Shown: positions 1 through 35,827 of the stretch, piece by piece
How the letters are laid out: each line of letters begins with the position of its first letter
How positions within the stretch are numbered: the first letter of the stretch is position 1
Assembly: GCF_003024925.1 (NCBI RefSeq)
Contig: NZ_PUED01000006.1
Span: 1-35,827 of the forward strand
DNA: 35,827 nt
Direction: 5' to 3'
Source of the DNA: Paramuribaculum intestinale
GTDB lineage: Bacteria > Bacteroidota > Bacteroidia > Bacteroidales > Muribaculaceae
Made by a program: the position numbers and the translations under genes
Notes under the pieces: generated by a model
Seen by the model: only the letters and a program-made list of their open reading frames with translations
What the model was told of the DNA's origin: nothing
The model's database searches: none

Positions 1-150
1 GGGGTTGGGCGTGGGGGGTGGGGGGGGGGGGGGGGTGGGGGGGTGGGGGGGGGGGGGGTGGGTGTGGGGGGGTGTTTTGAAGGGGGCGGGGGCGAGCGGG
101 GTCGAGAGTGGGTCGCTCGTCGGCAGCATCAGGTGTGTATAAGAGAGAAG
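1..150. other. Sequencing artefact: poly-G run plus Nextera adapter remnant
   Basis: Bases 1-75 are almost pure G with scattered T, as produced by dark cycles in two-colour Illumina chemistry. Bases 117-127 read tcgtcggcagc and 134-146 read tgtgtataagaga. Together with the intervening bases they match the Nextera Read 1 adapter and transposon mosaic end with a few mismatches. The ComEC reading frame on the minus strand is good up to base 151 and then runs into this adapter. This stretch should be trimmed and not annotated as biology. Confidence 0.93.
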
Positions 151-1554
151 CCATGGACTGAAATAAAGGCCGTCCAAAGTTGCTCCGGGCAGGTTGTTGC
201 ATAGGTTGGCGATGCCGGTTACGCATTGAGCCAGCCGGTCGACGACGCTGTTGAGCATCACCGGATCTCCTCCGCAAGCCTCGATGGTTATGGCGGTTGC
301 TCCGCCCGATATCAGGAGCGGCAGCAGCGGAGCCACAGCCACGTTGGCCGGAAGAAAATAGATCGGAAAGGTGTGGAAATAATATGCCGATATTGCCCCT
401 GTGGCAAGCATGGCGGAGAGTGATACGGATACGATCCCTGCCAGACGGTGGGCTATGCGTCGGCGTGGTGCGGTCGGATTCAGCAGTCGGGCGAACAGTA
501 ATATCCCGGCCACTGCGGCAAAGGAGAGCTGGAAACTGATTGTGAATAATGCCGTGGGATCGAAGGCCATGATAAGCATGGCGGCCAGACAAAGGGCGTT
601 GGCCGGACTGTGGCGTCGCTGAAGCATTGAGGCCATAAGCAGCACCGAAGCCATCACTGTCGCTCTTGTGACCGATGCCGACAGGCCTGTGACGGCGGCG
701 TATGACCAAAGCAGGATGATGGCTGATGCTGAGGCAGCGCTGCGCATCCGGCAGAGGCGCAGTGGATACAGGGCTATCATCAGCAGCGAAGCGATGATCC
801 CGACGTGAAGTCCGCTGAGCGCAAGTACGTGAGCCATGCCCGCGCCCGAAAAACTCTTTCGTGTCGACTGGTTCATATCCGAGGTGTCGCCGGTGATCAG
901 TATGTTGACCAGCCGCTTGGTGTCTCCCTTCATTCCGCTCCGGTAAATGATGCCGGTTATGGACATGCGCAGTTTTATCAGCCGCATCATGATGCGTGGC
1001 GACGGCTCTGCGCTGATTATGTTTTCTGGCTTGACAAAAGCCTTTCCGGCTATGCCGCTGCGCTTCATCCGTTGCTGTTCGCTCGTTTCCTCCGGGAAAT
1101 ACGTCCGTGTTTCCGGACGCTCTATGGCTGTTGTCGCGACTATGCGGTCGCCCGGCTCTGTGTAGGGTTCTGTCGACGGAATGTACAGATATATGTCGGC
1201 TGGATTTGTCGGACGGTAGCTGCCCTTCTCGTCGGCATATCTCACAGGGCTGACTTTCAGCCGTCGGGTGGCATCTCCGTCCTTCACCTCTTTGATGTCG
1301 GCTTCGAGCATGATGGGTCGGTTGAAGGGGAGTGCCTCCTCATCAGGTGCGCCGACGCCGAAAGCCAGCGCTCCGGCAGCTGCGGCACAGGTGGTGATGG
1401 CTGTGAGGTTATGTTTCAGTGCTGCAAAGATGATCGCCGCCGCGAGAGCTGCCAGTCCTATGAGGGCAGCGTCGGTGAGGGCCGACAAAATGATTCCTGC
1501 AGCCATGGCTGTGGCCGCAGGAATCAATGGCATCATGGAGAGAGGAGCACGCAT
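151..1554 (-). CDS. comEC: ComEC/Rec2 family DNA uptake channel, C-terminus missing
   Basis: The minus-strand frame is open for 468 codons from the ATG at 1552-1554 to the artefact boundary at 151, so it has no stop in the window. The N-terminus has closely spaced hydrophobic segments, followed by a soluble region matching the ComEC N-terminal domain. Around residues 235-255 lies the hallmark of the Competence domain, GMAHVLALSGLHVGII. Several more membrane segments follow. The C-terminal metallo-beta-lactamase-like domain seen in many family members would lie beyond the cut. ComEC carries single-stranded DNA across the inner membrane during transformation. An in-frame TGA eight codons upstream of the ATG fixes the start. 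The gene starts 34 bases after the YeiH-family gene and is probably co-transcribed with it and aroE. Whether the cell is naturally competent cannot be judged from this. Confidence 0.9.
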
Positions 1555-1588
1555 CTGGTCGGTTGTGGCGCTGAGCGCTCATTTTCGG

Positions 1589-2626
1589 TTATAGCCAGAG
1601 CGGAGCGAGGTATCTCGACAGGAGATAGCCGCCGCCGAGCAGCCACAGATAAAGCCAGAAAGCAAGGATGAACGGCTTGGCGCCGGCTTTCTTAAATTTG
1701 TCGATACTGGTTTCGGCGCCTAAGGCGGTCATGGCCATGGTCAGCAGGAAGGTGTCGAAGTAATTGATCGCGTCTACTACCGGCATTGGAAGCAGGTCGA
1801 ATGAGTTGAAACCGATCACGGCAAGAAATCCTACGGCAAACCAGGGTATGGCCACCTTGCCTTTCGTGGAGCCGTCATGCTGGGCCGAACGGGCGGCGCG
1901 TCGTGCCACCCACCAGCCGAGGATGAGCAACACAGGCACCAGCAGCATCACGCGGATCATCTTCACGATGATGGCTACATTGGCCACATCGGCTCCCATG
2001 GCGTTGCCGGCTCCTACGGCGTGAGCCACTTCGTGGAGGGTGGCGCCGGCATAGATGCCTACCTCCTGAGGAGTCATCTCAAGGATGCCGGCGCGGTAGG
2101 CTATGGGATAAAGAAACATCGACAGTGTGCCGAATATCACTACTGTGGCCACGGCCACAGCCGTCTTGTAAGGCTTGGTCTGGATGGTCGACTCGGCTCC
2201 GAGCACGGCTGCCGCACCGCAGATGCCGCTGCCTATGGAGGTGAGAAGAGCTATGTCGCGGTCCATCTTCATCATTTTGCCTATGAGTATGCCACCGAGT
2301 ATGGTAGTGGCCACGACTATGGCGTCGACGATGATTCCGGCCGCGCCTACATTGAGTATGTCCTGAAAAGTAAGCCGGAAGCCGTAGAGTATGATACCCA
2401 CGCGCAATATCCGTTTAGAGCAGAATTGTATGCCGGGAACCCACGTTTCCGGTAGGTTGTTGCGCAGTGAATTGGCATAGAGCATACCGAGAACGATACC
2501 TATGATCATCGGGCTCAAAGATAGTTCGCGCACCACTTGCGCACTGCCTATATAGAAGGCGGCGCATGAGAAGAGGGCTATGAGCAGTACACCGTGGAGC
2601 ATGCTGCTGCGTTTTTCTGTCAACAT
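1589..2626 (-). CDS. YeiH/UPF0324 family membrane protein, putative sulfate exporter type
   Basis: The protein of about 345 residues is almost entirely hydrophobic, with roughly ten predicted membrane segments. It matches the YeiH/UPF0324 family (Cons_hypoth698), for example in GAGNAMGADVANVAIIVKM and the N-terminal SPMIIGIVLGMLYANSLRN. Family members are often named putative sulfate exporters, but substrates are poorly established, so the function is open. The frame extends upstream to 2701, inside aroE. I chose the ATG at 2626 because the extra 25 residues are polar and not family-like, and membrane segment 1 begins soon after MLTEKRSSMLHG. The gene lies 53 bases downstream of aroE and 34 bases upstream of comEC, all on the same strand. 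Confidence 0.85.
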   Translation of the reverse strand: MLTEKRSSMLHGVLLIALFSCAAFYIGSAQVVRELSLSPMIIGIVLGMLYANSLRNNLPETWVPGIQFCSKRILRVGIILYGFRLTFQDILNVGAAGIIVDAIVVATTILGGILIGKMMKMDRDIALLTSIGSGICGAAAVLGAESTIQTKPYKTAVAVATVVIFGTLSMFLYPIAYRAGILEMTPQEVGIYAGATLHEVAHAVGAGNAMGADVANVAIIVKMIRVMLLVPVLLILGWWVARRAARSAQHDGSTKGKVAIPWFAVGFLAVIGFNSFDLLPMPVVDAINYFDTFLLTMAMTALGAETSIDKFKKAGAKPFILAFWLYLWLLGGGYLLSRYLAPLWL

Positions 2627-2679
2627 GATTTTGAAATAGGTTTGGTTATGTGTTCGTTGCTTATTGTGTGTGTTGTCTT

Positions 2680-3435
2680 TTATGAGTGCCAGATGTTCCA
2701 TGCGGCAAACGCCTGAAGTAACAACATTTCCAACCCGTTTTTTGTTTCAGCTCCATGCTCCTGCGACCGCTTCATGAACAGTGTGACGTCAGGGTTGTAG
2801 AGAAGGTCATAGCAAAGGTGTTCCCTTGTCAGTTCTTCGTAAGGAATATCAGGGCATTCGTCTACATGCGGATACATGCCGAGCGGGGTGGTGTTGACTA
2901 TTATTTTGTGTTTTGCCATGACCTCGGGTGTCAGTTCGCCATAGGTCAGCGTGTTGTCACGTTTGGTGCGCGACACCCATGTCACCTCGACTCCCAGATT
3001 CTTCAGTCCGCAGCCTACGGCCTTTGCCGCGCCACCGGTGCCGAGCACTAATGCATTCTTGCGAGCCGGGTTGAGAAGGGGGGCTATCGAATCGGAAAAA
3101 CCGATGATGTCGCTGTTGTAGCCCTTGAGCTTCAGATTCTTGCCTGAACCGATGAATTTGATGACGTTGACCGCTCCGATCACTTTCGCATCATGATCCA
3201 TCTCGTCCATGTAGGCTATCACCTGCTCCTTGTAAGGAATTGTGACATTGAGTCCCGCCAGATTGGGATACTGGGCTATGATCTCCATGAGGCGTCCTAT
3301 GTCATCGATCTCGAAATTGACATATCGGGCCGGGATTTTTTCCGCCTCGAATTTGTGGTTGAAATAGTTCTGTGAGAAAGAGTGTCCGAGCGGATACCCT
3401 ATGAGGCCGTAGAGCCGTTCAGGTGTTTTTGCCAT
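2680..3435 (-). CDS. aroE: Shikimate dehydrogenase
   Basis: This 251-residue protein reduces 3-dehydroshikimate to shikimate with NADPH in the pathway to chorismate and aromatic amino acids. Substrate-binding serines sit in the N-terminal GYPLGHSFSQ. The catalytic lysine is K69 in NVTIPYKE and its partner aspartate is D109 in GYNSD. The NADP-binding Rossmann fold shows the loop LVLGTGGAAKAVG near residues 130-140, followed by NTTPLGMYP. The length is slightly below the 270-residue norm, with no missing core motif. It is the first gene of the probable aroE-yeiH-comEC operon. A -7 promoter element lies about 145 bases upstream. Confidence 0.95.
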   Translation of the reverse strand: MAKTPERLYGLIGYPLGHSFSQNYFNHKFEAEKIPARYVNFEIDDIGRLMEIIAQYPNLAGLNVTIPYKEQVIAYMDEMDHDAKVIGAVNVIKFIGSGKNLKLKGYNSDIIGFSDSIAPLLNPARKNALVLGTGGAAKAVGCGLKNLGVEVTWVSRTKRDNTLTYGELTPEVMAKHKIIVNTTPLGMYPHVDECPDIPYEELTREHLCYDLLYNPDVTLFMKRSQEHGAETKNGLEMLLLQAFAAWNIWHS

Positions 3436-3579
3436 GCGAATTAAATCGGTTGCTTGTTATTATTACTACAGGAGTTTCGATGAAACACATGTAAGAATAT
3501 GCACTGTCGCTTGGTCGTTGGGCGGTGTCAAATAGCGTCTACTGGCAGAGCCTCGGCCATTCTCGATTGATATCTTCTG

Positions 3580-3587
3580 CAAATATA
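3580..3587 (-). promoter_or_regulatory. Putative promoter -7 element for aroE
   Basis: On the minus strand these bases read TATATTTG, an exact fit to the Bacteroidota -7 consensus TAnnTTTG. No good -33 TTTG is seen at the usual distance. It would give aroE a leader of about 140 bases, in which I see no recognisable riboswitch. Confidence 0.45.
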
Positions 3588-3630
3588 CGAATTGAAGTTC
3601 ATATATTCATCGTTTTTGCATGACAATGAG

Positions 3631-4245
3631 TCATTCTCTCTGTGCTTTTGTCTTTTTTTTGCGGATCGGTACGCCTGTTTCCTTATTTTTAGATAATTCC
3701 TTCATGCTGATCACCACTGGCATTCCGAGCCATCCGCGGGCCACAGTCACTTCACGCTTCGCTCCGATGCGGGTACGGTTGTACTCTTCCAGACTTAGAT
3801 GTTGCTCGGTCTTGCGTCCGTCGGGCAGCGTCACTACAGCTCCGTAAGTGTAGTAATGGCCGTCGGGCACGTATCTGTTACGGCCCACACGCCGGGTGCG
3901 GTTGTGGCGGTGACGAGTACGTTCGGTCACTGCGCCTATTAACGTTTCGGATTTCTCCTCGGTTGCCCCAAGACGGTTGATGCCCAGTATCGCGAGATAA
4001 CCTACGCCGCCAGCTACGAATACATGCATCAGACCCCGCAATGTCTTCTGTGTGATGGAGCGCTTCACTCCATTCTTGGCGCGAAGAGTCATAGGCAGGG
4101 AAGTCAGCGCAAGAATCGCGGCAGCGGTCAGAGATATCCAGCGTGACGACAGGGTCTGCGACGCCAGAGCTATTCCGGCGCCCCAGCTCGTTATACCGAC
4201 TATGATCAAGAGCACAAGCAGAATATAGGGCATTTTTCCTTTCAT
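3631..4245 (-). CDS. Hypothetical membrane protein with C-terminal soluble domain
   Basis: I do not recognise a named family. The 204-residue protein has three probable membrane helices (residues about 6-29, 36-53 and 70-90). These are followed by a soluble, basic region with YYTYGAVVTLPDGRKTEQH, and a Lys/Arg-rich tail (KNKETGVPIRKKKTKAQRE). The helices followed by a small beta-rich region recall DUF3592-like membrane proteins, but this is only a resemblance. The start at 4245 is used because the first membrane helix begins within six residues. The gene stands alone, divergent from tRNA-Pro, with its own -7 element (TAATTTTG) at 4272-4279. Confidence 0.7.
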   Translation of the reverse strand: MKGKMPYILLVLLIIVGITSWGAGIALASQTLSSRWISLTAAAILALTSLPMTLRAKNGVKRSITQKTLRGLMHVFVAGGVGYLAILGINRLGATEEKSETLIGAVTERTRHRHNRTRRVGRNRYVPDGHYYTYGAVVTLPDGRKTEQHLSLEEYNRTRIGAKREVTVARGWLGMPVVISMKELSKNKETGVPIRKKKTKAQRE

Positions 4246-4271
4246 TGCGAAGAAATATTTATTTACGAAGG

Positions 4272-4299
4272 CAAAATTACGAAAAAATGATTAACTTTG
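4272..4299. promoter_or_regulatory. Back-to-back -7 elements: membrane protein gene (-) and tRNA-Pro (+)
   Basis: Two TAnnTTTG elements point away from each other. On the minus strand TAATTTTG (4272-4279) faces the gene starting at 4245. On the plus strand TAACTTTG (4292-4299) lies 41 bases before tRNA-Pro. Neither has a clear -33 TTTG at 19-21 bases. Confidence 0.55.
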
Positions 4300-4340
4300 C
4301 AGCGTCTATTTGTCGCGTCGCTTATAGCGGCATGTTCAGG

Positions 4341-4415
4341 CGGGGTGTAGCGCAGTCCGGTTAGCGCACCTGGTTTGGGACCAGGGGGTCGAAGGTTCGA
4401 ATCCTTTCACCCCGA
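4341..4415 (+). tRNA. tRNA-Pro (anticodon TGG)
   Basis: A full cloverleaf can be folded. The acceptor stem is CGGGGTG (4341-4347) with CACCCCG (4408-4414), all seven pairs perfect. The D arm has GCGC on both sides. The anticodon stem is CCTGG/CCAGG with loop TTTGGGA, giving anticodon TGG for proline. The T arm contains the TTCGAAT loop. The discriminator base is A4415. CCA is not encoded and must be added after transcription. Confidence 0.97.
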
Positions 4416-4428
4416 CAATGAAGTAAAA

Positions 4429-4469
4429 GCCTTGAAAATCAGACGCAATCTGGATTTCAAGGCTTTTTT
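4429..4469 (+). terminator. Rho-independent terminator after tRNA-Pro
   Basis: The arms gccttgaaa (4429-4437) and tttcaaggc (4455-4463) pair perfectly. An inner stem (cag/ctg) closes the loop, and six T follow (4464-4469). It begins 13 bases after the tRNA. Confidence 0.92.
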
Positions 4470-4510
4470 GCGTTTATACGTAAGTTTTAGGCATTATTTC
4501 GGTGTGTTTT

Positions 4511-4570
4511 TTGGGGTCAGCGGATTTTTTTTGGGTCGTTTTGGGTCATTTTGGGTAACTTTGGAGCAAG
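4511..4570 (+). repeat. 10-base phased TTGGGTC repeat containing a possible orphan promoter
   Basis: Units of ten bases start at 4531, 4541, 4551 and 4561 (ttgggtcgtt, ttgggtcatt, ttgggtaact, ttggagcaag). A further related unit sits at 4511. The last two units together form TAACTTTG (4556-4563), an exact -7 consensus on the plus strand, with TTTG at 4530-4533 and a rather long 22-base spacer. The surrounding 4470-4858 holds no convincing gene. It does contain a small perfect palindrome, ATTGTTTAACAAT (4623-4635). Any transcript from this promoter would run towards the 3' end of the convergent PCMD gene. Confidence 0.4.
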
Positions 4571-4858
4571 TTGTTTCACTTATGTTTCAACAGCCGAAAC
4601 GATATGGAATAATATAGACAACATTGTTTAACAATAGTATGAGTAATTTAACAATTATGTTCACCCACTGATGAGCTAAATCTTCGTATCCTTTGTTTTC
4701 GCTGAATAGTTACTCACCCACAAGCTATTTGTCAATGTGTCTCGCAAGAATGCGTTGACCCTGCGAATAACCTATAGTGGCTTTGGGTTTGAAATGTTTC
4801 ATGGTGTATGGTATTATGATTGCAGTTGTTGTGTGTTGCCGGATCTGGAACGGTGCGG

Positions 4859-5827
4859 TCAGAAAGCGAAGCCTACATTGTCCACGTAGAGCGTCAGTCC
4901 TTCAGTGCCTACGTATGGCTCGCCGTTGCCGGCCGAAAACATCACGATGATATGGGTCGGAGTCGCATCTGCTGAATCCCACCCATCCTCCTGTATCCTG
5001 ACGAGTTTCCCTTTCGAATTGTGGGCATAGTAGGAGTTGTCGCCGTTGCGCAGAGGTAGCCATGACAGCGAATGATTCTTTGACACATCGCCATATACAA
5101 GCGGCACGCGGTGTCCCGATTGCCATGCCGTGCCGCGTTTGAATTTCTCTCCGCCGGTAGCTATCCGCTTTGCATGTAGGCCTCCTTGAGCGTCCTCCCA
5201 GCGGCGCTGAAGCATCACGAACACCACAGCCTCATCGCGTCCGGGCAACACTTTCTTGCCGCCGAAGCCGGTCGATTTCACCCGGGTGTCGGTCTGCGGC
5301 ATGTCTACCGAATAGTCCATCACCAGAGCTTTCGGCCGCTTGGTGTAGGGTATGCCCATCTCCATCTTGGCGTAGGGATTGCTCGTGCTTGTGATCGGCT
5401 CTATCATCTCTCCGAGAAACATCGATCCGGCCACCATCACATCCATGTTTATCAGCCCGAGCACTTTGACGCGTTCCATCTGTGTGCACAGTTTCGCACA
5501 TCGGTTGCTGGCCGTGCGGTTGGCCGGATACACGGCGTTGGAGCCTTTGGTCACACCCGATACTTTGGCGTAAACATTGCTTGTGGCCCACGGAGAGCCG
5601 CCGAGATTGCGGTATGCGGCATTGTCGCTCCCCGATATGTTCCTCTCAGGACCTACTTCGTAGAGCACCTTTTCGTGGCCGCCTATCACCACCGATTCGC
5701 GAAGAGTGCGGCGTACCCAGTGCTCGAAGTCACCGTAAGGTATCGGTTCGGTCGTTTTGGTCTGGGCAGCCGATATCATGGCCGACATTATTAATGCCGC
5801 GAGGCTTGCTGTGCGTGTTATGTTCAT
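4859..5827 (-). CDS. Secreted PCMD-domain protein (putative carbohydrate metabolism domain)
   Basis: The 322-residue protein starts with a signal peptide ending around AMISAAQ (residues 1-22). The rest resembles the PCMD family common in Bacteroidota: an N-terminal FEHWVRR region, a central beta-rich part, and the characteristic end GLTLYVDNVGFAF, where a strand with a YVDN motif closes the fold. PCMD domains are thought to bind or act on carbohydrates at the cell surface, but no catalytic activity is established. No lipobox cysteine is visible, so it may be periplasmic or exported. It lies 90 bases downstream of the DUF3943 gene on the same strand but has its own -7 element at 5847-5854. Alternatively it is a general surface adhesin-like protein. 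Confidence 0.72.
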   Translation of the reverse strand: MNITRTASLAALIMSAMISAAQTKTTEPIPYGDFEHWVRRTLRESVVIGGHEKVLYEVGPERNISGSDNAAYRNLGGSPWATSNVYAKVSGVTKGSNAVYPANRTASNRCAKLCTQMERVKVLGLINMDVMVAGSMFLGEMIEPITSTSNPYAKMEMGIPYTKRPKALVMDYSVDMPQTDTRVKSTGFGGKKVLPGRDEAVVFVMLQRRWEDAQGGLHAKRIATGGEKFKRGTAWQSGHRVPLVYGDVSKNHSLSWLPLRNGDNSYYAHNSKGKLVRIQEDGWDSADATPTHIIVMFSAGNGEPYVGTEGLTLYVDNVGFAF

Positions 5828-5846
5828 ATCTTTTTTATGGAATGTG

Positions 5847-5854
5847 CAAAGTTA
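5847..5854 (-). promoter_or_regulatory. -7 element for the PCMD gene
   Basis: The minus strand reads TAACTTTG, an exact Bacteroidota -7 box, 19 bases upstream of the start codon. No good -33 element is visible. Confidence 0.55.
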
Positions 5855-5917
5855 ATGCATTTTTTGAAGTATATGCTGTGACGTTTGTCAGTGATGTTTG
5901 TCAAAAAGTGGTATTTG

Positions 5918-6853
5918 TCAGAAAGAATATGTGAGTGTCAGTCCGTAGCGCATTCCTGTGCGCGAAGTCGGATTGAATACGAATCCTCCCGATGCGCTCG
6001 CCATGCTCCGGGGCGCGCCGTCGAAGCGTCGGATGGCTCTGTGCTGGTCGCCCCTGAAATAGCCCAGGACTTCGTTGACCGGATCGCAAAAAAAGGCCGC
6101 CACATAGCCCAGGGCGCGCGAACCGAAGATGCGGTAGCCGTTGGACATTATATGGCGTTTGGCATGATAGAAAGCCTCGCCCATGATTGAGCCTACCACC
6201 GATGTCACTACAATATCCTGAGCCGACGGAATTTCGTTGAAGGCTTCAAATCCGTATTCCCAGAAGAATGTAGAGATGCAGAAGCAATACACAAACGAAC
6301 CCCAGTAGTTGAACCCGCAGCTCCGTGCGCTCATGTAGTATGCCGCTCCGGCATAGGGGTGGAGCACAAAGTTGAAGATGAATTTGTCACCGTCCCATAC
6401 CGGACCCTCTTTGACGTGGCGAAGCCAGCGTTTGAACAACGGGGTCTTGCCGTTTTCATGACTGTTCCATGCTGTCGATTCCTGAGGAAGCAGTTCCAGG
6501 ATGCCGAGCGCGGTCAGACCGCCACCCATCAGGACTGCCGTATTGGCCCACAGGCGGTTCCAGTCGCGCATGGATCGGGTGGGGGAGTACGGATAGTCAT
6601 ACAGACTCGGTTTCTTCGACCAGCACCCTTCTGTGGCGGCACTGGTCGCTTCGGTGGTGTCGTCGGCTCCGGCATCGTCGTTTGTGATTGATGCCCGATG
6701 AAGAACGAGTGTCTGTGGCACCTTCGGAGCCTGCGGCAATGAAATGCTTGGAGTCGGTATTGATATTTCTGTCAATGTCGGCAGCGAGACGGCGCCGGCC
6801 GCCAGGTATACTGCGGAGATCATTACCGTTAATATGACCGTAATTCTTCTCAT
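5918..6853 (-). CDS. DUF3943 domain protein
   Basis: The 311-residue protein has an N-terminal signal or anchor segment (residues 1-22) and then a low-complexity Pro/Thr/Ser region to about residue 80. The DUF3943 domain (about 95-270) is recognised by FNFVLHPYAGAAYYMSARS and by FFWEYGFEAFNEIPSAQD. It holds several hydrophobic stretches and conserved His, Tyr, Arg and Glu residues. The C-terminus (GLTLTYSF) ends in an aromatic residue after alternating polar/apolar residues, compatible with a final beta strand. The function of DUF3943 is unknown. The gene is divergent from the Omp85-like gene across a 183-base spacer, in which I found no exact -7 element for this direction. Confidence 0.78.
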   Translation of the reverse strand: MRRITVILTVMISAVYLAAGAVSLPTLTEISIPTPSISLPQAPKVPQTLVLHRASITNDDAGADDTTEATSAATEGCWSKKPSLYDYPYSPTRSMRDWNRLWANTAVLMGGGLTALGILELLPQESTAWNSHENGKTPLFKRWLRHVKEGPVWDGDKFIFNFVLHPYAGAAYYMSARSCGFNYWGSFVYCFCISTFFWEYGFEAFNEIPSAQDIVVTSVVGSIMGEAFYHAKRHIMSNGYRIFGSRALGYVAAFFCDPVNEVLGYFRGDQHRAIRRFDGAPRSMASASGGFVFNPTSRTGMRYGLTLTYSF

Positions 6854-6988
6854 TGATTAAAATAGTCGATACGTTGATAGTATGCTTATTTCTTAAACGC
6901 TGGCGCGACGCTACAGTTCTGTCGTGGTAACTTTTTATGGCGGTTGCGGACAACAATCTGACCCTATCGGAAAAAGATTGACAGGCGT

Positions 6989-7023
6989 TTTGCTCACTGA
7001 TCGGAGCATTTTCAGTAATTTTG
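6989..7023 (+). promoter_or_regulatory. Promoter of the Omp85-like gene
   Basis: TTTG at 6989-6992 and TAATTTTG at 7016-7023 fit the Bacteroidota promoter pattern, though the spacer of 23 is slightly long. The ATG at 7037 follows the -7 box by only 13 bases, so the leader would be very short. Confidence 0.5.
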
Positions 7024-7036
7024 CTGCCGTAAATCA

Positions 7037-8200
7037 ATGACTGATCAGTTTCAAAAAATACTTCTGGCGGTGACGATGCTCATCATTCCGTTTGCCGGTA
7101 GAGCGTCCGACCATGGTGATCCGCTTCAGGCCGATACTGTGCCCCAACGTAAGAATATCATCGACCGCCTGCTCGATTATTTTGCCGAATCCAATAAACC
7201 CGACTATAGCAAAGGCCTTGATGTCAGTTTTATCGGAGGACCTCACTATGCGTCGGATACCAAGCTCGGCATAGGTCTTGTGGCCGCCGGCAATTATCTA
7301 GCTGACAGGTCCGACACATCGGCCATACCCTCCAACGTTTCGCTGTACTCGGATATTTCCACTGCCGGATTCGCTCTGCTCGGACTGCGTGGCACGCATA
7401 TATTCCCATCCGACCGACGGCGTATTGACTACAATATATTCTTCTATTCTTTCCCGACCGAATTCTGGGGACTCGATTTCGGAAGTCAGCGCAATGATGA
7501 TGGCAAGTCGTCATATCGTCTGTTGTCCTACAGGGCCTCTGCCACGTTTATGTGGCGTCTTGGCGACAATTTGTTCGCAGGGCCGGCGCTTGAGTTTCAT
7601 CACTATGATGCCCGCAAGGCACAGCGTCCGGAGCTGTGGCTGGGTCAGGATATGGTCACCAACACTGTAGGCGCCGGTTTCAGATTGCAGTACGATTCGC
7701 GCGACTCACACACCGGGCCGGCTACAGGTTGGCTTTTCGTGCTTGACCAGAAGTTTTGCCCGCGTTTCCTGAGCAATAGTTATGCGTTTAGCTTCACGGC
7801 ATTGCGGCTTGCCCGTTACACTCCTCTCTGGCGTGGTGGGGTGCTTGCTGCTCAGGTGGCCGGACGCTTCGCTTATGGCAATGTCTGCTGGAGCATGATG
7901 TCCAATCTCGACGAAGGGGGCGGTATGCGTAGCTATTACGAGGGTCGCTATCGCGACAAATGCGCTCTCAATGTGGTGGCAGAGTTGCGTCAGCATGTGT
8001 GGCGTCGTAGTGGTGTGACGTTCTGGGCCGGCGCCGGAGTCGTAACCCCGGCCGTCGAAAGTGTGAGATGGAGTCGTGTGTTGCCCTGCGTCGGACTTGG
8101 ATATAGGTGGGAGTTCAAAAAGCGTTGCAATGTGCGACTCGATTATGGTATAGGCCGCGGGTCATCATCTTTTTCGTTTAATATCAATGAAGCATTCTGA
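7037..8200 (+). CDS. BamA/TamA (Omp85) family outer membrane beta-barrel protein
   Basis: The 387-residue protein has a signal peptide (MTDQFQKILLAV to about residue 24). The rest is a beta barrel: alternating apolar/polar strands joined by turns, ending in phenylalanine at F387, as expected for BAM-inserted proteins. The region DEGGGMRSYYEGRYRDKC (about residues 294-311) corresponds to the conserved Omp85 loop motif that lies near GGxxxxRGY and GRYRD. LQYDSRDSHTGPATGW matches the first half of the surface-antigen domain. No POTRA domains are present, so it is a barrel-only member, too short to be BamA itself. It is probably a dedicated lipid or protein export factor. It overlaps the phosphoethanolamine transferase gene by 14 bases, implying joint translation and perhaps a shared envelope role. 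Confidence 0.83.
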   Translation: MTDQFQKILLAVTMLIIPFAGRASDHGDPLQADTVPQRKNIIDRLLDYFAESNKPDYSKGLDVSFIGGPHYASDTKLGIGLVAAGNYLADRSDTSAIPSNVSLYSDISTAGFALLGLRGTHIFPSDRRRIDYNIFFYSFPTEFWGLDFGSQRNDDGKSSYRLLSYRASATFMWRLGDNLFAGPALEFHHYDARKAQRPELWLGQDMVTNTVGAGFRLQYDSRDSHTGPATGWLFVLDQKFCPRFLSNSYAFSFTALRLARYTPLWRGGVLAAQVAGRFAYGNVCWSMMSNLDEGGGMRSYYEGRYRDKCALNVVAELRQHVWRRSGVTFWAGAGVVTPAVESVRWSRVLPCVGLGYRWEFKKRCNVRLDYGIGRGSSSFSFNINEAF

Positions 8201-9878
8201 TATAACACACCGTCTGAAAACACGTTCGCATATATATCTTTCTCCACAAGTCTCATCCGTCATATTGTTGATCTGGACTCTGGCAATGCTCGCGGCTCCG
8301 GCAGTGATATTGTCGGTCACCGAACAGATGTCGTGGGCTGCACGCATCGCCAACGCTCTTTTCCCCGTCGGGGTGTTCGGTCTGTGGCTTGCATGTTCGC
8401 GCCGGGTGGCTGCGACAGTTCTGTCCACGATACCGTTCATGGTGCTTGGAGCGTTCCAGATTGTATTGCTGTTTCTCTACGGACGGTCGATCATAGCGGT
8501 CGACATGTTTCTCAACGTTGTCACGACAAATCCCACTGAGGTAGGTGAACTTTTGGGAAATCTGTTGTCAGCCATACTGACTGTCAGTCTGATGTATCTG
8601 CCGCCTATCGTATGTGCGGTCGTGGGATGTGTCCGGCATTGGCGTGCCGGCCGCCGTGCGCTCTTTGTCGTCCGTCGGGCTTCCTTGTCGGCTTTGCTGG
8701 TGGCTCTGGTAGCGATTGCGGTTTCGCTTCCTGGATCGCGTCCGGTGCGACCTCTGATTGATATCTATCCGCTCAATGTGCTTTATAACATTGTGCTTGC
8801 GGTCGATCGCACGGAAAGGCTTGAAAACTATGGGTCGACATCATCGTCGTTTTCGGCTCATGCTGTGGATCTTTTTCCGGCCGACTCTGCACGAAGGATC
8901 GTGGTGATCGTCGTGGGTGAAACAGCCCGTGGCGATCGTTGGCAGATCAATGGATATGGTCGCCCGACGTCGCCCTCGTTGGCTGCAGGTGGTTTTGTCA
9001 GCTTTCCGGAGGCATATTCAGAATCCAACACCACCCATAAGAGTGTCCCGATGCTGCTGTCGCATCTCACAGCCGATACATTCGGAGATTCCATATACTC
9101 GGTAAAGAGCATTGTGACAGCATTCCGTGAGGCGGGATTTCGCACAGCCTTCTTCTCCAACCAGCGCTACAACCGTTCGTTTATAGACCGCTTTGCGTTT
9201 GAAGCTGACACAACTCTGTTTATAAAGGAGCAGCCGGGGGCTTCGGGAGAGTCGTTAGATATGGAGCTGCTGCCGCTGCTGAAAGAAGAGTTGGTGCGTG
9301 GTGCGGATCGTCAGCTCATAGTGCTCCATGCCTATGGTTCTCATTTCAGCTACAACGACCGTTATCCTGAGGATTTTGCCCGATTCGGCCCTTATGAATA
9401 TACCGATGCCTCGTTGGCGGCCAAGGATCGGCTCGACAATGCCTACGACAATACCATACTCTACACAGCGGCCATGCTTGATTCTGTGGCGTCATGCCTG
9501 CGTTTGTCAGGTGCCGAGGCTGCGATGGTCTACGCCTCCGACCATGGTGAGGATATCTTCGACGACGACCGTCATCTGTTTCTTCATGCTTCACCTGTGC
9601 CGAGCCGATGGCAGATCGACGTCCCGATGATTGTATGGATTTCCGATCCCATGGCGGCGCGTCATCCCGGCTATTTCGACGCCGCCTGCGCCAATAGGCC
9701 GATGCCGGTCAGCACCTCGCGTTCGGTATATCATACCGCACTGCAGTTTGCAGGCATCGGTTCCCCGCTTTTCGATCCGGAGCTTTCCGTCGTGTCGGGG
9801 GAATATAAGAAACCGGCGCGGCGCTATCTTGACGATCACAACCGCGCCGTGGATCTCGACGCTATCCTCGCACGATAG
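8187..9878 (+). CDS. EptA-like phosphoethanolamine transferase
   Basis: The 563-residue inner-membrane enzyme has about five N-terminal membrane helices (residues 22-185) and a periplasmic sulfatase-like domain. Visible active-site features are E245 in VVGETARGD, the probable nucleophile T283 in SNTTHKSVPM, H386 in HAYGSHFSYNDRYP, and D452/H453 in YASDHGED. These match the metal-binding and nucleophile positions of EptA-type enzymes, which move phosphoethanolamine from phosphatidylethanolamine to lipid A or surface glycans. Acceptor specificity cannot be read from the sequence. The start lies inside the preceding gene, so translational coupling is likely. The stop is eight bases from the stop of the convergent lipoprotein gene. 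Confidence 0.88.
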   Translation: MKHSDITHRLKTRSHIYLSPQVSSVILLIWTLAMLAAPAVILSVTEQMSWAARIANALFPVGVFGLWLACSRRVAATVLSTIPFMVLGAFQIVLLFLYGRSIIAVDMFLNVVTTNPTEVGELLGNLLSAILTVSLMYLPPIVCAVVGCVRHWRAGRRALFVVRRASLSALLVALVAIAVSLPGSRPVRPLIDIYPLNVLYNIVLAVDRTERLENYGSTSSSFSAHAVDLFPADSARRIVVIVVGETARGDRWQINGYGRPTSPSLAAGGFVSFPEAYSESNTTHKSVPMLLSHLTADTFGDSIYSVKSIVTAFREAGFRTAFFSNQRYNRSFIDRFAFEADTTLFIKEQPGASGESLDMELLPLLKEELVRGADRQLIVLHAYGSHFSYNDRYPEDFARFGPYEYTDASLAAKDRLDNAYDNTILYTAAMLDSVASCLRLSGAEAAMVYASDHGEDIFDDDRHLFLHASPVPSRWQIDVPMIVWISDPMAARHPGYFDAACANRPMPVSTSRSVYHTALQFAGIGSPLFDPELSVVSGEYKKPARRYLDDHNRAVDLDAILAR

Positions 9879-9886
9879 GCGTCGTG

Positions 9887-10504
9887 CTATTTCGTAGGCT
9901 CGATATCTCCGATGCGTGACATTGTGATGTCTTTTTTCCCGACTTCATAGCGCAGGAGATTCTTCTTCACTTTTACGTCATCAAGGTGCTTTAGCTCAAG
10001 AAAACGTGTGGTGATCTCTCTCTTCAGGCGTGCCTTGAGTGATGCTGCAGCGAGAGGGCGGATCGAATCAAGGGCAGGCGCTTCCTGATTGGTCAGCAGA
10101 TTGGCGTCAAACACTATGTCGGCCGGATCTATGTCTATCTCGATCGATTGCGGATCTATAGCCACGCTCACTTCGTCATCGTCAATCGCTGTCCATACGC
10201 CCTGGGCTGATACTTCGGCGGCTGCCGAAAGGGCGTATGGCTGGACGATCTGATCCGTCTGTTGCAGAGGGCCTGTCGCGTCCACCATCGCCGAGATTAT
10301 CAGCGGACCGCCGTTCTTGTCGTCGTCGCGTACAAAATTGAAGGTCTCCACAATGTTGGCCGTGCCCGACATCTTGTCCGATAGGCGTTCGGGGGTGCCA
10401 CACCAGCTGCCTTTGATCTCTTTTGCTAGGCGAGCCGTTTCATCACACGATACAAGCGTCAGTGACACAAGTGCAATTGAAGCAAATAATGCGGTTTTGA
10501 TCAT
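9887..10504 (-). CDS. Hypothetical lipoprotein
   Basis: I do not recognise a family with certainty. The 205-residue protein has a lipoprotein signal with lipobox LVSC (cysteine at residue 20). The text KEIKGSWCGTPERL looks like the opening of a lipocalin-like or DUF4923-type small beta protein, with a Trp near the start of a barrel. The middle is acidic and rich in Asp (DPQSIEIDIDPADIVFDANL). The C-terminal part is charged and probably helical before a final strand. It is predicted to be anchored in a membrane facing the periplasm or surface. It is convergent with the phosphoethanolamine transferase gene, and its 5' region faces the fumarase promoter. Confidence 0.7.
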   Translation of the reverse strand: MIKTALFASIALVSLTLVSCDETARLAKEIKGSWCGTPERLSDKMSGTANIVETFNFVRDDDKNGGPLIISAMVDATGPLQQTDQIVQPYALSAAAEVSAQGVWTAIDDDEVSVAIDPQSIEIDIDPADIVFDANLLTNQEAPALDSIRPLAAASLKARLKREITTRFLELKHLDDVKVKKNLLRYEVGKKDITMSRIGDIEPTK

Positions 10505-10562
10505 GATTGTTGATATATGTTTTGCCTTTTTAAGATATTAACGCGAATAGGCGCATTAAAGT

Positions 10563-10594
10563 TTTGCTTTATGAAATCAAATTTGTTAACTTTG
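10563..10594 (+). promoter_or_regulatory. Promoter of the fumarase gene
   Basis: TTTG (10563-10566), a 20-base spacer and TAACTTTG (10587-10594) give an essentially perfect Bacteroidota promoter, 49 bases before the fumarase ATG. It is the best-formed promoter in the window and probably drives fum-mutA-mutB. Confidence 0.8.
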
Positions 10595-10643
10595 CCATTC
10601 AGATACGATAAACATATACAATAACATAAATACTTATCTGATT

Positions 10644-12290
10644 ATGGCAACCAAACCATTCCGATATCAGGAGATGTTTCCTATGTCGGCTGACACTACG
10701 GAGTATTATCTTCTGACACCCGACTATGTGAAGACCGAGAATTGGAACGGTCACGAGATGCTTGTCGTTGATCCCGAAGCTCTCACGGTGCTCGCGCGTC
10801 AGGCTACGCACGACAACGCTTTCATGCTCCGACGGGAGCATAACGAGATGGTGGCTAAGATACTTCACGATCCCGAAGCCAGCGAAAACGACAAGTTCGT
10901 GGCTCTTACCATGCTGCGCAATGCCGAAGTGGCAGCCAAGGGACAGCTCCCGTTCTGTCAGGATACCGGCACAGCTATAATCCACGGCAACAAGGGACAG
11001 AATGTATATACCGGCGGCGGCGACGAAGAACGTCTTTCCAAAGGTGTCTACCTCACCTACACCGAAGACAATCTTCGCTATTCGCAGAATGCGCCTCTGA
11101 CAATGTTCGATGAGGTCAACACCGGATGCAATCTTCCTGCACAGATCGATCTCCATGCCGTCGACGGCAACGAATACAAGTTCCTTTTCGTGGCAAAAGG
11201 AGGCGGATCGGCCAACAAGACCTATCTCTATCAGGAAACAAAGGCGCTTCTGACGCCCGAAAAGCTCGTCCCCTTCCTCGTGGAGAAGATGAAGAGCCTC
11301 GGCACAGCCGCCTGTCCGCCCTATCACATCGCGTTTGTTATCGGAGGCACATCGGCCGAGATGAACCTCGCCACAGTAAAGAAGGCCTCTGTAAAATACT
11401 ACGACAATCTTCCTACCAAGGGCAACGAACTCGGACATGCATTCCGCGACGCGGAGCTGGAGAAGCAGCTCCTCGAAGAGGCGCAGCGCATCGGACTCGG
11501 CGCGCAGTTCGGAGGTAAATATTTCGCCCACGACATACGCGTCATCCGTCTGCCGCGCCACGGTGCGTCCTGCCCCGTCGGTCTTGGCGTAAGCTGCTCG
11601 GCCGACCGCAATATCAAGGCAAAGATCAATAGCAAGGGACTATGGATCGAGAAACTTGATTCCAATCCCGGCGAACTGATCCCCGAAGAGATGCGCCGCG
11701 AAGGAGAAGGTCAGGTAGTGAAGATCGATCTCAACCGTCCGATGCCCGAAATACTTAAGGAACTCTCCAAATATCCGGTGGCCACGCGCTTGTCGCTCAA
11801 CGGCACTATTATCGTAGGCCGCGACATAGCCCACGCCAAGATCAAGGAGCGTCTCGACCGTGGCGAGCCGATGCCGGAATACATGCAGAATCATCCTATC
11901 TACTATGCCGGACCGGCCAAGACGCCGGCAGGAATGCCTTCAGGATCCTTCGGACCCACCACTGCCGGACGCATGGACTCCTATGTCGACCAGTTCCAGT
12001 CCGAAGGTGGATCGATGGTGATGATAGCCAAGGGCAACCGTAGCCAGCAGGTAACCGATGCCTGCCACAAACATGGAGGATTCTACCTCGGATCTATCGG
12101 CGGACCGGCCGCTATACTCGCACAGAACTCCATCAAGAAAGTGGAATGCCTCGAATATCCCGAACTCGGCATGGAGGCTATCTGGAAAATCGAAGTGGAG
12201 GACTTCCCCGCCTTCATACTTGTCGACGACAAAGGCAACGATTTCTTCCAGCAGATAGTGCAGAAATGCAACGGATGCGGACTCAAGTAA
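10644..12290 (+). CDS. fumA: Fumarate hydratase, class I (4Fe-4S)
   Basis: The 548-residue enzyme interconverts fumarate and malate. It is the oxygen-sensitive iron-sulfur type, and its length equals that of E. coli FumA. The three cluster cysteines are at C105 ([10 protein letters not shown]), C224 (TAACPPYH) and C318 (GVSCSADRN), the positions I recall for the E. coli protein. The C-terminal domain carries [20 protein letters not shown] and [16 protein letters not shown]. In fermentative Bacteroidales the enzyme runs from malate to fumarate on the reductive branch to succinate. Codons are strongly C-ending, suggesting high expression. It has its own promoter and is followed after 84 bases, containing a UUCG hairpin, by mutA. 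The symbol fumA marks the class; the paralogue name could differ. Confidence 0.96.
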
Positions 12291-12308
12291 TCATACCGTC
12301 ACTACATC

Positions 12309-12336
12309 GCGCTTGGATGCTTCGGCATCCGGGCGC
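12309..12336 (+). other. UUCG-capped hairpin between fumarase and mutA
   Basis: A 12-pair stem (two G-U pairs in the middle) is closed by the very stable tetraloop ttcg at 12321-12324, with core arms ggatgc/gcatcc. No T run follows, so it is not a standard terminator. It may stabilise mRNA ends, slow polymerase, or set the relative expression of fum and mutAB. Confidence 0.7.
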
Positions 12337-12374
12337 TCTGACATTAAAGAAATCTTAATACCCAATACCAAATC

Positions 12375-14225
12375 ATGGCAGAAAAAAAAGAAAAATTGTT
12401 TGACCAGTTTCCGCCGGTGACCACAGCCGAATGGCGCGAGAAAGTGGAAGCCGACCTGAAAGGTGCTCCTTTCGACAAGAAACTGGTATGGCGTACCAAT
12501 GAGGGCTTCAATGTGCAGCCTATGTACCGTGCAGAGGATATAGAAAACCTCAGCACAACCGATTCGCTTCCCGGCGAATATCCGTTTGTCCGTGGCACAC
12601 GCACCGACAACGACTGGCTGGCCCGTCAGGAAATTGACGCCGCCGATCCTGTCGCCGCCAATGCCAAGGCTCTCGACGTGCTCGGCAAGGGCATCACGTC
12701 GCTTGGATTCCGTATGAAAGAGTGCGACGCCGCTACTGTCGCATCGCTGCTCAAGGATATCGATATCGCCAAGGTGGAGATCAACTTCACCGCATGCCCG
12801 CGCCACTGCGAGGAGCTGTGCGCAAGCATCGTGAAGTATGTCAAGGACCATGGCGCCGCCGACACATTCCGCGGAAGCATCGATTTCAATCCGTTCAAGA
12901 AGGCTCTCAAGCACGGCAAGCCGTTCCCCGGCGATATCGCCCAAATGGCTGCCGATATGATTTCAGTGGCCTCCGATGTCAAGGGACTGCGTCTGCTCGG
13001 TGCCGACGGCGTGATGCTGAGCGATGCCGGAGCCTATATATATCAGGAACTTGGCTATGCTCTTGCATGGGGCGCCGAATGGCTGACTCTGCTCACCGAC
13101 CGGGGACTCTCGGTCGATGAGGTAGCATCGCGTGTGAAGTTCAACATGGGTATCTCCAGCAACTATTTCATGGAGATCGCCAAATTCCGTGCGGCACGAA
13201 TGCTCTGGGCGCAGATCGTGGAGCTTTACAAGCCCGCATCGGCCGACGCCTGCAAGATGGCGGTGCATGCCGTGACATCGCGGTTCAACCAGACAGTCTA
13301 CGACGCACACGTCAATCTTCTGCGCAGCCAGACCGAATGTATGTCGGCCGCTCTCGCAGGAGTCGACTCTATCACTGTGACTCCCTTCGATGCACCCTAT
13401 CGCACACCCGATGATTTCTCCGAACGCATCGCGCGCAATCAGCAGTTCCTTCTCAAGGAGGAGAGCCATCTCGACAAGGTGGTCGATCCTGCCGGAGGAT
13501 CATACTATGTCGAGACTCTGACGGTCGCTATTGCCAAGGAGGCATGGAAGCTCTTCCTCGAAGTGGAGGACAAGGGCGGATTCCTTGCAGCTGTCAACGA
13601 TGGCGAAGTGCAGCGCGCTGTCCGCGCCACTTCCGATAAGCGCCACACCGACGTGGCACGCCGTAAGGAGATACTTCTCGGCACCAACCAGTACCCCAAT
13701 ATCAACGAGATGGCGGCCTCAAAGATAGAAGCCACCGGATGCTCGTGCGGATGTCACAACCATGACGATGACAATGCTGACGCAGCGCTCCCCACAGCCC
13801 GCGCGGCAAGCGATTTCGAAGCGCTGCGACTGGCCACGGAGGCAGCATCCAATCGTCCGAAGGTGTTTATGCTCACTATCGGCAATCTGGCCATGCGTCT
13901 CGCACGTGCGCAGTTCTCCACCAACTTCTTCGGCTGTGCCGGCTACGAGATCATCGACAATCTCGGATTCGAGACAGTGCAGCAGGGCGTCGACGAAGCT
14001 CTTGCCAAGGGTGCCGACGTGATCGTGCTCTGCTCAAGCGATGACGAGTATGCCGAGCTCGCTCCCGAAGCCTACCGCTACCTCGACGGCCGCGCCGAAT
14101 TCGTTGTGGCAGGCGCTCCGGCCTGCACCGACGATCTCAAGGCCATCGGCATAGAGAATTTCGTCAATGTGCGCTCAAATGTGCTCGACACTCTGCGTGC
14201 GTTCAACGAGCGTCTGCTCAAATGA
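12375..14225 (+). CDS. mutA: Methylmalonyl-CoA mutase, small (beta) subunit
   Basis: The 616-residue protein is the non-catalytic partner of MutB. The pair isomerises succinyl-CoA and methylmalonyl-CoA with adenosylcobalamin in the succinate-propionate route. The N-terminal TIM-barrel domain (to about residue 450) shows family text such as [20 protein letters not shown] and PAGGSYYVETLT. The C-terminal domain (about 490-616) has the B12-domain fold but lacks DxHxxG, as expected for the small subunit. An unusual linker at residues 456-466 contains C456, C458, C460, H461 and H463 followed by three Asp. Codons are strongly C-ending, like those of its neighbours. It lies 29 bases before mutB in the same operon. 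Confidence 0.95.
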   Translation: MAEKKEKLFDQFPPVTTAEWREKVEADLKGAPFDKKLVWRTNEGFNVQPMYRAEDIENLSTTDSLPGEYPFVRGTRTDNDWLARQEIDAADPVAANAKALDVLGKGITSLGFRMKECDAATVASLLKDIDIAKVEINFTACPRHCEELCASIVKYVKDHGAADTFRGSIDFNPFKKALKHGKPFPGDIAQMAADMISVASDVKGLRLLGADGVMLSDAGAYIYQELGYALAWGAEWLTLLTDRGLSVDEVASRVKFNMGISSNYFMEIAKFRAARMLWAQIVELYKPASADACKMAVHAVTSRFNQTVYDAHVNLLRSQTECMSAALAGVDSITVTPFDAPYRTPDDFSERIARNQQFLLKEESHLDKVVDPAGGSYYVETLTVAIAKEAWKLFLEVEDKGGFLAAVNDGEVQRAVRATSDKRHTDVARRKEILLGTNQYPNINEMAASKIEATGCSCGCHNHDDDNADAALPTARAASDFEALRLATEAASNRPKVFMLTIGNLAMRLARAQFSTNFFGCAGYEIIDNLGFETVQQGVDEALAKGADVIVLCSSDDEYAELAPEAYRYLDGRAEFVVAGAPACTDDLKAIGIENFVNVRSNVLDTLRAFNERLLK

Positions 14226-14254
14226 TAAATCCTCATCCTTAATACCATCTTACA

Positions 14255-16393
14255 ATGAGACCCGATTTTAATAATATCGACATAACGAAAGATGCCTTCA
14301 CCACTCCGGCTCATGCCCCGGCGGAGGCAAAGGGTGAGGAATGGCTCACGCCCGAACTTATCCCTGTAAAACCGATCTATACAAAGAGCGACCTTGAAGG
14401 ACTCGAACACCTCAACTATGTGTCAGGTCTTCCTCCGTTCCTCAGAGGTCCGTACAGCGCCATGTACCCCCTGCGCCCCTGGACTATCCGACAGTATGCC
14501 GGATTCTCCACCGCAGCCGAATCCAACGCTTTCTACCGCCGCAACCTCGCAGCAGGTCAGAAGGGACTCTCGGTGGCGTTTGACCTTGCCACACACCGTG
14601 GTTACGACGCTGACCACTCGCGCGTGGTGGGCGACGTGGGCAAGGCCGGAGTGTCGATCTGCTCGCTCGACGACATGAAGGTGCTCTTCGACGGTATACC
14701 CCTCAACAAGATGTCGGTGTCGATGACCATGAACGGTGCCGTTCTTCCGGTACTCGCTTTCTATATCAATGCCGGACTCGAACAGGGTGCCAGGCTCGAA
14801 GAAATGGCCGGAACGATACAGAACGATATCCTCAAGGAGTTCATGGTGCGCAACACCTATATCTATCCGCCGGAGTTCTCGATGCGTATTATCGCCGATA
14901 TATTCGAATACACATCGCAGAACATGCCCAAGTTCAACTCCATCTCCATCTCCGGCTACCACATGCAGGAGGCCGGAGCTACCTGCGACATCGAGCTGGC
15001 CTATACGCTTGCCGACGGACTTGAGTATCTGCGCGCGGGCGTCAATGCCGGCATGGATATCGACTCGTTCGCCCCGCGTCTGTCGTTCTTCTGGGCTATC
15101 GGCATGAACTTCTTCATGGAGATCGCCAAGATGCGCGCGGCGCGTATGCTCTGGGCCAAGATCGTCAAGCAGTTCAACCCCAAGAACCCGAAGTCGCTTG
15201 CGCTCCGCACCCATTCACAGACCTCCGGATGGTCGCTGACAGAGCAGGATCCGTTCAACAATGTCGGACGTACCTGTATCGAGGCTATGGGAGCTGCCCT
15301 CGGACACACACAGTCGCTCCACACCAACGCTCTCGACGAGGCTATCGCTCTTCCCACCGACTTCTCGGCGCGTATCGCACGTAATACGCAGATCTATATC
15401 CAGGAAGAAACTATGGTGACAAAGGAGATCGACCCCTGGGCCGGATCATACTACGTGGAGGCGCTCACCAACGAGATCGCACAACGCGCATGGGAGCACA
15501 TCCAGGAGATCGAAAAGCTCGGCGGCATGGCCAAGGCTATCGAAACCGGACTGCCCAAGCTCCGTATCGAGGGAGCCGCTGCGCGCACACAGGCGCGTAT
15601 CGACTCCGGTCGCCAGACCATCGTCGGTATCAACAAGTACAGACTCGACCACGAGGATCCGATCGACATCCTCGAGATCGACAATACCGAAGTGCGCAAG
15701 GAGCAGATCGAACGGCTCAACGAAGTCAAGAGCCATCGCGATGAGGCCAAGGTCAAGGAGGCTCTCGCGGCTATCACCGAGTGCGTGCGCACCCGCAAGG
15801 GCAATCTGCTCGACCTCGCCGTGAAGGCTGCCGGACTGCGCGCTACGCTCGGCGAGATTTCCGACGCATGCGAAGAAGTAGTAGGACGATACAAAGCACA
15901 GATACAAACCATTTCAGGAGTGTACAGCAACGAAACCAACAACGACCCCGACTTCGTCAGGGCACAGAAGAAGGTGGAGGAGTTCGCCAAACGCGAAGGA
16001 CGCCAGCCGCGTATAATGATCGCCAAAATGGGTCAGGACGGCCACGACCGCGGAGCCAAAGTCGTCGCTACAGGATATGCCGACTGCGGATTCGACGTCG
16101 ATATGGGACCGCTCTTCCAGACTCCCGCCGAGGCTGCGCGTCAGGCGGTGGAAAACGATGTGCACATACTCGGCGTAAGCTCGCTCGCTGCCGGCCACAA
16201 GACGCTCGTGCCGCAGGTCATCGAGGAGCTGCGCAAACTCGGACGTGAGGATATACTCGTCACTGCCGGTGGTGTGATCCCCGCGCAGGACTACGATTTC
16301 CTCTATCGTGCGGGTGTGGCGGCTATCTTTGGCCCTGGCACACGTATCCCCGACAGCGCCATCAAGATGATAGAGCTCCTCGAAGCCGAGTGA
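14255..16393 (+). CDS. mutB: Methylmalonyl-CoA mutase, large (alpha, catalytic) subunit
   Basis: The 712-residue catalytic subunit has the TIM barrel (about residues 30-560) with [20 protein letters not shown], the family region that wraps the CoA ester. [15 protein letters not shown] lies in the barrel core. The cobalamin domain carries the base-off motif D595-G-H597-D-R-G600, in which H597 coordinates cobalt. The end reads [10 protein letters not shown]. Methylmalonyl-CoA epimerase and the mutase chaperone MeaB are not in this window. It is the last gene of the probable fum-mutA-mutB operon and is followed by a long terminator hairpin at 16435-16471. Confidence 0.98.
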
Positions 16394-16434
16394 TCTCGTT
16401 CCCACAGGTCATTCCGTTGACCTCCTAATGATAT

Positions 16435-16475
16435 AAGACCCTGTGTCACGCAATCGATGACACAGGGTCTTGTCT
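16435..16475 (+). terminator. Terminator after mutB
   Basis: Fourteen-base arms aagaccctgtgtca (16435-16448) and tgacacagggtctt (16458-16471) pair perfectly and are followed by a modest T-rich tail (tgtctt). The position 42 bases after the mutB stop supports termination of the operon. Confidence 0.85.
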
Positions 16476-16570
16476 TGATTCTGATGGCGCTGTGTCAAAA
16501 AATCAATATGTTGCAGCGTATTGTTATGCCCGAATGGACAATTCATTATAAGGCTGATGGAATATGGTCG

Positions 16571-16766
16571 TAAGTAACTCGCAAAAATTAGCTGCGAGTG
16601 ATTTTTGAGATTTGTTCGAGTGTTTTTTACTTGAAAACGAGGGCGTGTAGCGAGCTACACAACTGAGGGTGAAAGCAAAAAACGCCGGACAACATCAAAA
16701 AGCGCCGCAGCAGGCACGGGTTACTGATGAATTTAATAATATCAACTAATTTTTAAGAGTTACTTA
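16571..16766. mobile_element. MITE-like element, 196 bases, with 20-base terminal inverted repeats and TA ends
   Basis: The left end (16571-16590) and the reverse complement of the right end (16747-16766) agree at 18 of 20 bases; both start TAAGTAACTC and finish AAAAATTA. The outermost bases are TA on each side, compatible with a TA target duplication as made by IS630/Tc1-mariner transposases. No coding sequence fits inside. Internally there are nested stems: actcgc/gcgagt (16577-16582 and 16594-16599), a long imperfect stem (16620-16632 with 16672-16685), and a central hairpin gtgtag-cgag-ctacac (16645-16660). It lies between the mutB terminator and the 3' end of maeB, a neutral site. The assignment rests on structure only; copies elsewhere were not tested. 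Confidence 0.65.
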
Positions 16767-16820
16767 GTGCAAAAAAAAGTAATACATTGTTCCATCTCCC
16801 CTTCGGTTGTCCTTAGGCAA

Positions 16821-16850
16821 GTTGTAGGGATGCTCCACGGAGCATACAAC
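16821..16850. other. Bulged hairpin in the mutB-maeB spacer
   Basis: Arms gttgt + atgctc pair with gagcat + acaac around the loop cacg, with a four-base bulge (aggg) on one side. No T run follows on either strand. The purpose is unknown; it may be part of an intergenic repeat family. Confidence 0.4.
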
Positions 16851-16900
16851 CTGCAGGTATATGATTATTGCCGTTGCTGTTCAAGGCGGTATTTTCGAAA

Positions 16901-16953
16901 ATGCCTGCGGTTTCTGTAGCTGTAGTAATGACAGACAGAGAAGCCGCAGGCAT
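16901..16953 (-). terminator. Long hairpin downstream of maeB, possible terminator
   Basis: ATGCCTGCGG (16901-16910) pairs perfectly with CCGCAGGCAT (16944-16953). The stem continues imperfectly with tttctgt against acagagaag. It begins 42 bases past the maeB stop on the minus strand. The following T run is poor (tttcgaaaat), so termination efficiency is uncertain. Confidence 0.5.
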
Positions 16954-16994
16954 GAAGTGTTATGATTGTGTGATGTGTCGCTCAGGTCAGCTGT

Positions 16995-19286
16995 TTATTT
17001 GTCGATGGGGGTGGAGTTGCGTTCGAGCACTGCGGCGTCGAGGCTGGCTATGGTGGCGAGGTTTATGATGTCGCGTACTCCGGCGTTGACGCTGATAAAA
17101 TGCACGGGCTTGTTGAGGCCCATCTGTATCGGGCCTATGGCGTCGCCGAGTCCCATTTCGAGCATCGTGCGGAAAGCGGTGGTGGCGGCACTCAGATTCG
17201 GGAATATGAGGGTGTTCACTTCCTGTCCGTTCAGACGGTTGAACGGGAATATGGTGTCGCGCAGATTGCTGTTGAGGGCATAGTTGAGTCCCATCTCGCC
17301 GTCAATGGCAAGGTCGGGATACATCGTCTGCATCCGCTCCACCGCTTTGCGCACCGTCAGGCACTCCTCTTCGCGGCCCGAACCGAAGTTGCTGTACGAC
17401 ACCATGGCTATCACCGGATCGTGTGAGAAGTATTCCACCGAGTTGCGGGTCAGGCGGGCTATGTCGACAAGGGTGTCTTCGTCAACGGTTTTGTTGACCT
17501 GGGTGTCGGAAATGAAGAATGTGCCGCGTTTGGTGTTGACTATATGGAGTGTGGCGAAGTGGTCGTAGCTCGGACGTATGCCGATCACCTCCTTGGCGAT
17601 CTTGCCTACGGAGTGGGCGGCGGAATATGTGCCGGCAAGGAATGCGTCGGCGTCGCCGGTTTCCACCATCATCATGCCGAAATAGTTGCGGTCATACATC
17701 TTTTCGAGGGCTTCGGCTTCGGTGATGCCTTCGCGCTGGCGCTTGCCGGCAAACAGTTCGGCGTAGCGCTGACGGCGGTCAGCCTCACGGTCGTGACGCA
17801 GGTTGACGATCTCCACGTCTGTCAGGTCAAGCCCGAGGCGTGCAGCGCGCTTCTCGATCATCTCTTCGTTGCCGAGCAGCACGGGGATAAGCACGCCCTC
17901 TTTGTGGGCCATGACGGCGGCCTTGAGCATATTGTCGGTGTTGCCCTCGCCGAATACCACTCGCTTCGGATGGCGTTTGGCTTCGTTGTAAAGGCGGTGG
18001 GTGATCTTGTTGTCATAGCCCATCAGGCGGCGCAGGCGCTCGCAGTATTCCTCCCAGTCGGCTATCGGACGGCGTGCCACGCCGCTCTCCATGGCGCCTC
18101 GTGCCACAGCCGGAGCCACCCTCGTGAGCAGACGCGGATCGAGCGGTTTGGGCAGTATGTAGTCGCGGCCAAATTTCAGGTCGGTCATGTTGTAGGCTGC
18201 ATTGACCACTGTCGGCACAGGCTCTTTGGCCAGCGCTGCAATGGCTCTGACAGCAGCGAGCTTCATTGCTTCATTGATGGTGGTGGCGCCGCTGTCAAGG
18301 GCGCCGCGGAATATGTAGGGGAAGCCGAGCACGTTGTTGATCTGGTTGGGATAGTCGCTGCGGCCTGTGGCGAAGATCAGGTCGGGACGCGAGGCCATGG
18401 CTTTGTCGAAGGAGATCTCCGGATCAGGGTTGGCCAGGGCGAATACGATCGGGCGTTCGGCCATCGACTGTACCATCTCGGTCGTGACCACATCCTTCAC
18501 GGAGAGGCCGAGAAACACGTCGGCTCCCTTCATCGCTTCGGCAAGGGTGCTGACGGGGCGATCTGTGGCAAATTCGGCTTTCTGAGGGTTGAGATCCTTG
18601 CGCTGTGTGGTGATCACGCCTTTGCTGTCACACATCACGATGTTCTCTTTCTTTACGCCGAGCGCTATGTAGAGCTTGGTGCATGATACGGCTGCGGCGC
18701 CGGCGCCGTTCACAACAAGCAGCACATCCTCTATTCGCTTTCCCTGTATCTCGAGCGCGTTGAGCAGGCCGGCAGCCGATATAATGGCGGTGCCGTGCTG
18801 GTCGTCGTGCATCACCGGTATGTCGCACTCCTCTTTGAGCCGCTGCTCGATCTCGAAGCACTCCGGTGCCTTGATGTCTTCAAGATTGATGCCTCCGAAT
18901 GTGGGAGAGATCGCTTTGACTATGTCGATGAAGCGCTTCGGGTCTTTTTCGTCCACCTCTATGTCGAAGCAGTCTATCCCGGCGAATATTTTGAAGAGTA
19001 ATGCTTTGCCTTCCATTACTGGCTTGCCGGCAAGCGGACCTATGTCGCCGAGGCCGAGCACGGCCGTACCGTTTGATATCACTGCCACGAGATTGCCTTT
19101 GTTGGTGTATTCATACACGTCGGCCGGTTTGGCTTCGATCTCTTTGCACGGATATGCCACGCCGGGCGAATAGGCCAGAGCGAGATCATGCTGCGTGCTG
19201 TAGGGTTTGGTGGGGATCACCTCGATTTTTCCCGGTTTGCCCTGACGGTGATATTCAAGGGCCGCTTCTTTTGTTACTGTCGACAT
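16995..19286 (-). CDS. maeB: NADP-dependent malic enzyme with C-terminal phosphotransacetylase-like domain
   Basis: The 763-residue protein has the MaeB layout (E. coli MaeB is about 759 residues). The malic enzyme part (residues 1 to about 420) decarboxylates malate to pyruvate with NADP. It shows the catalytic tyrosine Y39 in [43 protein letters not shown] with metal-binding Asp residues, and [12 protein letters not shown] at the cofactor site. The C-terminal part (about 430-763) resembles phosphate acetyltransferase ([31 protein letters not shown]) and in homologues is regulatory, sensing acetyl-CoA rather than catalysing. It is a single-gene unit with its own promoter and a strong hairpin in its leader. 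Together with fumarase and MutAB it ties malate to pyruvate and succinate/propionate. Confidence 0.95.
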
Positions 19287-19336
19287 CTGTGTGCTATGTG
19301 TTTGAAAATGTGAATGTCATTATACCGCTGACGCCG

Positions 19337-19369
19337 CAACCCCGGCTGTGGATCACTGAGCCGGGGTTG
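19337..19369. other. GC-rich hairpin in the maeB leader region
   Basis: Arms caaccccggct (19337-19347) and agccggggttg (19359-19369) pair perfectly over 11 bases with an 11-base loop. It lies between the predicted maeB promoter and the ATG, starting 51 bases upstream of the start codon. No T run follows on the minus strand, so it may act on mRNA stability or translation rather than as a terminator. Confidence 0.6.
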
Positions 19370-19385
19370 GTGGCGGATATTTTTG

Positions 19386-19401
19386 CAAATATACAAAAAT
19401 A
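19386..19401 (-). promoter_or_regulatory. -7 elements for maeB
   Basis: Two adjacent minus-strand boxes fit TAnnTTTG: TATATTTG (19386-19393) and TATTTTTG (19394-19401). Neither has a clear TTTG at -33. Either would give a leader of about 95-110 bases including the GC-rich hairpin. Confidence 0.5.
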
Positions 19402-19500
19402 ACCGTTGGAGTGTATGTTTGGTTGTCGTTTTATTCCTTAAAAAAGTCTATCTGGGAAAATATCCGGGAAAATATGTGATTGTCAATGTGAGCTTACGGC

Positions 19501-20604
19501 TCAGAATCTGACTTTCACAATGGCTGGATTGGTGTCCTCCACTCCGGTCAGCTCGCTCATTGATTCGTCAAGTATCAGGAAGTAAAAGCCGTCGCCGTCG
19601 CTGTATGGTATCGGCATCGTGAGCACCTCCTTGCCGTCATAGTCCATCACGAAGCCTTTGCCGCGGGTGTCGGGATCGACAGTTCTCGAAAACAGCAGTG
19701 TGCCGTCGGTGAGGTCTACGACCTGGAGATACAGCTTGTTCTCATACATATATCCGAGCATCATCTGTTCGGCCGAGGGTATGAATCTCACTCTGATGGT
19801 GTTTCTGCGGTCAGCTTCCCATGCGTCGAGATTGGAGTATTTGCGCGGGTCGGGGATGGCATATTTGCCGGGATCGATCACGGCGTATGGTTTGAAGTTC
19901 TTCTCACCGGAGACGATGCTGTAGAGTGTGTCGTTGAAGTTATACTGGATTAAAGCTATATCTTTTCCGGTTATGATGTCGGCTCCCATGCCGACGGTCG
20001 AGTTGCCCATGTGGGCTACGAGGTAGTAGGCTCCGCTGGGTATGGAGTCGGTAAGGCGCCAGTTGCGGTCGAATATCTTCAGGCTCAACTCTTCCCCATC
20101 CTTTGCGTGTGTAAGTCCGCCCCAGTAGCCGCCGGGCAGGGGGAAGTCGCGTTCTATGCCCAGGGTGTCGATTGTTCCGAGATGATTCCCGTGCAGGTCA
20201 TAGCGAAAAAGTTTGTCGCTGATGAGATCAAACACTTCCCAGCCGTTGCCGTCAACGCTTGGATAGGGTTGTATGGCGCTGTGGTATTCGCCGGGGCCGC
20301 CTCCGCGGCGGTTGAAAGCGCCGAGGCAACGGCCGCTCTTTGTGTCGAAGGTGATAAGCTGACCTTTGTCCGATACGAACAGCCGGTTGCCGACCGTTCC
20401 GGCTATATTGCTGATGCCGAGCATCGTGGAGTCGGTTACTTCGGGGTGGATGAGCATCTCCAGCCGTCCTTCGCCGGTGTCTGCAGCGTCGACCAGCGAT
20501 TCGATGTCGATTACTGTCAGCGGTCTGTCTGATTGATCGCTCCCGCAGGCGCATAATGTCATGGCTATCGCGGCTGTGGCCGAAAGGATGATTTTTGTGT
20601 TCAT
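19501..20604 (-). CDS. 6-bladed beta-propeller lipoprotein
   Basis: The 367-residue protein has a lipoprotein signal with cysteine C20 in LCAC. The rest resembles Bacteroidota 6-bladed beta-propeller lipoproteins (BF3164/DUF5128-like). It has repeated strand patterns with Phe/Tyr-Asp turns (LITFDTKSGRCLGAFNRRG, VFDLISDKLFRYDLHGNHL) and a central GGGPGEYHSAIQP motif typical of this group. Such proteins are common but without a proven biochemical role; they may bind ligands or proteins at the cell surface. It follows the upstream gene by 24 bases and appears to be the last gene of the YtrA-type ABC operon. That would suggest a link to envelope homeostasis, though a separate unit cannot be excluded. 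Confidence 0.8.
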   Translation of the reverse strand: MNTKIILSATAAIAMTLCACGSDQSDRPLTVIDIESLVDAADTGEGRLEMLIHPEVTDSTMLGISNIAGTVGNRLFVSDKGQLITFDTKSGRCLGAFNRRGGGPGEYHSAIQPYPSVDGNGWEVFDLISDKLFRYDLHGNHLGTIDTLGIERDFPLPGGYWGGLTHAKDGEELSLKIFDRNWRLTDSIPSGAYYLVAHMGNSTVGMGADIITGKDIALIQYNFNDTLYSIVSGEKNFKPYAVIDPGKYAIPDPRKYSNLDAWEADRRNTIRVRFIPSAEQMMLGYMYENKLYLQVVDLTDGTLLFSRTVDPDTRGKGFVMDYDGKEVLTMPIPYSDGDGFYFLILDESMSELTGVEDTNPAIVKVRF

Positions 20605-20628
20605 GGAGTTGAATTGTTTTTTTGAAAG

Positions 20629-21459
20629 TTACTTGCTTATGGTGTTGAGTGTGAACGCTCCGGATGTATGAAGCGCGAAGTCCGTACTGTCGTTGACGCT
20701 GCTGAATGAGATCCGGGCTATGCGCAGACTGCCTGTCTCCAGACTGCAGCTTGCATCGGCATCCAGTGTGCTGTGCCAGTCGATGGCTTCGACAGTCGAA
20801 AGTGAGTCGGCCTTAATACTCAGTCGGAGTGTGCGCTCTCCTAAGGCAATGGTGGATATCGACGTGTTTTGGATCTTGATATATGGATACTGGCCGAGGT
20901 CGTCCGGATTAACTGTCGCAAGGCCGAGGCGGCAGTCGTAGAAATGCGTCGTTCCTCTGATCTGCATATGGATGCTGTCGGTCGATGCGTCTTTCAGGAC
21001 TACAGGCACCTCTCTGAGCGTACTTCTGATCTTTGCCGGAGCTGCCGGTGTGATGATGCGGATCGGATAGGAGCACTCGATATGTCGGTAGTAGCCTCTT
21101 CCGGTGGAGCTGTCGCCGTCGTGTCGGCTTATGAGCAGATTGAGTTTGCCGTTGCGTTCGCTGACAGTTATATACGGAGCCAGTCCCGACGGATATTCCA
21201 CCCGGGGCGAGCCGGTGGTGTCGGCTACGATGATCTCGATGCCTGCGGATAGGGAAATGCCCAGATACCGGTCTTCGGGTTGCGTCACTTCTATGTTGTC
21301 GGCCATGGTTATGGCTACGCTCTCTGTGGATTCGTTTGAGATGACGATCGGCGACATGTCTGCTCTGATGCCGTATGATGTTGTGATCGCAATCACGCTG
21401 AGCGTGAGTATGAATCCGCCTATGGCGGTGGCGATCATTATTATGGTGGTCTTTTTCAT
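20629..21459 (-). CDS. Membrane-anchored exported protein, DUF2807-like beta-helix possible
   Basis: The 276-residue protein begins with one membrane anchor or uncleaved signal (residues about 5-30, rich in Ile/Ala). The remainder is exported and rich in beta-forming and Ser/Thr residues, with patterns such as IEIIVADTTGSPRVEYPSG and GKLNLLISRHDG followed by repeated strands ending in Asp/Ser turns. This recalls the DUF2807 (GIN, head domain of auto-transporter adhesin-like) fold, but the match is by impression only. The start ATG overlaps the stop of the GntR regulator by four bases, so the two are translationally coupled. The gene is thus likely part of the regulated response, possibly a periplasmic partner of the ABC transporter. 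Confidence 0.65.
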   Translation of the reverse strand: MKKTTIIMIATAIGGFILTLSVIAITTSYGIRADMSPIVISNESTESVAITMADNIEVTQPEDRYLGISLSAGIEIIVADTTGSPRVEYPSGLAPYITVSERNGKLNLLISRHDGDSSTGRGYYRHIECSYPIRIITPAAPAKIRSTLREVPVVLKDASTDSIHMQIRGTTHFYDCRLGLATVNPDDLGQYPYIKIQNTSISTIALGERTLRLSIKADSLSTVEAIDWHSTLDADASCSLETGSLRIARISFSSVNDSTDFALHTSGAFTLNTISK

Positions 21460-21818
21460 TGCTTTAAGAAATTTTCATATTCTGATGCGAGTTCCATTGT
21501 GGTCCAGCCGAGTGCGCGGATACGTTCGAAAAACCGTGGAAGTTCATCGGCGTAGAATTCGGCGCGTCGCATTCCGCTGACGATTTCGTGGCCGTTGGCG
21601 GCGACAAAGTATCCGCAGCCGCGACGGTTGAATATTATGCCACGTTGCTCAAGCCATTCGTATGATCTGACTGTCGTGTTGGGGTTCACTTCCATTTCGG
21701 CGGCAAGTTCTCTTACTGACGGCACTCTCTGGTCGGCGCTGAAGGTGCCGTCCATTATGCGGTCCATAATGTGGTCGGCTATCTGCAGGTATATCGCTTT
21801 GTTGGTGTCAAACTGCAT
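21456..21818 (-). CDS. GntR-family transcriptional regulator, YtrA type
   Basis: The 120-residue protein has the short architecture of the YtrA subfamily. A winged helix-turn-helix (about residues 10-75) contains YLQIADHIMDRIMDGTF, RVPSVRELAAEMEVNPNTT and the wing GIIFNRRGCGYFV. A small helical dimerisation tail (about 85-120) follows, with no ligand-binding domain. Such regulators usually repress their own ABC transporter operon. Here the regulator is the third gene, 39 bases after the permease. An inverted repeat of the YtrA type at 23532-23555 fills the leader of the operon, which makes autorepression the simplest model. The inducer is unknown; in Bacillus the relative responds to cell-wall antibiotics. 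Confidence 0.92.
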   Translation of the reverse strand: MQFDTNKAIYLQIADHIMDRIMDGTFSADQRVPSVRELAAEMEVNPNTTVRSYEWLEQRGIIFNRRGCGYFVAANGHEIVSGMRRAEFYADELPRFFERIRALGWTTMELASEYENFLKQ

Positions 21819-21857
21819 GTCGGTTTTGATTGGGTTGACAATCTGGGTCTTTCGCGT

Positions 21858-22688
21858 CTATCGCTTGGTGGTGGTCACGTCAAGTTCATGAAGTCTGATG
21901 CATCCCAGCGTCCAGTTGAACAGGATAGCTGCTGTCGCCATCGCGAACATGATCTCTTTGAAATGATCCTTGATCCATAGATGTTCGGGCCATATTTTTC
22001 CGTACATGAGATATTCTCCGGTCATCATGGCGCATATCATATATATGGCTGTCAGCGCCCCGAATACAATAAATGTTTTTAGAAACGAGCTCCGGGTCCA
22101 TATCGTGCTTCCGAGCACAAACAGCGACTGGATGAAGAAGTAGATGTATATGAAGGATGCGACGAATGTGGTGCGGTAGTGCGGTGGGCCGAGTACTGAA
22201 CGCGTGTTTTCATTGTCGATAAATATCGGCCTGAAAATGAATTCGGCATAATAGTCGGGCAGTGTTATGGCTGCGATTCCTACCCTGATTGCGTCGGCGA
22301 GTGCTACAGATAGTAGAAATATCACCGGGAAGGCTATAACGTATATGAGCCAGCGCGATAGAAATGTTTCGGTTATTGGCGTGGGGCGCATAAGCAGTCT
22401 GATGCGGCCCTCTTTGCTTCTGATGTCCTCCATCATCAGTGATGAGCCCAGGCATGACAGTATCAACCCTCCGAAGTAATATAACGCAGTCATGTCGCCG
22501 AGTTTGATATCTTCTCTCTGAGGCCATTCTTCCCAATTGTAGCTGTAGGGGATGTTTATTATGGCTATGCATATCATCACTCCGACTAACAAGGCGGTGC
22601 GGAGCAGTAGTTTGCGCCGGTTTTCGGATATGTAGAGGGCGGTAAGGCTGAGTGTTCTTGCCGCGCTGAATCGGTCGGTGTTTGTCAT
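21858..22688 (-). CDS. ABC transporter permease subunit
   Basis: The 276-residue protein has six predicted membrane helices (about residues 27-46, 67-86, 112-140, 172-196, 208-228 and 246-266). There is a large loop between helices 3 and 4 containing YYAEFIFRPIFIDNEN. It fits the ABC-2 style permeases paired with YtrA-type regulators, although no strong motif is available. Its start codon overlaps the end of the ATPase gene by four bases, so the two are translationally coupled and very probably form one transporter. The cargo cannot be determined; no dedicated substrate-binding protein is encoded nearby, which points to export or membrane-stress relief rather than import. Confidence 0.85.
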   Translation of the reverse strand: MTNTDRFSAARTLSLTALYISENRRKLLLRTALLVGVMICIAIINIPYSYNWEEWPQREDIKLGDMTALYYFGGLILSCLGSSLMMEDIRSKEGRIRLLMRPTPITETFLSRWLIYVIAFPVIFLLSVALADAIRVGIAAITLPDYYAEFIFRPIFIDNENTRSVLGPPHYRTTFVASFIYIYFFIQSLFVLGSTIWTRSSFLKTFIVFGALTAIYMICAMMTGEYLMYGKIWPEHLWIKDHFKEIMFAMATAAILFNWTLGCIRLHELDVTTTKR

Positions 22689-23530
22689 TGCTGTGTGAAT
22701 CTGCTGGTTAGACTTTCTGGATTGTTAAGAGCATACTCAAAAAGGCTCTCGAGGTTGAGTTCGGTCGGATGATCGGGGTTGTCGTTGGGCAGGATTAGAG
22801 CGCTGCCTCCCACGGCCGGCTGGGCAAACAGTGCCTGCTGCATCAGGGCGGGGGAGTCGGAGTTGACAAACCGCAGGCGTTCGGTTATTTCGGCTGTGCT
22901 GCGGTCGAGCAGCACCCGGCTGCGTTCGGTGATGACCACATGGTCGAGTATGCGGTCTATGTCGCGCACCTGATGGGTGGAGATCAGAATTGTGCGGTCG
23001 TCGGTCATCGACGATACGATAAATTTGCGGAATCGGCTTTTGCCCGGTATGTCAAGGCCGTTGGTGGGTTCGTCAAGCAGCAGCAGGGAGGTGTTGCACG
23101 CGAGAGCGAAGCACATGAAGGCTTTTTTCTTCTGGCCCATCGACAGGGATCCGAGGTGCAGATCCGACTCCAGTTCGAATGTGTCGAGGTGGCGGCGCAT
23201 GTCGTCAAGGCTGAAGTTGGGATAAAACCGTGAGTTGAGCCGCAGAAACTCCCTGAGTCTGATGTTCGGTAGCGAGAATTCTTCGGGCACGATGAATATG
23301 TCCGACAGGGTCGAGGGGCGGCGGAAGCGCGTGTCCGTGCCGTTGTAATACACGTGTCCGCTCTGCGGGGTGAGCAGGCCGGCGGCGAGGTAGAGGAGGG
23401 TCGACTTTCCGGCGCCGTTGCGGCCGAGCAGGCCGTAGATGCCTCCGTCGCGGATGTTTGCCGAGAAGTCGTTGAGCACGGGCGGCCGGTGGCGGCCGTA
23501 GCTGAATGTGATGTCTTTTATTTCGAGCAT
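22685..23530 (-). CDS. ABC transporter ATP-binding protein
   Basis: The 281-residue ATPase has Walker A GRNGAGKST (about residues 36-44), the signature LSMGQKKK, Walker B LLLLDEPTNGLD and the switch histidine in STHQVRD. The reading frame extends to 23569. I chose the ATG at 23530 (MLEIKDITFSYG) because the normal ABC N-terminus begins there and the upstream codons lie in the operator and promoter. The C-terminal 80 residues form the extra domain often seen in drug or stress exporters. It is the first gene of the operon, with its ATG one base after the operator. The divergent gene is threonine deaminase. Confidence 0.95.
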   Translation of the reverse strand: MLEIKDITFSYGRHRPPVLNDFSANIRDGGIYGLLGRNGAGKSTLLYLAAGLLTPQSGHVYYNGTDTRFRRPSTLSDIFIVPEEFSLPNIRLREFLRLNSRFYPNFSLDDMRRHLDTFELESDLHLGSLSMGQKKKAFMCFALACNTSLLLLDEPTNGLDIPGKSRFRKFIVSSMTDDRTILISTHQVRDIDRILDHVVITERSRVLLDRSTAEITERLRFVNSDSPALMQQALFAQPAVGGSALILPNDNPDHPTELNLESLFEYALNNPESLTSRFTQQ

Positions 23531-23531
23531 T

Positions 23532-23555
23532 AGTGTAATAGTGAAATAGTACACT
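23532..23555 (-). promoter_or_regulatory. Probable YtrA-type operator (AGTGTA-12-TACACT)
   Basis: Perfect half-sites AGTGTA (23532-23537) and TACACT (23550-23555) flank a 12-base spacer. The arrangement closely resembles the AGTGTA-spacer-TACACT repeat that I recall for Bacillus YtrA (spacer near 13). It fills the space between the -7 element and the ATG of the ATPase gene, so the operator is almost the whole 5' leader and a bound repressor would cover the transcription start. Confidence 0.78.
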
Positions 23556-23556
23556 G

Positions 23557-23586
23557 CAAAGGTATGCATAATTTTTAATTCGCAAA
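23557..23586 (-). promoter_or_regulatory. Promoter of the YtrA-type ABC operon
   Basis: On the minus strand TTTG (23583-23586) and TACCTTTG (23557-23564) are separated by 18 bases. The -7 box matches TAnnTTTG exactly and directly abuts the operator. Confidence 0.7.
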
Positions 23587-23591
23587 AAATA

Positions 23592-23622
23592 TTTCACAAA
23601 AAAAATGTATTTACTAACTTTG
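23592..23622 (+). promoter_or_regulatory. Promoter of ilvA
   Basis: TTTC (23592-23595), a 19-base spacer and TAACTTTG (23615-23622) form a good Bacteroidota promoter, with one mismatch in the -33 box. It lies 31 bases before the ilvA start. The divergent ABC operon promoter is close by. Confidence 0.65.
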
Positions 23623-23653
23623 CGATAGTCAAAAAAAACAACTATTACCAATC

Positions 23654-24856
23654 ATGGAAGAATTAGACATAGCACAGGTGTTCAATGCCGCAGAGGTGCT
23701 TAAAGATGTGGCGCGTCATCCGCGTCTTATAGGTGTTACAAAGATAAATCCCGACGCACAGGTGTATCTCAAGCCTGAAAATCTTCAGCATACCGGAGCA
23801 TTCAAACTCCGTGGCGCTTACTATAAGATCTCGCAGCTTACACCCGAAGAGGCTCAGAAGGGTGTGATAGCCTGCTCGGCGGGCAATCATGCGCAGGGTG
23901 TGGCGCTGTCGGCTACGGCCAACGGTATCAAGAGCATCATCTGTCTGCCGGCGGGTGCGCCGATCTCCAAAGTGGAGGCGACAAAGCGGTTGGGAGCGGA
24001 AGTGGTGATGGTGCCTGGTGTCTACGACGATGCCTATGCTAAGGCGCTGGAACTGCAGAAGGAGCATGGATATACGCTGATACATCCGTTCGATGATCCG
24101 CTCGTGATCGCCGGACAGGGCACTATCGGTCTTGAGATCCTCGAGGAGATGCCCGATGTGGAGGCTGTGATCGTGCCTGTGGGTGGCGGTGGTCTTATCT
24201 CCGGTGTGGCGTTCGCGCTGAAGACTCTCAAGCCTGAGGTGAAAGTCTATGGTGTGCAGGCTGAGGGCGCTCCCTCGATGGCCGATTCGCTCAAGCGCAA
24301 TGAGCGTCTGCATCTCGACAGCGTTTCTACGATAGCCGATGGTATCGCGGTCAAGGAGCCTGGAATCAATACGTTCGAGATGTGCCGCAAGTATGTCGAC
24401 GAGATCGTGACCGTGAGCGACGACGAGATCGCTGCAGCTATTCTCAAGCTTATCGAGGAGCAGAAGCTCGTGGCCGAGGGCGCTGGTGCGGTGTCGGTGG
24501 CGGCTGCTATGTTCGATAAGGTGCCTGTCAAGGGCAAGAAGGTGGTGTGTCTGGTGAGTGGCGGAAATATCGATGTGACTTCGCTCAACCGTGTGATCAC
24601 ACGCGGACTTGTCAAGAGCGGCCGAGACGCTACCATCGCGATCGACCTCTCGGATAAGCCGGGACAGCTGTCGAAGGTGTGCAGCATCATCGGCGATCAT
24701 GGAGCCAATATCCTCTCCGTGCAGCATGAGCGCAATTCAAGCCATACCCAGATCAATGGCTGTACTCTCCGTGTGGAGATGGAAACCCGCAATCTGCAGC
24801 ATATCGCCGATATCAAAAAGGCTTTGCGCGAGAACGGTTTCGACGTGAAACAGTGA
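23654..24856 (+). CDS. ilvA: Threonine ammonia-lyase (threonine deaminase) with ACT domain
   Basis: The 400-residue PLP enzyme converts threonine to 2-oxobutanoate and ammonia, leading to isoleucine or, in fermentation, towards propionate. The PLP lysine is K51 in HTGAFKLRGAYYK. SAGNHAQG (residues 75-82) and PVGGGGL bind the substrate carboxylate and the cofactor phosphate. Residues about 325-400 form one ACT domain (LSDKPGQLSKVCSIIGDHG), which matches the medium-length form rather than the 500-residue biosynthetic IlvA with its two-ACT-like regulatory region. Its role may be biosynthetic or catabolic. It starts the plus-strand run of five genes; the gap to the phosphatase is 45 bases without a terminator. 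Confidence 0.94.
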   Translation: MEELDIAQVFNAAEVLKDVARHPRLIGVTKINPDAQVYLKPENLQHTGAFKLRGAYYKISQLTPEEAQKGVIACSAGNHAQGVALSATANGIKSIICLPAGAPISKVEATKRLGAEVVMVPGVYDDAYAKALELQKEHGYTLIHPFDDPLVIAGQGTIGLEILEEMPDVEAVIVPVGGGGLISGVAFALKTLKPEVKVYGVQAEGAPSMADSLKRNERLHLDSVSTIADGIAVKEPGINTFEMCRKYVDEIVTVSDDEIAAAILKLIEEQKLVAEGAGAVSVAAAMFDKVPVKGKKVVCLVSGGNIDVTSLNRVITRGLVKSGRDATIAIDLSDKPGQLSKVCSIIGDHGANILSVQHERNSSHTQINGCTLRVEMETRNLQHIADIKKALRENGFDVKQ

Positions 24857-24901
24857 TATGCGGGATTGCTTGCCGGTTTTATTAATTGAACAGTTGTTTA
24901 T

Positions 24902-26272
24902 ATGAAGTTGCGTAACGTTTTTCTTGCTGCGTCGTTTGCTGCGTCGTTGACAGTTTTTGCCGGAAATCCGAAATATGTGTTCTATATGATCGGCGACGGT
25001 ATGGGCATGGGGGCTGTTTCGGCAGCCCAGGGTTTCCTTAATGCTGTGGATGGCGATGGGGCTATGCTGCAGATGCTGCAGATGCCTGTGGCTTCGATGT
25101 CGCAGACCTATTCGGCGTCGTCGCCGGTCACCGATTCGGCGGCTGCCGGTACGGCGTTGGCTTGTGGGCACAAGACGCGCAACGGAATGCTCGGTATGGA
25201 TGCCGATACTGTAGCGGTGCAGTCGATAGCCGCACGGTTTCACGACAACGGGTTCGGTGTCGGACTGGTGACTACGGTTGCGCCCGACGATGCGACGCCG
25301 GGGGCGTTCTATGCCCATGTGCCACGTCGCAGCATGTACTATGAGATAGGCTGCGATGCGGCGCGCTCTGGCTATGAGTTTATCGGGGGAGCCAATCTGC
25401 GCGGCGCTAAAAACACTGATCTGATGGCACGGTTGGCCGATGCAGGGGTCGATGTGGTTCGTGGCCGTGAGGCGGCCGCAAAGTCGACGTCGCGCAGAGT
25501 GATGATGCTCAACACCGATTCAGTGAAGAAAAACAATGTCGGTTATACTATCGATTCTATCGCCGGAGTGCTGACGCTGGCGGATCTCACCGAGAGTTGT
25601 CTGAAGCATCTCATGCGGGTAAGTCCCGACGGTTTCTTCATGATGGTGGAGGGTGGCACTATCGACCATGCGGCTCACTCCAATGATGCGGCTACGGTGG
25701 TGATGCAGACTCTGGATTTCGACCGGTCGATAGGATTGGTGAGGCAGTTCGCGGCCAGCCATCCGGGTGAGGCGCTGATAGTCGTCACCGCCGATCATGA
25801 AACCGGTGGAATGGGTATGGCCTCGCTGCGTCATCACTATAATCAGAGGCTTGATCTTCTGGCTCATCAGCGTATGTCGAAGGATGCGTTCGCCGAATGG
25901 ACATCTTCGGTCATCAAGTCGGGCAACGCTCCGGCATGGGAGGATATGAAGGGTGAGCTTGCCCGCCGTGTGGGATTGTTCGGCGCGGTGGCTGTGGATG
26001 AAGCCGACGAGGAAGCTCTGAAGGCTCTGTATGAGACCACGCTGTCTCACATGGGTGGCGATAAGAAGTCGACCCTCTACAGCAGCTTCGACCGTTTTAC
26101 TGATAAGGTGTATGATCTGATGAGCGCTCTGACCGGCGTGGGATGGACTACCGGCGACCACTCGGGGGCTGTTGTTCCGGTGTTTGCCGAGGGCGAGGGA
26201 CTGCAGTTGTTCGCGCCGGCGCAGGACAATGTCGACATTCCGGTTAAAATCATGAAAGCCGTAGGGCTCTGA
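24902..26272 (+). CDS. Alkaline phosphatase, secreted
   Basis: The 456-residue protein starts with a signal peptide (MKLRNVFLAASFAASLTVFA). It belongs to the PhoA-type alkaline phosphatase family, periplasmic metalloenzymes that release phosphate from monoesters. Metal ligand D32 lies in YMIGDGMGMG. The nucleophile is S79 in SPVTDSAAAGTAL. Further ligands lie in VEGGTIDHAAHSND and VVTADHETGGM. No recognisable extra domain is present. Only five bases separate it from the next gene, so joint transcription is nearly certain. No PhoB-type box was identified. Confidence 0.95.
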   Translation: MKLRNVFLAASFAASLTVFAGNPKYVFYMIGDGMGMGAVSAAQGFLNAVDGDGAMLQMLQMPVASMSQTYSASSPVTDSAAAGTALACGHKTRNGMLGMDADTVAVQSIAARFHDNGFGVGLVTTVAPDDATPGAFYAHVPRRSMYYEIGCDAARSGYEFIGGANLRGAKNTDLMARLADAGVDVVRGREAAAKSTSRRVMMLNTDSVKKNNVGYTIDSIAGVLTLADLTESCLKHLMRVSPDGFFMMVEGGTIDHAAHSNDAATVVMQTLDFDRSIGLVRQFAASHPGEALIVVTADHETGGMGMASLRHHYNQRLDLLAHQRMSKDAFAEWTSSVIKSGNAPAWEDMKGELARRVGLFGAVAVDEADEEALKALYETTLSHMGGDKKSTLYSSFDRFTDKVYDLMSALTGVGWTTGDHSGAVVPVFAEGEGLQLFAPAQDNVDIPVKIMKAVGL

Positions 26273-26277
26273 GGCCT

Positions 26278-28374
26278 ATGATCGGCTTGCGTCATCTTTT
26301 GCCGCTTGCGGCTGCCATGGCGGTCGGTGCCTGCACCGATCGCCATGAGCATATCAGTGCGGTCTATGAGAGCGATGGTTGTCTGGTGAGCCTGACCGGA
26401 ATCACTAAGGCCGACGGTAGTGTCTGGATGCCCGATGATTCACTGGCCGCAGCCTCGCCTCTTGCTTCGCCTTCGCCGTTGATCGATGCTGTTTTTGCCG
26501 ATGGTATCAGCCGGTTCGGCATGATGCTTGCCAGTGATTCGTCCTGCGGGGGATTGGAGGCTGACATGGCTGTGGCTGTCGGAGGAAGTTTGCTCGATCC
26601 TGATGGTGCTGTGGCGATGTTGCGTCGGCAGGCCTGTCAGACTGATTTTGGCGGGTGGCCTATCTCTGAGGGAGCTTTGCTCTGGATACCGGCGGCATGG
26701 AGCGCGTTCTGTGCCACATCCGATACGGTTTGGCTACGCGAGGCTTACGGTGTCGCGCAGGATATTATCGCGCGTTCGCTTGAGGTCGGATGGGATTCGT
26801 CGCTCGGACTGCTTCGCGGCAGTATGCCGGCATGGAGCGGGGAGCAGCAGCTGCCGTATCCGCGCTGGGCTGATGCGGTGCGGCGTTTCGAGTCGGTGTC
26901 GCTGACCGCCAATGTGGCTCTTGCAGAGGCAATTGCCGCGTTGGAGCGTATGAGGGCTGTGGCGGATGCCGGCGGAGAGTGTCCGGCAGTAGGTGCCAGT
27001 TATGTGAGGAGGCGTGTCAATTCGCTTCTGTGGGATCCGTCGCGTGGACGTTACAGTGCTTATCTCTATGGTGGCAGGTTGATGGATATGCAGGCGCCTG
27101 TGACTGACAATATCGGTCAGGCGATGGCAATGATATGGGGTGTGGCGTCAGAGCCGATGGTGTCGTCGGTGTTGTCGCGGACAGGTTACATTCGGGGTAT
27201 GGTGCCCGATTTATATCCGCTCATGGCGGGCATGAAGGTGGAGGCGGCTTTAACCGGTGCTCCGATGATGCAGACTCTCTGGGCCATGGCTGCGGTCATG
27301 GATTCGCGCGAGGAATCTCTGCTGGCAGCCATCGCTTCGCTGTGCCGGCTTCATGCGTCAGAGCCCGAGAGCGGCGCTTCATCATGGCTCGCCCTGCTGG
27401 TGATGCGTGTTGTTTTTGGGATCGGTTTGCAGCCGGCGACAATTGGTTTTCATCCGTCGGTGCCGCAGTGTCTTGGGGGTGGTCTCTCACTGAATGGGTT
27501 GCGCTATGGTGATGCGGTGGTCGATGTGGCGATAAAGGGCTTTGGCAATCGTGTCGCACGTTTTGAGATTGACGGGGTGCCCTCTGTGACTTACAATATC
27601 GCTGACTCTCTAAGCGGGTATCACAAGGTCGAGATACTAATGGCCAATAATACGATGACCGAGGTAGGCGTCAAGGATGTCGGGCTGCAATGGTGCCCGC
27701 CGACGCCGGAGGTGGTATGGCGGTCGATGTCGTCGGGACGTATAGCCGATTATTCCGTTTCGCTTGATTATTATATGGTTGTCAACGGACTTCGGGATGT
27801 CAGACTGACATCGCCTGAGGTGTCAGTATCCGGACTGGTTTCGACGTCGGTGGCGGCAGTGGTAGGTGTGGCTGACGACGGATTGTCGGGCTTCTGTTCT
27901 ATGCCGAGATTCTGTGTGCCGCGTGGGGCTGTGAGCCGGTATGAGGTCGAGGAGTGCAATCGTTCTGGCACGGATCTCGTGCGCGACCGGCGCACATCAC
28001 GCCGCTATGTGGAGTCGGGTCGTGGGGGATTGGCCGATATTAAGGTTACGGCGACAGAGTCCGACGAGGTGGATTGCCTTATAGATATTTGTTATGCCAA
28101 CGGTAACGGATCGGCAGGATTGCCGTCGGCCACGGCGTTGCGCCGAGTGACGGTCAACGGTGAGGATGTCGGCATGGTAGTGATGCCGCCGCGTGGCGGG
28201 GGCTGGTGGTTATCCACCGGATACTCGTCGAGCGTAAGGGCTCGGCTACGTAAGGGATCGAACGATATAGTTCTGTCGGTTGTTGACAATCTCGGAGGGT
28301 CGTCGGCGGCAGATCTGGTGCTTGTCGACAATGTAAGGGTTATAAGGCTGACAGATGAATTATTACAGCAATGA
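26278..28374 (+). CDS. Large lipoprotein, possibly a six-hairpin glycosidase-like protein
   Basis: I do not recognise a firm family. The 698-residue protein has a lipoprotein signal with cysteine C19 (VGAC). Residues about 90-380 look like an alpha/alpha toroid as in six-hairpin glycosidases: helices with Trp/Tyr-rich turns (GSMPAWSGEQQLPYPRWAD, and NSLLWDPSRGRYSAYLYGG, which resembles the LWD..RG.Y motif of glycosidases). The remainder (about 420-698) is beta-rich with AAFD-like motifs (VAIKGFGNRVARFEIDG), compatible with beta-sandwich domains. I could not identify catalytic acids with certainty. It is tightly linked to the alkaline phosphatase (gap 5 bases) and overlaps the next gene by four. 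A carbohydrate role is inference. Confidence 0.6.
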   Translation: MIGLRHLLPLAAAMAVGACTDRHEHISAVYESDGCLVSLTGITKADGSVWMPDDSLAAASPLASPSPLIDAVFADGISRFGMMLASDSSCGGLEADMAVAVGGSLLDPDGAVAMLRRQACQTDFGGWPISEGALLWIPAAWSAFCATSDTVWLREAYGVAQDIIARSLEVGWDSSLGLLRGSMPAWSGEQQLPYPRWADAVRRFESVSLTANVALAEAIAALERMRAVADAGGECPAVGASYVRRRVNSLLWDPSRGRYSAYLYGGRLMDMQAPVTDNIGQAMAMIWGVASEPMVSSVLSRTGYIRGMVPDLYPLMAGMKVEAALTGAPMMQTLWAMAAVMDSREESLLAAIASLCRLHASEPESGASSWLALLVMRVVFGIGLQPATIGFHPSVPQCLGGGLSLNGLRYGDAVVDVAIKGFGNRVARFEIDGVPSVTYNIADSLSGYHKVEILMANNTMTEVGVKDVGLQWCPPTPEVVWRSMSSGRIADYSVSLDYYMVVNGLRDVRLTSPEVSVSGLVSTSVAAVVGVADDGLSGFCSMPRFCVPRGAVSRYEVEECNRSGTDLVRDRRTSRRYVESGRGGLADIKVTATESDEVDCLIDICYANGNGSAGLPSATALRRVTVNGEDVGMVVMPPRGGGWWLSTGYSSSVRARLRKGSNDIVLSVVDNLGGSSAADLVLVDNVRVIRLTDELLQQ

Positions 28375-28883
28375 AACGGATCGGAATACTGAGCGATACT
28401 CATTCTAAATGGGATCCGCGCTATGCCGCGCATTTCGACGGATGCGACGAAGTGTGGCATGCGGGTGATATTGGCGATATCGGTCTGCTGCAGCGGCTGC
28501 GTGAGTGTGCGCCTGTGGTGAGAGCCGTCAGTGGCAATATCGATTCAGGCGAAGTGCGTCGGGAGTGCCCCGAACTCCTCGAATTTGAAGTGGAGGGAGT
28601 GAAGGTGTTGCTGACTCATATCGGCGGATACCCGGGTCGATATCGTCCTGGTATGAAAAAGTTGCTCGCGGCCGACGGTATCCGGCTTATGGTCTGCGGC
28701 CATTCCCATATCCTTAAGGTCATGCCCGATCCGGAGCTGGGACTGCTTCATGTCAATCCGGGAGCGGCAGGCGAGCAGGGCTGGCAGAGAGAACGCACGC
28801 TTGTGAGGCTGATTCTCGATGCCGGCGACATACGTGATCTTGATGTGATCACTCTTGGCCGTCACTATGGTGGAGACAATTGA
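28371..28883 (+). CDS. YfcE/MJ0936-type metallophosphoesterase
   Basis: The 170-residue enzyme shows the calcineurin-like metal motifs in order: SDTHSKW (residues 7-13), GDIGD near 34, GNID near 59, THIGGYPG near 82, and GHSH near 105. These match the short YfcE-type phosphodiesterases, cytoplasmic proteins that cleave small phosphodiester substrates in vitro; the natural substrate is unknown. There is no signal peptide. The start ATG overlaps the stop of the preceding lipoprotein by four bases. A four-gene link with phosphatase, lipoprotein and SPOR protein is apparent. Confidence 0.9.
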   Translation: MKRIGILSDTHSKWDPRYAAHFDGCDEVWHAGDIGDIGLLQRLRECAPVVRAVSGNIDSGEVRRECPELLEFEVEGVKVLLTHIGGYPGRYRPGMKKLLAADGIRLMVCGHSHILKVMPDPELGLLHVNPGAAGEQGWQRERTLVRLILDAGDIRDLDVITLGRHYGGDN

Positions 28884-28910
28884 TAATCGATTAAATTTGA
28901 ACGCATACTT

Positions 28911-29405
28911 ATGAAGAAACTGATGATCTTATTATCGGCCTGCGCTCTGCTCGCAGGCTGTAAGACAAATGAAGCCAATTATCGCCAGGCCTACGAGGTG
29001 GCGAAGCAGAGATACGAGAATGCCGATACGGTGAGCACGTCATCCCACCGGCTTGAGCGCTATGCGCAGCCTCATCCTAAAGTGATCGACGGCGACACTC
29101 TGCAGTTGCTCATGCAGCCTGTCAGCGCTGTGGCCGGAGAGGGACTGACATCCTCGCAGATCCGTAATTACAATGTCGTTGTCGGTCAGTTCAGGCAGAT
29201 ATTCAATGCCCGCCAGATGCGTCAGCGTCTTATCGCGTCAGGATATGCCTCTACTGCAGTGCTGGCTTCGCCGCAGCCTTTGTACTATGTCGTGACAATG
29301 TCTACCGATACAGCATCGCAGGCAGCCGCTGAAATACGCAGACTGCAGTCCGACGCATCGGTGAAGCTGCGTGCTCCGCTGCCATTCGTCATCTCGCCGC
29401 GCTGA
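28911..29405 (+). CDS. SPOR-domain lipoprotein
   Basis: The 164-residue protein has a lipoprotein signal (lipobox LLAGC). A short helical linker with YEVAKQRYENAD follows. The C-terminal 75 residues form a SPOR-like fold: NVVVGQFRQIFNARQMRQRLIASGY matches the opening strand-helix of that domain, and YYVVTMSTDTASQAAAEIRRLQ the second half. SPOR domains bind denuded peptidoglycan at division sites. It is the last gene before the terminator at 29426-29461, 27 bases after the phosphoesterase. Confidence 0.85.
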   Translation: MKKLMILLSACALLAGCKTNEANYRQAYEVAKQRYENADTVSTSSHRLERYAQPHPKVIDGDTLQLLMQPVSAVAGEGLTSSQIRNYNVVVGQFRQIFNARQMRQRLIASGYASTAVLASPQPLYYVVTMSTDTASQAAAEIRRLQSDASVKLRAPLPFVISPR

Positions 29406-29425
29406 CAGATTTTTTAGAACAAAGC

Positions 29426-29461
29426 AAAAAGCCTTGCGTCCATCGTTTCGCAAGGCTTTTT
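29426..29461. terminator. Bidirectional terminator between SPOR gene and flavin reductase gene
   Basis: The arms aaaaagccttgcg (29426-29438) and cgcaaggcttttt (29449-29461) pair perfectly. An A run on the left and a T run on the right let it terminate transcription from both sides. It sits 20 bases after the SPOR gene stop and 59 bases past the stop of the minus-strand operon. Confidence 0.9.
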
Positions 29462-29520
29462 GATTAAAGAGTGTGTTTTTACTATCCATTGACGGAAGAT
29501 TCATAGTCACAGTGTGTGGA

Positions 29521-30162
29521 TTAGACCTCTTTGAAGTGTGAGCGGTCTACGCCGCAGATCGGACAGGTAAAGTCGGCAGGCAGTTCGCCGTCGCACTCTA
29601 CAGTATATCCGCATACGTCGCATTTATAGACACGTTTTGCCGCCGGTTGCGTTTCGGATGCCGGCTCTTCGCGATAGGTCGGTGCGTTTTTCGGAGCACT
29701 GCCCTTGATCACTTCATGATAGTAGGAGTATGTCATCGGACGTCCCTCACCTTCATAGGTGGCCTTCAGGCGTCCTATGACAATTATGTGCGTCCCGCAG
29801 TCGACAAAGTCGAACGCGTCAAGAATGAGCCGCCCGCAGAATTTGCCATTTACGGCCGGCGCGCCGTCAAGATCCTTATATCCGTAGCCGGAATATTTGT
29901 CGTTGTCGCGGCTCGAGCAAAAACCGAATTTGCCGATGATCGACGGATCTGTATCTTCGGCCAGGATTGAAAGGCTGAAGCGTGGGTTGCGCCGTATGGC
30001 ATCAAGGGTGAAGTTGTTTTTGTTGAGCGATATCGCCAGAACCGGATTTTCGCTTGTCACCTGAAAACAGGTGTTGATGATACACCCTACGGGCCTGTCG
30101 TCGGAGTAGCATCCGACCACATACAGCCCGTAGGTGATCTTTTGAAGAGGAGTAAGGTTCAT
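29521..30162 (-). CDS. Flavin reductase-rubredoxin fusion (high-molecular-weight rubredoxin type)
   Basis: The 213-residue protein joins two parts. Residues 1 to about 155 form an FMN-binding split barrel of the flavin reductase family (YGLYVVGCYSDDRPVGCIIN, and FGFCSSRDNDKYSGYGYKD). Residues about 177-213 form a rubredoxin with iron ligands C181, C184, C200 and C203 (YKCDVCGYTV ... CPICGVDRSHF). This layout matches the high-molecular-weight rubredoxin (Hrb) of anaerobes, an NAD(P)H-linked carrier feeding electrons to flavodiiron proteins or rubrerythrin. The linker (about 156-176) is Pro/Ala/Glu rich. It is the last gene of the operon with perR and rubrerythrin, 14 bases after the latter, which fits an electron donor to the peroxidase. 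Confidence 0.92.
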   Translation of the reverse strand: MNLTPLQKITYGLYVVGCYSDDRPVGCIINTCFQVTSENPVLAISLNKNNFTLDAIRRNPRFSLSILAEDTDPSIIGKFGFCSSRDNDKYSGYGYKDLDGAPAVNGKFCGRLILDAFDFVDCGTHIIVIGRLKATYEGEGRPMTYSYYHEVIKGSAPKNAPTYREEPASETQPAAKRVYKCDVCGYTVECDGELPADFTCPICGVDRSHFKEV

Positions 30163-30176
30163 GATTTGTGTGTCGT

Positions 30177-30719
30177 TTAATAGTTCTGTGCCTCAAGCTC
30201 GAAGAAGCAGCGCGAGTGCAGGCACACAGGACATACCTCGGGAGCTTTTTTGCCTACTACGATATGTCCGCAGTTGCGGCATATCCACACCATGTCACCG
30301 TCGCGGGAGAATACCAGTCCCTCCTCAATGTTTTTGAGCAGGCGACGGTAACGTTCCTCGTGATGTTTCTCTATCTCGGCTACGGCACGGAAGCGGAAGG
30401 CTATTTCGGGAAATCCCTCGGCCTCGGCCTCTTCGGCCATGCGCGAATACATGTCGGTCCATTCGTAGTTCTCTCCTTCGGCAGCTTCGCGGAGGTTGTC
30501 CATGGTGTCGGAAATTTCGCCTCCGTGGAGCAGTTTGTACCAGAGCTTGGCGTGCTCCTTTTCGTTGTGGGCTGTTTCTTCAAATATGGCGGCGATCTGT
30601 TCGTAGCCGTCTTTACGTGCCTTTGATGCGAAATAGGTGTACTTGTTTCGAGCCATAGATTCGCCGGCAAATGCCTGCTGGAGATTCTGTTCGGTTTTGG
30701 TGCCTTTTAAGTCTTTCAT
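30177..30719 (-). CDS. rbr: Rubrerythrin
   Basis: The 180-residue non-haem peroxidase reduces hydrogen peroxide in anaerobes. The four-helix diiron domain (residues 1-135) shows ligand E20 in [12 protein letters not shown]53 and H56 in NEKEHAK, and helix 4 with [12 protein letters not shown]. The C-terminal rubredoxin domain has C147, C150, C163 and C166 (ICRNCG ... CPVC). Order and length are standard. It is flanked by perR (9 bases upstream) and the flavin reductase-rubredoxin gene (14 bases downstream), so regulation by PerR is probable. Confidence 0.97.
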
Positions 30720-30728
30720 AATCGTGTG

Positions 30729-31163
30729 TTATTTTGTTGTTGTTGAGATATTTTGGTTACATTCAGGACAGATGCCCTTAAAAAAAACGTTTACATTGTT
30801 GCATACATATTCGTCGGGAAGCCGAAGTGACGACATGTCGAGCGTGATGTCGAATATGCGGCGGCACTCCTTGCACATGAAGTGGCCATGGGGCTGACGG
30901 TCGGCGGCGTCATAGCGTGTGGAGTCCGACGATATGTCTATGTTGTTGACAAGGCCTTTTTCCGACAACAGTTTCAGGCTGCTGAACACTGTGGTGCGCG
31001 ACAGTGTCGGATGCTCTTTGACCAGTTCGGAATACACTTCGTCGGCTGTCGGATGGCAGTAGCACGAATTGATGTATTCTAAAATGGCAAGCCGCTGCAT
31101 CGACGGACGTATGTCCGCTTCGCTCAGTCTATAGTGGAGTCTGTTACGGTCTGTTTTAATCAT
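30729..31163 (-). CDS. perR: Fur-family peroxide regulator, PerR type
   Basis: The 144-residue protein has a winged helix (residues about 15-80) with RPSMQRLAILEYI and HPTLSRTTVFSSLKLL. The dimerisation domain contains structural zinc cysteines C97, C100, C132 and C135. The regulatory metal ligands H37, D85, H92, H94 and D105 correspond to those of Bacillus PerR (H37, D85, H91, H93, D104). Aspartate at 105 rather than glutamate favours PerR over Fur. It senses peroxide by metal-catalysed histidine oxidation and represses defence genes. It leads the operon and probably controls itself through the box at 31181-31195. Confidence 0.92.
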   Translation of the reverse strand: MIKTDRNRLHYRLSEADIRPSMQRLAILEYINSCYCHPTADEVYSELVKEHPTLSRTTVFSSLKLLSEKGLVNNIDISSDSTRYDAADRQPHGHFMCKECRRIFDITLDMSSLRLPDEYVCNNVNVFFKGICPECNQNISTTTK

Positions 31164-31180
31164 TGAATCCTAATGGCATA

Positions 31181-31195
31181 TTGTACTGAATACAA
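31181..31195 (-). promoter_or_regulatory. PerR-box-like operator
   Basis: The sequence TTGTACTGAATACAA has inverted half-sites TTGTA and TACAA. It matches 11 of the 14 defined positions of the PerR box TTATAATnATTATAA that I recall from Bacillus. It overlaps the -7 element at 31193-31200, a position suited for repression of the perR-rbr operon. Confidence 0.6.
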
Positions 31196-31224
31196 AGTTA
31201 TATCAAATACATCACCTGTGCAAG
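31193..31224 (-). promoter_or_regulatory. Promoter of the perR-rbr operon
   Basis: On the minus strand the -7 box TAACTTTG (31193-31200) is exact and CTTG (31221-31224) is one mismatch from TTTG, with a 20-base spacer. It lies 29 bases before the perR start. Confidence 0.65.
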
Positions 31225-31284
31225 TGTTCACAGAAGGTTTTGTTGATTATTAACATCTGCTGAAATTTGTTGACAGATACGGAG

Positions 31285-31321
31285 CGCGCTCCACGGATAA
31301 AACAAATATCCATGGAGCGCG
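31285..31321. terminator. Strong hairpin between perR and the DUF1846 gene, possible terminator
   Basis: Arms of 14 bases (31285-31298 and 31308-31321), beginning cgcgctcc and ending ggagcgcg, pair with one C/T exception around a nine-base loop. It lies 98 bases past the stop of the minus-strand DUF1846 gene. No proper T run follows on either strand, so its role as a terminator is uncertain. Confidence 0.5.
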
Positions 31322-31418
31322 GTTCAGTAATATCGGGATGTCGCTCGGCCGGTTTTTATGAATTGATATTCACGTATCCGTTTATACGACAGCTGCAGTA
31401 TTTCCTGCCTCGGTCAGA

Positions 31419-32894
31419 TCATATTGACGAGGGTCTTTTTTTTGCGGGATCGCAAGTCAACCCCACCTTCAGTTTCTTGAATATCTTATGGTCTACTTCG
31501 CCAAGCATCACAGTGCAGTGGGCTTCACATCCGTTGAGCTCTGGCAGTTTCTCAAGTGCGCGACGGCAGTTCTCGTCGTGTGTGCTCAATACCGAAAGAG
31601 CCACCAGCACCTCATCGGTGTGCAGTCTCGGGTTATGTCCCTGCAGATACGTTGTCTTGGTGTGCTGTATAGGCTCGATCATATCCTGTGGTATCAGCTT
31701 CACCGAATGGTCTATGCCGGCAAGATGCTTGATGGCGTTGAGTATCACGGCGGCACTCGGACCGAGAAGCGCGCTTGATCCGCCGGTGATTATGGTGCCG
31801 TCCTGCAGTTCTATAGCCGAGCAGGCCACGCCGGTCTGTTCGGCGCGTTCTCTGGCAGCGGCTATGGTGCGGCGGAACTTGGTGTCGATATTGGCCTGTT
31901 TGAAAAGCAGTGCTATCTTGTCCACCTCAGAGTCGCAGCAGTCACCTTGTGCCAGACGGTTGAGGGCGGTGAAGTAGCGTCTGACTATCTCGTTTTTGGA
32001 AGCCTGGCAGCATATCTCGTCGTCATTGATGCAGAAGCCTACCATATTTACTCCCATGTCGGTGGGTGACTTGTATGGGTTGTGGCCGTAGATCCCTTCG
32101 AATATGGAGTCGAGCACCGGGAAGATCTCTATGTCGCGGTTGTAGTTGATTGCGGTCTTGCCGTACGCCTCGAGATGAAACGGGTCTATCATGTTCACAT
32201 CGTTGAGGTCGGCTGTGGCAGCCTCATAGGCTATGTTGACCGGATGTTTCAGTGGCAGACTCCACACTGGGAACGTTTCAAACTTGGCATAGCCGGCCTC
32301 TATGCCGCGCTTGTGTTCGTTGTACAGCTGGCTGAGACATACGGCCATCTTGCCGCTGCCGGGGCCGGGAGCCGTTACTATAACAAGCGGTCGTGTGGTC
32401 TTGACATAATCGTTTTTGCCAAAGCCCTCTTCGGAGGCTATCAGATCCACGTTGGTCGGATAGCCGTCGATCGTGTAGTGGTAGTAGGTGGTGATGCCGA
32501 GACGTTCAAGGCGCTGACGGAAGGCGTCGGCGCTTTTCTGCCCGTTGTAGTGGGTGATGACCACCGAACTTACCATAAATCCGCGTTTCTGGAATTCGTC
32601 GCGAAGTCTCAGCACATCCATGTCGTATGTTATGCCAAGATCCGTGCGTACCTTGTTTTTCTCAATGTCAATGGCGCTGATCACGATCACTATTTCCGCG
32701 TGATCGTTGAGTTGGCTGAGCATCCGGAGTTTGCTGTCGGGCTGGAATCCTGGCAATACGCGGCTCGCGTGATAGTCGTCAAACAGTTTGCCTCCCAGTT
32801 CCAGATATAGTTTGTTGCCAAACTGAGCGATGCGTTCCTTTATGTGCTCGCTCTGTATCTTGAGATACTTGTCGTTGTCAAATCCGTATTTCAT
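31419..32894 (-). CDS. DUF1846 family protein
   Basis: The protein of about 491 residues matches the DUF1846 family (COG4868), whose structures show a large multidomain fold but whose function is not established. Family text includes MKYGFDNDKYLKIQSEHIKE at the start, LPGFQPDSKLRML and VNMVGFCINDDEICCQASK. A Walker-A-like segment APGPGSGKMA (residues 175-184) lies in the middle but has Met where Ser/Thr is usual, so nucleotide binding is uncertain. The frame can be read from a TTG at 32906, but that codon lies in the -7 promoter box, so I use the ATG at 32894. Length is normal for the family. Confidence 0.9.
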   Translation of the reverse strand: MKYGFDNDKYLKIQSEHIKERIAQFGNKLYLELGGKLFDDYHASRVLPGFQPDSKLRMLSQLNDHAEIVIVISAIDIEKNKVRTDLGITYDMDVLRLRDEFQKRGFMVSSVVITHYNGQKSADAFRQRLERLGITTYYHYTIDGYPTNVDLIASEEGFGKNDYVKTTRPLVIVTAPGPGSGKMAVCLSQLYNEHKRGIEAGYAKFETFPVWSLPLKHPVNIAYEAATADLNDVNMIDPFHLEAYGKTAINYNRDIEIFPVLDSIFEGIYGHNPYKSPTDMGVNMVGFCINDDEICCQASKNEIVRRYFTALNRLAQGDCCDSEVDKIALLFKQANIDTKFRRTIAAARERAEQTGVACSAIELQDGTIITGGSSALLGPSAAVILNAIKHLAGIDHSVKLIPQDMIEPIQHTKTTYLQGHNPRLHTDEVLVALSVLSTHDENCRRALEKLPELNGCEAHCTVMLGEVDHKIFKKLKVGLTCDPAKKRPSSI

Positions 32895-32903
32895 AACGGG
32901 ATG

Positions 32904-32911
32904 CAAAGTTA
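32904..32911 (-). promoter_or_regulatory. -7 element of the DUF1846 gene
   Basis: The minus strand reads TAACTTTG, an exact consensus, only nine bases before the ATG at 32894. The mRNA would have almost no leader. No TTTG is seen at the usual -33 distance. Confidence 0.55.
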
Positions 32912-32979
32912 CGAATTTTTTGCTGTAATAGTTCGTCTGATACCGCCGTATTTCACAAATGTTTTTATAAAAGCTGCGA

Positions 32980-33020
32980 TAAAAAACCTGCGCCGTAATG
33001 CATGATTCATTACGGCGCAG
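32980..33020 (-). terminator. Terminator of the TlpA-type gene
   Basis: Arms ctgcgccgtaatg (32988-33000) and cattacggcgcag (33008-33020) pair perfectly over 13 bases. On the minus strand a run of six T follows (32981-32986). It lies 40 bases past the stop of the thioredoxin lipoprotein gene. Confidence 0.93.
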
Positions 33021-33060
33021 TCTTTGAATGCTTTTTCAGTCGGGAATATACTCCGGGCGA

Positions 33061-34113
33061 TTACTTTACAGATGCTTTCGACATGGCTGCGGCCACATCG
33101 GCGCGGAGTTCGTCGTCCTGCTTGTCGCGGCTTATGATATTGCCCTCCGGATCAAAAAGTATGATGCATGGTATTCCGGCGATACCGTAGAGATCGGTCG
33201 GAATATTCTGGCCATTGAGGATCTGCGGCCAGGGCAGTTCATGCTGCTCTATGGCGCGGAGTGTGTTGGCAGGTTCGTCCCATACGGCTACGCCAAGCAC
33301 GTCAAGGCCTTTTGGGCCATACTCTTCGTAGAGTTCCTTGATGACTCTGGTCTCGCGGATACATGGACCGCACCAGCTCGCCCAGAAGTCGACAAGCGTG
33401 TATTTGCCGCGACCCACATAGTCGCTCAGACGTGAGGTCTTGCCGTCGTAGGTGATCTCGAAATCCTTGAATTTGTGGCCTACTGATGTCTCCTCTTTGT
33501 TTATAAGACCCTGACGGAGTGTCTGCACGCGTTTCGAATCGGCAAACTGCGGATATTCCTTGAGTTTGGCGTCGAATGTGGGCAGATCATATCCGTAGCA
33601 CTGCTGAAGGAAGAGGTAGTAACCGAGCGGATTGCCGGCATTGGCCTTGAGAGCGTTTTCAAACAGATCGTTATTGCTCTGCTGTATTTCTTTCTTTTTT
33701 GCTTTATCCTCGGGGGTGTCGCCGAGCTGACGGTATTCGGCCACGTGCTTTTGCTGCTCCGACATGAGGTTGACGAGGGCGTCGTTGGTCGGTGAGCCTG
33801 TGGCCATGCGGTTGGCCGGATTTAAGGCTATGTCGCCCTCTTCGAGCACAAACTGTCCGGCACGGTTGCCGTCGAGGATCACCCGGGCAAACACCGGAGT
33901 GGTCACAGTGCCTTTGAAGATGGCTTTTCCGCCATCAACCACCGTCGAGTCAAGTTTGGCACTTGTGTCGAAGTCGATGATGTAGGCTGTCAGGCCATCC
34001 TCATCCTCCGAAAGCGGGAGAGTGACAGTGTAGTTGTCGGTCGCTGTGGCCGCATTGGCGCACGATACTGCCAGGAATGCTCCGGCTGCAAGGGTCATGA
34101 ATGGTAGTTTCAT
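33061..34113 (-). CDS. TlpA-type thioredoxin lipoprotein with DUF4369-like N-terminal domain
   Basis: The 350-residue protein has a lipoprotein signal with lipobox AVSC (C18). Residues about 28-125 are a beta-rich domain of the DUF4369 kind (AYIIDFDTSAKLDSTVV, ARVILDGNRAGQFVLEEGD), then a helical linker. The C-terminal thioredoxin fold (about 210-350) contains the redox motif WCGPC with C248 and C251, and the cis-proline loop GIAGIPCIILFD. Such Bacteroidota proteins reduce or isomerise disulfides or act in cytochrome maturation outside the cytoplasm. It follows the DUF4924 gene by 14 bases and ends at a strong terminator. Confidence 0.92.
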   Translation of the reverse strand: MKLPFMTLAAGAFLAVSCANAATATDNYTVTLPLSEDEDGLTAYIIDFDTSAKLDSTVVDGGKAIFKGTVTTPVFARVILDGNRAGQFVLEEGDIALNPANRMATGSPTNDALVNLMSEQQKHVAEYRQLGDTPEDKAKKKEIQQSNNDLFENALKANAGNPLGYYLFLQQCYGYDLPTFDAKLKEYPQFADSKRVQTLRQGLINKEETSVGHKFKDFEITYDGKTSRLSDYVGRGKYTLVDFWASWCGPCIRETRVIKELYEEYGPKGLDVLGVAVWDEPANTLRAIEQHELPWPQILNGQNIPTDLYGIAGIPCIILFDPEGNIISRDKQDDELRADVAAAMSKASVK

Positions 34114-34127
34114 ATCAGTGATATTGG

Positions 34128-34685
34128 TTATTGTTGTTCTTGCTGGAATAATTCATCGTTTTCGTCGAGCTTGAAGTTGTGGGCCAGCAGGGCGATGAAT
34201 TTTGATATCTGCGTGATGGCCTGGCGTGTGGCATCGGTGATCTCTTTGTGCTGTAGCCGTAACATAAGCATTCCGTAGAGTGCGTTGAAGCAGGTTTCAA
34301 TCTCTCCGGGCCGTTCGTCGCCGCTTTTGGCGCGAAGTTCCACTATGTAGGGTAGCGTGCGGTAAAATTCGGCGGTATATTCGGCAAAGCGTGGATCTTT
34401 GAGCAGTGCCATATGCAGATCCACGAGCTGCACTATCACGTTGCGGTTGAGTTGCAGATGCCCGCTTTTTGCCACACCCTCGCGGCGCATCATGTCGATC
34501 AGGCTCTCATACCATTCGGTCATCTGTAGGCGCTGCTCGTCCGACAGGCCTGTGTAGCGGTCTATCACGTTGGCCTTTATGCGGTCTATGTCGAGATCGT
34601 TGGCGCGTATGATGTCCTCTATCTGCCACATATACAGCAGATATTCGGCTATATTCTCTTTTCTTTTTTCGGATGCGGTAAACAT
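34128..34685 (-). CDS. DUF4924 family protein
   Basis: The 185-residue protein is mostly helical, without signal peptide or membrane segment. The N-terminal KRKENIAEYLLYMWQIEDIIRAN fits the DUF4924 family, which is conserved in Bacteroidota and has no known function. The middle includes LDIDRIKANVIDRYTGLSD and YESLIDMMRREGVAKSGHLQ, and the C-terminus ends in Glu/Gln. It is likely a cytoplasmic housekeeping protein. It probably shares a transcript with the TlpA-type gene downstream (gap 14 bases). No promoter of good quality is seen upstream. Confidence 0.8.
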   Translation of the reverse strand: MFTASEKRKENIAEYLLYMWQIEDIIRANDLDIDRIKANVIDRYTGLSDEQRLQMTEWYESLIDMMRREGVAKSGHLQLNRNVIVQLVDLHMALLKDPRFAEYTAEFYRTLPYIVELRAKSGDERPGEIETCFNALYGMLMLRLQHKEITDATRQAITQISKFIALLAHNFKLDENDELFQQEQQ

Positions 34686-34771
34686 TTGTTTTACTTGTTT
34701 GGAGTTCAGTCAGGATAGATCCGTCTTAAGTTAAACACTGTTCTCTCTAATGAGTTTGCCGGCATAGAGTG

Positions 34772-35827
34772 TCAGTTAGATTGTAGTGATGCGGCGAGAG
34801 CCTCGGCGCAGCGCTCGCCGTCGATTGCAGCCGACACGATTCCGCCGGCATATCCGGCTCCTTCGCCGCAAGGAAACAGTCCTGGAGTGGTCAGCGACTG
34901 CAGTGTGGAAGGGTCGCGCACGAGTCTTACGGGAGCCGATGTGCGCGTTTCGTCGCCGATCACGGTGGCTTCCTGAGTCAGGAATCCGCGGTTTTTGCGT
35001 CCCATCTCTTCAAAACCCTTTCGCAGCCGGCGCGAGATGCAGTCGGGCAGAAGCTTGTCCACTCTCGCTGGATAAAGTCCGGGGGCATACGACGATGGCG
35101 GAAGAGTGTCGGAGTCACGGCCGGCGACGAAGTCGGTCATGCGCTGTGCGGGAGCTTTCTGTGTGCCGTCGCCAGCATTGAAAAAGCGTCGCTCGATCTC
35201 CTCCTGATATAGCATCATGCGCAATGTCTCATCTTCACCTTCGGGTGTGGCCACATCCTCAGGGAGCAGCTCCACTACCATGCCGGAGTTGGCCCAGCGT
35301 GTGCCGCGGTTGGAGGGCGACATGCCGTTGACCACCAGTAGCCCGGGTTCGCTCGAAGCGGGTATGATGAATCCGCCAGGACACATGCAGAACGAGTAAA
35401 CGCCGCGGTTCTCCACCCTGGTCAGCATCGTATATTCTGCCGCCGGAAGATATTTGCCACGACCCTCCTTGCTGTGGTAGCGTATGCGGTCAATCAGAGC
35501 CTGCGGATGTTCGAGGCGGACTCCTATGGCTATCCCTTTCGCCTCCATGCCTATCCCCGAAGCGCGCAGAGTGCGGTAGACGTCGCGCGCCGAGTGGCCG
35601 GTGGCCAGTATCACCTTGCCGCGGATGTCGCCGCGGCCGGTCGAGACTCCTGTGGCATGTCCCGATTCATCGGTGATGATCTGTTCGGCACGGGTGGAAA
35701 ACCTCACCTCTCCGCCGCAGCGTTCGATGGTGTGGCGCATGGCCTTGATTACTTCCGGCAGACGGTCGGTGCCTATATGTGGATGTGCGTCTGCCAGTAT
35801 GTCGGTCTGTGCGCCGTGCTGGCAGAA
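34772..35827 (-). CDS. FAD-dependent dehydrogenase (COG2509-like), N-terminus missing
   Basis: The frame enters from the right edge of the window without a start and continues for 351 codons. The family is the large FAD-dependent dehydrogenases annotated as NAD(FAD)-utilizing dehydrogenase. ADAHPHIGTDRLPEVIKAMR at the cut end and VILATGHSARDVYRTL in the middle (where the Rossmann-like fold resumes) are characteristic. NGMSPSNRGTRWANSG follows, and the FAD-contacting GLFPCGEGAGYAGGIVSAA comes near the C-terminus. The N-terminal dinucleotide-binding motif lies outside the window. Physiological function is unknown. An internal ATG at 35740 is not the true start, since homology continues upstream of it. 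Confidence 0.88.
   Translation of the reverse strand, partial: FCQHGAQTDILADAHPHIGTDRLPEVIKAMRHTIERCGGEVRFSTRAEQIITDESGHATGVSTGRGDIRGKVILATGHSARDVYRTLRASGIGMEAKGIAIGVRLEHPQALIDRIRYHSKEGRGKYLPAAEYTMLTRVENRGVYSFCMCPGGFIIPASSEPGLLVVNGMSPSNRGTRWANSGMVVELLPEDVATPEGEDETLRMMLYQEEIERRFFNAGDGTQKAPAQRMTDFVAGRDSDTLPPSSYAPGLYPARVDKLLPDCISRRLRKGFEEMGRKNRGFLTQEATVIGDETRTSAPVRLVRDPSTLQSLTTPGLFPCGEGAGYAGGIVSAAIDGERCAEALAASLQSN

Follow-up and report, generated by a model that had tools for sequence, protein, structure and literature searches.

A 24-bp inverted repeat, AGTGTA-N12-TACACT, between the promoter and the start codon of an ABC transporter operon in Paramuribaculum intestinale is very probably (at a probability of roughly 0.9) the operator of the YtrA-type GntR regulator encoded in the same operon, which would repress its own transcription by covering the start site. 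In the proposed mechanism, the 120-aa GntR protein would bind as a dimer to the two AGTGTA half-sites, whose centres are 18 bp apart, and the bound dimer would cover the predicted transcription start (about -3 to +21) and thereby stop RNA polymerase. The regulator would thus repress the ATPase-permease-GntR operon, its own gene included, until a putative signal releases it. In P. intestinale the operator is predicted also to occupy the 22-nt leader as far as the ATG. This reading extends a little-studied repressor family and its predicted DNA target to the Bacteroidota, a major gut phylum.

The repeat and its operon

In the window (the whole 35,827-nt stretch of DNA that was analysed), the minus strand reads TTTG, 18 nt, the -7 box, a single C (23556), the inverted repeat, a single A (23531) and the ATG of the ATPase gene (23530-23528), and the sequence-only reading, which had placed the repeat between an exact -7 element and the ATG with one base to spare, was accurate to the base (Table 1). 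TAnnTTTG boxes lie at -12 to -5 from the start in Flavobacterium psychrophilum (PMC9723704), and it is because this numbering was applied to the box here that the operator, the transcription start and the leader are predicted where Table 1 places them.

Table 1. Coordinates of the promoter, operator and genes of the ABC transporter operon in the window, and of the second operon of the same genome (locus L117, G000:C370)
Feature	Position	Strand	Basis or comment
Putative -33 element TTTG	23583..23586	-	18 nt upstream of the -7 box; sequence, and T-rich/TTTG enrichment about here in aligned relatives
-7 promoter element TACCTTTG (consensus TAnnTTTG, -12 to -5)	23557..23564	-	Sequence; consensus and numbering of PMC9723704; same distance to the operator in relatives
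Putative YtrA-type operator AGTGTACTATTTCACTATTACACT, 24 bp, 12-bp spacer	23532..23555	-	Predicted to cover about -3 to +21
Predicted 22-nt 5' leader	23531..23552	-	Predicted +1 at 23552, within the left arm of the operator; from the -7 box and the PMC9723704 numbering
ABC transporter ATPase, 281 aa	22685..23530	-	Pfam ABC_tran, 2.2e-24
Putative membrane protein of the transporter, 276 aa	21858..22688	-	Permease by position, between the ATPase gene and gntR
YtrA-type GntR regulator, 120 aa	21456..21818	-	Pfam GntR; AlphaFold model; structural matches
276-aa protein, no family match	20629..21459	-	Overlaps the end of gntR
Second operon: 117-aa protein with hydrophobic N-terminus	6941..7294	-	No family match
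Second operon: ATPase	6054..6902	-	
Second operon: putative membrane protein	5290..6057	-	
Second operon: GntR regulator	4699..5070	-	
564-aa protein	2846..4540	-	Follows the second gntR directly; carries both domains of peptide-N-glycosidase F (Pfam, 4e-50 and 3.6e-49)

The exact repeat is present as a single copy in the window, and dinucleotide shuffles gave 0.46 matches even with two mismatches permitted. In pattern searches of the 2.87-Mb genome it was the sole exact match, and the four places that differ from it by one mismatch all lack the inner YTA/TAR letters of the palindrome.

The order of the operon is ATPase-permease-GntR, with gntR as the third gene, followed by the gene for a 276-aa protein that is probably co-transcribed with gntR as part of the same operon. 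The putative membrane protein between the ATPase and the regulator had no Pfam family above the cut-off. In Parabacteroides distasonis (L177), gntR is followed by two genes, one for a hypothetical protein and one for an outer membrane beta-barrel protein. On the plus strand of the window, a TAACTTTG box (23615-23622) lies ahead of a divergent gene at 23654, which judged by its sequence encodes a threonine ammonia-lyase-like protein; the short intergenic region thus holds two promoters facing away from each other, with the operator upstream of the second, divergent-gene promoter.

The regulator

The GntR protein, which the sequence-only reading had already called YtrA-type and placed third in the operon, matches the Pfam GntR family (8.3e-13) over residues 10-72, a winged helix-turn-helix. 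Its AlphaFold model (pLDDT 94.7) consists of this winged helix-turn-helix and two C-terminal helices, residues 76-103 and 107-119, matching the short C-terminal portion, some 50 aa with two helices, that characterizes the YtrA subfamily, and the modelled fold is that of this subfamily. Two further hallmarks are present in the DNA, namely an operon with ABC transporter genes, here the ATPase and the putative membrane protein directly upstream of gntR, and a palindrome whose GT/AC half-sites lie far apart, its 24 bp being the typical site length in the subfamily (PMC6746942).

The best structural matches of the model were 3ic7 and 2du9/2ek5. The first, a putative GntR regulator from Bacteroides thetaiotaomicron, is the nearest solved structure both in sequence (E 2.6e-28) and in fold; its title gives only a putative regulator. 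The repeat described here supplies a concrete predicted operator that could be tested with this already crystallised protein. The second, the YtrA-like regulator of Corynebacterium glutamicum (2du9/2ek5), has the same fold with a short two-helix C-terminal domain at 35-36% identity, although it comes from a different phylum. Its recognition helices are 62 A apart (PMC6746942), close to the 61 A or so that corresponds by arithmetic to the 18 bp between half-site centres in the repeat.

Conservation of the repeat ahead of related operons

Relatives of the GntR protein were collected from 61 genomes around P. intestinale and from a species-level collection, with wider stretches added later; the collection contributed Pedobacter, Parabacteroides, Tannerella/Tannerellaceae and a Chitinophagaceae MAG, among others, together with single MAGs labelled Spirochaetes, Neomarinimicrobiota and Latescibacterota. 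Reading these stretches revealed the same palindrome ahead of most of the relatives' operons, with a consensus near AGTGTAYTARTATAYTARTACACT. After removal of exact regulator duplicates, 98 gntR loci were searched up to 3.5 kb upstream for RGTGTW and WACACY arms at spacers from 4 to 23. Arms separated by 12 bp were found exactly in 52 of these loci and with at most one mismatch in 87, while other spacers gave 0-2 exact matches and 2-17 with one mismatch, except for 39 at spacer 4. From the consensus, this peak is taken to stem from an imperfect copy of the arm within the operator (TATACT against TACACT), and its interpretation as a second type of site was set aside. In about a tenth of the 98 loci the 3.5-kb search showed no clear site, in some cases because the contig ends there. 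Conservation upstream of orthologous operons had been set beforehand as the point on which the operator claim should stand or fall, and it held strongly.

Across 34 less-redundant loci, information content reached 1.44 bits per column in the operator and 1.61 in the box region, against 0.49 upstream and 0.38 downstream. In most Pedobacter species (L040-L065) the right arm reads TACAGT, not TACACT, a consistent variant of that lineage. Of 76 ordinary-type loci, 74 have an open reading frame with a Walker A motif behind the operator.

The same association emerged in the opposite direction. The pattern GTGTANTANNNNNNTANTACAC was scanned across 296 Bacteroidota genomes without regard to genes, and it matched in 18 genomes, P. 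intestinale included, and at 18 places outside the window. At 15 of these places a YtrA-type gntR follows on the same strand, 1.65-2.4 kb downstream, which bears out the motif search that the sequence-only reading had proposed. The other three are not upstream of such a gene, in line with a reversed control pattern that matched five places in four of the 296 genomes. Since weaker sites escape so strict a pattern, its absence from the remaining genomes says little.

Operator type and recognition helix

Binding by the GntR protein is a prediction here, and no test of it turned up in the papers searched; the site could in principle belong to another regulator. We consider this very improbable, as site and gntR go together whichever of the two is searched for first, the half-sites are identical to those of Bacillus YtrA, and a changed operator accompanies a changed recognition helix. 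This last point comes from a paralogous clade that is represented in P. intestinale itself, where a second GntR protein of YtrA type (39% identity) is encoded in an operon whose putative operator, GGTGTTGTAGATGCGTACAACAGT, again begins 1 nt after a TACCTTTG box. All 12 regulators with RGTGTTGTA operators have His47 (helix NTHT-LK), compared with Asn47 in 86 of the 87 regulators with AGTGTAYTA operators; the lone exception, from Subdoligranulum (L120), has a site that is not significant.

In the comparative study of Suvorova et al. (PMC4494728), Asn was commonest at domain positions 37 and 39 and His at 39 was associated with G/C pairs. If their numbering follows the Pfam domain, the regulator here shares both Asn residues (N45 and N47), with residue 47 corresponding to position 39. 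The joint change of operator and helix is supportive of the operon's own GntR protein as the reader of the repeat, and because the His-type regulators form one clade it counts as one evolutionary event and not as independent replication. Two paralogous regulators in one genome, with matched operator and helix differences, would also offer an easy way of testing DNA recognition by GntR proteins.

The second operon itself, behind its RGTGTTGTA-type operator, begins with a small gene that recalls Bacillus ytrG (Table 1).

Position relative to promoter and start codon

The placement of the operator was compared in 79 loci with an adjoining TAnnTTTG box (7 or 8 letters matching). The gap between box and operator is 1 nt in 58 of them, and in 18 Pedobacter-type loci the two overlap by 2 nt. 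The spacing between operator and ATG, by comparison, ranges from 0 to 274 nt and is at most 4 nt in 35 of the 74 ordinary-type loci whose ATPase start was recognised. The conserved feature is therefore the position of the operator after the promoter and not its distance to the ATG. The proposal that the operator makes up the entire leader is borne out for P. intestinale and close relatives but does not hold as a general property, being lineage-specific and not conserved.

The commonest 5' UTR in B. thetaiotaomicron is 23 nt long (PMC7366714), and members of the phylum lack Shine-Dalgarno sequences (PMC6847099). The operator would come to occupy the whole leader because a 24-bp element fixed to the promoter meets the short leader typical of the phylum, and its apparent role as ribosome-binding region would be a by-product of such leaders, which lack a Shine-Dalgarno sequence. 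Alternatively, the fixed -3 to +21 placement could be a selected design, in which an RNA start within the left arm prevents the palindrome from folding in the message and lets a single 24-bp element double, in leaders of about 22 nt, as the repressor's site and the region where translation starts; this we regard as unlikely.

The proximity of the repeat to the ATG, here and in several relatives, also raises the question of whether it acts in RNA, as a leader hairpin that hides the start codon or binds a regulator for translational control. A fully transcribed operator could indeed pair, with a mean folding energy of -7.1 kcal/mol. Such a role is nonetheless highly unlikely, because RNA that begins at the predicted start inside the left arm loses the first three letters of that arm (AGU) and with them most of the stem, and folding weakens to a mean of -3.6 kcal/mol. 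It is the distance to the promoter and not that to the ATG that is conserved, and the length and half-sites match those of reported GntR/YtrA DNA operators. Least likely of all is that the conserved letters merely extend the promoter as a discriminator and start region, as their strict position beside the -7 box might suggest, since the site is palindromic, occupies other positions with no such box adjoining in Firmicutes and the Latescibacterota MAG, and in the 296 Bacteroidota genomes occurs mostly upstream of gntR and not at ordinary promoters. The evidence thus favours a DNA operator, bound by the operon's own regulator.

Comparison with known YtrA-type systems

A search of openly licensed papers for YtrA, Bacteroidetes, GntR and ABC transporter together returned only one paper, on MocR regulators, and the main comparative study of YtrA operators left out the Bacteroidota, with no YtrA-type regulator from Bacteroidetes among those analysed (Suvorova et al. 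2015, PMC4494728, table 2). The regulons described there resemble the present one in comprising a single operon with a single long palindrome and ABC transporter genes.

For other phyla, regions upstream of gntR were taken from records of a plasmid collection, and the Bacillus subtilis operator was taken from PMC8060467. Related sites were found upstream of gntR-ABC operons in Lactococcus (AGTGTATGGTGTATAATAGTACACA, spacer 13; 2 of 300 shuffles as good), Listeria (ACTGTACTATAGTAACTAGTACAAT, spacer 13), Acetoanaerobium (AGTGTATTATTTATATTAGTACAGC, spacer 13) and Paenibacillus (AGTGTACTATTTAACTAGTACAGA, spacer 12), with none of 300 shuffles as good for each of the last three, and in the Latescibacterota MAG. 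The half-site is thus common to several phyla, with 12- and 13-bp spacers both in use, which agrees with the suggestion of the sequence-only reading that operator and regulator are conserved across phyla. No significant site of the AGTGTA type was seen at three loci with YtrA-like genes, two on Streptomyces plasmids and one from Subdoligranulum. In Streptomyces clavuligerus (L122), a YtrA-like gene is preceded at about 59 nt by a 24-bp palindrome of another sequence, ATTCCACTATTCAGTTAGTGGAAT, which is possibly the operator of that gene itself. PMC6746942 cites GGTG-N16-CACC as the site of a YtrA-like regulator in Xanthomonas citri, likewise a 24-bp palindrome with distant half-sites but with a different half-site sequence.

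The closest parallel is B. subtilis YtrA, whose site is given as AGTGTA-N13-TACACT at ytrGABCDEF and ywoBCD (Salzberg 2011, as cited in PMC8060467). The near-identity put forward in the sequence-only reading is upheld for the half-sites, which are identical, and fails for the spacer, which is 13 bp in Bacillus and 12 bp here and in the related Bacteroidota loci, so that the site departs from the Bacillus pattern in the strict sense. In both systems, too, the GntR protein is short, its gene lies within an ABC transporter operon, and it has a single target or very few. They differ in that the B. subtilis regulator gene precedes the transporter genes, whereas here it is third, behind the ATPase and membrane protein genes, and in that the site here adjoins the TAnnTTTG box of the Bacteroidota. 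The response of B. subtilis YtrA to cell-wall antibiotics is not taken to extend to the regulator here. The switch proposed for the P. intestinale operon is thus of a known kind, and as a new case it is well supported; what sets it apart is the consistent 12-bp spacer and the position fixed to the promoter.
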